64,000 nt of DNA from Flavisolibacter nicotianae (lineage in GTDB: Bacteria; Bacteroidota; Bacteroidia; Chitinophagales; Chitinophagaceae): assembly GCF_003628535.1 (NCBI RefSeq), contig NZ_RBCI01000013.1, positions 1-64,000 on the forward strand, read 5' to 3'. The number at the start of each line of letters is the position of its first letter. The first letter of the stretch is position 1. The position numbers were made by a program, and so were the translations under genes. A model generated the notes under the pieces. That model worked only from the letters and a program-made list of their open reading frames with translations, searched no databases and had not been told where the DNA came from. Below, in pieces: positions 1 to 64,000 of this stretch.

Positions 1-1
1 C

Positions 2-3000
2 TTCACCACTCCGGCGCTGACCTTTGCCAACAACGGGCAAACCCTGCAGATCACCGGCATCACGGTAACCAGCGCCACGCCGAATTGCCAGAAAAATTTT
101 GCGGTCAATGTAACGTTGGCCGTGAGCGCTACCTCGGTAGGCGGAACAGTCTCACAGGACCAGACAATCTGTAATAACACGGCGCCGGCTAGCCTCACGT
201 TGAGCGGCAACACCGGCAACGTGATCCGGTGGGAAAAATCAACCTTCTCTGATTTTTCTTCCGGCGTCACCACCATTGCCAGTACCTCCGTAACACTGTC
301 CAGTGCCACCATTGGCAACCTGGCCACCACCACCTATTTCCGGGCCGTGGTCCAAAGCGGTGTGTGTGGTAGTACACCTTCGCAACCCGTTACTATCACC
401 GTCCGGCCAACACCAACAGCCACCATCAGCGGCACAACGGCTGTCTGCGAAGGCACAACAGAGCCCAGCGTCACCTTCAATAACCCACGGGCCCTCCCTG
501 TCACGGTAACCTACAAGATCAACAACGGCGGCAACCTGACTATCGACGTTCCGGCCGGCGGCTCGGCATCGGTAAACCAGCCAACCACCACACCGGGAGA
601 CTACACCTATACCCTGATCAGCGTGGCCTACCAGGACGGCACACCGGCCTGCTCCGCTGCCATCACCGGCTCCGCCACCATCAGCGTCAATGCAGAATTG
701 GAAGACCCGATTTTTAATGCCGGCCTTCCCGACCTGCGCTGCCAGTTTGGAGCCACCGTCAACTACCAGGCAACCGCTAAGTACAGCACCAAGATTGAGT
801 ACTTCCTCGACAACGCCAGCATTGCGGCAGGCGTGACGATCGACAAGAATACCGGATCGGTCACCTATCCGGCTTCCTTCTACGGTACCACAACCATTAC
901 AGCCGTCGCAACGGGCTTTGCGCCGGGTTGTAACACAATGACACGGTCATCCACAAAAACAATCACCACCACGCAGGACGGTACCATCACCCTTACAACC
1001 GGTACGGCAAGCCAAACGGTTTGCGTCAACATAGCGATTGCCGACATCGGGTATACAATTGGTGGTACGGCCACCGGGGCAACCGTAACAGGGCTTCCGG
1101 CAGGACTTACTAGCACGTTCAACGCCGGTGTCTTCACCATTACAGGCACGCCAACGGTTTCCGGCATCTTCAATTATACGGTAACAACAACCGGCTCCGA
1201 TTGTGCCAACCCGTCCCTGGGCGGCACCATTACGGTTACAGGCAACGGTACCATTGCTTTGACGTCTGCCGCTTCAACGACCGACCAGACAAAATGTATC
1301 AACACGCCGATCACCAACATCACCTACAGCATCGGCGGCACGGCCACCGGCGCAACAGCCGCCGGCCTTCCCACGGGTGTAACAGGTAACTACAGTGGAG
1401 GTGTCTTCACCATTTCGGGAACGCCCACTGTCTCAGGTTCATTCCCCTACACAGTGACCACCACCGGCTCGCTCTGCGTCAACCCGCAACTAACGGGCAC
1501 CATCACCGTCACAGCCGACGGGTCAATCACCCTGACGTCCGCAGCTTCTACAACCAGCCAGACAGTTTGTATAAATACCGCGCTCACCAACATCACCTAC
1601 AACATTGGCGGAACAGCCACGGGTGCCACGGCAACGGGTTTGCCCAATGGCGTCACGGGCAATTATAGTGCGGGTGTGTTCACCATTTCCGGTACACCAA
1701 CGCAGTCAGGTACGTTCCCCTACACGGTAAAAGCCACTGGTTCACCTTGCGTCAACCCGCAACTGGCAGGAACCATTATCGTCACGCCTGACAATACAAT
1801 TACTTTGAGCTCTGCTGCCGGCACCGATGCCCAGACAAAATGCATCAACACGGCCATTACCGGCATTACGTATACGACCACAGGCGCCACAGGGGCCACC
1901 TTCGCCGGGCTGCCGGCAGGTGTCAATGGTACCTGGGCTGCCAATAGCATCACCATCGCCGGCACACCCACCGTATCGGGCAACTTCACCTATACCATCA
2001 CCCTCACGGGCGGTTGCGGCACTATCACCAAAACCGGTACGATCAACGTCACACCGGCCAACACGGTGACGGCGGCATCGGCCACGCCAACGCTTTGCAT
2101 CAACACGCCATTGACACCCATCACCCATACCACCACGGGGGCGACGGGCATTGGTGCAGCCACTGGATTACCCGCAGGCGTCACGGCTTCCTTTGCCTCC
2201 AACACCATCACCATTTCAGGCACACCGACAGCCTCGGGCACGTTTAACTACACCATTCCGCTCACCGGCGGTTGCGGTACGGTCAGTGCCACCGGAACGA
2301 TAACGGTAACCGCCGATGGCACGCTGACCCGGACCTCGGCAGCGGCCACAACCTCCCAAACCGTCTGCATCAACACGGCCATCACCAACATTACCTACAG
2401 CATTGGTGGAACAGCTACGGGTGCAACCCTGGGAGGTACTCTGCCCACCGGTGTCACCGGCAGCTTCAACGCCGGTGTCTTCACCATTTCGGGAACGCCG
2501 ACAGTCTCTGGCACCTTCAGCTATACAGTCACCGCCACCGGCTCACCCTGCGTCAACCCTTCTTTGAGCGGTACCATCACCGTGACGGCCGACGGATCGA
2601 TCACGTTGACCTCTGCGGCTGCAACAACCAACCAGACACTTTGCATCAACACGCCAATAACAGACATCACCTACAGCATTGGCGGCTCCGCCACCGGTGC
2701 TTCTGTAACGGGTTTGCCATCTGGCGTGACGGGCACCTACAATGCAGGCGTGTTCACCATCTCCGGCACGCCCACGGTTTCAGGTCCCTTTAACTATACG
2801 GTCACAGTAACCGGCTCGCCCTGCGTCAATCCTTCACTGACCGGCAAAATCGTTGTCACGCCAAACAACACTATCAGCCTTTCATCTGCTCCGGGCACCG
2901 ATGCGCAGACAAAGTGTATCAATACGCCGATCACTAACATTACCTACGCCACGAATGGCGCACCGGGTGCAACAGTCACCGGTCTTCCGGCAGGTGTAAC

Positions 3001-6000
3001 GGGCAACTGGGCAGCCAACGTCTTTACCATTTCCGGTACGCCTACCGTGTCGGGCAATTTCACCTATACCATCACCCTCACGGGCGGTTGCGGTGTGATC
3101 ACCAAAACCGGCACCATCAACGTTACGCCCAATAACACGGTGACGGCGGCATCGTCCACGCCGACACTCTGTATCAACACCGCATTGACTCCCATCACCC
3201 ATACCACCACGGGGGCTACGGGCATTGGTGCAGCCACTGGATTGCCGGCTGGCGTCACGGCGTCATGGGCCTCCAACACCATCACCATCTCGGGCACACC
3301 CACCGCATCGGGCACGTTTAACTACACCATTCCGCTTACCGGCGGTTGTAGTTCCGTAAATGCTACCGGTACCATCAATGTCACGCCGGCTTCTGTCGGC
3401 GGATCCATCACACCGGCAATTACAACGGTTTGTGCGAATGCACCGGGTGGAACCTTAACCCTGAGTGGTTTTACCGGTACCGTCGTACGATGGGAATCCT
3501 CGACGAACGGCGGCACAGCATGGACGCAGATTTCAAATACAACAACCTCGCAACCCTATACAACAACACAAACAACAATCTACCGGGCCTTTGTGCAGAA
3601 CGGTATCTGCGGAGGAACCTATTCCACCAATGCGGTGATCAGCGTGATTCCGCCAACCATACCAACGGCAACGTCTTCGCCGGCAGTGATCTGCCAGGGA
3701 CAAACCGCAACCCTGTCGGCAACAAGTGGATTGCCCTTGCTCGGAACCGGGATAGATGGTTCATTTAACCAGGCCAATCCGGCCGGGTGGCAGGTAACGG
3801 AGAATGGAACGCAAATCAACTTCCCGGCACAGGCGAATAACTCGGTGACCAATCCATGGAGCGAATCAAATGGCCCGAAAGACCTGAACGGCGTAACCTA
3901 TAACAACCTCCAAACGGATGGCAAGTTTGCCGTGGCATCCGGCGTTGTTTCCACCTATCTGGAAACGCCGGTTTTCAGCACCCTGGCAATGTCTTCTGCA
4001 ATCTTACAGTTCTACCAGGCCTATAACTTCAATGCAGGTACGGTAGGGAAAATCGAAATCTCCACGGATGGCGGTGCCACCTATAGCAATACCTTAGTGC
4101 AGTACAACGGGGCGCAAAATCCAAACCTGGGCAACCCAACAAACAGCTGGGTTTCAACCAGCCTTGACCTATCGAGTTATTTGGGACTGACGAATCTGCG
4201 CATCCGCTTCAATTTTCAGGGTGTAGATGGTCCAACCAAGAGTAACTGGGCTATAGACGGACTTGGATTTACGGCGCCGGCCCCCACGATCTCTTACGCA
4301 TGGACGCCAACGGCAACATTGACCCCAAGCAGTGGACTGGGGCAAACAGTGACGGCAAGCCCCACGACGACAACAACCTATACCGTAACCACTACGGTAA
4401 ATGGCTGCACCGGTGGCACACAGCAGGTAACGGTCACGGTCAATCCCCAGCCAACTGTTAATGCGGTGTCGAGCCAGACGGTCTGCCACAACGCGCCAAC
4501 AGCAGCGATCAATTTTACCGGGACAAACACCACGTCCTTTACATGGACCAATAACAATACGTCCATAGGATTGGCAGCCAGCGGCACAGGCAACATTGGC
4601 TCGTTTACGGCAGTAAATACGGGTACGGCACCTGTAACCGCAACCATTACGGTTACGCCGGTGATTACCGCGAACGGAAAAACCTGCAATGGGAACACAA
4701 CGACATTTACCTTTACCGTGAACCCGCTGCCCACCGCCACCATCAGTGGCAATGCAGCCGCATGCCAGGGCGGTACCGCTCCGGCGGTGACCTTTACAGG
4801 CGCCGGCGGCACTGCACCCTACACCTTTACCTATACGATCAACGGCGTGGCACAGGCTCCGCTCACCTCCACGGGCAACACCGCAACCGTCACGCAACCC
4901 ACAAGCACCGTCGGAACCTATACCTATGCGCTGGTGAGTGTGAAAGATGCTTCATCAACGACCTGCTCCAGGAATATTACCGGGCAATCGGCCGTCATTA
5001 CCATCAATGCCCTGCCCACGATTTCCGGTGCGTTAAATCTGTGTATCGGTTCAACAACGGCATTGACGGGCTCAGGAACCCCGGCTGCGACCAATCCCTG
5101 GACCTCGTCCGCACCGTCAGTGGCAACCGTCAGCACCACAGGGGTCGTCACAGGGCTTGCCGCTGGCAGTGCCGTCATTACGTATACCAACAACAATGGT
5201 TGCAGTATTTCAACAACAGTAGTCGTGAACCCGCTGCCCATGGCCTCCATCAGTGGCAACACGGCCGTTTGCCAGGGCGACCCGGCGCCATCGGTCACCT
5301 TTAGAGGGACCAACGGCACCGCGCCGTATACCTTTACCTATACGGTCAACGACGGAACAACCACGGTGACAAAAACGGTGACATCTCCGTCTTCAAGCAG
5401 CACTGCCGCTGTCACACAGCCCACCACCACAATAGGTACCTACACCTATACATTGGTGAGTGTACAGGATGCTTCGGCATCAACCTGCAGCAATACGGTT
5501 AGTGTACCAAGCATCACGATCGACGTGAATGCCCCAACGGCAGTGGGTTCTACATCGGGTGGTGGCACCTATTGCTCCAACGCGATGACAGCCATCAGCG
5601 TCACGGCCACCGGAAAAGGCCTCACTTACCAGTGGTACAACAACGGAAGCAACAACAGCAACACAGGTGGTACAGCCATCAGCGGCGCAACCGCAACTTC
5701 CTACACGCCGCCGGCCACCGTGGGCACCACCTACTATTATGTGGTGGTAACAGGCGCTTGTGGTTCACAACCCAGCAATCCCATACCGGTGACCGTTGTC
5801 CGGCCGCCTGTCCTGGCCCCGCTTGCACCCATTCCACCGGTCTGCAACGGCAGCACCTTGAAGCTCTCCGTTTTTGCAACCAACCCATCCGACGTCACCG
5901 GCTACCAATGGTACAAAGACGGGCAGCCGATCAGCGGGGCCACGTCATCGTCCTATACGATTCCCTTTGTGACCGCCTCCGACGCTGGCAACTACTATGT

Positions 6001-8470
6001 GGTGGTATCCGCGCAAACACCTTGCGCTTCAGTAACCTCGGGTACGATGCCGGTGAGCACCTACGAAAGCAACGTCACCATCTGGAACTCCGGCTTGGGT
6101 ACCAACGAATGGCACCAGGACCTGAACTGGACCTGCAAAATGCCCAACCTGTACAGGGATGCCATTGTGCCGATCGTGTCCAACAAACCCTATCCCTATA
6201 TCGCCGCAGGCCTGGTGGGTCAAACCCGTAAGCTGACCATCGATGCCGGTGGGCCAACCGTTACGCTGGATGGCATACTTCAAATGGCCGGCGATGTAAC
6301 CAACAACGGTGTCATCGATGCATATCGCAATGGAATCAACAGCACGGGATCGCTCGAATTCATGTCCAACGACAGCGTCGGCAACCTTTATCCCAACAAC
6401 ATCACCTACGCACAAAAACTGTTCAGTACCACCAATCCAACGCCGGTCACAAGAACCCAGCACCTGAAGATCAGCAACCAGGTAACCTTCTCGATCCCGG
6501 TCGATGTATACGGCAAGCTTTCCTTTGGCGGAAGCAACAAAACCCTGAACACCGGTGATCAGCTAACCCTGAAATCCGTCAGTTCAACCGTAAGTGCCAT
6601 GGTCATGGACAGAACCAACGGAACAGGGGTGGAACAAAATAACCTGGTCAACAACAAGGTGATCGTGGAGCGCTTCATTGATGGCGCATTGGGTCGCCGC
6701 TGGCGCCTCGTAACGGCACCGGTATCCGGCGTCAACATAAACCAGGCCTGGCAGGAAGGAACCACCTGGAATGGAACGGGAACCATACCGTCCACCGGCT
6801 ACAGCACCCTCATTACTGGCAATGCCCAGGGTTCGGCAGCCACAGCCAACGCCAACGGCTTCGACTTTTGGGCTTCCATTGCCAATGCGGTGTCCTCCAT
6901 TCGCCGGTACCAGGGCAACCCCGACTGGCACCTGGCGCTTTGGGTTCCTTTCGCTTCAACCATATCGGCAGGATTCAACAGCTACGAAGCCTACCTGCTC
7001 TTTGTCCGCGGCGACAGGTCCGTTACGGCCGGGGTGGGGCAAACCACCCTCCATCCAAAGGGCCCGCTGAAAGAAGCACTGGCCCATACGATAACAGTCC
7101 AGGCCAACCAGAGCCATACCCTGGTAGGCAATCCCTATGCGTCGCCGTTGAACTTCAAACGGATCTACGACGACAACGCCGCCACCATCGAACCCTTCTT
7201 CTGGGTTTGGCAGGCAGCGCTGGGAACCTCGGGCGGCTATATTCTGGTGAAGCCAACAGCACCCAATAGCGCTGTCTATGAGTCGGTACCCGATGGCGGC
7301 ACGACGGTTTCCCCGGCCGACCCGATCATCAGCACGGGCGAAGGCTTCTTCGTTGTGCCGAAAGACGCCGTACCACTTCCGGCCCCCATTTCCATCAAAC
7401 AAACCCACAAGGATTCGCTGGCTTCCAAAGTCGCCGTCTTCCGTCTCCCGGCTGGTGATCCCGCAAAAATCCGCCTTCGTGTTTATACCAACGACGGTGG
7501 CAAAATGCTCCTCCTTGATGGAGCCCAAGCTGAATTCTCCGCCGACGGCAATAAAGGCTTCAACATCGCCAAGGCCGTGAACATCAGCGAGAACCTTTCG
7601 ATCCGGTCAGCCGGAAGAGATATGATCGTAACCACCTCCGGCAAGCCGCGGGCAGGCGACACCGTCCAGTTACGCATCTGGAACACAACGGCCAAAGAAT
7701 ACCAGTTGCAGGTCAGTGCCGACAATTTCACAGCCCCGCTGGCAACCGGCCTCTCCGGTGTCCTCGTCGATCGCTACCTGCAAAAGGAAACACCGTTCAG
7801 CCTCCAGGGCGGCCGCATCAGTTACACCTACCGCATCAATGCCGATGCGGCGTCGAAAAATACCCTGCGCTTCTTTATCGTATTCACCCGGGCGGTATCA
7901 GCGCCGCCAGCCCTGCCGGCCCTAACGGTTACCCTCGATGCCAAACAGAAGGGCCGTGAAGGGGTGCAGCTCAACTGGCAGGTGGCCGACGAAAAAGAGG
8001 TGAAAACCTACGAACTCCAGCGTTCGAAAGACGGTACGCAGTTTACGGCCATTGCCACCAAAGAGGCAAAAGGGCAGGGGGGGCCGCAGGAGTACCGGCA
8101 AATCGATCCGTCTCCATTCTACCCGCTGAGCTACTACCGTGTTCGGGTCGTTCTGGCCAATGGCCAGGAGGTCTATACCAATGTGGCGAGAGTGTCCATG
8201 CAGGAAGAAGAACTCCTGGTTTATCCCAACCCGGTCAGGGCCGGGGAGGCCCTGCAGGTCGAATTCCGCTACAGGCCGCAGGGAACCTACACCTTCCGGC
8301 TTTACTCGCCGGCCGGTCAACTGGTCATGCAGCAAAACATGAAGCACCAGGGCGGTTCAGCCATCATCTGGCTGCCGCTCGGCACCCAGCTGGCCTCCGG
8401 TTTCTATACCATGGAACTGGCACGCCCTGATGGACGGAAAGAAAAAGTCAGCGTAAACGTCCTGCGGTAA
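2..8470 (+). CDS. Giant T9SS-secreted adhesin-like repeat protein (5' end outside window)
   Basis: The frame is open from base 2, so the true start lies upstream; 2822 residues are visible. In order: Ig-like segments, nine tandem He_PIG-type units of about 89 residues (visible residues about 328-1130; hallmark motifs GLPAGVT and [11 protein letters not shown], a paired Cys per unit), an Ig-like domain, a jelly-roll/MAM-like insert (about 1248-1430), several PKD/SprB-like units (each with TISGN..VC.G), Ig domains with the YQWYKDG motif, a region typical of large Bacteroidota surface proteins, an FN3-like domain (about 2645-2730), and a C-terminal T9SS type-A sorting domain starting LLVYPNPV and ending SVNVLR. 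Sorting domains of this kind send proteins through the type IX system to the cell surface or medium. An adhesive or structural role is inferred from the architecture; no catalytic motif was seen. A strong terminator follows. Confidence 0.9.
983..3388 (+). repeat. Nine in-frame He_PIG-coding units with a four-unit super-repeat
   Basis: Nine units of roughly 265-275 bp lie head to tail inside the giant gene. They are not equally related. The order is one founder unit, then units 2-5, then units 6-9, and 6-9 repeat the type order of 2-5. For example, the segment coding for [20 protein letters not shown] occurs near 2129 and again 1074 bp (358 codons) later with few changes. This shows that a four-unit block was duplicated after the units had diverged. 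The repeats are protein-coding and in frame, so they are not a CRISPR array. Confidence 0.85.
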
Positions 8471-8490
8471 GCCACCGCAACACCACGCAC

Positions 8491-8529
8491 GATTGCCACC
8501 CTCCACAGCCAGGGTGGCAATCGTTTTTT
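8491..8529 (+). terminator. Rho-independent terminator of the giant adhesin gene
   Basis: A perfect 12-bp stem (GATTGCCACCCT at 8491-8502 pairing with 8511-8522) closes an 8-nt loop and is followed by GTTTTTTC. It begins 20 nt after the stop codon, so it isolates the adhesin from the EPS genes downstream. Confidence 0.9.
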
Positions 8530-9038
8530 CGACAGTACCCATTTTGCCGAAACAAGCGGGGAAGGCTGCCTGCGTAGCACAGCAAGGGAAGCGGTGAAGA
8601 AAGGAGTCGGGCTACCGCACGAAACCTTGCCTGTTTCAAAGGGGCCGGAGCCGAACGCTTTGCTCTTTCAGTTCCGGTTCCTGTGTGGTTGGCCTCCCTC
8701 CACAACAGTCTTTCAAAGCTGCCAGCCCCGAAGGGGCGCAAGAGCCAGCCACCGGTGCAGCCGGTGGACAAAAAACAAACCTGGCCTCCAGCCCTGTAAG
8801 GGCGAAATAGCCTCCAACATCCCCACCGCTTTCTGCCCCCATCAACCTCAAACCTCAAATCTTAAATAAGTAAAAACGCCTACCAAAAAATAAATACCCC
8901 CGCTAGGTGATTGTCGTACAAAACCGGCGATATTTGCCGTGAATTCCCGTGTTCAGCGAAATTTTTCTGGTTCCTGACCCAAAGAAAACTATTTTTAAAA
9001 TACGTTTTGGACCAACGAAACGTTCTGACCCGACGATC
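8530..9038. other. Intergenic region between adhesin and EPS export gene
   Basis: About 500 bp without a credible gene. It holds a triple-hairpin repeat (8725-8803, listed separately). The last 100 bp are AT-rich and probably contain the promoter of the EPS export gene. A partial -7 match (GATATTTG, 8929-8936) is visible but lacks a well-spaced -33 element, so no promoter is called. Confidence 0.5.
8725..8803. repeat. Triple-hairpin dispersed repeat
   Basis: Three small perfect hairpins follow one another: GCCCC-gaa-GGGGC (8725-8737), CCACCGG-tgcag-CCGGTGG (8749-8767) and GCCCT-gta-AGGGC (8791-8803). From general knowledge, blocks alternating a CCCC-GAA-GGGG hairpin with a CCACCGGT-type palindrome are common dispersed intergenic repeats in Bacteroidota. 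Only one copy is present in this window, so membership of a family is inferred from form. Confidence 0.5.
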
Positions 9039-9821
9039 ATGCCTATGTGTAAAACCCGACTAAGACGACCTGCTTTTTGGGCTTGGCTGCTGTTGCCGTG
9101 GTGCTTTGCATCCTGCAAAACACCAACCAACGCGGGCTATTTCCAAACCATCAAACGCGACACGACCTTACAAAATACGGTAGCAAAGGAGTTTGACCTG
9201 AAGATTAAGCCGGACGACCTGCTGTCCATCGGCATCACCAGCGCCTCACCCGAGCTCGCAACGCTCTTCAATTCGGCCCAAAGCGCCGGGGCGTCAGGCG
9301 GAACGGGAGCGGTAACCGGTGGCTATCTTGTCGATAAGAACGGCAACATCCAGCTCTACAAACTGGGCGATGTAAAAGCGGCTGGCCTTACGAAAAAAGA
9401 GCTGAAGGGAAAATTGGAATCAGATCTCGCCCCTTATCTCAAAGACCCCGTGGTCACGGTCCGCCTGGCGGCCGGCCACGTGACGGTCCTGGGAGAAGTG
9501 GGCAGCCCCGGCACGGTCGACCTGCCCGCCGACCAGGTCTCCCTGCTCGATGTCCTGGGCAAAAGCGGTGACCTCACCAAAGACGCAAAAAAAGAAAACA
9601 TCCTGATCATAAGGCAAACCGATTCGGGAAAAGAATTCAGGCACCTGGATCTCTCCGACCATTCGGTTTTTACATCACCCTACTTCTTTTTGCAAAACGG
9701 CGACGTAGTGTATGTGGAACCGGATCCGAAGAAAAAAGAGACACCAAAACTGCAGCAGGCCATCGCCTATGCAATTTCCGGGATTTCCATTCTTTCCCTC
9801 ATCCTGAGCCGCATCCGGTAA
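9039..9821 (+). CDS. Polysaccharide export lipoprotein (Wza-like, Poly_export/SLBB)
   Basis: Envelope exporter subunit for exopolysaccharide. The chosen ATG gives a lipoprotein signal (MPMCKTRLRR, a hydrophobic stretch, then FASC with lipobox Cys at about residue 26). An upstream in-frame GTG at 8949 would bury the signal and is less likely. Residues about 50-145 form the polysaccharide export domain (KPDDLLSIGI, then KLGDVKAAG). Residues about 150-225 form an SLBB domain (GEVGSPGTVDLP, then FFLQNGDVVYVEP). A hydrophobic C-terminal helix ends SLILSRIR. At 260 residues it is shorter than E. coli Wza but usual for Bacteroidota. It lies 7 bp before the BY-kinase gene and is surely co-transcribed with it. 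Together they would form the outer/inner-membrane export pair. Confidence 0.9.
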   Translation: MPMCKTRLRRPAFWAWLLLPWCFASCKTPTNAGYFQTIKRDTTLQNTVAKEFDLKIKPDDLLSIGITSASPELATLFNSAQSAGASGGTGAVTGGYLVDKNGNIQLYKLGDVKAAGLTKKELKGKLESDLAPYLKDPVVTVRLAAGHVTVLGEVGSPGTVDLPADQVSLLDVLGKSGDLTKDAKKENILIIRQTDSGKEFRHLDLSDHSVFTSPYFFLQNGDVVYVEPDPKKKETPKLQQAIAYAISGISILSLILSRIR

Positions 9822-9828
9822 GCGACCA

Positions 9829-12285
9829 ATGAACGAATACCAGCATAAGATACCAACGGACCCTCAACTCTTCAAGGAGCGCACGGAAACCAACATGGTG
9901 ATCCAGTTGATCCACCGTTATCTTCCGTTCTGGCCCCTCTTTCTCATCACGGTCAGCCTCTCCATGACCGTTGCCTACATGTACCTGCGGGCCCAGCCCC
10001 GGATCTACATGGCTACGGGCCGTGTCCTGCTCAAAGACCCCAACCGCAACGGCTCCGACTCCAAAGTGCTCGATGCCCTCAACATCTTCGGCGAAAAAAA
10101 GATTGTCGAAAATGAGATCGTCGTCCTTCGTTCCTCCAGTGTCATGCAGGAAGTGGTCCGGCGCCTCGACCTTTACGCCTCCGTCTATACCGAAGGCCGG
10201 GTCCGCACCGAAGAACTCTACGGTGCCAACACGCCAGTGCACTTTGTGGCGCTCAACAAGGACTCCGTTTCCTGGGGTGGAAGAAAAGATTTTACCGTCG
10301 ATTGGGCCAAAAACGCCATCATCCTGGGCGGAAAAGACTACCCCTTTGGTGGCACCATCAGGATCGGCAGCACCCTCTACCAGGTAGTGCCTACACCGGG
10401 TTACAACAAGTTTGCCATCAACGGCAAGCATTTCTACGTCTTTTTCAATTCGGTCGAAGGGGCGGCCGGTGGCTTGGCAGGCGGCATCAGTGCGGCGCCC
10501 ATCTCCACCCAGTCCACCGTCATCGACATCAAGATGCAGACCCAGGTGCCCGACAAGGCCCGCGACATCCTGAATACGCTCTTTACCGTCTATAACGAAT
10601 ACGCCATTACCGACAAAAACCAGATGGCAGCCAAAACCCTGGCCTTTATTGAAGATCGTTTGAACCTGGTCATTAGCCAGTTAGACAGTGTGGAGAGAGG
10701 GGTCAGCGCCTATAAAACAGCCAACAATGTCTACGACCTGGGCTCCCAGGCCGAGACCTATATGGGCAATGTGCGGGAACTGGACAGGCAGAAAGGCGAC
10801 ATCGACCTCCAGTTGGACGTGCTTTCTTCTGTCACCAGTTACATCAATCTCGACGGTTCCAAAAAAGGGCCCATGCCCTCCCTTTTATTGGTCAACGATG
10901 GCACACTTGCAGGGCTGTTACAGCGCCTCTACGATGCCGAACTGGCCCTCGATAAGGCCCGCAGCCTTGGCGGCGAAAAAAGCGACCTGGTGCTCAATGC
11001 CGAAGAAGCGGTCAGCCGCCTCAAGCAAACCATCCGGGAAAATATCGCCAGCATCCGTGCTAACCTTTTTACAGCCCGGTCAACCATCACCAGCCGGATT
11101 GGCTCCAGCAACAGCCTGCTGAAGACTGTGCCGCAAAAAGAAATCGGCCTGGTCAACATCAGCCGCCAGCAGGCCATCAAAAACGACATCTACACCTTCC
11201 TCCTGAAAAAGCGGGAAGAAACCGCCCTTAACTCGGCTTCAACGATCGCCGATCTCCGGGTCATCGAAAAAGCCTCCGTCGGCGGCCCCATCAGCCCCAT
11301 ACCAAAAAATTATTACATCACCGGACTCCTCGTTGGGGTGCTCCTGGCCGCCGGCTTCATCGCCTTCCGCGAGCAACTCAACCGCAAGGTGCTCTTTCGC
11401 CAGGAGATCGAGGCAAGGGTAGGGGCGCCCGTCATTGCCGAGCTCCTCCAATTACACAATGTCGACAAAGTCGTCATCAAAGAAGGCAAACGCACGGCCA
11501 TTGCCGAGCAATTCCGCTCCCTCCGCACCAACCTCGCCTTTATGGGCATCGCCGAAGGCAGCAATTCTGTCCTGCTCACCTCCAGTATTTCCGGGGAAGG
11601 CAAAAGCTTTACGGCCGTCAACCTGGCCATCTCCTTTTCTCTCACGGGCAAACGGGTGGCCCTGATGGAACTCGACCTGCGCAAGCCCAAGCTGAGCAAG
11701 CTCATGGAAATTGAGCGGTCGCCCGGGATTTCCAACTACATCATCAACAAGGCTGAACTGGACGATATCATTCGACCCACCGAATACCCCAACCTCTTCC
11801 TGGTGCCGGCCGGGCACATCCCGCCCAACCCCTCGGAGCTTTTACTGCGGGAGCGCTTTGCGCAACTGATGAAAAGCCTCAAAGAATCCTTCGATTACGT
11901 CATCATCGATACCGCGCCGATCGGTCCCGTTACAGACGCCTTTTTGCTGAAGGCCTTTGCCGACGTGACAATCTACCTGATCCGGCACGACGTAACACCA
12001 AAAGTATATTTGAAGCTGATAAATGACCTGAGTAGGCAGGAAAAATTCAACAACCTCAGCATCGTTTTCAACGGGCTGAAACGGCGCGGCTTTGCCTACT
12101 ACGGCAGCGGCTACGGCGATGGAGGTTACAACTATGGTTACGGCTATGGCTACGGCTATGGCTACAGCTATGGCTACGGGTATGGTACCAGCGGCTACTA
12201 TCTTGAAGACAGGAAAAAGAACGGTTCTGTACGCAAAATTGGGAAGCGCCTGTTCAAAACCATCCGGTCCTTGAAGCTTTGGTAG
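9829..12285 (+). CDS. Polysaccharide co-polymerase / BY-kinase (Wzc-like) with Tyr-Gly tail
   Basis: Inner-membrane regulator of exopolysaccharide chain length and export. TM1 lies at about residues 34-54, then a long periplasmic Wzz/GNVR domain with coiled-coil, and TM2 at about 495-513 (ITGLLVGVLLAAGF) preceded by PISPIPKNYY. A cytoplasmic bacterial tyrosine kinase domain follows: Walker A SISGEGKS (about 586), Walker A' MELDLRKPK (about 611) and Walker B VIIDTAPIG (about 691). The C-terminus is a tyrosine cluster with 15 Tyr in about 40 residues, mostly alternating Tyr-Gly; such clusters are the autophosphorylation sites of this family. At 818 residues it is full length. It is coupled to the Wza-like gene, and no terminator was recognised after it. 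Confidence 0.93.
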   Translation: MNEYQHKIPTDPQLFKERTETNMVIQLIHRYLPFWPLFLITVSLSMTVAYMYLRAQPRIYMATGRVLLKDPNRNGSDSKVLDALNIFGEKKIVENEIVVLRSSSVMQEVVRRLDLYASVYTEGRVRTEELYGANTPVHFVALNKDSVSWGGRKDFTVDWAKNAIILGGKDYPFGGTIRIGSTLYQVVPTPGYNKFAINGKHFYVFFNSVEGAAGGLAGGISAAPISTQSTVIDIKMQTQVPDKARDILNTLFTVYNEYAITDKNQMAAKTLAFIEDRLNLVISQLDSVERGVSAYKTANNVYDLGSQAETYMGNVRELDRQKGDIDLQLDVLSSVTSYINLDGSKKGPMPSLLLVNDGTLAGLLQRLYDAELALDKARSLGGEKSDLVLNAEEAVSRLKQTIRENIASIRANLFTARSTITSRIGSSNSLLKTVPQKEIGLVNISRQQAIKNDIYTFLLKKREETALNSASTIADLRVIEKASVGGPISPIPKNYYITGLLVGVLLAAGFIAFREQLNRKVLFRQEIEARVGAPVIAELLQLHNVDKVVIKEGKRTAIAEQFRSLRTNLAFMGIAEGSNSVLLTSSISGEGKSFTAVNLAISFSLTGKRVALMELDLRKPKLSKLMEIERSPGISNYIINKAELDDIIRPTEYPNLFLVPAGHIPPNPSELLLRERFAQLMKSLKESFDYVIIDTAPIGPVTDAFLLKAFADVTIYLIRHDVTPKVYLKLINDLSRQEKFNNLSIVFNGLKRRGFAYYGSGYGDGGYNYGYGYGYGYGYSYGYGYGTSGYYLEDRKKNGSVRKIGKRLFKTIRSLKLW

Positions 12286-12351
12286 AAGGGATGGCCGGGC
12301 AAAAACAGCCATCGCTTCTGGCTATAAAACAACCATTCCCTCCGGCTTAAA

Positions 12352-12662
12352 AACGACCATCCCCTCCCCGGAGGGGAGCAAAGAGGAAAGGACTGGATCA
12401 AAAGAACCCAGGGGTGGGTCCGGAAAAACAGGATAAACAGGATAGATACAGACAACGCAAAGGAGCTGCATAAAAGGGATAAACAGGAAGGACCCGAAGG
12501 AAGAAGAAAGTGATCGCTCGAAAGCGGCCATCCCCTTTGGGGGAAACAAGGAGTGAATGATTAAATGAAAACAACCCGGAGGTGGAGTCAAACGAAACGA
12601 CCATCCCCTCCGGGGAGGGAGCAAAGAGGATAAGGCTGGATCAAAAGAACGCAGGGGTGGGT
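12352..12662. repeat. Three degenerate copies of the CCCCTCC-hairpin / GGGGTGGGT repeat
   Basis: Copy A 12352-12419 and copy C about 12594-12662 share the order: ACGACCATCCCCTCC hairpin, GGAGGGAGCAAAGAGG, then CTGGATCAAAAGAAC, then CAGGGGTGGGT. Copy B (about 12521-12590) is diverged, with a CCCCTTTGGGGG hairpin and a GGAGGTGGAGTC end. Related copies lie at 47068-47105 and 49034-49180. Copies of this form are known as common intergenic repeats in Bacteroidota. Confidence 0.75.
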
Positions 12663-12706
12663 TAGATCCCAAACATGGGTTCAATAGATAGGAGAACAAT
12701 CAATCT

Positions 12707-12726
12707 CCCTCTCCACGTGGAGAGGG
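12707..12726. repeat. 20-bp perfect palindrome (CCCTCTCC..GGAGAGGG type)
   Basis: CCCTCTCCAC pairs perfectly with GTGGAGAGGG, and TCGGGGTGAGG follows. This resembles a REP-like sequence found in many bacteria; only one copy was seen here. Confidence 0.55.
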
Positions 12727-12777
12727 TCGGGGTGAGGTAGAAGCAGCCACACCGCCCAATGGGAATGACTAAAAAAA

Positions 12778-12812
12778 CCCTTGTGCCCCTCTGGGCCTCT
12801 GTGGTTCAAAAA
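12778..12812 (+). repeat. GTGGTTCAAAAA leader repeat, copy 1
   Basis: Reads CCTTGTGCCCCTCTGGGC, then CTCTGTGGTTCAAAAAAA. It ends about 55 bp before the UpxY gene. Related copies lie at 13553-13596 and 14000-14092. Confidence 0.7.
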
Positions 12813-12865
12813 AAATAACCTTCCGTTACAAAAACGATGTGACTGAGGGACAGCGAAGCTTTGCC

Positions 12866-13366
12866 ATGACTGATCCGGTAAAAAATTGGTACGCCGTCTA
12901 TACCCTCCCGCGCTGGGAGAAAAAGATTGCCCGCAAACTCGAAGAGGCCGGCATCGAAGCCTATTGCCCCCTCAACCGGGTGCAGCGCCAGTGGAGCGAC
13001 CGCAAAAAAACCGTCCACGAGCCCCTCTTCAAAGGCTATGTGTTTGTACGCCTCGAAGAAGCCGTCAAATGGGAGGTGAAGGCCGTCCAGGGCATCCTGA
13101 ACTTTGTCTACTGGAACGGCAAACCCGGCATCATCCGCGACGAGGAGATCGACACCATCAAGCGCTTCCTCAACCATTTTTCCGACGTGCAGGTCGACGA
13201 GTACCGTCTCGGTGTCGATGCTAAAGTAAAGATCAAGGGCGGTGTCCTGATGAACTACGAAGGCACCATCGTGGAAGTGGCCGGCAACCGCGCCTGGGTC
13301 CGGATCGACTCCATGGGCCTCCGCCTCTCCGCCATCTTCGAAAAAAAGAACCTCGAACCGATTTGA
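12866..13366 (+). CDS. UpxY-type transcription antiterminator (NusG family)
   Basis: Specialised NusG paralogue, 166 residues. The N-terminal NGN domain starts NWYAVYTLPRWEKK and continues through AYCPLNRV and FKGYVFVRL. The C-terminal KOW-like part (VKIKGGVLMNYEGTIVEVAG) is followed by a short tail. In Bacteroides, UpxY proteins bind the 5' part of their own capsule operon and prevent premature termination; that role is inferred here from family and position, just upstream of the EPS biosynthesis run. The ATG at 12866 is chosen because the conserved KNWYAVYT motif follows it closely. A transcribed leader would pass through the repeats before the GxxExxY and asnB genes. It could alternatively be a plain NusG homologue, but the EPS context argues against that. 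Confidence 0.88.
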   Translation: MTDPVKNWYAVYTLPRWEKKIARKLEEAGIEAYCPLNRVQRQWSDRKKTVHEPLFKGYVFVRLEEAVKWEVKAVQGILNFVYWNGKPGIIRDEEIDTIKRFLNHFSDVQVDEYRLGVDAKVKIKGGVLMNYEGTIVEVAGNRAWVRIDSMGLRLSAIFEKKNLEPI

Positions 13367-13552
13367 GTAAGGAAAAGGCAACGAGGCATCGAGGCATCGA
13401 GGCAAAAAGCAACACAAACAGCAATCTGACAGCGGAAAGGTCGCAACCTGAAAGCAGGAGCTGGCCTGGCAGGAAAAAGTTAACTGCACGGCATAAAAGA
13501 TAGTGCTGGAATAAGAAAAACCTTGGTTCCGTTCTGCCTTCATGGTTTAAAA

Positions 13553-13596
13553 AACTTCGTGACCCTTCGTGCCGTTGTGCCTTTGTGGTTCAAAAA
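13553..13596 (+). repeat. GTGGTTCAAAAA leader repeat, copy 2
   Basis: Reads AACTTCGTGACCCTTCGTGC, then CGTTGTGCCTTTGTGGTTCAAAAAC. It ends 13 bp before the GxxExxY gene. A more diverged half copy (TGCCTTCATGGTTTAAAA) lies just upstream at about 13536-13553. Confidence 0.7.
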
Positions 13597-13609
13597 CCCC
13601 TGAAATTCG

Positions 13610-13996
13610 ATGTCTGAGCTGCCTGTTTATACAGAAAACTTCGCAAAGGAGATCGTCGATATCGCATTCAGTATCCACAAAGAACTCGGCCCTGGTCTGT
13701 TGGAAAGTGTTTACGAAAAGTGTTTCTGTTACGAACTCGAACAACGGGATATCGATTTTGTCCGTCAGCAGGAAGTTGCGATTGTTTACGGCGATTTGAC
13801 AATCGATGAAGGACTGCATTTAGATATTTTAGTAGACAATAAAATCATCATCGAACTAAAAGCACAGGAAAATCATCATCCTGTTTGGGAAGCGCAACGC
13901 TTGAGTTATTTAAAATTGAGCAAAAAACGTCTGGGCTTCCTCATCAACTTGCATGTTCCGGTGATAAAGAATGGAATCAAACGCATGATCCTCTAA
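13610..13996 (+). CDS. GxxExxY family protein (PD-(D/E)XK nuclease-like fold)
   Basis: Small cytoplasmic protein of 128 residues. It shows the family signature HKELGPGLLESVYEK (GxxExxY) near residue 23 and the core LDILVDNKIIIELKA, where the Asp and the ExK pair fit a PD-(D/E)XK fold. QRLSYLKLSKKRLGFLINL and the usual C-terminus VIKNGIKRMIL follow. The family is widespread in Bacteroidota and Cyanobacteria, and its biochemical function is not established to my knowledge. Here it sits alone between the UpxY gene and asnB, flanked on both sides by the same leader repeat. That arrangement may mean it was inserted together with a repeat unit. A nuclease activity should not be assumed. Confidence 0.85.
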   Translation: MSELPVYTENFAKEIVDIAFSIHKELGPGLLESVYEKCFCYELEQRDIDFVRQQEVAIVYGDLTIDEGLHLDILVDNKIIIELKAQENHHPVWEAQRLSYLKLSKKRLGFLINLHVPVIKNGIKRMIL

Positions 13997-13999
13997 ATG

Positions 14000-14092
14000 G
14001 ATTCGTGTCCCTTCGCACCCTTTTGTCTTTGTGGTTCAAAAAAACAACCTTAGTGTCCCTTCGCGCCTCCGCACCTTCGTGGTTCAAAAAAA
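14000..14092 (+). repeat. GTGGTTCAAAAA leader repeat, two tandem copies (3 and 4)
   Basis: Copy 3 (14000-14046) reads TTCGTGTCCCTTCGCACCC then TCTTTGTGGTTCAAAAAAA. Copy 4 (14047-14092) reads TTAGTGTCCCTTCGCGCC then CACCTTCGTGGTTCAAAAAA. Copy 4 runs directly into the asnB ATG, so the repeat itself supplies the whole leader next to the start codon. Confidence 0.75.
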
Positions 14093-15913
14093 ATGTGTAG
14101 GATAGCCGGCATAGCATCCCTTTCCCTTCCAGCGGAAGAACTGCGTCCCACGGTGGCTGCCATGTGCCAGGCCCTGCGCCACGGTGGCCCCGACGACGAA
14201 GGCCTCTATGCCTGCGAGCAGTACAACCTGGTGCTCGGCCACCGCCGCCTGGCCCTTATCGACCTGCAGCCGACCGGCCACCAGCCCATGCACTACGGCG
14301 ACGGCCGGTATACGATCGCCTACAACGGGGAGATCTACAATTACAAAGACCTGCGGGCCGAGCTAAAAGCGCTGGGCCACAGCTTTCGCTCCACCAGCGA
14401 CACCGAAGTGATTCTCGCCGCCTTTGCCGCCTGGGGCACGGCCGCCTTTGCCCGCTTCAACGGCATGTTCGCCTTTGCCCTGCTCGACAGCGAAGCGGGA
14501 GAACTCTACCTCGTCCGCGATCTCCTGGGCATCAAGCCCCTCTATTATTGGCGCCACAAGGCCACCCTGGTTTTTGCCTCCGAGGTCCGGGCCTTTTATT
14601 GCCTCGACAATCCCCCGGCCGAACACCCGCACTGGCCGGTCTACCTCATGGCCTACGGCCACCTCCCCGAACCCGTCACCACGCTCGACGGGGTGCGGCC
14701 CCTGCAAAAAGGCACCTTCCTCCGCTACAGCCTGCACACGGGCGAGGGGCGAACGGAAGCCTTCGACACCCTGAGCATGTTCGAAAAAGAGCTCGACCGC
14801 GGCCAGGCCGTCCGCCAGGTCGCCGCCCACCTGCGGACCGCCGTCAACCGCCACCTAGTATCCGACGCACCCATCGGGGTCTTCCTAAGTGGCGGCGTCG
14901 ATTCCTCCGTCATCGCCCTGGCAGCCGGTGAGCACCTCGGCGAACGGGTGGAGACTCTTTCCATGGATTTCCGCGAAAAAGCCTTTTCCGAAAGGGCCTA
15001 CCAGCAAAAAATGGTCGACCGGCTCTCCGGCCGCCACCACCGCTACCAGTTGGAAAAAGAGGAATTCCACTTTTTCCTCCCCGACATCATTGCCGCCATG
15101 GACCTGCCCTCCTCCGACGGCATCAACACCTGGTTCATTGCACGCTATGCCGCACAGTGCGGTCTCAAAGCCGTCCTGTCCGGCCTCGGTGGCGACGAGC
15201 TCTTTGGCGGTTACCCCTCCTTTCACCGCATGCGCACCGCGACCCGCCTGCAAAAGGCAGCGGTACCGCTCCTGCGGTCCTTCCGCTATGCCAAAGAAAA
15301 AAAGCTCCGGCGCCTGGCCTTCCTGAGCCTTCCCGGCCTGGCAGGACTCTACCTTTTTTTACGGGGGCATTTCAGCCCCCTCACCATTGCCCGCTACCTC
15401 GACCTCGACGAACAGGAGGTCTGGGACCTGCTCGAAAGCGAGCCCGTACTGCCCGGCAACAACCACATGACTCCCGAAAACAGGGCAAGCTGGATGGAGA
15501 TGAACCTCTACATGCAAAACCAGCTCCTTCGCGATACCGATGTCATGAGCATGACTCACGGTGTGGAGATCCGGGTGCCCATGCTCGACAAAGACCTGGT
15601 GAAGACCACCCTCCGCCTGCCCTCCGCCGTGAAATACGCCGGGCCCGCAGCCAAAGGCCTCCTCGTCGATGCCTTCCGCCGCGAGCTGCCCCGCGAAGTC
15701 TGGGACCGCCGCAAAATGGGCTTTTCCTTTCCCTTCGCCGACTGGATGAAGGAAGACGAATGGATCCGTTCCAAGATCCTGAGTGGTAGCCCCGCTTCCG
15801 TTCGCCTGATGCAGCAATTCGAAAGGGGCCGGCTTCATTGGTCCGGCCTCATGAGCATTCTCCTGTTACGAACCCACCGCTATGCCGCCCCGCGTACTTT
15901 TCTTGGCGCTTAA
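14093..15913 (+). CDS. asnB: Asparagine synthase-like glutamine amidotransferase (AsnB family)
   Basis: ATP-dependent amidotransferase of 606 residues. The N-terminal class-II glutaminase domain begins MCRIAGI, with catalytic Cys2; position 3 is Arg where Gly is most usual. Its motifs HRRLALIDL and YNGEIYNY place the glutamine-binding residues. The C-terminal synthetase domain has the PP-loop LSGGVDSS (about residue 265) and LSGLGGDELFGGY. In EPS loci such proteins are thought to amidate sugar carboxylates or similar groups rather than to make free asparagine; that is inference here. Start: ATG fused to the end of a leader repeat, with no Shine-Dalgarno sequence. The 3' end overlaps the following GT4 gene by 32 bp, so the two are co-translated in different frames. 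Base composition is GC-rich, unlike the genes after 17.1 kb. Confidence 0.88.
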   Translation: MCRIAGIASLSLPAEELRPTVAAMCQALRHGGPDDEGLYACEQYNLVLGHRRLALIDLQPTGHQPMHYGDGRYTIAYNGEIYNYKDLRAELKALGHSFRSTSDTEVILAAFAAWGTAAFARFNGMFAFALLDSEAGELYLVRDLLGIKPLYYWRHKATLVFASEVRAFYCLDNPPAEHPHWPVYLMAYGHLPEPVTTLDGVRPLQKGTFLRYSLHTGEGRTEAFDTLSMFEKELDRGQAVRQVAAHLRTAVNRHLVSDAPIGVFLSGGVDSSVIALAAGEHLGERVETLSMDFREKAFSERAYQQKMVDRLSGRHHRYQLEKEEFHFFLPDIIAAMDLPSSDGINTWFIARYAAQCGLKAVLSGLGGDELFGGYPSFHRMRTATRLQKAAVPLLRSFRYAKEKKLRRLAFLSLPGLAGLYLFLRGHFSPLTIARYLDLDEQEVWDLLESEPVLPGNNHMTPENRASWMEMNLYMQNQLLRDTDVMSMTHGVEIRVPMLDKDLVKTTLRLPSAVKYAGPAAKGLLVDAFRRELPREVWDRRKMGFSFPFADWMKEDEWIRSKILSGSPASVRLMQQFERGRLHWSGLMSILLLRTHRYAAPRTFLGA

Positions 15914-17060
15914 GGTCTTTTCCGCCACCGGCGGAATCGAAAAGGTCTCCCGCCTGGCAGGGAAGGCCCTCTGGGAGCTCTGTGGCCAGGGTTCCCGTTT
16001 CAGCCTGCACGCGGTGTACGACAACGATTCGCAGGTCATGGAAAAATATTTCCCGGGCACGGTCTTCCGGGGCTTCGGGGGCAACCGGGTCCGCTTTACG
16101 GTCGGGAGCATCCGGGCGGGCAGGGGCGCCGACTGGGTCGTGCTCAGCCACATCAACCTGCTTTCCGTTGGCTATGCCATCAAAATGGTATCGCCGAAAA
16201 CAAAGCTGGCCCTCATAGCCCACGGCATCGAGGTCTGGCAGGCGCTGCCGGCCTGGAAGCTTGCCATGCTCCGGGCCTGCGACCTGGTGCTGCCGGTGAG
16301 CCGCTTTACCCGCGACAAAATGCGTGAAATCTATGGCCTGGACGAGAACAAACTGGTGGTAGTGAACAACTGCCTGGATCCCTTTCTGCCCGAACCGGTT
16401 AGAGGTGAAAAATCAGCGCGGCTGCTCCAGAAGTATGGTCTGCAGCAAGGGGCTAGGATCGTACTGACCGTCAACCGGCTTTCGTATAATGAACGATACA
16501 AAGGCTATGATGAAGTGATGATGGCTATTAAGACCCTGAAGCGTGAAGAGCCGCTGATCCGTTACCTGATCGTGGGTAAATACGACGCGATGGAAAAAGC
16601 CCGCCTCGACCGGCTGATCCGGCAGCAGGGACTGCAGAACGAAGTGGTGTTTGCCGGCTTTGTGCCCGACGAGGACTTGGCAGAACACTTCAACCTGGCC
16701 GATGTCTACGCCATGCCCAGTCGCAAGGAAGGCTTCGGGATTGTCTTTATCGAAGCCCTCTATTATGGCTTGCCGGTGATTGCGGGCAACATCGATGGTT
16801 CGGTGGATGCCCTGGCCGATGGTGAATTGGGATATTTGGTAGATCCGGACTGGCCTACCGAGATCCTGGCAGCGTTGAAAAAAATTTTGCAAAGCAAGAC
16901 AAATCCTGCTTCCCGCCAGGGAGAAGTGATGGCCCGTTTTGGATTTGACGTTTACAAAAATGTGTTGGCCCAACTCATGGGCTTTGCCACGGAAAAAATT
17001 AATGCAGCTGAAAGAAAAGATCAGCCCTGCAGCCAGCTCGAAGAGTTGCAGGAATTATGA
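15882..17060 (+). CDS. Glycosyltransferase family 4
   Basis: GT-B fold glycosyltransferase of 392 residues. The N-terminal segment RVLFLALKVFSATGGIEKVS is the usual Gly-rich acceptor-side loop. The C-terminal domain has the donor-site motif SRKEGFGIVFIEALYYGLPV followed by DGSVDALADGELGYLVDP, typical of GT4. It starts inside asnB (32-bp overlap) and stops 25 bp before the Wzm gene. The first half is GC-rich and the second half is visibly more AT-rich, so the compositional boundary of the locus appears to fall within or just after this gene. Donor and linkage cannot be told from sequence. Confidence 0.88.
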   Translation: MPPRVLFLALKVFSATGGIEKVSRLAGKALWELCGQGSRFSLHAVYDNDSQVMEKYFPGTVFRGFGGNRVRFTVGSIRAGRGADWVVLSHINLLSVGYAIKMVSPKTKLALIAHGIEVWQALPAWKLAMLRACDLVLPVSRFTRDKMREIYGLDENKLVVVNNCLDPFLPEPVRGEKSARLLQKYGLQQGARIVLTVNRLSYNERYKGYDEVMMAIKTLKREEPLIRYLIVGKYDAMEKARLDRLIRQQGLQNEVVFAGFVPDEDLAEHFNLADVYAMPSRKEGFGIVFIEALYYGLPVIAGNIDGSVDALADGELGYLVDPDWPTEILAALKKILQSKTNPASRQGEVMARFGFDVYKNVLAQLMGFATEKINAAERKDQPCSQLEELQEL

Positions 17061-17074
17061 AAATAACATCAAAA

Positions 17075-17080
17075 GGGAGG
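17075..17080 (+). promoter_or_regulatory. Shine-Dalgarno-like site deciding the GTG start of wzm
   Basis: GGGAGG lies 5 nt before GTG 17086. Strong SD sequences are rare in this window. The neighbouring ATG at 17057 is out of frame, so this site supports the GTG start. Confidence 0.65.
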
Positions 17081-17085
17081 TAAAC

Positions 17086-17982
17086 GTGGAAATACTGTCT
17101 GAACCAAAACTGATCAAAACAACAGCAACAGTCGAAAAAGAAGACTGGGATCTGGTGATTGAACCAAAGGCAGGCTTGTTTGCCATCAAACTGCGGGAGA
17201 TTTGGCATTACAGGGACTTGTTGATCCTCTTCGTAAAGCGAGATCTCACAGCCCAATACAAGCAAACCATACTGGGTCCATTGTGGCATGTTATTCAACC
17301 GGTTCTTACTACCCTTACATTTTTGGTGGTCTTTCATAAAATTGCAGGTATTCGCACCGACGGTATCGAACCGGTACTTTTTTACATGAGTGGTATTACC
17401 ATCTGGAATTATTTTACTGCTTGTTTTACACATACCTCGAACACATTTGTGGGCAATGCTGGCATTTTTGGTAAGGTATATTTTCCCCGGCTTGTACTTC
17501 CTCTGTCTGCATTATTGTCAAACATGGTCAGGCTGGGCATTCAGTTCAGTCTATTGTTGGCGGTTATGTTTTATTTACATTTGGTCAATGGCACTCCAAT
17601 CGCCATAGGTTTCCATTGGCTCTTGTTGCCTGTCATTATCTTGCTAATGGCTGGAACAGGGCTCGGGCTTGGCATTATCATCTCATCGCTCACCACTAAG
17701 TACAGGGATCTTGGCGTTCTGGTTGGTTTTGGCATTCAGTTGCTGATGTATGCAACGCCGGTTGCTTATCCTTTGTCGTTTTTAAAGAGCAAATCCATAC
17801 TAGCGCTTGTTTCTTGGAATCCACTCAGTTCTGTTGTAGAAGGATTTCGGTACGCATTGTTCGGGACAAACAGTTATTCAATTACCTCACTTGGCTATAG
17901 TGTGATGTTTGTACTTCTGGTTCTCTTGGTTGGCGCAGTCCTTTTCAGTAGGGTCGAAAGAACATTCATGGACACTGTATAA
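17086..17982 (+). CDS. wzm: ABC-2 type polysaccharide exporter permease (Wzm-like)
   Basis: Inner-membrane half of an ABC exporter for undecaprenyl-linked polysaccharide, 298 residues from GTG 17086. It has the family's cytoplasmic N-terminal motif (EIWHYRDLLILFVKRDL), then YKQTILGPLWHVIQP entering the first membrane helix, and about six TM segments. The conserved C-terminal part WNPLSSVVEGFRYALFG and RVERTFMDTV is present. It is followed after 66 bp by the matching ATPase. Longer in-frame starts upstream lie inside the GT4 gene and lack conservation. Confidence 0.92.
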   Translation: MEILSEPKLIKTTATVEKEDWDLVIEPKAGLFAIKLREIWHYRDLLILFVKRDLTAQYKQTILGPLWHVIQPVLTTLTFLVVFHKIAGIRTDGIEPVLFYMSGITIWNYFTACFTHTSNTFVGNAGIFGKVYFPRLVLPLSALLSNMVRLGIQFSLLLAVMFYLHLVNGTPIAIGFHWLLLPVIILLMAGTGLGLGIIISSLTTKYRDLGVLVGFGIQLLMYATPVAYPLSFLKSKSILALVSWNPLSSVVEGFRYALFGTNSYSITSLGYSVMFVLLVLLVGAVLFSRVERTFMDTV

Positions 17983-18048
17983 AACAGGAAAAACAGTAGT
18001 CACCGGATCAGCTAAGTAGGAATTTAAATAAATGATTTAATTCGAAAG

Positions 18049-19359
18049 ATGAGTAGAACAGTTATTCGGGTCGAGAACCTTTCAAAACAATACCGTCTTG
18101 GACAGGTAAGCACAGGCACCTTGGGTCATGACCTGAATCGGTGGTGGCACCGTGTGAGAGGGAAAGACGATCCTTATTTGAAAATTGGTGAGGTAAACGA
18201 CCGTACTCGTATGGGAAGTACCGACTATGTCTGGGCATTAAAAAACATCAACTTCGAGGTAAAGGATGGTGAAGTGCTGGGCATTATCGGCCGCAATGGA
18301 GCCGGGAAAAGCACTTTGCTGAAAATCTTAAGCCGGACCACTGCACCTACCCACGGTAGTGTGAAAATCAAAGGGCACATTGCAAGTTTGCTCGAGGTTG
18401 GAACAGGATTTCATCCGGAGTTGAGTGGACGAGAAAACATTTTTCTCAACGGCGCCATTCTCGGCATGACGAAGGAGGAAATCAAACGACGCTTCGATCA
18501 GATTGTTGATTTTGCCGGTGTGGAGCGATACATTGATACACCGGTTAAGCGGTATAGCAGTGGCATGTATGTGCGGCTTGCCTTTTCCGTAGCGGCACAC
18601 CTTGAACCGGAGATCATGATCCTGGACGAAGTGCTGGCTGTTGGAGATGCAGAGTTTCAGAACAAGTGTATCGGACGCATGAGGGAAGTCAGCGAAAAAG
18701 ACGGCCGGACAATCTTGTTCGTGAGCCACAATATGGAAATCATCAACCGGATTTGCGACCGTGTGATCCTTCTCAAAAACGGAACAATTGGTCGCGAAGG
18801 AACAGTTGAGAGTGTAACATCAGCCTACCTGCGTTCCGACCTTGGAACCTCATCGCATCGTAATTGGACGGATGCTGCTGCTGTTCCAGGGAACGACTTC
18901 ATGCAACTGCTGGAAGCAAGGGTGCACAATACAAAAGGTGAGACAAAAGAAATCATGGAAGTTTCTGAACAGGTAGGTATTACGTTCACATTTCGGGTCT
19001 TGCAGCCGGTACGAAAGTTTACCCACGGATTTACGATCAAGAACGAATCCGGGCTGGTCGTTTTCAGTAGTCATGATCTGAATACCTCAATCGGGAAGGA
19101 AGAGACAAGGCTGCCTGGCTTGTACGAAGTCACCGGGTGGATTCCACCGCATTTTTTGGCGGAAGGCTTGTTTACGATTGCCGTTGCAGCTTTTGAAAAC
19201 TACGGAAGTTTACATATTCACTTCAACGAACCCGAAGCGCTGGCATTTACGGTTATCGACTATATCGATGGCAATTCGGCTCGCGGCTTTTATCCTGGGA
19301 GGTTCCCAGGTATTGTCAGGCCTTTGCTCCAATGGGAAGCACGTACCATTCATTCATAA
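18049..19359 (+). CDS. wzt: ABC exporter ATPase with C-terminal glycan-binding-like domain (Wzt-like)
   Basis: Energises export through Wzm. The nucleotide-binding domain has Walker A GRNGAGKST (about residue 81), the signature YSSGMYVRLAFSVAA, Walker B IMILDEVLAVGD and the switch His in FVSHN. After about residue 250 comes an extra beta-rich domain of about 170 residues (from NDFMQLLEARVHN to RPLLQWEA). It matches the Wzt C-terminal carbohydrate-binding type found in exporters that recognise a terminal chain modification. At 436 residues it has the length of such extended Wzt proteins rather than short KpsT-like ones. Two methyltransferase genes follow directly, which fits a methyl cap as the recognised mark (inference). 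Confidence 0.93.
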   Translation: MSRTVIRVENLSKQYRLGQVSTGTLGHDLNRWWHRVRGKDDPYLKIGEVNDRTRMGSTDYVWALKNINFEVKDGEVLGIIGRNGAGKSTLLKILSRTTAPTHGSVKIKGHIASLLEVGTGFHPELSGRENIFLNGAILGMTKEEIKRRFDQIVDFAGVERYIDTPVKRYSSGMYVRLAFSVAAHLEPEIMILDEVLAVGDAEFQNKCIGRMREVSEKDGRTILFVSHNMEIINRICDRVILLKNGTIGREGTVESVTSAYLRSDLGTSSHRNWTDAAAVPGNDFMQLLEARVHNTKGETKEIMEVSEQVGITFTFRVLQPVRKFTHGFTIKNESGLVVFSSHDLNTSIGKEETRLPGLYEVTGWIPPHFLAEGLFTIAVAAFENYGSLHIHFNEPEALAFTVIDYIDGNSARGFYPGRFPGIVRPLLQWEARTIHS

Positions 19360-19374
19360 ATTAAAACTTTGTTT

Positions 19375-20028
19375 GTGAGTTTACTTAGACGAATTATAAG
19401 ACAAAAAGAAAAGCTTCGTGTAAGAGGAGAAAACTTTTCTTTGACAGGCGTCTACAAGGGTCATTACAACATTACGTACAAAGGTGTTCCCTGTCTCAAA
19501 TGCCCCTTCGATTATGTACTTTACCAAATGATCATCCAGGAAGTAAAGCCTGATCTGATCGTGGAGATTGGTGCCAACCATGGGGGCAGCGCCTATTACA
19601 TGGCCGATTTGCTGAATGCTATCGGTCACGGCCAAATACACAGCATTGACATTGCAGATAGGGTGCCTGATGAAGTGAAGAAACATCCAAGGATAAAATT
19701 TTTCTTTGATGGTTGGGAAAAATACGATCTCAGCCAGATTAAAGGCGAACGAATTTTGGTGATCGAAGACGCTTCACACCATTACGACAACACCCTCGCT
19801 GCTATCAACCATTTTGCACCGGTTGTAACAAAAGACTCCTATCTCATTGTGGAGGATGGAATCATCGACCGATTGGGGTTGACCGAAAATTTTAACGGTG
19901 GCCCGGTACGTGCAATCAAGGAATTTCTTCCCGTTCATCCTGAATTTGTCCTGGATCTCAAATGGCACAACTTCTTTGGAGAAGGCGCTACTTTCAATAC
20001 AATGGGTTATCTGAAGCGGGTGAAATAA
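19375..20028 (+). CDS. CmcI-like class I SAM methyltransferase / hydroxylase family protein
   Basis: 217 residues. The SAM-binding segment DLIVEIGANHGGSAYYMADL (about residues 59-78) is followed by HSIDIADRVP. VIEDASHHYDNTLAAI and LIVEDGIIDRLG then match the CmcI/rhamnosyl O-methyltransferase family. No ATG fits; GTG at 19375 is chosen, with TTG 19369 possible, only 15 bp after wzt. It probably methylates a sugar of the exported glycan. The family also includes proteins called cephalosporin hydroxylases, so the reaction stays open. Confidence 0.75.
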   Translation: MSLLRRIIRQKEKLRVRGENFSLTGVYKGHYNITYKGVPCLKCPFDYVLYQMIIQEVKPDLIVEIGANHGGSAYYMADLLNAIGHGQIHSIDIADRVPDEVKKHPRIKFFFDGWEKYDLSQIKGERILVIEDASHHYDNTLAAINHFAPVVTKDSYLIVEDGIIDRLGLTENFNGGPVRAIKEFLPVHPEFVLDLKWHNFFGEGATFNTMGYLKRVK

Positions 20029-20078
20029 CGGCTTCGTTTATCCAGTGAAAAACAATAGAAAACAATTCCTTTCAGAGC

Positions 20079-20915
20079 ATGAACAAAGAATGGACAGGCG
20101 AACGGCTGGAAACTTTCGTCTTGAATGAAAATACTATCGAGCACCTTCACCGGTACGCTATTGCTCTTCAATACGCAAAGGACAAAGTGGTGCTGGATAT
20201 TGCTTCCGGCGAAGGCTATGGGTCAAACCTGCTGGCACAATCGGCAGAAAAAGTTTATGGCGTGGACATTGACGCAGCAACAGTGCAGGCGTCCAAAGAA
20301 AAATACCGAAAACGCAATCTGATTTTCCAGCAGGGAAGCGCAGACGCCATACCGGTAGAAGACAATTCTGTTGATGTGGTGGTCAGCTTTGAAACCATCG
20401 AGCACCACGACCGGCATGAAGAAATGATGAAAGAAATCAAACGGGTGCTGAAGCCCGGCGGAGTTTTGATTCTTTCTTCCCCTGACAAAAAATATTATTC
20501 CGATTTGCCGAATTACCGCAATCCCTTTCACATCAAAGAACTGTACTTCGGTGAGTTGAAAGCCCTGGTGCAGCGACACTTCGGGCATTCTGCCTTTTTT
20601 TTGCAGGGCATGTTCCGGGGTTCGCTGGTGGTGCCGGAAAACGGTGCAGGTGGTTTCGATAGTTTTAGTGGAAACTACAACGAAATAAAGCCGGGAAAAG
20701 GGTTTCGGCCTGTCTATAATCTTGCGATTGCATCTGAACAGCCAATTGCAAATCCCGCCTTCAGCGTATTCGACAATGACCTGCCAATACGTCTTTCCGG
20801 TGCAAAAGACATTGTTGAAGCAAGACACCAGGGAGTTGAAGCTGTCCGGAGTTCGTGGAGCTACCGGCTCGGTCATCTTATTCTTTCCCCGCTTCGGATA
20901 TTCCGGTCCCGGTAA
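20079..20915 (+). CDS. Class I SAM-dependent methyltransferase
   Basis: 278 residues. Motif I VVLDIASGEGYGSNLLA (about residues 37-53), acidic motif II YGVDIDAATV, then VVVSFETIEHHDRHEEMMKE and LKPGGVLILSSPDK, all standard for Methyltransf_11. The C-terminal third is less conserved and probably holds acceptor specificity. It is the second methyltransferase directly after the Wzm/Wzt pair. Candidate substrate: the non-reducing end of the EPS chain or a sugar-nucleotide (inference). ATG start; gaps of about 50 bp on both sides have no signals. Confidence 0.82.
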   Translation: MNKEWTGERLETFVLNENTIEHLHRYAIALQYAKDKVVLDIASGEGYGSNLLAQSAEKVYGVDIDAATVQASKEKYRKRNLIFQQGSADAIPVEDNSVDVVVSFETIEHHDRHEEMMKEIKRVLKPGGVLILSSPDKKYYSDLPNYRNPFHIKELYFGELKALVQRHFGHSAFFLQGMFRGSLVVPENGAGGFDSFSGNYNEIKPGKGFRPVYNLAIASEQPIANPAFSVFDNDLPIRLSGAKDIVEARHQGVEAVRSSWSYRLGHLILSPLRIFRSR

Positions 20916-20969
20916 AGTCTGTGACCAACTGAAGAAGTTTACTACGTTGGCAAACCCCACACTGGAAAA

Positions 20970-21881
20970 ATGAGAGTTTCCATTGTCCTGTGTACTTGTA
21001 ACGGAGCTGCATATCTGCAAGAGCAGCTCGATAGTTTTCTCCTGCAGACCATCCTTCCGGATGAACTTGTGGTCTGCGACGACATGTCCACTGACAACAC
21101 AATGGCTATCCTGCAGGAATTTCAGTCACGAGCACCTTTTCACGTAATCATTCGCCAAAATCCGGTGCGGTTTGGGCCAAGGGAAAATTTCCAACAGGCA
21201 GTCACGATGGCGAATGGCGACATTATTTTCTTGTCCGACCAGGATGATATTTGGACAGAAAGAAAAATCGCCGCTTACCTGGCCCTTTTTTCTACTGAAC
21301 CCGATGCTCTCCTTGTTTTCTCGAACGGAGAGTTAATGGATGAAAACGGTCAAAGTTTGCACGGCACTCTTTGGGACAAGTGGGGCTTTGATGAAAAAAC
21401 AAGAGAAGCGTGGCAGAGCAACGGTACTGCCTTCGACCACCTTCTGCGCAACAACAACAAAGTCACTGGTGCCGCAGTGGCCATTCGTTCTACACTGAGG
21501 GAAAAAGCAATTCCCTTTTGCACTCAAACGGCGCATTGGCATGATGCCTGGCTGGCACTGATCGCTGCCGGTTTGAACGGGCTCCGGTTCATCAATGGAT
21601 CATTTATCCAGTACCGTGTCCATCCAACGCAGCAGGTGGGCCTGGGAGACCGCCTGAATCCGTTAAAGAAAGAACTCGAAAAGGAAGGGCCGGCGAAGGC
21701 CCGGTTACGGCAATTGCATTTCGAAAAAAAGATCTCGGAACTTTTCCCGGAGAAGAAAGAATTCGACAGGATGCGCATAGAGCAGGAAATAAACTTGCTG
21801 AAAGAAGAAATCGTACAACAGGCAAACCCTTTCAGTAAACTAAAAAAGATATTCCGGGCTGCGACGTTCAGGACATCTTAA
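20970..21881 (+). CDS. Glycosyltransferase family 2
   Basis: GT-A fold transferase of 303 residues. It opens with VSIVLCTCNGAAYLQEQLDS and has the nucleotide-binding Asp pair VVCDDMSTDN and the metal-binding LSDQDDIW. CTQTAHWHDAWLALIA fits the usual rhamnosyl-/glycosyltransferase-like C-terminal acceptor region of this subfamily. ATG start. It is soluble or membrane-peripheral with no TM segment. Donor unknown; similar proteins are often annotated as rhamnosyl or alpha-L-sugar transferases. Confidence 0.87.
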   Translation: MRVSIVLCTCNGAAYLQEQLDSFLLQTILPDELVVCDDMSTDNTMAILQEFQSRAPFHVIIRQNPVRFGPRENFQQAVTMANGDIIFLSDQDDIWTERKIAAYLALFSTEPDALLVFSNGELMDENGQSLHGTLWDKWGFDEKTREAWQSNGTAFDHLLRNNNKVTGAAVAIRSTLREKAIPFCTQTAHWHDAWLALIAAGLNGLRFINGSFIQYRVHPTQQVGLGDRLNPLKKELEKEGPAKARLRQLHFEKKISELFPEKKEFDRMRIEQEINLLKEEIVQQANPFSKLKKIFRAATFRTS

Positions 21882-21942
21882 AAATAGAGTTATAGAAGCT
21901 GAAAGCCGCGAAACGGTAACCTGAAAGAATTTGGAAAACAGC

Positions 21943-23088
21943 ATGACAGACATTATCAAATCAATCGCTTTATACCTTCCCCAGTATCATCCCGTTCCGG
22001 AAAATGACGCCTGGTGGGGAAAAGGCTTTACGGAATGGACAAACGTCACAAGAGCAAAGCCCCTGTTTAAAGGCCATTGGCAACCAAGGCTCCCGGCTGA
22101 CCTGGGATTTTATGATCTGCGGGTACCCGAGGCAAGGCAGGCGCAGGCTGATTTGGCAAAGCAATACGGCATCTATGGATTTTGTTACTGGCATTATTGG
22201 TTTGGCGGCAAGCGAATGATTGAACGGCCGTTCACGGAAGTTGTGCAATCGGGCCAGCCGGATTTCCCTTTTTGTATCGGCTGGGCCAATCAAACCTGGA
22301 GCGGTACCTGGCACGGGTTGTCCAATAAAAAAGTGCTGATTGAACAAACCTACCCGGGAAGAGAAGATGACAAGCGGCATTTCTATTCGTTGCTGGAAGC
22401 TTTCCAGGATCCGCGATACATCGAAGTGAACGGGAAAAAGCTGGTGTTCATTTTCCGGCCTATGGACATTCCGGATCCAAATCGGTTCGTGGAGTGCTGG
22501 CAGGAACTTGCAGTAAAAGAGGGGCTGAACGGTTTACATTTTGTCGGCATGCACATGCTGCCCGACTGGAACCCCCAACAGCACGGGTATGATGCTATGG
22601 TTCAATATTGGATTCTCCGCGACCGGTACAGGCACCGCGGTTTTCTTCAAAAATTGTCCGGTCGCTTATCCCTAGAAGAGAGGTTGCAACGGATTTTGTT
22701 GAAGAAAAATTTGCCGGAGTTCGTTTCATACGGGCAATACGTGGAGTGCTATCCGAACACGGTTTTACGCTTTGATGAATACCCGCTTGTCTACACCAAT
22801 TGGGACAACACGCCACGGAGTGGAAAAGATGGCTGGATGTTTCAGGGATTTACACCTGAACGTTTTGAGGAACTTTGTTACAAAGCATTCAAGGCTACCG
22901 AAAACAAACCGGAAGGCCAGAAAATTGTCCTTCTGAAATCCTGGAATGAATGGGCAGAAGGAAACTATCTGGAGCCCGATCAGCGATATGGTCATGCCTG
23001 TCTCCAGGCGTTCAAATCAGCGCTTGAGCGTTACCAGAAAACCAGTAAAGAATATAGAAAACCATTGACTAAAATAGAGGTACAGTAA
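21943..23088 (+). CDS. WbsX-like / GH99-like domain protein
   Basis: 381 residues from ATG 21943 (an in-frame TTG 12 bp upstream is ignored). The family hallmarks are complete: IALYLPQYHPVPENDAWWGK, GFTEWTNV, GFCYWHYWF, FCIGWANQTWSGTWHG, and near the end SWNEWAEGNYLEPDQRYG. Proteins of this family occur in O-antigen and capsule loci, where they are annotated as WbsX or as GH99-like. Whether they make or trim glycosidic bonds is not settled. Its place between two GT2 genes, with a 5-bp gap to the next one, shows it belongs to the same operon. Confidence 0.85.
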   Translation: MTDIIKSIALYLPQYHPVPENDAWWGKGFTEWTNVTRAKPLFKGHWQPRLPADLGFYDLRVPEARQAQADLAKQYGIYGFCYWHYWFGGKRMIERPFTEVVQSGQPDFPFCIGWANQTWSGTWHGLSNKKVLIEQTYPGREDDKRHFYSLLEAFQDPRYIEVNGKKLVFIFRPMDIPDPNRFVECWQELAVKEGLNGLHFVGMHMLPDWNPQQHGYDAMVQYWILRDRYRHRGFLQKLSGRLSLEERLQRILLKKNLPEFVSYGQYVECYPNTVLRFDEYPLVYTNWDNTPRSGKDGWMFQGFTPERFEELCYKAFKATENKPEGQKIVLLKSWNEWAEGNYLEPDQRYGHACLQAFKSALERYQKTSKEYRKPLTKIEVQ

Positions 23089-23093
23089 ACAGT

Positions 23094-24032
23094 ATGAGCA
23101 ATCAGATCCCTTTTTCCGTTTCAGTGGTCGTTCCCATTTACAATGCAGATAAGTACCTCGAGGAAGCAGTGGAGTCGGTCGTTCACTTAAGCGAAACCGG
23201 TGAAGTCATTTTGGTTGACGATGCCTCGACTGATAATTCCCTGGCTCTCTGCAGGCAATTGGAAAAAAAATACAGCAAAGTAAAAGTTCTGGTTCAGCCT
23301 GACGGAAAAAACCGGGGTGCGGCAGCGGCCCGCAACATAGGGATCATCGAGGCGCTCTGTGAGTTTATTGCCTTTCTTGATGCGGACGACCTTTACCTGC
23401 CCAATCGTTTTCAGGCAGAAAAGGCAATCTTTCTTTCCAATCTGGGAGTAGACGGTGTATACGGTTGCAATTTGGCAGTGTTTGAAAATGATTCGGCACG
23501 GGAGAAATTTTTTAAGCGCTACGAAAGTGAGAAAACTACCTTGCAAAAAGAAGTAGCACCAGAAGACCTTTTCAAGGTACTGTTATTTGGAGGTCTGGGG
23601 CGCTTTCATACCAGCGCCATTACCTTGCGTAAGCGTGCATTCGGCAAAGCCGGTTTGTTCAACACCAACATCCGCTACGTGGAGGATACGGAACTTTGGC
23701 TAAAGTTATCTTTAACCACAACGCTGGTTGCGGGAAGCATTGACGAACCGGTCGCCATTCGCCGCGTACACGACAACAACAGCATTCACCAGGTGGAGAA
23801 AGTGGTGCAGGCAAGTAGGCAGATGTACCAGGCTCTATTCGATTGGGCTGTCCGGCAGCCCTTCCAGTTTGACGTGAAAAACAGCTTTTTTATTTGTTTG
23901 CACGATTTTGTTTGGGGTAAGGATTTCGGGGTAAAAAAACTTTTCTGGCAACAGACGGTAAGAAATCCGTCAATTCTTCTTTCTGCTTTCTTTTATAAGA
24001 AAATACATCAGTTGTATTTCATTCCAGTGTAA
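23094..24032 (+). CDS. Glycosyltransferase family 2
   Basis: 312 residues. Motifs: SVVVPIYNADKYLEEAVES, VDDASTDN, GAAAARNIGI, FLDADD (DXD-like) and the later acidic VEDTELWLKL, where the ED pair matches the GT2 catalytic-base region. IRRVHDNNS is typical of the end of the catalytic domain. It starts 5 bp after the WbsX-like gene. Sugar specificity cannot be told. Confidence 0.87.
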   Translation: MSNQIPFSVSVVVPIYNADKYLEEAVESVVHLSETGEVILVDDASTDNSLALCRQLEKKYSKVKVLVQPDGKNRGAAAARNIGIIEALCEFIAFLDADDLYLPNRFQAEKAIFLSNLGVDGVYGCNLAVFENDSAREKFFKRYESEKTTLQKEVAPEDLFKVLLFGGLGRFHTSAITLRKRAFGKAGLFNTNIRYVEDTELWLKLSLTTTLVAGSIDEPVAIRRVHDNNSIHQVEKVVQASRQMYQALFDWAVRQPFQFDVKNSFFICLHDFVWGKDFGVKKLFWQQTVRNPSILLSAFFYKKIHQLYFIPV

Positions 24033-24090
24033 AAGGAGAATACAAGACATCATTTATATAAAGTTGAAATCAGGTAGTCAAACTGTTTAG

Positions 24091-25350
24091 ATGGCAAAAA
24101 TCCTTTCCATTATACCTTACGAATTCTATCCTCCAAAGTACGGTGGTGCACTTCGCTGTTTTCACATTTTAAGGGAAATGGCAAAAGAGCATGAGGTGAC
24201 CTTGCTGACAGTGCAATCCCTGCAGGATTTCAACAGGAAAACCGAGCCGTCTTTTCCGGACAATATAAAAGTTGTTTCCACTTCTGATGAACCAGGCTAC
24301 CGCTCAGTGTTCAATATTTTTCCGGAGCGGATTGCCAATGCCATCAACAGCCGGCTTTTAAAACGGTCGCTTTTTGTTTTGGGCAATTTATATTTACTCA
24401 GAACCTATCCGGTTCTGAAACAGTTACTACGGGAAAATGAATTCCATCTCGTAAATTATGAAAGCATGGACAGTTTCGCTTTGTTGCAAAAACATGTCCG
24501 GCGCCTTTCTCCGAAAACACTGCAGCTTTACGACGCGCACAACGTTGATTCCACACTTTGGAATCAGTTTCGCCGGTTCGACCGCAATGCGGCACTGAAG
24601 AAATATGCGAACGATGCGCTGTCAATGGAAAAAAGATTTCACTCCACCCTGGATCTTTGTTTTACCTGCAGCGAAGCCGACAAGAAAAAGCTGGATGACC
24701 TCAACAAAGGACGGCTTTTTGTTAAGGTGATTCCCAATGGCGTGGATTGCGCAGCACGGCCATTTGTTGAAAATGTGGACAAAGCCGGTATCCGGAATCT
24801 CCTTTTTTGCGGAACCCTGGACTACGCCCCGAATACCGAAGGAATTCTATGGTTTTACAAAACTGTATTCCCGGTACTGAAACAACGGTTTCCGGAACTG
24901 ACTTTAACGATTATAGGGAAGATGAATCAGCCAGGCCCGTATCAGGACTTGGTGAATGATTCTTCTGTGCACTTTGTCGGGCCTGTAGATGATGTTCGTC
25001 CTTATTATGTGGCCAGTTCTGTTTTCATTGTTCCGTTATTCAGCGGTAGCGGCACGCGGTTGAAAATATTGGAAGCAGCCAGTATGGGCAACCCGGTCGT
25101 TTCCACCACCATTGGCGCGGAGGGGCTCGTACTGGAGAACGGCCGCCATATCAGGATTGCCGATGAACCGCAAGAATTTGCTGTTTGTGTTAGTGAACTC
25201 CTCCTGAATAAAGAAATTTTTAACGAACAGCGTCACTGTGCCCACACCTTGGTGAGACAGAAATATGACTGGTCGGTAATTGGTCAGGCAATCAACAGGG
25301 AGATCAACAACTTGTTGTACCTGAACTCAAAAAAAATCGCTGTTTTGTAG
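24091..25350 (+). CDS. Glycosyltransferase family 4
   Basis: 419 residues, GT-B fold. The N-terminal domain starts ILSIIPYEFYPPKYGGALR, with LYDAHNVDSTLWNQ marking the family that includes the EPS GT4s with a conserved HNVE-like motif. The C-terminal donor domain has FCGTLDYAPNTEGILWF, FVGPVDDVRPYY and LFSGSGTRLKILEAASMGNP. It sits in the middle of the EPS run, 58 bp after the previous gene. Confidence 0.88.
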   Translation: MAKILSIIPYEFYPPKYGGALRCFHILREMAKEHEVTLLTVQSLQDFNRKTEPSFPDNIKVVSTSDEPGYRSVFNIFPERIANAINSRLLKRSLFVLGNLYLLRTYPVLKQLLRENEFHLVNYESMDSFALLQKHVRRLSPKTLQLYDAHNVDSTLWNQFRRFDRNAALKKYANDALSMEKRFHSTLDLCFTCSEADKKKLDDLNKGRLFVKVIPNGVDCAARPFVENVDKAGIRNLLFCGTLDYAPNTEGILWFYKTVFPVLKQRFPELTLTIIGKMNQPGPYQDLVNDSSVHFVGPVDDVRPYYVASSVFIVPLFSGSGTRLKILEAASMGNPVVSTTIGAEGLVLENGRHIRIADEPQEFAVCVSELLLNKEIFNEQRHCAHTLVRQKYDWSVIGQAINREINNLLYLNSKKIAVL

Positions 25351-25415
25351 GAATATTCTGCTGGTTTATCAGGAAAATTTCAGAAGCTCTTTATTCAACT
25401 TTTACTAACTGCCGC

Positions 25416-26558
25416 ATGAAATACAATCCACAACTTGACGGACTGCGCTGTGTCGCCATTTCCCTTGTTCTGATCTCTCACTTCTTCTGGCAATTGGGAA
25501 CGAAAACAGCCCTCGGATTTTATGGCGTTGACTTATTTTTTGTGATCAGTGGGTTCCTGATTACGTCGATTCTTTTAAAATCAGAAGAGCCTTTCAGAAA
25601 GGCATACGGAAAATTCATTGGACGCAGAACTTTGCGGATATTCCCCATTTACTACCTCACCGTTTTCGTACTCTTATTGATCGGAAACACCAATGCACAG
25701 GAGTATAAGTACAACCTTCTGACTTATACTTACAACTATGCAATGGCTTACCAAAAACTGCCCATAAACGAATTGGGACATTTATGGTCACTTTGCGTGG
25801 AAGAACAATTTTACCTTTTCTGGCCATTCCTGGTATTGGGACTAAGAAAGAAACATACTGTTCTAAAATGCATCATTGCTTTCATTTCAGTACTTTGCAT
25901 CATACAGGTATTTACCGGTGCATTTAACTCGATTGCCCCGCACAATTACTTTTGCCTCTTCCCAAGGTTAATGACACTGCTGGCAGGAGCTTATGGCGCG
26001 ATCATTTACAAAGAAGGAAAAATTCCAAAACAACTACTGGAAAGCAAAACGGTGGAAACTTTAGCCTTGGTTTTGTTGATTGGATTGTTAAGCGGGGAAA
26101 GAAGAATAGATTATGTTGCCTTCCCGGTGGTTTCGCTTTACCTCGTTTTAAAAATCGTGCACAAAGGCTTTTCCTTTTCCTCTATCGGTAAGTTTTTGCA
26201 AAACAGGCGTGTCGTCTATATCGGTACGATTTCTTACGGTATTTACCTCTATCACATTTTGGTCAGGCATTACTTCGGAGGAAAGTTTTTCATTCCGCAG
26301 ATTTGGGAAAAAATAGACAGGAAGTCCCTGGGCATTTTCAAGTACCTGTTTTACAACGATTATCTTGTTTTGCTTCCGTTGTACTCTGCCCTTACACTCC
26401 TTGTAGCGCATATTTCTTTTCAATACATCGAAAAACCCATCCTGGCGTTGAAAGAAAAGTGGTTTGCTTATGAGCAAGAAAAGGGGATGAAAAGAAATCC
26501 AATGGCAAAATCAACGCTCAGGTCATTGATCAGGCGATCTCCTGTAAAGCCTGTGTGA
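25416..26558 (+). CDS. Acyltransferase family 3 (OafA/YrhL-type O-acyltransferase)
   Basis: Integral membrane acyltransferase of 380 residues with about ten TM segments. It shows the family start NPQLDGLRCVAISLVLISHF with the catalytic-type His. FYGVDLFFVISGFLIT, then GRRTLRIFPIYYL and LWSLCVEEQFYLFWP follow. It probably O-acetylates the polysaccharide. The basic C-terminal tail (KRNPMAKSTLRSLIRR) is cytoplasmic. ATG start; the next gene begins 149 bp later. Confidence 0.9.
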   Translation: MKYNPQLDGLRCVAISLVLISHFFWQLGTKTALGFYGVDLFFVISGFLITSILLKSEEPFRKAYGKFIGRRTLRIFPIYYLTVFVLLLIGNTNAQEYKYNLLTYTYNYAMAYQKLPINELGHLWSLCVEEQFYLFWPFLVLGLRKKHTVLKCIIAFISVLCIIQVFTGAFNSIAPHNYFCLFPRLMTLLAGAYGAIIYKEGKIPKQLLESKTVETLALVLLIGLLSGERRIDYVAFPVVSLYLVLKIVHKGFSFSSIGKFLQNRRVVYIGTISYGIYLYHILVRHYFGGKFFIPQIWEKIDRKSLGIFKYLFYNDYLVLLPLYSALTLLVAHISFQYIEKPILALKEKWFAYEQEKGMKRNPMAKSTLRSLIRRSPVKPV

Positions 26559-26707
26559 TTTTGCTTTTATCAAATTCCAGCATTGACTTGGCAAAACATT
26601 CTTCGCTCCCAAAAGATGCAGCCGCGAAAAAGATCTCAGCTTGATTTCGATAAATGCCTGGAGCTTGATTTTTTGGAAACATTCAATTAAGGCACAACTG
26701 GCAAATA

Positions 26708-27718
26708 ATGAGTTGTGAGACTGGCAACTTGTTGCACACTATTAAAAAAGAACACTTGCAAGGTTGGATACAAACAGATTGTACTGAACGGTTGGTTTCG
26801 GTAATCATTCCGACCTATAACAGATCTTCTTTCCTGGAAGAAGCTCTCCAATCGATTGTTGACCAAAAATACCGGCCTATTGAATGTCTTGTGGTGGACG
26901 ACGGTTCTACGGATAATACCAAAGAGATCATGCAGAAATGGCTGGAAAGGAATTCAGACGAACTGAGATTCCGATATATCCGGCAGGCAAACGCCGGTGC
27001 ACCGGCAGCACGTAACACAGGAACCATGGCCAGCAGGGGTAAATACATACAATACCTGGACTCGGATGACCTCTTATACAGTGATAAAATTGCCGAACAA
27101 GTAAACTATTTAAATCAAGAACCAGGTTGCGATTGTGTATTTGGCGATTGGGAAAAAGGCGCCCCCAACAATGCCAATTATGAAAAGGCTTATTGCTCCA
27201 GTGATCTGATCAGTCAGATCCTTACAATTGAAAAGCCTATCGCTAATTTTAGTTTTCTTATGCGCCGGTCGCTTGTAAAAAAAACAGGCTGCTGGGATGT
27301 GTCACTTAAACGCATGCAGGAAATTGATTTCCAGTTGAGGGCAATTTTTGTGGGTGGCGTTTTTCATTACCAGGAACTGCTGTGCGGCTTGTGGCGACAC
27401 CATCAACATGAAAGAATCCACAACCAAACTTCGGTTGCCGACATGCTACCGTTTTTTCAAAAGTGGGAAAGGCTACTGGCTGGACGTAACCTGTTCAGCA
27501 GGGAAATGGGAGAAGCTATTGCACGATGGTACATGTGGTTTTTGTCTCAATCGAAGAAAGAAAAAATCAGCATGCTCTTGCCTGTTCTGGAGGAAACAGT
27601 CCGGTTGCATCCTTCCATTTCTTTTTATGATACGCTAAAAATGAAGCTCCTGCGCGGCTTTTTAGGAAAAAGGGGTGCCTTGTATCTCTGGTTGCTGCGT
27701 TACCAAAAGACAGCATAA
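26708..27718 (+). CDS. Glycosyltransferase family 2
   Basis: 336 residues. Catalytic domain: VSVIIPTYNRSSFLEEALQS, VDDGSTDN, GAPAARNTG, and YLDSDD as the DXD site. The C-terminal half, with GLWRHHQHERIH, is specific to this group. The N-terminal extension of about 30 residues before the first beta-strand is longer than in its neighbours. It is the first of five consecutive GT2 genes, so tandem duplication with divergence is likely. Confidence 0.86.
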   Translation: MSCETGNLLHTIKKEHLQGWIQTDCTERLVSVIIPTYNRSSFLEEALQSIVDQKYRPIECLVVDDGSTDNTKEIMQKWLERNSDELRFRYIRQANAGAPAARNTGTMASRGKYIQYLDSDDLLYSDKIAEQVNYLNQEPGCDCVFGDWEKGAPNNANYEKAYCSSDLISQILTIEKPIANFSFLMRRSLVKKTGCWDVSLKRMQEIDFQLRAIFVGGVFHYQELLCGLWRHHQHERIHNQTSVADMLPFFQKWERLLAGRNLFSREMGEAIARWYMWFLSQSKKEKISMLLPVLEETVRLHPSISFYDTLKMKLLRGFLGKRGALYLWLLRYQKTA

Positions 27719-27730
27719 AGGCACTTGTAT

Positions 27731-28741
27731 ATGAATGAATCCATAGCCCGGCACAGGTACGAATACAAACAGGATGACAAAATCCAGGTTTTAATGGACT
27801 CGGTTGACGTATCCGTTATTATTCCCAATTACAATCACGCTGCTTTTTTGGAGCGGCGGATTGACTCGGTGATCCATCAAACATTCACGAATTACGAGAT
27901 CATTATCCTTGATGATTGCTCAAGCGATAACAGCAGGGCCATCATCGAGAAATATAGGAAGGAGGAAAAGGTAAAGCACATTGTTTATAATGAGCAGAAC
28001 TCCGGAAATACCTTTTCGCAGTGGAAAAAAGGGCTCAGTTTGGCGAAAGGAAAATTCATCTGGTTTGCCGAAAGTGATGATTACAATGATAGCCGGTTTT
28101 TGGAAAAAATGGTGCCTGTCATTGCCGGAAACAAGAACATCGGGTTGGTTTTCTGCAGCTCTTTTTTGGTCAACGAACACGATGAGATACTGCAATCCTG
28201 GACTTTCGGGAAAGCTCCTGATCGGCCCGAGGATGGCTATGGCCTTTATACAGGCAGGCAATTCTTTTTTGAACATTTGGTTCATAAAAACGTGATACCA
28301 AATGCCAGCGGGGTTTTAATCAGAAGAGGTCAATTGGTAGGAAACAGTGTCTGGATTTCGGAAGATTTGAAAAACAGCGGTGATTGGAAATTGTGGTTGC
28401 ATCTGTCTCTTTGTGCCGATATCGCCTATGTAAGCGAAACCTTGAATTATTTCAGAAAACATGGAAGCAATGTTACCCGGTCGAACTCCCTGCTTAAAAG
28501 CGAAGCGCTTTCCTTTCTGAAAAACTTCCTGCCGGCAGCCAGGTCCAGACGCGAAAAATCAAAGATATATCGAAGCCTGTTAACTTGGTCGTTCCATCAG
28601 GCTCCCTGGATTATTGGAAGTAAAGTAAATCTTGCCAATATGCGTTTTTATTTCCACAATAACTTATCGACTGGCAGCCTGAGCGCATTTACCCGTTACC
28701 TGATTATAGCTACTGCCAAAGCCGCTATAAAATCATTTTAG
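27731..28741 (+). CDS. Glycosyltransferase family 2
   Basis: 336 residues from ATG 27731; an in-frame TTG 6 bp upstream is not preferred. Motifs: VSVIIPNYNHAAFLERRIDS, LDDCSSDNSR, GNTFSQWKKGLSLAKG and WFAESDD, where the third acidic site is ESDD. SEDLKNSGDWKLWLHLSL follows. The 12-bp gap to the preceding gene indicates one transcript. A 229-bp AT-rich gap follows, the longest in this part of the locus. Confidence 0.86.
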   Translation: MNESIARHRYEYKQDDKIQVLMDSVDVSVIIPNYNHAAFLERRIDSVIHQTFTNYEIIILDDCSSDNSRAIIEKYRKEEKVKHIVYNEQNSGNTFSQWKKGLSLAKGKFIWFAESDDYNDSRFLEKMVPVIAGNKNIGLVFCSSFLVNEHDEILQSWTFGKAPDRPEDGYGLYTGRQFFFEHLVHKNVIPNASGVLIRRGQLVGNSVWISEDLKNSGDWKLWLHLSLCADIAYVSETLNYFRKHGSNVTRSNSLLKSEALSFLKNFLPAARSRREKSKIYRSLLTWSFHQAPWIIGSKVNLANMRFYFHNNLSTGSLSAFTRYLIIATAKAAIKSF

Positions 28742-28970
28742 AAAAAAGACCTGTAGATTTTAAAGTGTTTCCTTCGTCATAATGTTCATAAACAGCAGGA
28801 GATGGTTTTATAAATGACATTTCAAATCGTTCTGGATTCAACCACCAGGGATTTTAAATTAATTAATGGCAACAATCTTTCTTCAAAGGAAACTGATAGT
28901 ATCCCGTATTAAATAAATTTTCTAAACAGAAAACAACTTGCATAAAACTGTACAAAAGCTTTCCTTAAAA

Positions 28971-29858
28971 ATGGCTAGCATAGATTCAGGATGTAATCAG
29001 ACTGCCATTCCTTTTGTAAGCGTTTTAATGACTGCTTACAATAGGGAAAAATTCATTGCGGAAGCAATCGAGAGTGTGTTGAACAGTGAATATTTAAATT
29101 TTGAATTGATCGTGGTCGACGACGCTTCAAATGACAAAACAGTAGAAATCGTAAAGCGTTACGCAACTATTGATCATAGGGTACACTTGTATAGAAATGA
29201 ACGTAACCTGGGTGATTACCCGAATAGGAACAGGGCCGCAAAATATGCAAAGGGAAAATACCTGGTAACCGTTGATTCCGATGATACCATGTATCCGGGA
29301 GTATTGGAAAAATGGGTTAGGGAAATGGAGACACATCAGGCAAGGTTTGGGATCTTTTCACATTTGGGAAATCTAGAGCCAACAGTTTTATCTTCTGAAG
29401 AGGTATTGAAAACCCATTTTTTTCATAGACCGATACTTTCATTTGGCCCCTGTGCGACCATCGTATTGCGGTCGTATTTTTTGGAAAAGATGCAATACCC
29501 TGAAAAATACGGACCCGCTAATGATATGTATCACCACATAAAACTGGCTGCCTCAACCCCGGTGTTGTTCTTTCCTTTTCCACTTGTAAACTATCGCTTA
29601 CACGAGTTGCAGGAAAAAAATAACACATATAGCTATCTCTACAACAACTATCGTTATCTGAGAGACGCTTTGGTAGAAATTCCGCTTCCACTTTTAAAAA
29701 AGGATATTCGGTACCTCAGCAAGAAGAATAAAAGACGTTTCGTTATCAATCTTGTAAAGTTCTGGCTGGAAACAAGGGATTGGAAAAGGACGGCGAAAGC
29801 CGTGCAATATGCACAGTTTTCAATCAATGATTTTTTAACAGGTCTACTTCACATCTGA
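28971..29858 (+). CDS. Glycosyltransferase family 2
   Basis: 295 residues from ATG 28971; an upstream TTG at 28938 is in frame but adds no conserved sequence. Motifs: VSVLMTAYNREKFIAEAIES, VDDASNDKTV, NLGDYPNRNRAAKYAKGKY and TVDSDD. The C-terminal region carries many basic residues (YLSKKNKRRF), suggesting association with the membrane surface. Its stop codon overlaps the next start (TGATG), so translation is coupled. Confidence 0.86.
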   Translation: MASIDSGCNQTAIPFVSVLMTAYNREKFIAEAIESVLNSEYLNFELIVVDDASNDKTVEIVKRYATIDHRVHLYRNERNLGDYPNRNRAAKYAKGKYLVTVDSDDTMYPGVLEKWVREMETHQARFGIFSHLGNLEPTVLSSEEVLKTHFFHRPILSFGPCATIVLRSYFLEKMQYPEKYGPANDMYHHIKLAASTPVLFFPFPLVNYRLHELQEKNNTYSYLYNNYRYLRDALVEIPLPLLKKDIRYLSKKNKRRFVINLVKFWLETRDWKRTAKAVQYAQFSINDFLTGLLHI

Positions 29859-30784
29859 TGGCTACACTCGCATTGTGCATTCCGGCTTATAACGCATCCT
29901 GGTGTTTGCCAAAGCTATTCTCCTCCGTAGAAAAGCAATCGGTCCCTTTCGATGAAGTTTTAGTTTATGATGATTGCAGTTCAGATGATACGGTAGCTGT
30001 GGCAAAAGCACATGGTGCAACAGTTGTTTCCGGAAAAGTGAACAAAGGCTGTTCATTCGGAAAGAACCAGTTGGCTCAGCATGCGAAGAGTGAATGGCTG
30101 TTCTTTTTGGACAGTGATGATGAATTGCTGCCTGATTTTTCAACTAACGTCCATAAGGTTATTGGAGCAAATCATCTCGATGCCGACATGATCGTGTTGA
30201 GCTATATTTATGTGGATGGCTCAACAGACCAAGTTAAGGATGCGCCCGTGCTTGATGAACAATTGCTTCGTCAAAATTCCTTTCGTTTCATGGTCACGCA
30301 AAAGTTTTTCAATTCTTTTGTTGTCAGGAGGAACAAATTTCTTTCAATTGGAGGGTTCGATACCGATCCTTTGGTCTTGTACAATGAAGACAGGGCATGT
30401 GCTGTAAAAACAGCTTTGAATGGGTTTCGCTATGAGTTTATCAAGTACCCTTGCATGAAGAAAAATTTTTTTCCGGAAAGTATGTCTTCAAAACAGCCCG
30501 TGAAATGGATAACTGCGTCGGTGTGTTTGTGGCAGAAAATTGGCAATCAGGTACAGGAGCAGTACAAGCCAGATGTCTGTGATGCCTTGTTTACCGAAGC
30601 AATATGGGCTGGAAAGTACAACGAATGGGCCCTTGTGCGAAATGCACTGAAAATAGCAAAGGAACTGAAAACAGATGCGCTGCCCTCAGCGTCAAAACCG
30701 TTTCTGTTCTTGTTTAAAACCTGGCCTTTGGGTGCGTATTTCTTTCGAGAGTACTTGTTTCGCGTTCTGAAAAGAGGTCAATAA
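29858..30784 (+). CDS. Glycosyltransferase family 2
   Basis: 308 residues. Motifs: LALCIPAYNASWCLPKLFSS, YDDCSSDDTV, GCSFGKNQLAQHAKSEW and FLDSDDELLPD, followed by LYNEDRACAVK where the acidic residues match the catalytic region. It starts on the stop codon of the previous gene and is followed after 23 bp by another GT2. Confidence 0.86.
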   Translation: MATLALCIPAYNASWCLPKLFSSVEKQSVPFDEVLVYDDCSSDDTVAVAKAHGATVVSGKVNKGCSFGKNQLAQHAKSEWLFFLDSDDELLPDFSTNVHKVIGANHLDADMIVLSYIYVDGSTDQVKDAPVLDEQLLRQNSFRFMVTQKFFNSFVVRRNKFLSIGGFDTDPLVLYNEDRACAVKTALNGFRYEFIKYPCMKKNFFPESMSSKQPVKWITASVCLWQKIGNQVQEQYKPDVCDALFTEAIWAGKYNEWALVRNALKIAKELKTDALPSASKPFLFLFKTWPLGAYFFREYLFRVLKRGQ

Positions 30785-30807
30785 TTCCCGAAAATTCCAT
30801 ATTGGAA

Positions 30808-31788
30808 ATGCAGCAGCCTTTAGTTACGATAATTATTCCTGTCTACAATGCTGTGCCGTTTTTGTCTCAGACTATTGAAAGTGCTCTCAGTCAGACATTC
30901 AAAAACAAGGAGGTGATAATCGTTGACGACAGCTCGAAAGACGGTAGCTATGAAATTGCCAGGAAGTTTGAGAATGTGTCAGTAAAAGTTCTTCATCAAC
31001 GGAATGCCGGTGCTGCCATTGCCCGCAACACAGGACTGGCAGCAGCAAACGGCGAGTATATCCAGTTTCTGGACGCAGGCGATTTGCTGAGCCCCGACAA
31101 AATTGAAAAACAGGTGGAAGCATTGAAGGGACAGCCAAATAAGCTGGCTGTTTGCAATTACATTCAATTCTCCGGGAAAGTCGATGTGGAAAAATTATGC
31201 ATTCCAGATCAATCGCGATTTATATATTCAAGTAATTCTCCGCTTGAGTTCTTGGTTAATCTGTGGGGGGGCAATGGACCGTCGAATTTTATTCAAACCA
31301 ATTCCTGGTTGGTGCCAAAAACGTTGGTCGAAAAAGCAGGAGGATGGCGGCCCTACCGCTGCCCTGATGATGACGGTGAATTTTTTGCACGGATGATATT
31401 GGCAAGCGAGGGAATTATCTATACACCGGGTGTGTACAATTATTACCGCATGGAGGACGGCGCTAACCAGTTAAGCAGTAACAGGAGCCACAAATACCTA
31501 ATGAATACCCTATTGACCATCGACCTGAAACATGATTACCTGCAGAAGAAAGGGGGGCACGAAGGTGTAAAAAAGGCCATGGCAAAACAATACCTAGACT
31601 TTGCGGTTTACCACTATCCATCTCATCCTGTCTTGTCCAAATTAGCGTTGAAACGATACAGGCAATTAGCTGTAAAAGCACAGCCGCCTTTGCTGGGTGG
31701 AAGGCTGATAGAAATTATGAAGCAGATCTTTGGTTGGCGTGCGGCAAGGTTGTTCCGATATTTCCTGCGTGAAAGAGCTTCAACTTAA
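30808..31788 (+). CDS. Glycosyltransferase family 2
   Basis: 326 residues from ATG 30808 (an upstream TTG is possible). Motifs: VTIIIPVYNAVPFLSQTIES, VDDSSKDGS, GAAIARNTGLAAANGEYIQF and LDAGD, where the last Asp of the usual DXDD-like site is partly replaced. CPDDDGEFFARMI contains the later acidic cluster. It resembles the GT2 at 26708 in GA-ARNTG and YIQFLD versus YIQYLD, which points to paralogy. Confidence 0.86.
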   Translation: MQQPLVTIIIPVYNAVPFLSQTIESALSQTFKNKEVIIVDDSSKDGSYEIARKFENVSVKVLHQRNAGAAIARNTGLAAANGEYIQFLDAGDLLSPDKIEKQVEALKGQPNKLAVCNYIQFSGKVDVEKLCIPDQSRFIYSSNSPLEFLVNLWGGNGPSNFIQTNSWLVPKTLVEKAGGWRPYRCPDDDGEFFARMILASEGIIYTPGVYNYYRMEDGANQLSSNRSHKYLMNTLLTIDLKHDYLQKKGGHEGVKKAMAKQYLDFAVYHYPSHPVLSKLALKRYRQLAVKAQPPLLGGRLIEIMKQIFGWRAARLFRYFLRERAST

Positions 31789-31815
31789 AAAGTGAAAGCA
31801 AAGAGCAAAAAGCAA

Positions 31816-32946
31816 ATGAACATCCTCGTTACTTGTGATCCTGAAATACCCGTACCACCTTTGGCCTACGGTGGCATAGAACGGATCGTTGACTTACTCG
31901 TTCGTGGCTTGGTGGAACGTGGCCACAGTGTAACACTTTGTGCAAACGCCGCTTCAACGGTTCCCTGCCAACTCGTACCCTGGAAAGGGAAAAAGAGCCA
32001 GCACCTGCCGGATGTTGTAAGGAACACCGTCACACTCACTGCCACCGTTAGGAAGAACAGGTTTGATCTTGTACACAGTTTCAGCCGCTTGGCCTATATG
32101 AGTTTTATTTTGCCTACTGGGATTCCGAAAATCATGAGTTATCAGCGGGAACCATCTCTTGCGCAAATAAAAAAGGCCCGGCTTCTTGCAAAAAATGACA
32201 GCCTGATTTTTACCGGGTGCAGCGATTACATCACGGACCAGATAGTGCCTTTTGCCCCCGCATTTACAGTTTATAATGCGGCTCCTTTTGATAAATATAG
32301 CCTGCAGAAAGTGATGGCAGCGGATGCACCTTTGGTTTTTTTGGGCAGGGTAGAAGAGATCAAGGGAACATACGAAGCCATACAGGTTGCGCAAAAAACA
32401 GGAAGGGGTTTGATCATTGCTGGGAACATACCCGTTTATGCCCAAGCATATTTTGATACAAAGGTTCGTCCTTTTCTCGATCAACAAATCCGGTACATTG
32501 GCCCTGTTGATGACATGCAAAAAAATAACCTGCTCCGCAGCGCAGCGGCCCTGCTGATGCCCATTCAATGGAATGAACCTTTTGGTATAGTGATGGCCGA
32601 GGCCATGGCCTGCGGCACACCCGTTATCGGCATGTCCAAAGGTGCGGTTCCAGAGGTTGTCGAAGAGGGCATGACGGGTTTTTGCTGTACTGGAATTGAT
32701 GAAATGGTTGCCTCTGTTGGCAAACTGGACAATATTAATCGCTTGAAGGTGAGAAGCCGGGCAGCTGAAAAGTTTAGCGCTCAGGCGATGGTGGAAAATT
32801 ATGTGCAGCTTTATAACGGTGTGTTGAAGATAAAAAGGAAAAGGAAAGAGTACGCACAGAATGCGATTCCTAATTCGGGGAAGCCTATCGTTGCAAGTAC
32901 ACCTATTGCAGAATTAGACGAAAAACAAAATGCGGAAAAAAAGTAA
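31816..32946 (+). CDS. Glycosyltransferase family 4
   Basis: 376 residues from ATG 31816; an in-frame GTG at 31792 only adds a lysine-rich stretch. N-terminal acceptor loop PPLAYGGIERIVDLLVRGL; C-terminal donor motif NEPFGIVMAEAMACGTPVIG followed by GAVPEVVEEGMTGF. These are classic GT4 features (EX7E-type). The last 17 bp overlap the next gene. Confidence 0.9.
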   Translation: MNILVTCDPEIPVPPLAYGGIERIVDLLVRGLVERGHSVTLCANAASTVPCQLVPWKGKKSQHLPDVVRNTVTLTATVRKNRFDLVHSFSRLAYMSFILPTGIPKIMSYQREPSLAQIKKARLLAKNDSLIFTGCSDYITDQIVPFAPAFTVYNAAPFDKYSLQKVMAADAPLVFLGRVEEIKGTYEAIQVAQKTGRGLIIAGNIPVYAQAYFDTKVRPFLDQQIRYIGPVDDMQKNNLLRSAAALLMPIQWNEPFGIVMAEAMACGTPVIGMSKGAVPEVVEEGMTGFCCTGIDEMVASVGKLDNINRLKVRSRAAEKFSAQAMVENYVQLYNGVLKIKRKRKEYAQNAIPNSGKPIVASTPIAELDEKQNAEKK

Positions 32947-33757
32947 CGGTAAGGCGCAAGTCGAAGAAATTTTCAGGAACGTCTTTGTCCTTACCATCGA
33001 AAGGAACAAAGACAGGCGTGAGTACATGAAGGAAGCGTTGAGAGGTATTGATTTTTCCTTTCACTATGGATTAGATCTTACCAAAGAATATTTGGAATAT
33101 CCCTATGTGGCGTATATGCCGGAGGAGGTTTTTGCGGAATACGACATGGATCGTGATCACTGTCGTATTTGGACCAAAGGGCAATTCGGCGCATTCGCCT
33201 CAGAGAAAAAGCTGATACAGGATTTTGCCCGCCAAGGCAAAAATGAAAACCTGGTGATTCTCCTGGATGATCTTGTGCTGGAGAACTCTTGGCGGAAAAC
33301 GCTGGTGGCTGCCTACAAAGAACTCCCGCCTGATTGGGATGCTTTGATTCTGAGTACCCGGTTGGGCAAGGCAAAAAAGCGTGCATTCCGGTTTATCATT
33401 GAATGGAAAAGGAAATGGGACCCTTTTTTTAAAAACACAAAGAAGCTGCTGGTAAAAAAATATTCCCACCATCTGGATTGCTGTCACAGCGAAATCAGCG
33501 GAATTTTCGGTATTATTTATTCGCCAAAGGGGCTTCAAAAACTAATAAACGAGCCTGATCAATTGCGGAAAGACCAGGATGATATTTTAATCGGGAAACT
33601 GGTAGGTCAGAGTTATTTGAATGTGTACCTAACATATCCGCTCCTTGGAAAGGAAGGCGCTTATGATGGTTCCTGGACGCAGAAGAATGAATTTGAAAAA
33701 CCAAGCCAGCCAAAGAATAGAGATGATGTGCTGGCTCAGTTACCTAAACCCAAATAA
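32930..33757 (+). CDS. GT25-like glycosyltransferase (LPS biosynthesis type)
   Basis: 275 residues. FVLTIERNKDRREYMKEAL is the family start, a glycosyltransferase family 25 hallmark, and GQFGAFASEKKLIQDF follows. VILLDDLVLENSW then matches the LEDDV-type acidic motif, here changed to LDDLV. DWDALILSTRLG and QDDILIGKLV complete the domain. It overlaps the preceding GT4 by 17 bp and abuts the next gene without a gap. In other bacteria GT25 proteins add galactose or glucose to LPS; the donor here is unknown. Confidence 0.75.
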   Translation: MRKKSNGKAQVEEIFRNVFVLTIERNKDRREYMKEALRGIDFSFHYGLDLTKEYLEYPYVAYMPEEVFAEYDMDRDHCRIWTKGQFGAFASEKKLIQDFARQGKNENLVILLDDLVLENSWRKTLVAAYKELPPDWDALILSTRLGKAKKRAFRFIIEWKRKWDPFFKNTKKLLVKKYSHHLDCCHSEISGIFGIIYSPKGLQKLINEPDQLRKDQDDILIGKLVGQSYLNVYLTYPLLGKEGAYDGSWTQKNEFEKPSQPKNRDDVLAQLPKPK

Positions 33758-35011
33758 TTGAAGAAAATTGTATTGATTACGTCGGGGCAACCCTCTTCCA
33801 ATCCCAGGATCGTAAAAGAAGCGGTTGCACTTTCTGAATACGGATACCAGGTAACGGTGTTGTATTGCTTTTGGGCTGCCTGGGCAAATCCAAACGATGA
33901 AGAAATCAAGCAGCGATTGCCACAAATTGAATGGGTGGAAATGGGAGGCAACCCGCAAACTTCGGTTTCCCTTTATACGTATACACGTTTACGCCATAAG
34001 TTCTTTCGGACATTAAATACGCTGTTTCCAAGCAATCTTTATATATCGGCAAGAGCTGGGTCGAGGGCATTTTCTGAACTTCTCCGCGCTGCAAAAAAAG
34101 AGAAAGCCGATTTATACATTGCACACAATCTTGGGGCATTAGCCGTAGCTGCAAAAGCGGCGAATGCGAACCCTTCGCAATATGCTTTTGATGCCGAAGA
34201 TTTTCACCGGGGAGAGGTGGGCGATCAAAATGGCGCTTACCGTCGCATCAAGTATTTAGAAGACACCTTTTTGCCAGATGCCGGTTATATTACCGCTGCC
34301 AGCCCCCTGATTGCAGACAATTATGCGGCGATCTACAAAAGAAATGTTCCGACAATAAACAATGTCTTTTCCTTAAAATATCAGACTGATTTAAAGCTAT
34401 TGCCATTTGATGTTTTGAAATTGGTTTGGTTTTCTCAAACAATAGGGTTGAATAGGGGCATTCAGGATATATTGGCGGCTGCAAATGAGGTTCAACATAG
34501 GAAGCTGCACATTACGCTAGTAGGACTTTGTGACAAGAAAACGGAACGTGAACTGCGAAAAGTTCTTGTTAATGAAATGCATTCCATTCACTTTCTGAAA
34601 CCATTAAGAGAAGCTGACTTGTTTGCCCTTTGCAGCGATCATCACATTGGATTGGCATTGGAAAGGTCAGAGCCGTATAATAGGAATATTTGTCTAACAA
34701 ATAAATTGTTTACTTATCTTATTGCCGGCAATGCCATCATCGCTTCAGACACCTTGGCACAAAGGAAATTTATTGATGAAAACAATAGCGTTGGATTCTT
34801 GTATCGTATGGGCGATGTTCATGCCCTGAAACAGCTTTTGATTCAGTTCACTGAAAATGAACAACGATTAACTGAAACCAGGAAAGCTGCTCATCGTTTG
34901 GCTCAGTTAAAGTATAATTGGGAGAATGAAGGGGCCAAGCTGACATCGGTCTTGTGCGGCCTGAGCAATCAACTAAGAAACTCCTTCGTCGGCAGCATGA
35001 AAACAACTTAA
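33758..35011 (+). CDS. Glycosyltransferase family 4 with TTG start
   Basis: 417 residues. The reading frame opens with TTG placed directly after the previous stop codon; MKKIVLITSGQPSSNPRIVK is the expected N-terminal beta-strand and loop. No ATG or GTG lies nearby downstream, so TTG is the best start. The middle DAEDFHRGE and the C-terminal part YNRNICLTNKLFTYLIAGNA and SDTLAQRKFID are GT4-like, but the EX7E motif is weak (LALERSEPYNRN). Base composition becomes clearly AT-rich here. Confidence 0.82.
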   Translation: MKKIVLITSGQPSSNPRIVKEAVALSEYGYQVTVLYCFWAAWANPNDEEIKQRLPQIEWVEMGGNPQTSVSLYTYTRLRHKFFRTLNTLFPSNLYISARAGSRAFSELLRAAKKEKADLYIAHNLGALAVAAKAANANPSQYAFDAEDFHRGEVGDQNGAYRRIKYLEDTFLPDAGYITAASPLIADNYAAIYKRNVPTINNVFSLKYQTDLKLLPFDVLKLVWFSQTIGLNRGIQDILAAANEVQHRKLHITLVGLCDKKTERELRKVLVNEMHSIHFLKPLREADLFALCSDHHIGLALERSEPYNRNICLTNKLFTYLIAGNAIIASDTLAQRKFIDENNSVGFLYRMGDVHALKQLLIQFTENEQRLTETRKAAHRLAQLKYNWENEGAKLTSVLCGLSNQLRNSFVGSMKTT

Positions 35012-35088
35012 CTGAAAGGTTAAGAGTGTTTCCATCATTTGTCAAACGCGTATTTACTAAAAACTGATTCACTTCCAAAATTAAAAAG

Positions 35089-36024
35089 TTGAAGCACAAT
35101 GTGAATATTGTCATCAATGTAACAAAACACGATATATGGTTTTGCCGTATTTGCGTGGCAAGCATCCGTTTCTATTACCCGGATGTAAAAATTTTCCTTT
35201 TGAAGGATGAGCTACCCGGCAAATTTTCGACAAGAGAAATAGAGGAAACCTGGAGTGTGCATGTGATTGAATATCCGGTGAAGAGATTTGGAATGTCTGC
35301 AGCCAAAATTCATTTCTATTGTGACCAAAGATTTGCAGGACAAAGGTTCTTGGTGCTCGATTCTGATATAGTTTTCACCGGAAGACTATTAGATGAAAAA
35401 TATGTGGAAGACTTCAATTGTGATGTGATTGTAAGTGAGGAAACGTTTTCAGATCCTGGTTCAGAATGGTTTAAAAGGACTTATTTCGACTGCAAGCAAT
35501 TAAAAAAATATGACCCGAATTATACGTATGCCGGCTTTACCTTTAACTGTGGTCAAATTTTTTGCCTTGGCAATTTTATAAAAAAGGAAACGTTAGCTCC
35601 TTATTTTAGTTTTAATGGATCTCCATCCTGGAAGAGGCTTGATGTTTTTCCTATGCATGATCAATCTGTTTTGAATTACCTTCTGCCTCAGTTGTCAAAG
35701 CAAGGATCCATTCAGCTTAAGGGAAAAGATTTCATGATATGGAGTGAAACGAAAAAAGCTAGAGGAATTACGTTAGATGCTGTTAAAAGCGGTACACACT
35801 ATCCTAATCTTATTCATTGGGCAGGTGCGTTGCGAACCCCCTTGTTAGTATCAATGTCGAACAAGGAAATACTGTTGTTTTTTGAAAATTATTACTATTC
35901 AAAAATTTCATTCGCCAGATTGAAAAGAACAATTCGAAAAGTAAATCCAGGCATAAAACATCTAATAAAACTATTAATGTTGACATTGAGAGACTTTCCA
36001 AGCAAAAGAAGAACTCTGAAATGA
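35089..36024 (+). CDS. Putative GT8-like glycosyltransferase
   Basis: 311 residues. There is no ATG at the start: TTG 35089 or GTG 35101 are the candidates, and both give an N-terminal strand NIVINVTKHDIWFCRICVAS. The motif RFLVLDSDIVFTG holds a DXD metal site, and FNCGQIFCLGNF and PMHDQSVLNYL resemble the later parts of GT8-type nucleotide-sugar transferases. The assignment rests on these short motifs only. The gene lies in the most AT-rich part of the window and overlaps the FkbM gene by 4 bp (ATGA). Confidence 0.62.
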   Translation: MKHNVNIVINVTKHDIWFCRICVASIRFYYPDVKIFLLKDELPGKFSTREIEETWSVHVIEYPVKRFGMSAAKIHFYCDQRFAGQRFLVLDSDIVFTGRLLDEKYVEDFNCDVIVSEETFSDPGSEWFKRTYFDCKQLKKYDPNYTYAGFTFNCGQIFCLGNFIKKETLAPYFSFNGSPSWKRLDVFPMHDQSVLNYLLPQLSKQGSIQLKGKDFMIWSETKKARGITLDAVKSGTHYPNLIHWAGALRTPLLVSMSNKEILLFFENYYYSKISFARLKRTIRKVNPGIKHLIKLLMLTLRDFPSKRRTLK

Positions 36025-36779
36025 ATACGAGGGTTGATGTTTTATTAAAATGGCTGGCCGCTGCTTTATTAAAACTGGCAGGTTTTAAAAACATACGTGG
36101 ACATTGGTTTTATGAACAAGGAATAGAAAAGAATAAACCAGTTGTTGTGGATCTCGGTGCAAATACTGGCGAATTTTCAAAAATGATGTCCTGCCATTAC
36201 GGTGCAAACTGTTTTCTGGTTGAGCCAAATGCATCCCTCATTAGCGCTATGGATTTTGACGCAAACAAAAAATTCAATTTTGCTATTGCCAAGAGAGATG
36301 GTCCATTGCCATTTTATGTTAGTTCTAATGCCGAAGCAAGTAGCCTTATGGAAGGTTTTGCTGACAATTGGAAGAACGACAGAGTAGAAACGGTATGCGG
36401 ATTATCGTGGAGCTCATTGCTTGAAAAGTTAGCTATTGAAAATAGCGTCATTGATCTGGTGAAAGTTGATGTAGAAGGTGCAGAATTGGATCTTTTTGAA
36501 ACATTTACTTGGAATGAACTTGCCAGAATTAAACAAATCAGTGTAGAATATCATGATTGGGTGAATAAAAATTTACATAAACGCACAATTGAGACGATTA
36601 AAAAGCTGAACACGTTTGGATTTGTGTCCTTTACTGATGCGCCAAATCATTCCTGGCCCGTCGAAATGATATTCTTGAATAAAGATTTAGTCAAAATGCA
36701 ACCGAGAGACAAGGCAATTATTCACTTGTATTATTTAGTGAATTGGATTAGAGAGAAAAGGGCCAGCAATGGTATGTAA
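36021..36779 (+). CDS. FkbM-family methyltransferase
   Basis: 252 residues. SAM motif VVVDLGANTGEFSKMM (about residues 38-53), NCFLVEPNASL, and the FkbM hallmark DLVKVDVEGAELDLFE. FkbM proteins O-methylate polyketides and glycans; in an EPS locus a sugar O-methylation is most likely. It overlaps both neighbours (4 bp and 11 bp), which is tight translational coupling. Like the preceding gene it is very AT-rich. Confidence 0.87.
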   Translation: MNTRVDVLLKWLAAALLKLAGFKNIRGHWFYEQGIEKNKPVVVDLGANTGEFSKMMSCHYGANCFLVEPNASLISAMDFDANKKFNFAIAKRDGPLPFYVSSNAEASSLMEGFADNWKNDRVETVCGLSWSSLLEKLAIENSVIDLVKVDVEGAELDLFETFTWNELARIKQISVEYHDWVNKNLHKRTIETIKKLNTFGFVSFTDAPNHSWPVEMIFLNKDLVKMQPRDKAIIHLYYLVNWIREKRASNGM

Positions 36780-38046
36780 AAAGAGAATATTGATAATTAG
36801 TCCCCATTATCCTCCAAGTAACCTTGCAGGCGTCCACCGCAGCAGGTTATTTGCACAGCACTTGCCTGCGTACGGATGGAATCCGGTCATTTTAACCGTG
36901 GATGAAAGATACTATGAAGAAAAACTGGATCTGGATCTTGCCAAACTGCTGCCTCAACAACAGCAGATAGAGAAAGTAGAGGCATTTCGCGTTTCAAGTC
37001 CCCGGCTAATCGGGGACATTGGACTCAGGGCATTTTTGCAATTGCGGAGAAAAGCCCTTGAGCTCGTGCGGAAAGAGGCCATTGACTTTGTGTATATACC
37101 AATCCCTTCTTTCTATGCAGCTTTGATCGGGCCTTACCTCCACAGGAAAACAGGTGTGAAGTACGGAATCGACTACATCGACCCCTGGGTGCACCGGTTT
37201 CCTGGTGCAGAAAAGACCTTCTCCCGTCATTGGTGGAGCATGAAACTGGCCGGATTGCTGGAACCGCTGGCAATAAAAAAGGCCTCGCTGATCACAGGGG
37301 TGGCCGAAGGGTATTACCAGGGTGTAAAAGAAAGGAACCCCAGGCTTGAACGAACATGTTTGTTCGGAGCCATGCCTTATGGGGGCGAGCCGGGCGATCA
37401 CGACAAGGTTAGAGAACTTGGATTGAAGCCTTATTTATTCGAAAAAAAAGAGGGGAAACTGCAACTGGTTTACGCGGGGGCCATGCTACCAAAAGCCTAT
37501 AAGCCATTGGAGCAAATTTTCAGGGCGATCCGGGCAAACAAAGCTTTGTTCCGGGATGTGGAATTTCACTTTATTGGCACTGGCCGGACGCCAAATGATC
37601 CTCAGGGGTACAACATCAAGCCACTGGCTCAGAGATTCGGGCTTTGGCATTCTTTCGTCTTTGAATATCCGGCCCGGATTCCTTACCTGGATGTTTTGGT
37701 TCACCTGGAAGCGAGTTCCGGGACCTTTATCCTGGGAAGTACGGAGCCGCACTACACACCGTCGAAAGTTTATCAGGCCGTCTTAAGTTCCCGGCCCGTG
37801 CTTGCGGTCTTACACGAAAAGAGCCAGGCCTTTGGGTTGTTAAACAGGACAGGAGCAGGGGTGACCATTGGGATAACCGAAGACAACATCAGCAGCCTGC
37901 AGGAACTGGTTCCGAAAGCATTCGGAAAATTCAAAGAATTTCAGGAATCATTTTCTCCCGGCTCTGTTGTGAAAAAAGAGTTCGAGGAATTTTCGGCCTT
38001 TAAAGTCACGGGAAAGCTTGTTTCCCTGTTAAATAAACTACAATAA
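36769..38046 (+). CDS. Glycosyltransferase family 4
   Basis: 425 residues. N-terminal ILIISPHYPPSNLAGVHRSR; YGIDYIDPWVHRFPG in the middle of the acceptor domain; C-terminal VYAGAMLPKAYKPLEQIF and SSGTFILGSTEPHYTPSKVY. These fit a GT4/GT-B protein of the group with an unusual donor loop. ATG start inside the FkbM gene. GC content rises again from here. A 104-bp gap follows. Confidence 0.8.
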   Translation: MVCKKRILIISPHYPPSNLAGVHRSRLFAQHLPAYGWNPVILTVDERYYEEKLDLDLAKLLPQQQQIEKVEAFRVSSPRLIGDIGLRAFLQLRRKALELVRKEAIDFVYIPIPSFYAALIGPYLHRKTGVKYGIDYIDPWVHRFPGAEKTFSRHWWSMKLAGLLEPLAIKKASLITGVAEGYYQGVKERNPRLERTCLFGAMPYGGEPGDHDKVRELGLKPYLFEKKEGKLQLVYAGAMLPKAYKPLEQIFRAIRANKALFRDVEFHFIGTGRTPNDPQGYNIKPLAQRFGLWHSFVFEYPARIPYLDVLVHLEASSGTFILGSTEPHYTPSKVYQAVLSSRPVLAVLHEKSQAFGLLNRTGAGVTIGITEDNISSLQELVPKAFGKFKEFQESFSPGSVVKKEFEEFSAFKVTGKLVSLLNKLQ

Positions 38047-38150
38047 AGAAAAGTGTCTGCAACCTCGTTCGTTGGAAAAGACAAATACATCGAACCGGAC
38101 TGGCAGCCGGGTGAAGGAGCACAGCTGATGGATCTTAATTTTTCCATACG

Positions 38151-39044
38151 ATGAAGCACAGGGTCTACGCAGACTTACCAAAAATCGGTTTAGGCAACTT
38201 GCTGCTGATCTGGGCCAGGGCGAAGGTGTTCAGTGAGCTGAACGGCGTTCCGCTGGTGACCTCCTCCTGGTGGGGAATCCGGTTAGGCGCCTGGAAGCGG
38301 AATGAAAAACAAAAAAGAATCTACTGGGGGTATTTTCAGGAAAGCCCTTTACAGAAGAGAATGACGATGCTTTTCCGGAAGCGCTTGCATCGGGTCGTCA
38401 ACGAGCCTCCTGTGGCAAAATGTACGCTTCCGTTTAAGCCAACCATCTTCCGGTTTGCAGAACCAATAAGCCAGAATGAGCTGTTCAATGGAATTAAGCC
38501 CTACCGGGAATTGATCAAAGCGGAAATCCACAAACTGCTTCAGCCGCGTTTAGCAAGGCAAATGGCCTCTCTTGAGAGGCCGGAAATTGCGGTCCATATT
38601 CGCAGGGGAGATTTTAAGCTGGGAAGTACAATTACGCCAAACGAGTTCTTCATCCGGTGCATTCAATATATCCGTTCCGAAACAGGACGGGACCTCCGCG
38701 TCACAATTTACACGGATGCGGAAAGGGAAGAAATTGAAGACGTACTGCAGCTGGGAAATGCACATTTGGCCAGGCAAAAGGCTGATATTTTGGATATCCT
38801 GGAAATGAGCCGGTGCCGGATCATGATCCTGTCGCAAACCAGCACGTTCAGTTACTGGGCCGCTTTCTTGTCAAATGCCATTGTGATCAAACCGCACGGC
38901 GACTGGTATGGTGATATCAGGCCATGGGAGATCAATGACCGGCATTATGAAGGAACGGTCAGTTTCGAATCGCCGGAAACACTGACCGAACTGACGAAAA
39001 GCCTTCACCGGGAAATTTGTAAACAAGCAAATAGCAAAAGCTGA
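38151..39044 (+). CDS. GT11-like fucosyltransferase family protein
   Basis: 297 residues. The strongest motif is EIAVHIRRGDFK (about residue 144), the HxRRxD signature shared by alpha-1,2 and alpha-1,6 fucosyltransferases, followed by ILSQTSTFSYWAAFLSNAIV, which matches the later SxSTFSWWAA-type motif. N-terminal GLGNLLLIWARAKVFSEL corresponds to the usual GGLGNQ start. The donor is probably GDP-fucose or a related sugar, but no GDP-fucose synthesis genes lie in the window. Confidence 0.75.
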   Translation: MKHRVYADLPKIGLGNLLLIWARAKVFSELNGVPLVTSSWWGIRLGAWKRNEKQKRIYWGYFQESPLQKRMTMLFRKRLHRVVNEPPVAKCTLPFKPTIFRFAEPISQNELFNGIKPYRELIKAEIHKLLQPRLARQMASLERPEIAVHIRRGDFKLGSTITPNEFFIRCIQYIRSETGRDLRVTIYTDAEREEIEDVLQLGNAHLARQKADILDILEMSRCRIMILSQTSTFSYWAAFLSNAIVIKPHGDWYGDIRPWEINDRHYEGTVSFESPETLTELTKSLHREICKQANSKS

Positions 39045-39103
39045 AGCAAACCTTTACACGGCGGACTCCTGGAGAGCCGCCTTGAATAAGCAGGAAGCAG
39101 ATA

Positions 39104-39916
39104 ATGAAATACTTCATTACATACGGGGATGAGAATTACGAACAAAGTAAACGCCGCATAGCCGCAGAAGCAATTGCGACCGGGAACTTCGACCAGGTAG
39201 TTACGTATAGCAGGAAAGATCTTGATAAAGAATTTCTGACCTCTCCGCTATTTAACTACCGGAAAGGCGGCGGGTACTTTGTTTGGAAGCCATACATTGT
39301 TGAAAAGACATTGGAACAAATGCACGAAGGTGACTTGTTGGTTTATGCCGACTGCGGTTGTACCGTTTTCAGGAGCAGGGAGTGGAAGAAATATTTCGGG
39401 TTGCTGGAAAAATACAATGGCGTCGTGTTTATGCTTCCGCTGACTTGCGAAGCCTATACACGTAAAAATGTATTGGATAATTATACGGCAATCGGAAAGC
39501 ACTGGAAAAAAAGGTACCAGGTTTCCGCCACCTTCTTTTTGTTTAAAAAGAACAGGCAAACAATGGCCTTTGCGAGGGAGTGGAAAGAGACAATGGTCCG
39601 GAATCCGGAGTTTGTTGTCGATGTTCAACAGGAATTGCTCCATAATGAAAGCCCCAAATTTGTGGAAAACCGGTACGATCAAAGTGTTTTCAGCGCACTG
39701 GCTTACAAATACGAAAAAGAATACGGGTTAAAGATCCTGTTTCATCATTTTGAGGGCTATGACCGCTTTTTGAAACAAGCCCTTGTAGCGACCCGGATTT
39801 CCGATACCGAAGTGAGAGGAGGGAACAAACGTCCTGTCCTGAAGAATATTCTATACTATCTCCTGGCGATGCCTTACCGGCGCCTTTACCAAAAAATCTG
39901 GGTGCTTCGGAAATAA
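39104..39916 (+). CDS. Putative glycosyltransferase with KGGGYFVWKP motif
   Basis: 270 residues of a family often seen in polysaccharide loci but little characterised. Visible hallmarks: FNYRKGGGYFVWKPYIVEKT, then GDLLVYADCGCTV, which looks like a metal-binding DXD-type site. LTCEAYTRKNVL and ENRYDQSVFSALAYKY follow; the RYDQS motif recalls alpha-1,4-glycosyltransferase-like DQ sites. No TM segment or signal. Function assigned from motifs and context only. Confidence 0.55.
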   Translation: MKYFITYGDENYEQSKRRIAAEAIATGNFDQVVTYSRKDLDKEFLTSPLFNYRKGGGYFVWKPYIVEKTLEQMHEGDLLVYADCGCTVFRSREWKKYFGLLEKYNGVVFMLPLTCEAYTRKNVLDNYTAIGKHWKKRYQVSATFFLFKKNRQTMAFAREWKETMVRNPEFVVDVQQELLHNESPKFVENRYDQSVFSALAYKYEKEYGLKILFHHFEGYDRFLKQALVATRISDTEVRGGNKRPVLKNILYYLLAMPYRRLYQKIWVLRK

Positions 39917-39921
39917 AATCC

Positions 39922-41139
39922 ATGATACCGCCTGAAACCTTCACACGACAAGTTGAAAGAATGGACAGTAGTCCTCCCAGGTTGGCCATTGTCACCACCC
40001 ATCCGGTTCAGTATTACGCTCCCTGGTTTAAATTATTAAGCGACCGGGGGAAGGTGAAGGTCAAAGTGTTTTATACCTGGGGCACGGGAGGTATTGAAAA
40101 CAAATTCGATCCCGGCTTTAGAAAGGAAATTGAATGGGACCTTCCTTTGCTGGAAGGCTACGAGCATGAATTTCTTGAAAATACGGCGATAAAGCCCGGT
40201 TCACATCACTTTCACGGCATCGAAAATCCGGACCTGATAAAGAATGTTGAGGCATTCGGCGCCACCTGTATTTTAGTCATTGGTTGGGCATTCAAAAGTC
40301 ACCTTCGCTGTATCCGACACTTTAAGGGGAAAGTACCAGTTTATTTCCGTGGCGATTCCACCTTGCTGGACGAGCAGAAAGGACTGAAAACAGTGATCAG
40401 GCGATTGGCCTTACGCTGGGTTTACAGCCATATTGACTACGCCTTTTATGTCGGTACAAACAATAAGGCCTATTACAAAAAACACGGTCTGAAAGAAGGG
40501 CAGTTGATTCCTGCGCCGCATGCTGTGGACAACCAACGTTTTATTTCTGCAGCTCAAAAGGAAAATGGACGTGAAAAGCTAAGGAAAGAACTGAATATTT
40601 CCGCAGATGATTTTGTCGTGCTCTTTGCCGGCAAGCTGGAACAAAAAAAGAATCCATTTTTCATGCTGGAGTTGGCTGCTGAAATTTCCGACCAGGGGAT
40701 AGTTTTCCTGATTGTTGGCAATGGTGAACTGGAGAAACAGTTGCATAAAGCTGCTGGAAAAAATTCGCAGGTTAAATTCCTTCCTTTTCAGAATCAAATT
40801 AGAATGCCGGGCGTCTATGCGGCAAGTGACCTCTTCATCCTACCCAGTACCGGTCCTGGTGAGACCTGGGGTTTGGCGGTCAACGAAGCAATGGCTTGCG
40901 GTCTTCCGGTTGTCGTTTCTGGTAAGGTTGGCGGGGCGGTGGATTTGGTGAAGAATAATGGGATCATCTTTCAGCATGGCGAGCTGAACAAAGTCATCGA
41001 CTACATTGAAACGTTAAAAAACTCGGCTGCACAATACGCAAAAACAAGAAAAGCGTCCTTTGCCCGAATAAAGAATTTCAGCTTCGAGCAAATCGTGGAT
41101 GCGATTGAACACACAGTTTTGCAAATGCAAACAAATTAG
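39922..41139 (+). CDS. Glycosyltransferase family 4
   Basis: 405 residues from ATG 39922; ATG 39961 is an alternative giving MDSSPPRLAIVTTHPVQYY. GT-B features: VQYYAPWFKLLSDRG at the N-terminus, FAGKLEQKKNPFFMLELA opening the donor domain, and PSTGPGETWGLAVNEAMACG followed by LPVVVSGKVGGAVDLV. It starts 5 bp after the previous gene and ends 4 bp before the next. Confidence 0.88.
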   Translation: MIPPETFTRQVERMDSSPPRLAIVTTHPVQYYAPWFKLLSDRGKVKVKVFYTWGTGGIENKFDPGFRKEIEWDLPLLEGYEHEFLENTAIKPGSHHFHGIENPDLIKNVEAFGATCILVIGWAFKSHLRCIRHFKGKVPVYFRGDSTLLDEQKGLKTVIRRLALRWVYSHIDYAFYVGTNNKAYYKKHGLKEGQLIPAPHAVDNQRFISAAQKENGREKLRKELNISADDFVVLFAGKLEQKKNPFFMLELAAEISDQGIVFLIVGNGELEKQLHKAAGKNSQVKFLPFQNQIRMPGVYAASDLFILPSTGPGETWGLAVNEAMACGLPVVVSGKVGGAVDLVKNNGIIFQHGELNKVIDYIETLKNSAAQYAKTRKASFARIKNFSFEQIVDAIEHTVLQMQTN

Positions 41140-41143
41140 AAAA

Positions 41144-42535
41144 ATGCGGTATGTTGTCCTGGTAATACTGATGTTGGCGTTGAATGCTTGGTTGGGTATG
41201 AGCTTACTGGGAGGCCTTGCAGCCGCCTTGTGGTTTTGGTACGTTATCGAATTTTTTGAAAAATCAAACCAGAAAATTGCGTTCAAAGAATTCATTTTAT
41301 GTTTGTACGGACTTAATTATCTGTTCTCGCCGGCCCTGTCCTATGTACTGGACAACAGGAGTATTTACCGGATGAAAATACCCGAGGAAGAGTATTTTCT
41401 GTTGGCCCTGCCCTGTATGCTTTTACTGCAGGTCGGAATGAATTCCATTAAAACAAGAATATTTCAGGTTGATTTTAAGACGGTGCAATTGCAATCACTA
41501 TTGAACCAGAAAATTCTGGTGACCTGGTTGTATGCCGGTGTTATAATGGTCATTTTAAATAAACTAATCCCGGCAGATCTGGCCTTCTTTTTTTACCTGC
41601 TCAGTGGTATTCGTTTTGTGGCAGCCTATGGGTTGTATGTGTTGAATGCTTCCCGGTACAAATGGCATATTGCAGGGGTGCTGGTTTTTGAATTCATGAT
41701 GGCCTTGAAGCAAGGCATGTTTCACGACGTGATCATGTGGTTGATTTTCTTTGGATTGTTTTGGATCTATTTAAAGAAGCCGGGCCGGAATTTCAAGCTG
41801 GTACTCGGGTTGGGTGCTTTGATTGCTGTCTACATACTCCAAATCGCGAAGGCCGAATACCGTTCACAGGTCGGAGGCGGCAATAGCGAAGCCGGATTGG
41901 AAACCATGCAGGAAGCAGTTGAGAAAAATGTAAATTCGGAGGGAGGGATGTTTAATTCCTCTAAAGCAACGGGCACAATCACACGGGTAAACCAGGCCTG
42001 GATTTTTGCCAGCACGGTCAACCGGATGAATGCCTTGCAGAATTACCAGGGGGTAGATTTGATGAGCAAATATGCAGAGGCCGCATTTCTTCCGAGATTT
42101 TTGGCGCCGGATAAATTGAAAGCTGGGGACAAAATGATATTCAACAGGTTTTCCGGGCACTATGTGACGTCCGGTACATCAATGGGCCTTGGATTTTTTG
42201 CTGATGGGTATATTGCTTACGGACAGGTAGGTGCCTATTGCTTTGCTTTTTTATTAGGGCTGATATTCGCACTCATTTTTAAAGTAGTTGAACACTGGTC
42301 AAAGGTTTCTCCTTTTTTTATTTTACTGGTATTTCCAATATTAAGCTATGCAGTGCGTCCTGATTGTGAAACTCAAACCATTATGGGACACATCGTGAAG
42401 GGGCTTTTTGTTTTCGGTCTTTTAATGTGGTATTACCAGGAATATTTTTCCCGGAAAATTCATGAGGTGACATTTGATGAACAGAAAGCGATTATTTGGA
42501 AGAAAATAACGCAAAGAAGAGGTTATGTGAAATGA
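41144..42535 (+). CDS. Polymerase-like multi-spanning membrane protein (Wzy/EpsG-like)
   Basis: 463 residues from ATG 41144. About ten hydrophobic segments, among them VLVILMLALNAWLGMSLLGG and FALIFKVVEHWSKVSPFFIL. A large hydrophilic loop (about residues 235-345) holds AEYRSQVGGG, MFNSSKATGTITR and YAEAAFLPRFLAPDK. Such a loop between TM segments, in a gene amid glycosyltransferases, is the usual picture of an O-antigen/EPS polymerase, though no sequence motif proves it. It overlaps the next gene by 4 bp (ATGA). Confidence 0.65.
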   Translation: MRYVVLVILMLALNAWLGMSLLGGLAAALWFWYVIEFFEKSNQKIAFKEFILCLYGLNYLFSPALSYVLDNRSIYRMKIPEEEYFLLALPCMLLLQVGMNSIKTRIFQVDFKTVQLQSLLNQKILVTWLYAGVIMVILNKLIPADLAFFFYLLSGIRFVAAYGLYVLNASRYKWHIAGVLVFEFMMALKQGMFHDVIMWLIFFGLFWIYLKKPGRNFKLVLGLGALIAVYILQIAKAEYRSQVGGGNSEAGLETMQEAVEKNVNSEGGMFNSSKATGTITRVNQAWIFASTVNRMNALQNYQGVDLMSKYAEAAFLPRFLAPDKLKAGDKMIFNRFSGHYVTSGTSMGLGFFADGYIAYGQVGAYCFAFLLGLIFALIFKVVEHWSKVSPFFILLVFPILSYAVRPDCETQTIMGHIVKGLFVFGLLMWYYQEYFSRKIHEVTFDEQKAIIWKKITQRRGYVK

Positions 42536-43677
42536 AGCCAACCATTTACATTTTCGTCGATTGGTTTTGGCCGGCATACAAGGCAGGTGGACCAGTTCAA
42601 TCGCTCATAAATCTTTGCGCGGTTTTGGAAAACACGGAGCGAATACACATTATTACGAGCGCTTATGATCTGAACGAGAAGGTTGTTTTGAAAGGAGTGA
42701 AAGTCAACCAATGGAATGTGGTTAAACTACCCGGTTCTGGAAAACGCGTAAACGTGTGGTACAATAAAGGCGCTTGGAAGCATTCGTCTTGTATAGCAGT
42801 GAACGGGCCGGGGATTTTTTACTTCAATGGCATTTTTTCATTCAATTTTTTCCTTAAACCGCTGATTCGTAAAAGTTGGCTAGGCGGAAAGAGGCAAATT
42901 TTGATTTGCCCGAGGGGGATGTTACAAACCGGTGCCCTATCAGTAAAGCCCTTGAAAAAGCGGATTTTTTTAAATGTGCTGAAGATTTCACGTTTAGTAA
43001 AAAATGTTCATTGGCATGCAACGAATGAGGAGGAAGAGAAAGATATAAAAAGAGAGTTCGGAAACAACGCAAGGACGATTATAGCACCCAATATTCCGAA
43101 AACGCCGGTGCTGCAATGGTCTTATACAAAAAAGGAAATAAATAAACTTCGCCTGGTTTACATATCACTGATTACAGAAAAAAAAGGTTTGCTGGAAGTG
43201 TTGGATGTTATGACGCGAACAAACTATGGAATTTCACTGGACATTTATGGGCCGGTTAAAGACAGGCACTACTGGGAGAAGTGCAGGAAAAAGCTGAATC
43301 AAATCCGGGAAAAAGCAACGTATAAAGGAGATCTAAATCCAGCACAAGTACAAAACACCTTTGAAAAATACGATGCATCAATCCTTTTGACAAAAGGCGA
43401 AAATTTTGGTCATGCATTGTATGAAAGTTTTAGTGCCGCACGCCCTGTCATGACAAGCTTTTTTACCCCATGGACTGAACTGGATCAAAATAAAGCTGGC
43501 TGGAATGTCGATATTTCCTCTCCAGGCCAGATTATTTTCAAATTGAATGAAATTTCAAAGATGAACGGCGAAGAGTTTGCACCTTATTGTGAGGGCGCAA
43601 TAAGAAGAGCGTCAGATTATTATAATAATCTGGAAGCACCAAAAAAGTATAGGAACTTATTTTCAATGGGCGAATGA
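42532..43677 (+). CDS. Glycosyltransferase family 4 (WcaI/WbuB-like)
   Basis: 381 residues from the ATG in the ATGA overlap. N-terminal FVDWFWPAYKAGGPVQSLIN is typical of the GT4 group with an AGGP loop. LICPRGMLQTGALSVKPLKK, then YISLITEKKGLLEVLDV and LLTKGENFGHALYESFSAAR give the donor-binding domain. The stop codon overlaps the start of the exosortase gene by 4 bp, so the two are made together. Confidence 0.87.
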   Translation: MKPTIYIFVDWFWPAYKAGGPVQSLINLCAVLENTERIHIITSAYDLNEKVVLKGVKVNQWNVVKLPGSGKRVNVWYNKGAWKHSSCIAVNGPGIFYFNGIFSFNFFLKPLIRKSWLGGKRQILICPRGMLQTGALSVKPLKKRIFLNVLKISRLVKNVHWHATNEEEEKDIKREFGNNARTIIAPNIPKTPVLQWSYTKKEINKLRLVYISLITEKKGLLEVLDVMTRTNYGISLDIYGPVKDRHYWEKCRKKLNQIREKATYKGDLNPAQVQNTFEKYDASILLTKGENFGHALYESFSAARPVMTSFFTPWTELDQNKAGWNVDISSPGQIIFKLNEISKMNGEEFAPYCEGAIRRASDYYNNLEAPKKYRNLFSMGE

Positions 43678-44282
43678 TGAAAGTGTCACGGGCCTATATT
43701 TTTTTCTTGGTGAAGTTTTTGGGTTTGTTTGGTATTCTATTCTATGGAACAGAAGTGATTATCGGGCTTTCTACGCCTGATAACGTTTATAATGAGTTTG
43801 TTGCCCGCAACCTGAATTTCATTGATCCCTTTCGTCATTTTCAGCTTTTACTAGTTAGAGATGTAGTTTCAGTCTTTGGCTATCAAACATATTTTCGTGA
43901 TTCGTTTTGGTTAAGTGTTGTAGGAGGCAGAGGAGTTCGGATGGCTTACGATTGCATTGGGTATGGCGTTTTAAGTTTTTGGGTTGCGTTTGTTTTTGCA
44001 AACAAGGGAACTTGGAAAAAGAAAATGGCTTGGATGGTAGGTGGCTGCATTGCGCTGGTCGCGATCAATATTGCAAGGATCAGTCTTTTATTAGTGGCAA
44101 TCAACAAAGGTTGGCCGATACCATTTGGCTGGGATCATCATACATGGTTTAATATCATTTCCTACATCCTGATCTTCACAATGATTTATTTCTTTGATCG
44201 AAATGGGAAAATGAAAAAGACAAAGGATTCTGAGGGCGATGGTAACCAGATATGGCAAACACGGGAAAAGCAACTCATTTAG
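43674..44282 (+). CDS. Exosortase/archaeosortase-family membrane transpeptidase
   Basis: 202 residues with about five TM segments. The three catalytic-type residues of the family are in the right order and context: Cys94 in MAYDCIGYGVLSFW, Arg135 in NIARISLLLVAINKG, and His155/156 in GWDHHTWFNIISY. Exosortases cut C-terminal sorting signals of exported proteins and are often found beside EPS genes. It is translationally coupled to the GT4 upstream and lies near the polymerase-like protein. The basic C-terminus is cytoplasmic. The exact Xrt subtype was not determined, and no substrate with a matching C-terminal signal is seen in this window. Confidence 0.85.
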   Translation: MMKVSRAYIFFLVKFLGLFGILFYGTEVIIGLSTPDNVYNEFVARNLNFIDPFRHFQLLLVRDVVSVFGYQTYFRDSFWLSVVGGRGVRMAYDCIGYGVLSFWVAFVFANKGTWKKKMAWMVGGCIALVAINIARISLLLVAINKGWPIPFGWDHHTWFNIISYILIFTMIYFFDRNGKMKKTKDSEGDGNQIWQTREKQLI

Positions 44283-44322
44283 GAATTTAAGAGTTAACGC
44301 AGGAGAAAATAGTTGATAATAC

Positions 44323-44886
44323 ATGCGCACTGATTTGTCCAAGTATGACAATAGCTGGTATAATCCAGGCCCCTGGGTGACAAGGATTTTGTGGTATATA
44401 GTTAGTACAGTCTTTTTCCGAACTGCCTTTCCGTTTACGAAGGTGAAAACACTCCTGCTTCGCTTGTTTGGAGCAAAAGTGGGCAAAGGGGTAATGATAA
44501 AACCCTATGTAACAATTAAATATCCGTGGTTTTTAACGATTGGCAACAATTCTTGGATCGGGGAGAGAGCATGGATCGACAATTTAACGGAAGTAGTGAT
44601 TGGAGACAACGTTTGTTTGTCGCAGGAGGCGTACTTGCTAACAGGTAATCACAATTATCGAAAACCTTCATTCGATTTGGTAGTGGGGAAAATAAAAATT
44701 GAAGACGGCGTTTGGATAGGCGCCAGGGCGACCGTTTGTCCGGGAGTAACCTGTTTTTCACATGCGGTACTGGCAGTGGGATCTGTGGCAACAGCAGACT
44801 TGGAACCATATTCAATCAACGTTGGGAATCCAGCTACGAAACAGAAGGATAGGATTAAAGAAACCCCAGCTGTAAACGGATTATAA
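44323..44886 (+). CDS. wcaF: WcaF-like colanic-acid-type acetyltransferase
   Basis: 187 residues with a left-handed beta-helix. Hexapeptide repeats run through GAKVGKGVMIKPYVTIKYPW, IGNNSWIGERAWID and VVIGDNVCLSQEAYL. The family hallmark LTGNHNYRKPSFDL contains the catalytic-type His, and VWIGARATVCPGVTCFSHAV follows. The N-terminal segment YNPGPWVTRILWYIVSTVFF is the usual hydrophobic start of the WcaF branch. It is the last gene of the AT-rich block. It probably acetylates a lipid-linked sugar or the finished chain. Confidence 0.9.
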   Translation: MRTDLSKYDNSWYNPGPWVTRILWYIVSTVFFRTAFPFTKVKTLLLRLFGAKVGKGVMIKPYVTIKYPWFLTIGNNSWIGERAWIDNLTEVVIGDNVCLSQEAYLLTGNHNYRKPSFDLVVGKIKIEDGVWIGARATVCPGVTCFSHAVLAVGSVATADLEPYSINVGNPATKQKDRIKETPAVNGL

Positions 44887-45198
44887 ACTATTTAAGGGCA
44901 AAAAACGCAATCAAGTGGCATTGCCACGATTGCATGCATGATAGCAAGAAGAGTTGGGTTTGGGGAGAAGACCGGTTGGCATAACACTGATCAGGCCAAG
45001 TGGAATAAATATAGAAGCCAGTAAAAACCGTAAAATTTGAAACCGGTTGATTTTTTTTGCCTAAATGCTTTTAAGACTGAAACAGATTGAGTAAATTGAT
45101 AAGGAAATTTACTTTTTTTGACTAAGTATTTTCTTTTATTCGCATGATTGCTTTACTTTGACCACACAACCGTTTGACAAACCTCTAACTGCTTCGTT
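44887..45198. other. 312-bp spacer between the AT-rich block and the last GT2
   Basis: No coding sequence. It contains one hairpin (44907-44933). The last 100 bp are AT-rich and promoter-like (TTTTTTTGAC at 45113-45122, TTACTTTG near 45152), but the two boxes are not at the usual spacing, so no promoter is called. Confidence 0.5.
44907..44933. other. Hairpin downstream of wcaF
   Basis: GCAATC-aa-GTGGC-att-GCCAC-GATTGC folds into an 11-bp stem with a 2-nt bulge. A run of six A precedes it, so it would look like a terminator only on the minus strand, where no gene ends. On the plus strand it may mark the 3' end of the EPS transcript. Confidence 0.4.
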
Positions 45199-46005
45199 AT
45201 GAAGGTGACCCTGATAACCGTAACCCGTAACTCCGAAAAATACCTGGCCGATTGCATCGAATCCGTTCGGATGCAGGACTACGCCAACATCGAATACATC
45301 GTCATCGATGGCTCCTCAACCGATAACACGCTTTCCATCATCCGCGACCACGCTTCCGTTGTCGACAAATGGCTCTCCGAAAAAGACGGCGGCATGTACG
45401 ATGCCATCAACAAAGGATTAAAGCTGGCCACAGGTGATATCATCGGTATCCTCAACAGCGACGACTTCCTGGCGTCAAAAACCGTCATCTCCAAAATCGT
45501 GCAGTGCTTCCAGGAAAACGGGATCGACTCCCTTTACGGCGACCTGGTTTATGTCGACGAAGAAAAAACATCCAAAGTCTACCGCTATTGGAAAGGATCA
45601 ACCTACAACCGCCGCGCATTCGAGTGGGGCTGGATGCCCGCGCATCCCACCTTTTATGTCCGCCGTTCGGTCGTAGAACAGTTGGGTGGCTACGAAACCC
45701 ATTACTTTTCAGCGGCTGATTTTGAATGGATGACCCGCTACCTTTACCGCCACCGCGTGAGCTCCTTTTACCTTCCCGAACTGATTGTCAAAATGCGCAA
45801 GGGTGGCATGAGCAATGCGGGCTGGAAAAGAAGGCTCCGCGCCAACCGCCGCGACTACCTGGCCCTCAAGCGCAACGGCGTCCCCTTTCCTTTGTTGGCC
45901 TCACTGATCAAACCAATTCGCAAGCTGCCGCAGTTCGTTGGTTTCCTCAATGCCGAAAAAGAAGCAAAGGCAAAGTTAGAAAGCTTTTATCCGGCGTACG
46001 AATAA
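45199..46005 (+). CDS. Glycosyltransferase family 2 (WcaA/PssE-like)
   Basis: 268 residues. VTLITVTRNSEKYLADCIES, IDGSSTDNTL, DGGMYDAINKGLKLATGDII and GILNSDD belong to the subgroup with a GMYDAINKG motif common in EPS loci. WMPAHPTFYVRRSV and the acidic AADFEWMTRYL complete the domain. GC-rich codon use matches the genes before 17 kb and contrasts with the block just upstream, so it belongs to the conserved flank. It is followed by a bidirectional terminator. Confidence 0.9.
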   Translation: MKVTLITVTRNSEKYLADCIESVRMQDYANIEYIVIDGSSTDNTLSIIRDHASVVDKWLSEKDGGMYDAINKGLKLATGDIIGILNSDDFLASKTVISKIVQCFQENGIDSLYGDLVYVDEEKTSKVYRYWKGSTYNRRAFEWGWMPAHPTFYVRRSVVEQLGGYETHYFSAADFEWMTRYLYRHRVSSFYLPELIVKMRKGGMSNAGWKRRLRANRRDYLALKRNGVPFPLLASLIKPIRKLPQFVGFLNAEKEAKAKLESFYPAYE

Positions 46006-46068
46006 CACTGTATTAGATTGATGACCGGTGTTGGTCCTGGGCGCAATGCCTTTTTAGACCGCATTTCT

Positions 46069-46103
46069 CCGATAGCCGACTGCCGATAGCTGACTGCCGA
46101 GCG
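46069..46103. repeat. Short 7-bp-period array 1
   Basis: Five heptamers: CCGATAG, CCGACTG, CCGATAG, CTGACTG, CCGAGCG. Related arrays lie at 46638, 47019 and 48858. Confidence 0.6.
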
Positions 46104-46135
46104 CCCAAAAGTTTAAAGGCAATGCTGCCTGGAAC

Positions 46136-46164
46136 AAAAAACCCCGCTACCGGCGGGGTTTTTT
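46136..46164. terminator. Bidirectional Rho-independent terminator
   Basis: AAAAAACCCCGC, a 5-nt loop, then GCGGGGTTTTTT: a 12-bp perfect stem with an A-tract and a T-tract. It lies between the convergent GT2 (+) and XRE pseudogene (-) and can serve both. Confidence 0.9.
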
Positions 46165-46177
46165 GTTGGCAACAACA

Positions 46178-46574
46178 TCAGCGTTTTTGCTTCATTAGCT
46201 TTTCCAGTAGGGCTACTTTTTCTTTCTCAGCTTGCGGTAAACGCTCATAAAGTTCTTTGTTTTCTTCTAAGGCTTCAATCCATTTATCAATTGGATTGAA
46301 GTTATAATTGACGCCAATTGCATGGTCATAATTATTTTGCACATAATTGATCACAGATTCATCATTAAAGTTCTTGATGGCTTCCAGCGTCACTTTCAGG
46401 GCCTTTGCCACGTCATCGAGCAGTTGTTCATCCACCACTTCTTTGCTTTCCAGCAGCGAGACCTTTTTTGGTTCCAGTCTTCGCCTACTTCAAAGCCAGC
46501 GCCTCTTGTTTGATGCCTTGGATTTCGCGGAGGCCCTCGATGTTTCGTCCGTGGTGAACTGCTCTTTCGCTCAT
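46178..46574 (-). pseudogene. XRE-family HTH regulator broken by two frameshifts
   Basis: Read on the minus strand from ATG 46574-46572: MSERAVHHGRNIEGLREIQG then IKQEALALK, which then meets TAG (46485-46487). The next segment VGEDWNQK continues in another frame, and after the A6 run (46464-46469 on the plus strand, T6) the frame changes again to give VSLLESKEVVDEQLLDDVAK and the C-terminal part to QAEKEKVALLEKLMKQKR. The pieces together match a small helix-turn-helix regulator common in Bacteroidota. Each break can be repaired by one extra base. It is either a decayed gene or two sequencing indels. The surviving 86-codon C-terminal frame (46178-46438) would lack the DNA-binding domain. Confidence 0.72.
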
Positions 46575-46637
46575 GGGAGTGGTTTAAGCACAAATTTAAA
46601 AATTTCAGCGCAGCTCTGCTACACCCTTTCCCGTTTT

Positions 46638-46658
46638 CCAATAGCCAATTGCCCATTG
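46638..46658. repeat. Short 7-bp-period array 2
   Basis: Three heptamers: CCAATAG, CCAATTG, CCCATTG. Confidence 0.5.
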
Positions 46659-46769
46659 CAGGATAAACTATTCATTAAAGCTGATAAATTATTCCTTGCA
46701 AAACTTGTACAGCCATTGAGGATTGTGTTGGTTTATACCCGCGCCCAAATCAGTTACGGTTCCGCACCC

Positions 46770-46790
46770 CAGTTGGCGTCCCGCCAACTG
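46770..46790. other. Perfect 9-bp hairpin
   Basis: CAGTTGGCG-tcc-CGCCAACTG. No T-tract follows, so it is not a terminator. It may be part of a dispersed repeat. Confidence 0.5.
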
Positions 46791-47018
46791 GAGCCGCAAA
46801 GGTTCAACCGTGTAAACAGAATAGACAACGCGTATCCGCACCCGGAGCTGTAAACGCAGCAAAGGCCGGCTGCAGGTCGATTATGTTTTCTCAAGCACGC
46901 CGTAACAGGTAAAGCGGCCCACGGCTCCGCTGAGCCCGGCGGGCCGTTTCTTTTTCCCGCCGGCAAAACCCGTTGATCGCCGCAAATATCCCGCACCCAC
47001 CACCCATTCCATACCCTT

Positions 47019-47067
47019 TGCCAATTGCTTTTTGCCTATTGTTTTTTGTCCATTGCCCATTGACCAA
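47019..47067. repeat. Short 7-bp-period array 3
   Basis: Seven heptamers in register: TGCCAAT, TGCTTTT, TGCCTAT, TGTTTTT, TGTCCAT, TGCCCAT, TGACCAA. It leads directly into a CCCCTCC-hairpin repeat. Confidence 0.65.
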
Positions 47068-47105
47068 ACGGCGATCCCCTCCCTGGAGGGGAGCAATGGA
47101 TCAAT
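47068..47105. repeat. CCCCTCC-hairpin repeat, partial copy
   Basis: CGGCGATCCCCTCCCTGGAG then GGGAGCAATGGATCAATGA. It matches the first half of the repeats at 12352 and 49034 but lacks the GGGGTGGGT end. Confidence 0.65.
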
Positions 47106-47268
47106 GACTTACCTAAAGTTGTAAGCTAATAGGCCAATTTGAAATTTGGCGCAAGCATGGGAACTGAATTTCGCTCAGAGAACTTGGCTGATAAATAAGG
47201 ATTACTCCGTCTTGCATATAGTAGCAATTCTTTCTTAATATTAAGAGTTATTATAATTTTAAATGCAT

Positions 47269-48033
47269 CTAATGCCTGTTGGACGGCATTTCATCGTTCA
47301 ACCCTTTATAAATGAACACAAGGTTGTGATAAAAGTGGATAGATGAAATATGTTTGTCAAAGTAAGAAGGTTCTTCTCCTACGCCTAAATACTCTTGGTA
47401 GTTAAGACAATCGGTCAAGCTTTTTAAAAAGTTCATTGATGTTTTTGGATTGTCTAAATCTTTTCTGTCTCCCCCAAATTCATCATGGTAAGATGTATGC
47501 AGATCCTCGATGACGTACAAGCCCCCGTTCTTCAAGTGTGGAAAAAGTAGTTTGAACGTCTCGATGATGTGATTGACTATATGGCTCCCGTCGTCAATGA
47601 TAATATCCAGTTCGCCGGTTTCTATCAAGAGCGATTGTAAAAAGTTGGAATCAACCTGACTGCCCTGAAATATCCTGATTCGGTCCTCCTGCAGTCGTGA
47701 CTTGTCATGTATGTCAAAGCTGAATATTTGAGCTGAGCGAAAATATTGTTTCCATACACGGAGTGAATGCCCACCATTTTCTGGATTATCATAGCCGCCG
47801 ACCCCGATTTCTAAAAGTTTGATCCTTTTGTTTCTAAACGGTCTGAAGTGAGTTTCATAATGTTCCATGTACCAATGAACACCCCATTTGTCCGTTCCGT
47901 ACAGGACAGCAAGGGTTCTCAGGTTCTCACTGTTTGCATTCTTAAATAGAGAAATGGCCAGTTTGCTTTGAAGGGCTTTTTTACCGAAAGACCTCAGTTT
48001 TTTTGGTACATACGGCTTAATTCTCTTAAGCAT
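47269..48033 (-). CDS. Class I SAM methyltransferase (MycE/macrocin-type)
   Basis: 254 residues on the minus strand. LYGTDKWGVHWYMEHYETHF, then IKLLEIGVGGYDNPENGG (SAM motif I), SFDIHDKS, and LDIIIDDGSHIVNHIIETF follow. LYVIEDLHTSYHDEFGGD closes the set. The order and wording match the metal-dependent sugar O-methyltransferase group related to mycinamicin/demethylmacrocin O-methyltransferases, where the Asp-Asp pair binds Mg. AT-rich composition resembles the EPS block rather than its neighbours, so it may be a displaced EPS tailoring gene. It is transcribed opposite to the EPS run and is isolated on both sides. Confidence 0.82.
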   Translation of the reverse strand: MLKRIKPYVPKKLRSFGKKALQSKLAISLFKNANSENLRTLAVLYGTDKWGVHWYMEHYETHFRPFRNKRIKLLEIGVGGYDNPENGGHSLRVWKQYFRSAQIFSFDIHDKSRLQEDRIRIFQGSQVDSNFLQSLLIETGELDIIIDDGSHIVNHIIETFKLLFPHLKNGGLYVIEDLHTSYHDEFGGDRKDLDNPKTSMNFLKSLTDCLNYQEYLGVGEEPSYFDKHISSIHFYHNLVFIYKGLNDEMPSNRH

Positions 48034-48457
48034 TCAGGAAAAATTTCAATAAATATAATCACCACAATCAAACATAAAAGCAGAGGTTTTCATATTTATT
48101 TACAAAGAATAAATTAGTCGTCCATTCCGGGTCTTTGCAGAAAGGCTTAGTCAAACCTTTGCGGCGAGACCACGGGATTTTCAGTACGTTTAGGCTGCCT
48201 GTGGCAAGCCCAGGTAGTTGAATTTTAGCCCTTTGACTGGGAACGAAGAAGCCGCCGCCGGAGGCGCCGGCACACAGGTTACCGCGGGTGAAACGGTTTC
48301 AGGCCTGGTCAGGAGAGGGTTTCTGTTCCAGAAGAATAGGAAAAAAGGGCAATTGACAGAACGATAATTCGACCCTGTAGAAGGTATGGGAAAACGGTTT
48401 TACCTGGTAGTGGTTTTAAGGCTTGCTTGCTGCACCGGTCCTTGGAATTCTTTAGCC
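48034..48457. other. Intergenic region between the methyltransferase and the small membrane peptide
   Basis: 424 bp. The AT-rich 100 bp next to 48034 probably hold the methyltransferase promoter, but no clean box pair was seen. The motif TTTGCGGCGAGACC (48158-48171) recurs in part near 48937. No reading frame looks coding. Confidence 0.5.
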
Positions 48458-48574
48458 TTACAGGAACTGCAGGTAGCCCATAAATTTCAGGCACAAAAAC
48501 ACCGCGATCAACACCAGGGTGATCACAAACTTAGTCGCTGAGTAATCCTTTGAATTGTAACGGTCTGTTCGCAT
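48458..48574 (-). CDS. Small single-span membrane peptide (38 residues)
   Basis: The reverse strand encodes MRTDRYNSKDYSATKFVITL followed by VLIAVFLCLKFMGYLQFL and TAA. The polar, charged first 15 residues followed by about 22 hydrophobic residues are a clear single membrane helix. A well-formed Bacteroidota promoter (48649-48679) points at it, with a leader of about 65-70 nt. It is too short for most gene finders. Function unknown; I do not recognise a named family. Coding reality is supported by promoter, start, topology and stop together rather than by homology. Confidence 0.65.
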   Translation of the reverse strand: MRTDRYNSKDYSATKFVITLVLIAVFLCLKFMGYLQFL

Positions 48575-48648
48575 ACGTTGAGTTTCGGTCTAAGTAAGTT
48601 TAGCGTTGTTTTCTCAAAAGATAGCGGGGATTTCAAAGGAAGGAGAAA

Positions 48649-48679
48649 CAAATATAAGCACGCAGGGCAAAGAAGGCAA
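48649..48679 (-). promoter_or_regulatory. Bacteroidota-type promoter of the small membrane peptide
   Basis: On the minus strand: TTG (-33 element, plus-strand 48677-48679), 20 bp, then a perfect TATATTTG (-7 box TAnnTTTG, plus-strand 48649-48656). The spacing is that of the standard primary-sigma promoter of this phylum. Transcription would start near 48642. Confidence 0.75.
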
Positions 48680-48857
48680 TAGCTGGGGCTTACACAGGAT
48701 GATCTTTTTCCACAGAATCTGGATAACACCTTCCCGGTTTCCGGTAACGGGGCAAGGAAAAAGCTGCTCCTGCCTGGAACCTCCGTCCGGCGATTTCGTA
48801 CATCGCCTTCACCTGGCAACTCCCGCCAATTCATCAGCGGTATTCCCGATTGGCCTT

Positions 48858-48899
48858 TGCTGATTGCTGATTGCCAATTGCTGATTGTCCATCGCCGTC
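48858..48899. repeat. Short 7-bp-period array 4
   Basis: Six heptamers: TGCTGAT, TGCTGAT, TGCCAAT, TGCTGAT, TGTCCAT, CGCCGTC. Confidence 0.65.
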
Positions 48900-49033
48900 C
48901 ACTCGGGGTCTTCACTTGTGACGTTGGCCTGGCGTCTGCGGCGAGACCCCGGGAACAAAACTGAAGCGGCCGTCACATGGATCGCTAAAAGATGATCCTT
49001 CCGGTACAGTCAATGACCATCTCCTCCCTGCTC

Positions 49034-49180
49034 GAAAACGACCATCCCCTCCCCGGAGGGGAGCAACGGATGAATGACAGAATGAAAGCGACTCAGGGGT
49101 GGGTTCAAACGAATCGACCACACCTCGGGGAGGAATGCAAGGAGAGAATGCCTGGCCCAAAAACAACCCGGGGATGGCTT
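49034..49180. repeat. CCCCTCC-hairpin / GGGGTGGGT repeat, two copies
   Basis: Copy 1 (49034-49104) has CGAAAACGACCATCCCCTCC, the GGAGGGGAGCAACGGATGAA part and the ACTCAGGGGTGGGTT end. Copy 2 (about 49110-49180) is diverged (CACCTCGGGGAGG at the start, CAACCCGGGGATGG at the end). They belong to the family seen at 12352-12662. Confidence 0.7.
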
Positions 49181-49336
49181 CAATCACAGAGCTATGGTCA
49201 AAACAAATCAGCCTCCCAATCAATGTCCCTCTCCTGAGTAGCCGCAGGGGCAGTTCAACCATTCAGTCCAACGACAAATGGATTCACGTTGAAACATTCC
49301 TGTGATTGCCTTTTTTAATCGATCCCGCCAATTGCC

Positions 49337-49344
49337 TAGTTTTG
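49337..49344 (+). promoter_or_regulatory. Candidate -7 box of the HMA-AraC gene
   Basis: TAGTTTTG matches TAnnTTTG. It ends only 7 nt before the ATG at 49352, so the transcript would be nearly leaderless. No clear -33 TTG lies about 20 bp upstream, where the sequence is T-rich. Confidence 0.35.
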
Positions 49345-49351
49345 CCCCGTG

Positions 49352-49909
49352 ATGCTGCACATTAAAAATATGGTTTGCGACCGGTGTATCATGGTGGTGC
49401 GCCAGCAACTCGATGCACTCAACCTGGATTACAAAAATGTGCAGCTTGGCCAGGTGGAATTGCGCAGCGAGCCCACGCTGCAACAGGTGGAGAGCCTGCG
49501 TGCAAACCTCGGGGCAACCGGGTTCGAGTTGCTGGATGATAAAAAAGCCAGGATTGTCGAACGCATCAAGAATGTGATTGTTTCCCTGGTCCACCGCGAT
49601 CAGGAAGAAATGAACCTCAAGCTCTCTGCCATCCTGGAAGACAAACTGCAACTGGATTACCACTACCTCACCACGCTTTTCTCCTCGGTGGAAGGCGTGA
49701 CCATTGAACGCTACGCCATCCTGCAACGCATCGAACGGGTAAAGGAATTACTGATGTACGACGAGGAAAGCCTCAGCGGGATTGCCTTTGAAATGGGCTA
49801 TAGCAGCGTGCAGCACCTGTCGCAGCAATTCAAAAAAATCACCGGCCTCACACCCTCACAGTTCCGGCAACTGAAGGAAAACAGGCGTAAGCCGCTCGAT
49901 AAAGTGTAA
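49352..49909 (+). CDS. AraC-family regulator with HMA-like CxxC N-terminal domain
   Basis: 185 residues. Residues 1-65 have the length and pattern of a heavy-metal-associated (ferredoxin-like) domain: MLHIKNMVCDRCIMVVRQQL with CxxC at about residues 9-12, ending LGATGFELLDD. A linker helix follows. Residues about 95-180 form the two AraC-type helix-turn-helices: LQLDYHYLTTLFSSVEGVTI, then LSGIAFEMGYSSVQHLSQQF and KKITGLTPSQFRQLKE. It is the first gene of the copper cluster, so it is the likely direct copper sensor and activator (inference). GTG 49349 would add one residue. Predicted targets are the three 21-bp direct repeats downstream. Confidence 0.85.
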   Translation: MLHIKNMVCDRCIMVVRQQLDALNLDYKNVQLGQVELRSEPTLQQVESLRANLGATGFELLDDKKARIVERIKNVIVSLVHRDQEEMNLKLSAILEDKLQLDYHYLTTLFSSVEGVTIERYAILQRIERVKELLMYDEESLSGIAFEMGYSSVQHLSQQFKKITGLTPSQFRQLKENRRKPLDKV

Positions 49910-50008
49910 AAGCAAACACCTGTCTCAGCCTATATTTTTTTGCTTTGGTGACAACTGCTTTTTCTTTTCTCCATCCACAATTGCCTCATTATTCCAGGCT
50001 AAAAATTA

Positions 50009-50064
50009 TATACATCCTGCTCGGTAGGGTGTAACAATCGCCTTTCTGTGTTGCCGGAGTTTTG
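50009..50064 (+). promoter_or_regulatory. Copper operator-promoter 1 (copA)
   Basis: TATACATC (50009-50016), 13 bp, TGTAACAA (50030-50037), 19 bp, GAGTTTTG (-7 box, 50057-50064). The two octamers start 21 bp apart, two helical turns. The same arrangement recurs exactly at 52399 and 52805. The second octamer covers the -33 position, as expected for an AraC-type activator site. Confidence 0.75.
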
Positions 50065-50080
50065 CAGAAACAAAAGACGT

Positions 50081-52336
50081 ATGTCCGCAACAAGCATAGC
50101 TGAAAAAAAGACAGGCTCGAAGATGGTCAGGGAAACCTTTCCCGTTCTGGAAATGACCTGTGCCGCCTGCGCCGTTAGCGTCGAATCGATGCTGAAATCA
50201 ACAGAAGGCGTGAAGGATGCTGGTGTCAACTTTGCCAACCAGGATGCCTGGGTGGAATACAACCCGGCGCTTGCCACGCCTGAAACGCTGCAGCAAACAA
50301 TCCGTTCCATCGGCTACGACCTGGTGATCGAAAAAGAAAATGCAACAGGGATCAAAGAAGCGGCTCAGCAGCAACACTATCGGGCGGTCAAACAACGAAC
50401 TACCTGGTCGGGTATTCTTTCCTTACCCATTGTCATCATCGGCATGTTCTTCATGAACTGGCCCGCTGCCAATTACAGCATGATGGCGCTGGCTACTCCC
50501 GTTGTCTTTTATTTTGGCCGCAGTTATTTTATCAATGCCTGGAACCAGGCCCGCCACCGCAAGGCCAACATGGATACACTCGTAGCGCTCAGCACCGGCA
50601 TTGCCTACCTGTTCAGTGTGTTCAACACGTTTTTCCCGGGTTTCTGGCACCAGCGTGGCCTGCACGCCCATGTCTATTTTGAAGCTGCGGCCGTGGTAAT
50701 TGCCTTTATCTCGCTGGGCAAATTGCTGGAAGAAAAAGCAAAATCAAACACCTCTTCTGCCATTAAAAAACTGATGGGCCTTCAACCGAAAACCGTGACC
50801 CTGGTGTACCCGGGCGGGCACCAGGGGGAAATACCGATAGCAGCCGTCAAAACAGGCGATACCTTGCTGGTAAAACCCGGGGAAAAAATTCCCGTCGACG
50901 GTGCCCTCATCAGCGGCGCTTCTTTTGTGGATGAAAGCATGATCAGCGGCGAGCCGGTCCCGGTGGAAAAAACGAGCGGCAACAAAGTGTTTGCCGGAAC
51001 CATCAACCAGAAAGGAAGCTTCCAGTTCCGTGCAGAAAAAGTGGGTGCCGAAACCCTGCTTTCGCAGATCATCAGGCTGGTACAGGAAGCGCAGGGAAGC
51101 AAGGCGCCGGTGCAAAAGCTGGTTGATAAAATTGCCGGCATCTTCGTGCCGGTGGTGATTGGCATTTCCATTCTCACGTTTATCGTGTGGATGCTTTCCG
51201 GTGCCGACAATGCCTTTACCCATGCCTTGTTAACGGCCGTCACCGTACTGGTGATTGCCTGTCCCTGTGCCCTGGGTCTTGCCACGCCAACGGCGATCAT
51301 GGTCGGTGTGGGCAAGGGCGCCGAAAACAACATCCTGATCAAAGACGCCGAAAGCCTGGAACTGGCGCACAGGGTCAATGCCGTCATCCTCGATAAAACC
51401 GGTACCATCACGGAAGGAAAGCCAATCGTCAGTGATCTTGTCTTTGCTGATGGCGTTGCGGTAGCAGCACTGAAGGCTGTCCTGCTGGGTATCGAGCAGC
51501 AATCGGAGCATCCCCTGGCAGAAGCCGTTGTTGCGCACCTGAAGGCACAGGGTGTTGCACCGGCCGTCATCGAAAAAGTCGAAACTGTCACCGGCAAGGG
51601 CATCGCGGCCGTTTACAAGGGAAAGCAATACCTGGTTGGCAGTACGGCTTTGTTAACGGAAAAAGGGATCCGGGTAAACCCTTTACAGGCGGCGAACATG
51701 GAGGATTTGCAGCAGCAGGCGAAAACGGTCGTTGCGTTTGCGGAAGACGACAAGGTGGTGGCCATCATTGCCATAGCCGACATGATCAAAGCCACCTCCA
51801 AACAGGCGATCCAAAATTTGCAGCAGCAAGGCATCGACGTGTATATGCTTACCGGCGACAACCGGCAAACCGCTGCGGCCATTGCCAGGGAAGTGGGATT
51901 GCAACACTACAAAGCCGGCGTGTTGCCGGCCGGTAAAGCTGCCTTTGTGAAAGAACTGCAGGCAAACGGGAAAATCGTGGCCATGGTGGGCGACGGCATC
52001 AACGACAGCCATGCGCTGGCCCAGGCCGATGTCAGCATCGCGATGGGACGTGGAAGCGACATCGCCATCGACGTGGCCAAAATGACCCTGATCACTTCCG
52101 ATCTCAACACGATTCCCAAGGCCCTGAAGCTGTCCCGCAGAACGGTGCAGGCCATTCGCCAGAACCTGTTCTGGGCTTTTATTTACAACGTCATTGGTAT
52201 TCCGGTGGCAGCCGGTGTGTTGTACCCCTTCAACGGTTTCCTGCTCGACCCGATGATTGCCGGTGCGGCCATGGCCCTGAGTTCAGTCAGTGTTGTCAGC
52301 AACAGTCTTCGGCTGAAATTCACACGTCTTTTATAA
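50081..52336 (+). CDS. copA: Copper-translocating P1B-type ATPase
   Basis: 751 residues from ATG 50081; GTG 50048 lies inside the predicted promoter spacer and is rejected. One N-terminal HMA domain with MTCAAC (about residues 25-30). The membrane CPC motif is in [19 protein letters not shown]. The phosphorylation site is [13 protein letters not shown], the HP motif [10 protein letters not shown], the ATP-site [10 protein letters not shown] and [15 protein letters not shown]. The C-terminal helices with [11 protein letters not shown] and [15 protein letters not shown] carry the residues typical of Cu(I) pumps. It exports cytoplasmic Cu(I). It has its own operator-promoter and terminator, so it forms a single-gene unit of the regulon. 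Confidence 0.95.
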
Positions 52337-52359
52337 AACCTGGCGTTTGGTTATACGAG

Positions 52360-52386
52360 GCCCGGCAATTGTGCCGGGCTTTTGTT
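52360..52386 (+). terminator. Terminator of copA
   Basis: GCCCGGCA-attg-TGCCGGGC (8-bp perfect stem) followed by TTTTGTTTTT. It starts 23 bp after the stop codon and ends just before the next copper operator. Confidence 0.85.
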
Positions 52387-52398
52387 TTTCGAAAATTC

Positions 52399-52454
52399 TA
52401 TACATCAAACCCAGAATCCTATAACAATGCAGCGGCGGTGCCGTGCGAGCTTTG
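52399..52454 (+). promoter_or_regulatory. Copper operator-promoter 2 (HMA chaperone)
   Basis: TATACATC (52399-52406), 13 bp, TATAACAA (52420-52427), 19 bp, GAGCTTTG (-7 box, 52447-52454). Same geometry as at 50009; the first octamer is identical to that of copA. Confidence 0.75.
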
Positions 52455-52516
52455 TGTTCTGTTGGTGCAGATGGCATTTCAGTGCTGAGGGACAGCAATA
52501 AAAAAATCAAACAAAG

Positions 52517-52729
52517 ATGGAAGCAATGAAATTTAAAACAAACATTAAGTGCAGCGGTTGCATCGCAACGGTGACGCCGTTTTTGAACAAAACAGTGGGT
52601 GAAAATTCCTGGAACGTCGATGTGCAAAATCCGGATAAAGTTTTGGCGATTAACAGGCAGGATGTGCCGGAAGAAGAAGTGGTCAGGGCCGTGCAGGACG
52701 CCGGCTACAAGGCGGAAAAGATCGGGTAG
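52517..52729 (+). CDS. HMA-domain copper chaperone (CopZ-like)
   Basis: 70 residues, a single ferredoxin-like HMA domain: MKFKTNIKCSGCIATVTPFL with the CSGC metal site, ending VVRAVQDAGYKAEKIG. It would carry Cu(I) in the cytoplasm to CopA. It stands between two terminators with its own copper operator-promoter and a leader of about 55 nt. ATG 52526 is a possible later start. Confidence 0.9.
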   Translation: MEAMKFKTNIKCSGCIATVTPFLNKTVGENSWNVDVQNPDKVLAINRQDVPEEEVVRAVQDAGYKAEKIG

Positions 52730-52732
52730 AGC

Positions 52733-52758
52733 AAAGGCAACGAAAGTTGCCTTTTTTT
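52733..52758 (+). terminator. Terminator of the HMA chaperone gene
   Basis: AAAGGCAAC-gaaa-GTTGCCTTT with a GAAA tetraloop and a T7 run. It starts 4 bp after the stop codon. Confidence 0.9.
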
Positions 52759-52804
52759 ATGGGTTTTGTTTTCCATTTCTGCTTCATCGTCGCCATTAAA
52801 ATCT

Positions 52805-52860
52805 TATAACGCTGGCACGTAATAGTATAACAACAGCCGCTTTGCAGCAGGGTAGTTTTG
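52805..52860 (+). promoter_or_regulatory. Copper operator-promoter 3 (DUF3347 and multicopper oxidase)
   Basis: TATAACGC (52805-52812), 13 bp, TATAACAA (52826-52833), 19 bp, TAGTTTTG (52853-52860), here a perfect TAnnTTTG box. Same geometry as the other two copies. Confidence 0.78.
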
Positions 52861-52879
52861 TTGAACAAAAACGTAGAAC

Positions 52880-53377
52880 ATGAAAAAGAAGAACATCCTG
52901 CTTTCACTCATCGCAGTTTTCATATTGGCTCCTTTCTTTGGCTTCAGCCAGGCACAAGATGGTGCACTGTCTTCCCTGCTGACAAAGTATTTTGCAGTGA
53001 AGAATGCACTGGTTGCCGGTGATGCGGCTGGCGCCGGCAAGGCTGCTGCTGATTTTGTTTCCGCCGCAAAAGTTCTCGATCAAAAAAGCCTCACGGCAAC
53101 TGAGCAAAAAGCCTACAACGCTGTCCAGGCAAAACTCCTGGCTGATGCCGGTGCCCTTGCGGGCACCAAAGACCTGGCCAGGCAGCGTACCACCTTTCAA
53201 TCCTTTTCCGACAACATGATCGCCCTGAGCAAGGCAACAAAACCGGCAGCCCCGGTTTACGTGGCCTATTGCCCCATGAAAAAAGCGTCCTGGCTTTCCA
53301 ATGAAAAGGTGATTAAAAATCCTTACTACGGCAGCACCATGCTGAGTTGCGGGCAGGTAACGGATACGATCAAATAG
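52880..53377 (+). CDS. DUF3347-type periplasmic copper protein
   Basis: 165 residues. Signal peptide MKKKNILLSLIAVFILAPFF with cleavage after about GFSQA. Helical DUF3347 core beginning LSSLLTKYFAVKNALVAGD. The C-terminal signature PVYVAYCPMKKASWLS, KNPYYGSTMLSCGQVTD has Cys and Met residues suited to bind copper. DUF3347 segments commonly accompany copper/silver efflux genes in Bacteroidota. It is driven by copper operator 3 and probably co-transcribed with the oxidase 48 bp downstream. Exact role unknown. Confidence 0.88.
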   Translation: MKKKNILLSLIAVFILAPFFGFSQAQDGALSSLLTKYFAVKNALVAGDAAGAGKAAADFVSAAKVLDQKSLTATEQKAYNAVQAKLLADAGALAGTKDLARQRTTFQSFSDNMIALSKATKPAAPVYVAYCPMKKASWLSNEKVIKNPYYGSTMLSCGQVTDTIK

Positions 53378-53425
53378 AGGAACCAACGCTTTGCTTAAAA
53401 ACGAATAAGTAAACAAAACAAACCG

Positions 53426-55624
53426 ATGAGAAAGATCTTCTTTTTGCTGCTGCTCACCGGAAGCATGGTGGGAAAGGCACAGCACCAAATGACGATGAAC
53501 GGTCCGGCTGTGCGGGAGCCCTTCCGCACACAGGTGGGAGGCAGGGTGATTTACCATTTGTACGTGACCGATACCACGGTGAACTACACCGGCAAAAAAG
53601 CGCAGGCTGTAGCCATCAATGGCTCCATTCCTGCGCCGCAGTTGGACTTTACCGAAGGTGATACCGCCGAAATTCATGTGCACAATCGCATGCACATGGA
53701 AACCTCCATCCACTGGCATGGCCTCATCTTGCCAAACGAGCAGGATGGTGTTCCCTATCTGACAACCATGGCCATCCAGGCGCACAGTACCTTTGTGTAC
53801 CGTTTCCCGGTTGTGCAAAACGGCACCTACTGGTATCACTCGCATTCGATGCTGCAGGAGCAATCCGGCATGTACGGGGCGTTGATCATTCATAAAAAAG
53901 AAGCCGCCAGGGAAAAAGAATTCACCGTGCTGCTAAGCGACTGGACCAACGAGAAACCCGAACAGGTGGAGCGTTCGCTGCACAACGCCACTGACTGGTA
54001 CGCCATCAAAAAAGGCGCAACGCAGGATTACTGGCAGGCCATCAAAGAAGGAAAGCTGAAAACAAAACTGGGCAACGAGTGGAAGCGCATGCTGGCCATG
54101 GACGTCAGCGATGTGTATTACGACCTCTTTACCATCAACGGCAAGGCACAAGAACAGGTGCCACAGGTGAAAAGGGGAGAAAAGGTGCGGCTGCGGGTGA
54201 TCAACGGGAGTTCGTCCACCTATTTCTGGCTGCGCTTTGCCGGTGGAAAAATTACGGTGATAGCCACGGATGGAAAGGACGTGGAACCCGTGGAAGTAGA
54301 CCGCCTGATCGTAGGCGTTTCCGAAACCTATGACCTGGAACTAACGCTTCCCAGTGAGGGCCGTTATGAATTTATGGCAACCTCCGAAGACCGTACGAAA
54401 AGCACGTCGCTGTGGATGGGTGAAGGCGAAAAACATCACCTGCAACCCCTGCCCAGGCTCAAATATTTTGAAGGCATGAAGATGATGAACGACATGATGA
54501 ACATGAACGGTACCATGAACGACATGGGCATGAACATGAGCCTCCAGCAAATGGACATGAACACGGTAATGTATCCCGAGATTGTCGACAGCAACCAAAG
54601 TCTTACGACCCTGAATTATGCCATGCTCAAAGCGCCGGGAAAAACCACGCTGCCCGAAGGACCGCTGCGGGTGATGCGCTTTGAACTCACCGGCAACATG
54701 AACCGCTACGTGTGGACCATCAACAACAAAACCGTTTCCGAAACCGATAAGATCCTGATCAAAAAAGGCGAAAACTTCCGCATCATCATTAACAACAATT
54801 CCATGATGCGCCATCCCATGCACCTGCACGGGCACTTCTTCCGGGTGCTGAACGGACAGGGTGAAAACGCTCCCTGGAAAACGGTGCTGGATGTGATGCC
54901 AATGGAAACCGACACCATCGAGTTCCATGCCTCCGAAAGCTACGGCGACTGGTATTTTCATTGCCATATCCTCTACCACATGATGGCCGGGATGTGCCGT
55001 ATTTTCAGCTATGTGCCAACCGGTGAACAAACCACGCAATCGGCTTACAAACAGGACCTGCGTAAAGTGTACCACGACGACCGCCGCTTGTATCCCTATG
55101 CGGAAATCGGTCTCGAAAGCAACGGCAGCGATGGCGAGGTGCGGCTTGCCAATACAAGGTGGTCGATTCAAACAGAGTGGCGACTGGGCATGAACAAACA
55201 AAATGGTTATGAAAGCGAAACCCACATCGGTCGCTACCTTGGCCGCAACCAATGGCTTATGCCTTACGTTGGTTTCGACTGGCGGTACCGCAAGCATGCG
55301 CCGGGTGAGAAAGGTGAAGTAGAGAAAAACATATTCGGCCAAACAAATACAAAAGACGAACGAGGTGTGATCTGTTTTGGCGTGCAATACCTGCTACCGA
55401 TGCTGGTAAAGGCGGATGCACGGGTTGACACCGATGGTAAACTGCGCCTGCAACTCGGCCGCGAAGACATGGCCCTGACCAGGCGCCTGCGGTTTAATTT
55501 CATGGTGAATTCAGACAGGGAATATTCCACCGGCTTTCACTACATCCTGACAAAATACATTTCGCTTTCCACGCACTACGACAGCGATATGGGCTGGGGC
55601 GGCGGGTTGAAGTTGACATACTAG
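53426..55624 (+). CDS. Multicopper oxidase with C-terminal CopB-like barrel domain
   Basis: 732 residues. Signal peptide MRKIFFLLLLTGSMVGKAQ. Three cupredoxin domains with all copper-ligand motifs: IHWHGLILPNEQDG, WYHSHSMLQEQSG, RHPMHLHGHFF and HCHILYHMMAGM. A Met-rich stretch of about 40 residues (near residues 350-390, with repeats such as MNDMMNMNG) resembles the Cu-binding loop of CueO/CopA-type oxidases. After about residue 545 comes a non-cupredoxin domain of about 190 residues with alternating beta-strand pattern (YPYAEIGLES, NQWLMPYVGFDWRY, ISLSTHYDSDMGWGGG), ending in an aromatic residue. It looks like an outer-membrane barrel domain of CopB type. The enzyme would oxidise Cu(I) in the periplasm; the barrel would anchor it in the outer membrane (inference). 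Confidence 0.9.
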   Translation: MRKIFFLLLLTGSMVGKAQHQMTMNGPAVREPFRTQVGGRVIYHLYVTDTTVNYTGKKAQAVAINGSIPAPQLDFTEGDTAEIHVHNRMHMETSIHWHGLILPNEQDGVPYLTTMAIQAHSTFVYRFPVVQNGTYWYHSHSMLQEQSGMYGALIIHKKEAAREKEFTVLLSDWTNEKPEQVERSLHNATDWYAIKKGATQDYWQAIKEGKLKTKLGNEWKRMLAMDVSDVYYDLFTINGKAQEQVPQVKRGEKVRLRVINGSSSTYFWLRFAGGKITVIATDGKDVEPVEVDRLIVGVSETYDLELTLPSEGRYEFMATSEDRTKSTSLWMGEGEKHHLQPLPRLKYFEGMKMMNDMMNMNGTMNDMGMNMSLQQMDMNTVMYPEIVDSNQSLTTLNYAMLKAPGKTTLPEGPLRVMRFELTGNMNRYVWTINNKTVSETDKILIKKGENFRIIINNNSMMRHPMHLHGHFFRVLNGQGENAPWKTVLDVMPMETDTIEFHASESYGDWYFHCHILYHMMAGMCRIFSYVPTGEQTTQSAYKQDLRKVYHDDRRLYPYAEIGLESNGSDGEVRLANTRWSIQTEWRLGMNKQNGYESETHIGRYLGRNQWLMPYVGFDWRYRKHAPGEKGEVEKNIFGQTNTKDERGVICFGVQYLLPMLVKADARVDTDGKLRLQLGREDMALTRRLRFNFMVNSDREYSTGFHYILTKYISLSTHYDSDMGWGGGLKLTY

Positions 55625-55652
55625 CTTCCTTCGAGGAACCAGGGAACAAGCC

Positions 55653-55837
55653 ATGAACGGGCATCTGAAAAAAGACAGGTTCCAATTCGACAACTTGCTG
55701 GAAACCGTACGGCAACAAAGCGTGAATGTTTTGCAATCGCTGCCCGAACGATCAACCACTTCTTCGAAACGGGTCGGCGAGGCGGCACTGCTGCAGGATA
55801 CAGGCATGGGCGCTGAAGATGCCCTTCGGTTATTGCC
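55653..55837 (+). pseudogene. 5' fragment of a PLP-dependent decarboxylase-like gene
   Basis: The frame from ATG 55653 reads MNGHLKKDRFQFDNLLETVR and continues to TGMGAEDALRL. This resembles the N-terminus of the pyridoxal-dependent decarboxylase / aspartate aminotransferase-like family (GxGAExALxLF motif). The similarity stops at about 55833, and within a few codons the sequence changes to a GH127 fragment in another frame. Assignment by motif memory only. Confidence 0.45.
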
Positions 55838-56383
55838 ATGCAGATGTGCATTCCAGGCTGGCTGAACCAGCCGGTGCCGGGAAACATATACCGCTATTCC
55901 GATGGTAAGGAACTGAATCCGGCGATCGCCGTCAACGAGTAGACTATTGCCTATTCCGTAAAAGGCGGCTGCGCCGTAATAGACCAGACCTGGAAAAAAG
56001 GGGATGTGATCAGCATTGAATTTCCCATGGAAGTGCGCCAGGTAGTGAGCCGGCCGGAGTCAAGCAAAACATTGGTCGCGTTGCCCTGCAATATGGCCCG
56101 TTGGTATATTGCGTGGAAGGAAAAGACAACGGCGACAATGCCTGGAATTTTGTGGTGCCGGAAAAAAAAGGCCTATGCAACCAGTTTTCAACCGGCCTTA
56201 TTGAGAGGTGTCAACACGATCACCTTCGACGCCAACGTTGCACAGGTAGGTGCCGATGGAAAAACCATTTAAACAGGGTCAAAAAAAATGGCGGCCATTC
56301 CCTACTATTCCTGGAACAACCGGGGCGCTGGCGCCATGCAGGTCTGGCTGCCAACAGCCATTAAAACAGTGATAGTGAACTGA
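55838..56383 (+). pseudogene. 3' fragment of a GH127-like gene (beta-L-arabinofuranosidase family)
   Basis: Reading through two frameshifts and two stops gives a coherent GH127 C-terminus: IPGWLNQPVPGNIYRYSDGK, TAG at 55940-55942, then GDVISIEFPMEVRQVVSRPE, a frameshift near 56070, VALQYGPLVYCVEGKDNGDN, a frameshift in the A8 run at about 56160. After it come VNTITFDANVAQVGADGKT, TAA at 56270-56272, and IPYYSWNNRGAGAMQVWLP to the end. These are family hallmarks (RVALQYGPLVYC, IPYYxWNNR). The catalytic N-terminal part is gone, so the gene is dead. Confidence 0.82.
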
Positions 56384-57399
56384 CGGAAGGCATTCCTTTA
56401 CGCAGAGGACCCTCGTTTCCTGCCTGTTTTTTCAAAAGCCTGTCTGTGCGCCAGTCCGCCGGACAGGCTTTTTTGCGGCCTGCCACAGGCCGCGGATTGG
56501 GCGGAAACAGCATCGCATCAATAGGGTGTAGGGTGGTAGCTTTTAAAAGCCGGTTACCGTCTTTCCGGATTTTTGCAGGTGACCTTGTGCACTGGATTTG
56601 CGGCGAGAATCTGGGGATAAAGAAAGACGATTCCATTAACGACAAACGACTGCCACGGTAACCTGTACACGAGGTTCTTTCACGAATGGTAAATGGCCAT
56701 CCTCTTCCTTCGCTAAACGTCCACCCCGGAGCGCAACTGGAATTGAAAGGTTGTACCAAAGCCGCCAAGAAGTCAATCGCTGTGTAGATTCGTAAGCCTT
56801 TCCAAACCGATCTCCCCACTATAGGGTGAAGTAGCATCAGTTACGGATAGAAGGTGAAAAGAAAACGAAATAAGCACGGTGAAGTTGGTTTGAAGGATAG
56901 GCGCAAGCTCTGGATAGAAACGATCATTGCTACCCGAAAGTTTGCCGGCTCTGATTTTGAATCCGAATTCCTTTGTAAAAGCAATCAAGCACAAAAAGAG
57001 CAGCCGATTTCTATGGGCGTGCAAAATTTTGGTGACACGAATTTTTGGAAGATTTCGAATTTAAGAATAGTTTTAAGGAGCATTACATATCCTTCCTATC
57101 AATTTCCTTTTTGCCGTTCTCGAAACCAAAACTTAACCCTAACCCCTTTAAATTGTAACGACCATGCCTGCTGAAACAAAAAGTTTCTACCTCGGATCGA
57201 TGCCAGGATTCTCTGCAGACAAAACCTGTAGCCTGATCTCCTGTAGCCCGTAGGATGTGTCTTTTAGTTGCACGCCTTCTTTCAACAACAAACAACAATC
57301 CATTACTTCACTGGCAATTGCCTTATTTGCCCGGTCATAAAAAAAACATTGGGCACGTCTGCCAAAACGATTCTCATCACCTTTAAATACATACTTGTC
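56384..57399. other. Long intergenic region upstream of the FG-GAP protein
   Basis: About 1 kb. Holds two hairpins (56434-56493) and, beyond 56800, AT-richer sequence that probably includes the promoter of the next gene. A frame at 56854-57174 has no recognisable similarity and no good start context, and I do not call it. TAGTTTTA near 57067 is a one-mismatch -7 box without a -33 partner. Confidence 0.5.
56434..56493. terminator. Terminator-like hairpin and an adjoining palindrome
   Basis: AAAAGCCTGTC (56434-56444) pairs with GACAGGCTTTT (56462-56472) across a 17-nt loop. It is followed by TT and then GCGGCCTG-cca-CAGGCCGC (56475-56493), a perfect 8-bp hairpin. The first can end transcripts from the GH127 remnant side. 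Confidence 0.65.
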
Positions 57400-59913
57400 G
57401 TGAAAACCTTCCGCAACTTTTTTCTTTTTGCCGCTTCGCTGGCACTATTCTCATTTGTCGCAACCAGCACTTCACATGCACAAGCGCCGGTCATAACATC
57501 AATTTCGCCTGGCAGTGGACCAATTGGAACCCTGGTGGTGATCGCAGGTGCCGGATTTAATGCAAATCCAAACGGCAACGCGGTTTACTTTGGCACCGCA
57601 AGGGCAACTGTACTTTCGGCGACATCGTCAACGCTTACAGTGACGGTTCCTTCAGGAGCAACATATGAGCCTGTAACCGTGACAACACAAAATTTGACCG
57701 CTTTTTCTGCACAACCTTTTTCTGTTACAGCTGCAGCACCTTACAACGGAATCACGGATGCTTCGTTTTCAGGTACCACAAATTTTCCGGCTGGCATGTA
57801 TCCTTATTTTGTCACAAGCGGTGATTTGGATGGAGACAATAAAATGGACTTGGTGGTACTGAGCATTAATGATAATACGATGTCCTTGTATAGAAATATA
57901 GGCAGTCCGGGATCGTTGGCCTTTGCACAGCCAGTCATTTATCCGGCAGGAGCAACGCCATTCCACGCGGCTTTAGGCGATATGGACGGGGATGGAAAAT
58001 TAGACATTGTGATTGGTAGCTACGGGAATAGCCGGATAATCATTTACAAAAATGAGGGATCGCCGGGGATAATTGCCATGACCAATGCAAAAGATTTTGC
58101 CACCGGTCCTAACCCGCATGGCATTGTCATCGCTGACTTCGACGGTGACGGCAGAGCGGATATTGGAACAGCCAATCAAAACGGAAACACCGCATCCGTC
58201 TTTCGAAACCTCAGCACAACAGGCAATATCAACATTGCTTCTCAAAAAGATTTCCCGGTCGGATACTGGCCGCAACGGTTGTCAGCCGGCGATTATGACG
58301 GAGATGGGAAACCGGATCTGGCTGTACCCAACTACAACAGCGGTTTGCTCTCAGTTTTAAGAAATACGGGTTCACAGGGAATGGTTTCTTTCGCTTCTAA
58401 AATTGATTTTTCGGCTGGTGGTACACCATTTCACGCCAGCACAGGCGATCTTGATGGCGATGGTAAAGACGATATAGTAGTGTCCAATGTCGGGTCAAAT
58501 AATATAAGAATCCTTAAAAACAACAGCACGGCTGGCAAAATTGATTTTTCTGAATACTACGATTTATATGCAGGGAATACCCCCGTATTTTCAACCTTGG
58601 GTGATTTAGACGGCGACGGCAAAATAGATATAATTGTCGCAAACTTTGGAGCCAACACGCTTTCTTTATTTCGGAACATTGGCAGTAAGGGGATCATAGC
58701 GTTCGACGCCAAAAGAGATTTCAAAACAGGCACCTCGCCAAGGGCTGCATCTATCGCAGACCTTACCGGCGATGGACAACCGGATATATCGTTCATTAGC
58801 AGCAATTCCAATACCTTATCTGTTCTTGCCAACAACATGAGAGAGGTTCCATTGATTCAGTCCTTCAATCCCGCAGCAGCGGAATCGAACACGCTGGTAA
58901 CGATAAACGGAAGTGGATTGACAGGCACAACGGCAGTCTTTCTGGGAGGTGTCCCGGTGAAAAACTTTACAGCTTCCGCCATCTCAATCCAGGCAATTGT
59001 AGGAGACGGCGCTACGGGTGATGTTGTCGTCACCACGTCAAAAGGATCTGCTGTTGCCCCAGGGTTTACCTTCCTGAAATTTGGGCAACCCACGTTCCGC
59101 AACGACCAAACCATCGTGCTGGATGCCTCTTGTGGCATGAACGATGGCAATATCAGCATCATTCCCCTCACGGGTACAGCGCCGTTTCTATACTCTATCA
59201 ATGGAGGAGCAGATTATGTAGAAGGTCCCGCAATCGGCTACACGTTTACGGGCCTCTCTGCCGGCATCTATCAGCTTCGGTTGAAAGATGCAAGTGGGAC
59301 TGAATCGGTGTTGGTATCGCGGGAAATAAAAAAGGTGTTTGGGCAACCCACGTTCCGCAACGACCAAACCATCGTGCTGGATGCCTCTTGTGGCATGAAC
59401 GATGGCAATATCAGTATCATTCCCACCTGTGGCACACCTCCCTTTCTGTACTCCATCAATGCCGGCTTGTCCTATGTCTCAGGCCCGGATGCAGGCTTCA
59501 CATTTCAGAGCCTTGCGCCTGGCCGGTATCAACTGCGTTTGAAAGATGCCATGGGCAACGAATCGGCCATCGTTGAAAGAGAAATAAGAGCGGATGTGTA
59601 TGGCAATTGTGACAAAGAAGCTTTGACGTTCAGTACAGCCTTCCAGACTTCTCCAAATAGTAAAGCTGTCGAACTGGTTGTCTTTCCCAACCCGAGCCAC
59701 GGCAAGTTCCGCCTACAGTTGAACCGTTTTGCTTCTCCGGAAGCACGTGTGCAGGTACTAGATAGCCATGGCGCCTTATTGCAAAACAGGATCGTAAATG
59801 CTACCGAAACAAACGGAGTAGAGATAGACCTAACAAGAAAAGCAAAAGGGCTTTACATCATTAGAGTAAGTAGTGAAAAAGGCGTCAAGGTGGCCAAAGT
59901 GCTCGTGCAGTAA
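57400..59913 (+). CDS. T9SS-secreted FG-GAP/VCBS and IPT/TIG repeat protein
   Basis: 837 residues from GTG 57400, chosen because it gives a clean signal peptide (MKTFRNFFLFAASLALFSFV, cleavage after about TSTSHAQ); a longer in-frame version from 57268 would hide it. An IPT/TIG domain (ITSISPGSGPIGTLVVIAG) is followed by seven FG-GAP repeats, each with a calcium-binding DxDGDxxxD-type site (GDLDGDNKMDLVV, GDMDGDGKLDIVI, ADFDGDGRADIG and so on). A second IPT domain and two near-identical SprB-like units follow, the latter starting FGQPTFRND. A T9SS sorting domain starts VELVVFPNPSHGKF and ends KVAKVLVQ. It is probably a cell-surface adhesin or a glycan-binding protein. Confidence 0.93.
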   Translation: MKTFRNFFLFAASLALFSFVATSTSHAQAPVITSISPGSGPIGTLVVIAGAGFNANPNGNAVYFGTARATVLSATSSTLTVTVPSGATYEPVTVTTQNLTAFSAQPFSVTAAAPYNGITDASFSGTTNFPAGMYPYFVTSGDLDGDNKMDLVVLSINDNTMSLYRNIGSPGSLAFAQPVIYPAGATPFHAALGDMDGDGKLDIVIGSYGNSRIIIYKNEGSPGIIAMTNAKDFATGPNPHGIVIADFDGDGRADIGTANQNGNTASVFRNLSTTGNINIASQKDFPVGYWPQRLSAGDYDGDGKPDLAVPNYNSGLLSVLRNTGSQGMVSFASKIDFSAGGTPFHASTGDLDGDGKDDIVVSNVGSNNIRILKNNSTAGKIDFSEYYDLYAGNTPVFSTLGDLDGDGKIDIIVANFGANTLSLFRNIGSKGIIAFDAKRDFKTGTSPRAASIADLTGDGQPDISFISSNSNTLSVLANNMREVPLIQSFNPAAAESNTLVTINGSGLTGTTAVFLGGVPVKNFTASAISIQAIVGDGATGDVVVTTSKGSAVAPGFTFLKFGQPTFRNDQTIVLDASCGMNDGNISIIPLTGTAPFLYSINGGADYVEGPAIGYTFTGLSAGIYQLRLKDASGTESVLVSREIKKVFGQPTFRNDQTIVLDASCGMNDGNISIIPTCGTPPFLYSINAGLSYVSGPDAGFTFQSLAPGRYQLRLKDAMGNESAIVEREIRADVYGNCDKEALTFSTAFQTSPNSKAVELVVFPNPSHGKFRLQLNRFASPEARVQVLDSHGALLQNRIVNATETNGVEIDLTRKAKGLYIIRVSSEKGVKVAKVLVQ
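59080..59424 (+). repeat. 258-bp tandem duplication inside the FG-GAP gene
   Basis: Bases 59080-59166 recur at 59338-59424 with one mismatch in 87 bp, an offset of 258 bp (86 codons, in frame). The following parts of the two units have diverged, so only the 5' third stays nearly identical. This suggests a recent gene conversion or selection on that part. Confidence 0.85.
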
Positions 59914-59937
59914 CAGGTTCCCCGTTGCAACATCCCA

Positions 59938-59970
59938 AAGACCTCTCAGCAAGGGGAGGTCTTCTTTTTT
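59938..59970 (+). terminator. Terminator of the FG-GAP gene
   Basis: AAGACCTC (59938-59945) pairs with GAGGTCTT (59956-59963) and is followed by CTTTTTT. It starts 24 bp after the stop codon. Confidence 0.88.
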
Positions 59971-60570
59971 GCCTGTGCCGCTATACAAATCTTTGGTTAA
60001 ACACCTGTGTTCATTTCTTTTCTTCCCCTCTGCAGGGCATTTAAGAGATGATCTCTTTCTCTGCCTTTAGAAGAAAACACTTTTCAATTCATAGAATGCC
60101 TGTTTCATTTCGGTTATCAGGATTTGCCATTAGAACAACGCCTTGCTGGAATGGCATTTTCCGGTTGTCGGTTGCGCATGACAAATTCAGATTAAAACTG
60201 CATGACGCTTCATCTTCAAAACTGCCAGCTATCTGGTGCTGCGCTCGGAAAACTGGAAACAGCCTGCAAAATGCTTGGTAAGCAAGGCAGAAACCCAAAC
60301 CTTCCTGCCGTCCACCCAGGCTTCGCAGCTGGCCCTTACCAGGCCTTTGTGGCGGGATCCGCGGAAGGATCATTTTGTTCGCGCAGGACTCGGTAACTTT
60401 GTGTTGGTAACAACCTTCCCTTTCGAAAGAGCGACCTTTTGATCTCCTTTTTTCCGGTGCCCGACCCGATCCGGAACAGTATAAAAGCACAGCACAGACC
60501 GCCCGATGTTCTGCACCAATGGATGAACACCATCCGGTTATGCTCATTTTATCACGAAAAATCACCGCTT
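59971..60570. other. Intergenic region upstream of the carbonic anhydrase
   Basis: 600 bp with no supported gene. Overlapping frames on both strands have the look of random open frames: no conserved start, no signal and no family motif. The in-frame upstream extension of the carbonic anhydrase (to 60439) is poorly conserved in appearance and is not used. Confidence 0.5.
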
Positions 60571-61227
60571 ATGTCTGCAACAAATGAACCCCTGCAAAAA
60601 GAAAACAGCGCTGCTGTAAAGGAAGTCCTTGCCGCCAACGCCTCTTATGCCGCTTCCTTTGGCGTGAAGGGGACCCTGGCTTTACCGCCAGCCCGCCGCT
60701 TTGCCATTTTAACCTGCATGGATGCACGGCTCGACCCCGCGAAATTTGCCGGCCTCTCCGAGGGCGATGCCCACGTGGTTCGCAACGCCGGCGGAAGGGC
60801 CAGCGACGATGCGATCCGCTCCCTGGTCATTTCTCATAAACTTCTGGGAACAAGGGAATGGTTTGTGATCCATCACACCGACTGCGGGATGCAGCTGTTT
60901 ACCGACGACATCATGCGCAACCTCCTGTCCCGGAGTTTGAAAACAGCCCAAATTGATGAAAACGGGTGGCGCAATACCGAAGAAACCGGCGGCTCGCAGG
61001 AGGCAAGGTTCATCGCCTTTCTGCCTTTTGCCAGTCTCGAAGAAAGTGTAGTGGAGGATGTCCTGCGCATCCGCAACCATCCCCTGGTATCGCCGGAAAT
61101 CCCTGTATACGGCTATATCTATGATGTCAAAACCGGAAGGTTGCAGGAAGTGGCCAGGGCAACCGAAGCCGGAAAAGCCCGCATCGGGCAGGCAGTAACT
61201 GTTGCGGAAAGCAGTGTAGCATCCTAG
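60571..61227 (+). CDS. Beta-class carbonic anhydrase
   Basis: 218 residues from ATG 60571. Zinc ligands Cys49 (in LTCMDARLD), His102 and Cys105 (in IHHTDCGM), with the catalytic Asp51-Arg53 dyad. It interconverts CO2 and bicarbonate in the cytoplasm. The length and the order of motifs match the short beta-CA clade. There are no obvious partner genes; it stands alone between two intergenic stretches. Confidence 0.93.
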
Positions 61228-61447
61228 CCTTTGCTCCGGGCAATCATCCACGGTTCCAAACGGGGGGCGACGGAGGATTCGCCGGCCCGGATGCCCGCCG
61301 CCGGCGGTTGAAAAGCAGTTGAAACCACCGTCCGGATTCACCTGCCGGCGCCTTGCATCGCCACCGGTAAAAGGAGAAATACAGGGCAAAGAGGGAGAGT
61401 TCACCGGGTTTGGCAGACAATGACGAATGGGATAAACAGGCCTGACC

Positions 61448-64000
61448 ATGAAACGTCTTGTTCATAAGCTGTGGGTACTCTTTTTACTGGCAGGGTCTTT
61501 CGTTGCCGGGGCGCAGCAACAGGCAGGTGCGTCGCTGCAACAACAGTTCCGCGTGAAGAATCCTTCTCCGAAAGAAAGCCTGTATTTTGAACACATCGGT
61601 ATCGAAGAAGGGCTTACGAATACAGGCATAACAGCCATCCTGCAGGACAGGAAAGGATTCCTCTGGTTGGGAACCCTGGACGGATTATACAGGTACGACG
61701 GCTATACCTTCAGGAAATACCAGTTGGATCCCTTTGACCCCAACTCGCTTTCCCAGAATTTCATCTATACGCTTTGGGAAGATCAATACGGCGCTATCTG
61801 GATGGCATCGTATGAAGGCTTGTGCCGGTTCGACCGCCAAACGGAAAAATTTACCCGCTATAAACCCTTACCCGGTGCCAAATTCTCGGATCCGAATATT
61901 TCAGCGATCAATGAAGACAGCAATGGGATGATGTGGGTCGGCAACCACTCCGGGGGCCTCTGCCGGTTCAACCGCGAAACCGGGCAGTTTCTGAACGAAC
62001 GTTTCGATCTGAACTATCACAAAATTTATGGGGGCAAGGCCGACCTTCACGACGATATTGCCTGCATTTACAAAGACCGGGCTGGCACCTTGTGGGTAGG
62101 CAATCGTTCTGGTTTACACAGGGTCGATGTAACCAGGGCTAAACCGGGACAACTTGCTCAGGTTCGCATAACCCATTACCAGAACGATCCGGGTAATCCA
62201 TCTGGTTTGAGCAGCAATTATGTGGTGTCCGTGCTCGAAGACAAGGCAGGTGTTTTATGGGTGGCGACCGACAATGGTCTCAACAGCCTGGATAGAAAAA
62301 CAGGGAGTTTCAGGCGCTTCTTTCACGACCCGAAAAATAAATACGCCATCAGCAGCAGCAATATGGTCTCATGGATAGGGACCAAATTGAAAGAAGACCG
62401 GGAAGGAAATTTATGGATCTGTACCACGAATGGCCTGAATAGCCTCAACAAAGAACGAACGGTATTTACGGCCTATTGGCACGATCCGGATAACCCGAAC
62501 AGTCTGAGTGCTAACCGCTTTTCTGCGCTGGAGATCGACCAGTCCAACACGCTTTGGGTCGGTACATTTTCCGGAAAGTTGAACAAGGCAAACCTGAACA
62601 ACAAGGCGTTTCACCTCGTCCGGCACCAGCCAAAAAATAAGCAATCGTTAAGCAACGACCAGGTTACTGCCATAACGGAAGACGCAGCAGGCAATCTGTG
62701 GATTGGCACGTTTGGAGGAGGAGTGAACGGTTGGGATAAAAAGAACAGGCAATGGAAGCAGTTTAAACATGATCCGGCTCGTCCGAACTCGCTCCGGTAC
62801 AACGAGGTCCATGCAGTTTTGGAAGACCGGCATGGACACCTTTGGGTAGCGAATGGAGAAATGCTTTCCCGGCTGGATAGGCAGACGGGCGAATGCACAC
62901 ACTACAACACCAATGCGGCCAACTTCCAGGATGAAGACCACAAAACGGTTTTCTCGATGACGGAAGACCGGCAGGGATTACTTTGGCTCGGAACGGGAAA
63001 TGGAGTAAAAAGCTTTGATGAAAAAACCGGGCGGTTTGTGCATTATTATTACGATCGGGCCGACACGACAGGGATTGTCGACTTCACGGTTCTCTCCGTT
63101 TTTGCCGATTCCCGGAACAACATCTGGATAGGGCACGGAAGCGTCGGTACCGATAAACTGGACAGGCAAACCGGGCGGTTTGTCCATTACAGGAACAATC
63201 CATCCGACTCCACAAGCATCAGTTCCAATATCATTAATTGTTTCTTCGAAGATGCCGGTGGCAGGATCTGGATGGGAACATCGGCCGGGGGCTTGTGCTG
63301 CTTTGATGCCGGAAAGCAAACCTTTTCAACCTACACGACAAAACAGGGGCTGCCGGGCAATACCATTTATTCCATTGTCGAAGACCAGCAGAAGAAATTG
63401 TGGTTGGGAACAATAAACGGGTTATCCTGTTTTGATCCGGTAACGAAAACCTTTACCAATTACGATTACAAAGATGGCTTGCAGGGGAATGCTTTTGCGG
63501 CGGGGTATAGAGACAGGGGCGCAGGCTGGAAAGGGAAAGACGGCACCTTGTATTTCGGGGGAACGAACGGATTTAATTTTTTCAATCCTGCTGATGTGAA
63601 GGCCAATAGCCCAATCGCACCCGTTGTCATCACGCAGTTTAAACTGTTCGACAAACCAGTTGAGGGTGCCGATGAAACCAGGGAAATGGTGTTGAACCAT
63701 AACCAGAATTATTTCTCTCTCGAATTCTCCTCGTTAAGCTTTTACAATCCGGCGAAAAACCAATATGCCTATCGGCTGGAAGGTGTCGACAAAGATTGGG
63801 TCTACAGCGGTTCGAGGCACTATGTCAGTTACACCAATCTTGACCCGGGTATCTATACGTTTCGGGTAAAGGGCACAAACAGTGATGGCGTATGGAATGA
63901 ACAGGGAACCTACATGACGATTATCATCAAACCGCCGTGGTGGCGTACCCGCTGGGCATACGCATTTTATGGCTTGTGTTTGATCGCCGGTGTGTTTGCT
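61448..64000 (+). CDS. Two-propeller periplasmic sensor, hybrid two-component-like (3' end outside window)
   Basis: The frame is open from ATG 61448 to the last base (851 codons). Signal peptide MKRLVHKLWVLFLLAGSFVA. Fourteen Reg_prop blades follow, each of the form EDxxGxLWxGTxxGL (for example ILQDRKGFLWLGTLDGLYRY and ITEDAAGNLWIGTFGGGVNG), enough for two seven-bladed propellers. Next is a Y_Y_Y domain (NQYAYRLEGVDKDWVYSGSR, then FRVKGTNSDGVWNE), and after PPWWRTRWAYAFYG a TM helix begins. Kinase and output domains would lie beyond the window. Such sensors usually detect glycans and regulate polysaccharide-use genes. Confidence 0.93.
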   Translation, partial: MKRLVHKLWVLFLLAGSFVAGAQQQAGASLQQQFRVKNPSPKESLYFEHIGIEEGLTNTGITAILQDRKGFLWLGTLDGLYRYDGYTFRKYQLDPFDPNSLSQNFIYTLWEDQYGAIWMASYEGLCRFDRQTEKFTRYKPLPGAKFSDPNISAINEDSNGMMWVGNHSGGLCRFNRETGQFLNERFDLNYHKIYGGKADLHDDIACIYKDRAGTLWVGNRSGLHRVDVTRAKPGQLAQVRITHYQNDPGNPSGLSSNYVVSVLEDKAGVLWVATDNGLNSLDRKTGSFRRFFHDPKNKYAISSSNMVSWIGTKLKEDREGNLWICTTNGLNSLNKERTVFTAYWHDPDNPNSLSANRFSALEIDQSNTLWVGTFSGKLNKANLNNKAFHLVRHQPKNKQSLSNDQVTAITEDAAGNLWIGTFGGGVNGWDKKNRQWKQFKHDPARPNSLRYNEVHAVLEDRHGHLWVANGEMLSRLDRQTGECTHYNTNAANFQDEDHKTVFSMTEDRQGLLWLGTGNGVKSFDEKTGRFVHYYYDRADTTGIVDFTVLSVFADSRNNIWIGHGSVGTDKLDRQTGRFVHYRNNPSDSTSISSNIINCFFEDAGGRIWMGTSAGGLCCFDAGKQTFSTYTTKQGLPGNTIYSIVEDQQKKLWLGTINGLSCFDPVTKTFTNYDYKDGLQGNAFAAGYRDRGAGWKGKDGTLYFGGTNGFNFFNPADVKANSPIAPVVITQFKLFDKPVEGADETREMVLNHNQNYFSLEFSSLSFYNPAKNQYAYRLEGVDKDWVYSGSRHYVSYTNLDPGIYTFRVKGTNSDGVWNEQGTYMTIIIKPPWWRTRWAYAFYGLCLIAGVFA

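Follow-up and report, generated by a model that had tools for sequence, protein, structure and literature searches.

A direct-repeat operator shared by three copper transcription units and its candidate HMA-AraC regulator

Copper genes and promoters of the window

The 64-kb stretch of DNA analysed here (the window) carries on its forward strand a one-component regulator gene followed by copper genes in three transcription units. The first of these is copA (50081..52336), which according to profile searches encodes a Cu(I)-exporting P1B ATPase with an N-terminal HMA domain. The second encodes a small CopZ-like HMA protein of 70 aa (52517..52729), with weak NCBIfam CopZ matches (24 bits, below cut-off) and no Pfam family at E≤0.001. 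The third consists of a gene for a DUF3347 protein of 165 aa (52880..53377; Pfam PF11827, 67 bits) and, behind it, one for a multicopper oxidase of 732 aa (53426..55624), identified by Pfam Cu-oxidase families and matching TIGR01480 at 388.6 bits, which is below the cut-off of 478.95. Terminator-like hairpins were found on the same strand 3' of copA (52357..52382, 11 pairs) and 3' of the chaperone gene (52733..52754, 9 pairs). Single hairpins are weak evidence, since a scan of 7 kb returned 16, where shuffled sequence gave 10.7 on average; no others in the scan have as many pairs as these two, and the three units of the original prediction are a fair description of the locus. Behind the multicopper oxidase, at 55650-56400, broken-looking frames look like fragments of one longer enzyme gene, which by eye might be the remains of a glycoside hydrolase.

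The regulator gene (49352..49909, forward strand) encodes a protein of 185 aa for which profiles, predicted models and an alignment indicate an N-terminal HMA-like fold, with an MxCxxC motif at residues 7-12, and a C-terminal AraC-type DNA-binding domain. The latter matches Pfam HTH_18 (PF12833) at 62.7 bits (cut-off 33.6) and thus belongs with the AraC/XylS two-HTH domains; its nearest solved folds are AraC-type domains, and PF12833 matches all 59 aligned members of the regulator family at E≤1. Against Pfam HMA (PF00403) the regulator scores 12.5 bits, under the cut-off of 24.8, and 29 of the 59 aligned members match this profile at E≤1 (best 3.3e-4). The assignment to the HMA fold is instead based on predicted models and alignment, in which a b-a-b-b-a-b fold coincides with an MxCxxC loop. 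The AlphaFold model of the regulator (pLDDT 87.6) shows b-a-b-b-a-b, a long helix and then the AraC domain, and the N-domain of about 62 residues, modelled alone, reaches pLDDT 94 and finds mostly HMA domains as its nearest solved folds, at weak E-values (best 0.067). Residues N6, M7, V8, C9, R11 and C12 are kept in the alignment of 59 sequences, with C9 and C12 invariant. One match in the genome of the window spans the whole HMA-AraC protein, and seven others cover its DNA-binding part only.

The same operator-promoter layout lies before all three copper units, and a direct reading at 50009, 52399 and 52805 reproduced the spacings noted in the original prediction, namely an octamer period of 21 bp and a gap of 19 bp to a -7 box, in 3/3 units. 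On the forward strand, the copA operator comprises the octamers TATACATC at 50009 and TGTAACAA at 50030 and the box GAGTTTTG at 50057. The HMA-chaperone operator has TATACATC at 52399, TATAACAA at 52420 and GAGCTTTG at 52447, and the DUF3347-unit operator TATAACGC at 52805, TATAACAA at 52826 and TAGTTTTG at 52853. The position of the octamers and their 21-bp repeat were borne out; they had been drawn too short, however, because conservation extends 4-5 bp further upstream of each. The half-sites, defined by direct reading together with a matrix from relatives, are AATTATATACAT (distal, 50004..50015) and AGGGTGTAACAA (proximal, 50025..50036, at the -33 position) for copA, AATTCTATACAT (52394..52405) and AATCCTATAACA (52415..52426) for the HMA chaperone, and AATCTTATAACG (52800..52811) and AATAGTATAACA (52821..52832) for the DUF3347 unit.

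The TAnnTTTG box is placed at -12 to -5 in an excerpt of PMC9723704, and transcription starts are on that basis predicted at about 50069 for copA (box 50057..50064), 52459 for the HMA chaperone (box 52447..52454) and 52865 for the DUF3347 unit (box 52853..52860). This puts the proximal octamer at about -39 to -32, on top of the -33 element reported for promoters of Bacteroides (PMC2483708). As had been proposed, the second octamer stands in the place of the normal -33 TTG: a TTG 17-23 bp before the box was present in 0/98 operator promoters vs 17/72 background boxes, a contrast to which the layout itself contributes, the operator filling that place, and which shows replacement of the -33 element, not an independent effect. 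Promoters of the standard sigma-70 type were rejected as a reading: a search for them gave two sites, where shuffled sequence averaged 4.7, and none of the three units had one.

With the matrix re-estimated on relatives (loci L058-L090), the three sites were the top three matches in the 64 kb, at 36.2, 30.2 and 27.3 bits, while the next best reached 5.9. Across all 6.09 Mb of the genome, the full pattern occurred with at most two mismatches in three places, which are the three window sites, and its control gave 0. The second half-site and box alone, with at most one mismatch, recovered the three window sites and one more in the genome (C24:617860); allowing two mismatches yielded 43 places vs 66 in the reversed control, which is chance level.

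Conservation in relatives and association with the regulator gene

The best 80 of 291 relatives were kept (L058-L137). A matrix of the 40-bp operator without the box took the three window sites as its seed and was then re-estimated on 33 loci of named relatives (L058-L090); it is not fully blind, since the seed came from the window. With a threshold above the maximum of a Markov-1 control, 63 sites were found in 31 of these 33 loci. The conserved half-site is about 12 bp long, roughly AATTnTATAmCA, and is directly repeated with a period of 21 bp; a TAnnTTTG-like box follows 18-19 bp further downstream. The operator consensus reads AATTaTATACAt, followed by some ten weakly conserved bases and by ATnnTATAACA. 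The predicted strict spacing was retained, with a TAnnTTTG-like box (at least 5/6) at 19 bp in 51 of the 63 sites, at 18 bp in 5 and at 30 or 34 bp in 3 more. This spacing is informative even though the sites came from the matrix, because the box lay outside it. When half-sites of L058-L090 were scored separately, a period of 21 occurred in 50 cases and any other period in at most 2.

The held-out and more distant loci L091-L137, which include Pedobacter, Mucilaginibacter, Flavobacterium, Mariniphaga, Saprospiraceae, Ignavibacteria and others, had 58 sites above 8 bits vs 20 in the control (sites not deduplicated), and a box at 18 or 19 bp in 41 sites vs 0 in the control. Self-similarity without any seed placed period 21 on top upstream of copA (48/73; other periods mean 20.9, maximum 31), the only gene for which it stood out clearly; it led by one for HMA genes (21 vs 20), and in front of DUF3347, oxidase and regulator genes, as of the remaining genes, other periods beat 21. 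Comparison of the two half-site profiles favours a direct repeat at 21 (0.60); the inverted reading, TATA being a palindrome, still reaches 0.47.

In solved complexes of AraC-type proteins, a single protomer places its two HTHs roughly 10 bp from each other. The 21-bp direct repeat held, but its original attribution to the two HTHs needs correction, and the period is best read as the spacing from protomer to protomer.

The prediction that the motif would sit before copper genes of relatives and follow the HMA-AraC gene agrees with the genome counts. In a family sample of 194 genomes, 150 were carriers of an HMA-AraC gene at E≤1e-25 and 44 were non-carriers. Carriers gave 220 full-pattern matches vs 25 control matches, with 106/150 genomes matched, whereas non-carriers gave 15 vs 11, with 13/44 genomes matched (Fisher p 1.3e-6 on genomes with a match, uncorrected for kinship or genome size). 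A looser pattern was applied to a phylum sample of 148 genomes, comprising 70 carriers and 78 non-carriers, and returned 80 matches in 30 genomes vs 7 control matches; genomes with a match were 28/70 carriers and 2/78 non-carriers (Fisher p 4e-9, uncorrected for kinship). The patterns represent one spacing with few mismatches, and 44/150 family carriers and 42/70 phylum carriers had no match to them.

The association was also seen at loci of CopA and other P1B ATPases, of which 30 (those for which a locus was obtained) came from each of two groups of 44 genomes, the 44 carriers having been chosen down the list of 150. Before CopA orthologues (at least 47% identity) the operator was present in 18/24 carrier loci and in 0/2 non-carrier loci, the latter arm being small, and before less similar P1B ATPases in 1/6 carrier and 0/28 non-carrier loci. 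Among the six of 24 carrier orthologues that fail the strict operator test, three have operator-like sequence with a weaker box (L205, L210, L214), one has a poor repeat of 4.9 bits with the box at 18 (L217), one has a repeat-like stretch without a box (L218), and one has no operator-like sequence (L219). A CopA-type gene (match at least 48%) was found in 26/44 sampled carrier genomes vs 4/44 non-carriers.

At 109 sites in L058-L137, the best 80 of 291 relatives, the next gene was CopA-like in 43 cases, HMA in 12 and DUF3347 in 1; the remainder comprised 29 other genes, 12 cases in which none was found and 12 with a regulator-like label. The last group consists of nine second HMA-AraC paralogues, one regulator itself and two small CopZ-like proteins. 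By sequence reading, the 29 other genes include ten for a membrane protein that begins like an HMA domain and is about 240 aa long, seven for a His/Cys-rich protein and three of efflux type. Of the 30 loci listed at phylum scale (one of which is the window), 6 have a CopA-like next gene and 5 one for a small HMA protein, and several next genes at the listed loci were membrane, cupin-like or other genes without an evident copper role. The operator-like pattern stands before such genes at L266, L282, L283, L263, L267 and L257, by eye a permease, a large membrane-anchored protein (two genomes), outer-membrane-like proteins and a cupin-like protein. These genes may mark paralogue regulons, and since the pattern also fronts genes of other genera that are not obviously copper genes, the operator may be an architecture of the regulator family rather than one reserved for copper.

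A second HMA-AraC paralogue adjoins the first in nine loci (L059, L061, L063, L064, L067, L072, L077, L087, L128; phmmer 107-139 bits). It keeps the CxxC and has an operator before its gene, and its identity to the first is 37-40% where measured (L141, L157, L198). A first-type regulator gene lies behind an operator at only 1/109 sites of L058-L137, a weak one in L061. A second paralogue under the operator and a first without it suggest a feed-forward pair. Two genomes (G312, G367) have 14 and 10 operator-pattern matches and four HMA-AraC matches each, a possible expansion of the system. HMA-AraC genes with an operator-like repeat were also observed in records labelled as Ignavibacteria or kin, with the box at 19 bp in L117, L122 and L124 and a weak box in L089, and given these four loci the system may reach past Bacteroidota.

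A proposed copper switch and its alternatives

Computed results are the repeat with its spacing, the observations that it is conserved, lies at copper genes and co-occurs with the regulator, and the two predicted domains of that protein. They support the original interpretation of a regulator-linked, co-regulated copper operator. We consider it likely that the three promoters form one copper regulon under the HMA-AraC protein encoded at 49352, acting as a Cu(I)-responsive activator. The HMA-AraC/operator pair is a good candidate for a copper sensor of these bacteria, since the switch adjoins the regulator at three copper units and the pairing recurs in relatives. The protein is probably made constitutively, as the window has no operator match before its gene. 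Rising cytosolic Cu(I) would be bound by the CopZ-like N-domain through MxCxxC, and two copper-loaded protomers would then occupy the 21-bp repeat as a head-to-tail dimer. Of these, the proximal protomer, sitting at the position of the -33 TTG, would by analogy with AraC at pBAD aid the sigma-A RNA polymerase at the TAnnTTTG-like box, and CopA export, the CopZ-like chaperone and the DUF3347 and multicopper-oxidase pair would be switched on.

The location of the proximal half-site over -33 is one in which a repressor could also sit, and the HMA-AraC protein might accordingly bind the same operator and repress, the apo form covering -33 and Cu(I) releasing it. However, a repressor needs neither a box spacing held at 18-19 bp across families nor the loss of the -33 TTG from every operator promoter (0/98). 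The repeat moreover keeps one orientation to the box, in that a perfect TAnnTTTG was found on the matching strand at 18/19 bp in 39/86 deduplicated sites and on the other strand beyond the far end in 3/86. Repression is therefore disfavoured and in our judgement rather improbable. Activation by Cu(I) could also be wrong in its signal alone, the architecture and the activator being right and the inducer another soft metal or thiol stress. MxCxxC HMA domains occur in Zn, Cd, Hg and Au proteins as well, and CadA, ZiaA, MerP and GolB are among the fold matches, but the commonest next gene is CopA-like (43/109 sites) and CopZ-like HMA proteins are also frequent, which makes a different signal unlikely.

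That another regulator of the two-component, MerR or CsoR type uses the sites, with the HMA-AraC gene a mere neighbour, would fit PMC10141476, where the only copper homologues reported for the marine Bacteroidota that it covers, and for some other phyla, are of the two-component and ECF kinds. Genome-wide, however, the motif goes with the HMA-AraC gene, and two operators stand before copA (L202, L207) in genomes whose sole regulator match is on another contig (G125, G027). Nor does the genome of the window hold a CsoR (PF02583, 0 matches; the control was positive in 6/14 genomes) or a CueR above cut-off, TIGR02044 giving only 25 bits in a 304-aa frame elsewhere against a cut-off of 147.4; control by either of the two is rejected for this genome. 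Dyads are the sites of the MerR type, and the repeats of the OmpR type recur every 10-11 bp. We regard control by such a regulator as very unlikely. Mere chance similarity of AT-rich promoters might be suspected from the AT-rich half-sites, the commonness of TATA and the chance level reached by the proximal half-site and box alone with two mismatches. It is rejected by the Markov and reversed-pattern controls for the full layout, and sliding the second half-site and box by one base (period 22) cut the phylum matches from 80 (7 in the control) to 10 (4 in the control), leaving this explanation a negligible probability.

Cu(I)-linked dimers of CopZ/Atx1 proteins are known and provide a model for Cu(I)-bridged HMA domains. 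A Cu(I)-responsive HMA-AraC activator could on a wider and tentative reading, which we hold to be possible though not probable, represent a phylum-wide class of one-component metalloregulators and serve Bacteroidota as their general sensor of cytosolic copper. The dimer for the 21-bp repeat would then be made by a Cu(I) bridge between two HMA domains, other genes would have come under paralogues, and a copy that is itself under the operator would provide feed-forward in several lineages.

Relation to known copper and AraC-type systems

Copper sensing in Bacteroidota appears poorly defined, since excerpts of one survey mention only two-component and ECF copper homologues for its marine Bacteroidota (PMC10141476). 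At the level of titles and abstracts in the open-access literature, no description was found of an HMA-AraC copper regulator, of such an operator or of the combination of AraC-like geometry, a CopZ-like sensor and a Bacteroidota promoter at copper genes; most subscription journals lie outside this scope, and the result is weak evidence of absence. One protein, one operator and one fixed promoter geometry are here proposed together for copper sensing. The proposal is testable in tractable strains because the protein (70/148) and the operator pattern (30/148) recur across the sampled genomes of the phylum, and it suggests a possible rule for the unusual promoters of Bacteroidota, with an activator standing in for the -33 element.

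The closest likeness in geometry is AraC at the I1-I2 sites of pBAD in E. coli, where two direct-repeat half-sites also have a 21-bp period, with the proximal one reaching the -35 region, and the DNA-binding domain is of the same type as that found here by profile and fold matches. In contrast to AraC, whose sensor is a cupin-type arm, the sensor here has an HMA-like fold of about 62 residues, and unlike pBAD the operator serves a TAnnTTTG promoter of Bacteroidota before copper genes. CueR of the MerR family resembles the regulator proposed here in being a cytosolic one-component activator that responds to Cu(I) and turns on copA and an oxidase, but belongs to another protein family and has as its operator a dyad in a long spacer, whereas the present operator is a direct repeat upstream of the -7 box. 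CsoR and CopY likewise control copA and copZ, but are repressors with other folds. The N-domain itself is similar to CopZ/Atx1-type HMA chaperones and GolB in predicted fold and in MxCxxC, and differs from them in being fused to an AraC-type DNA-binding domain.
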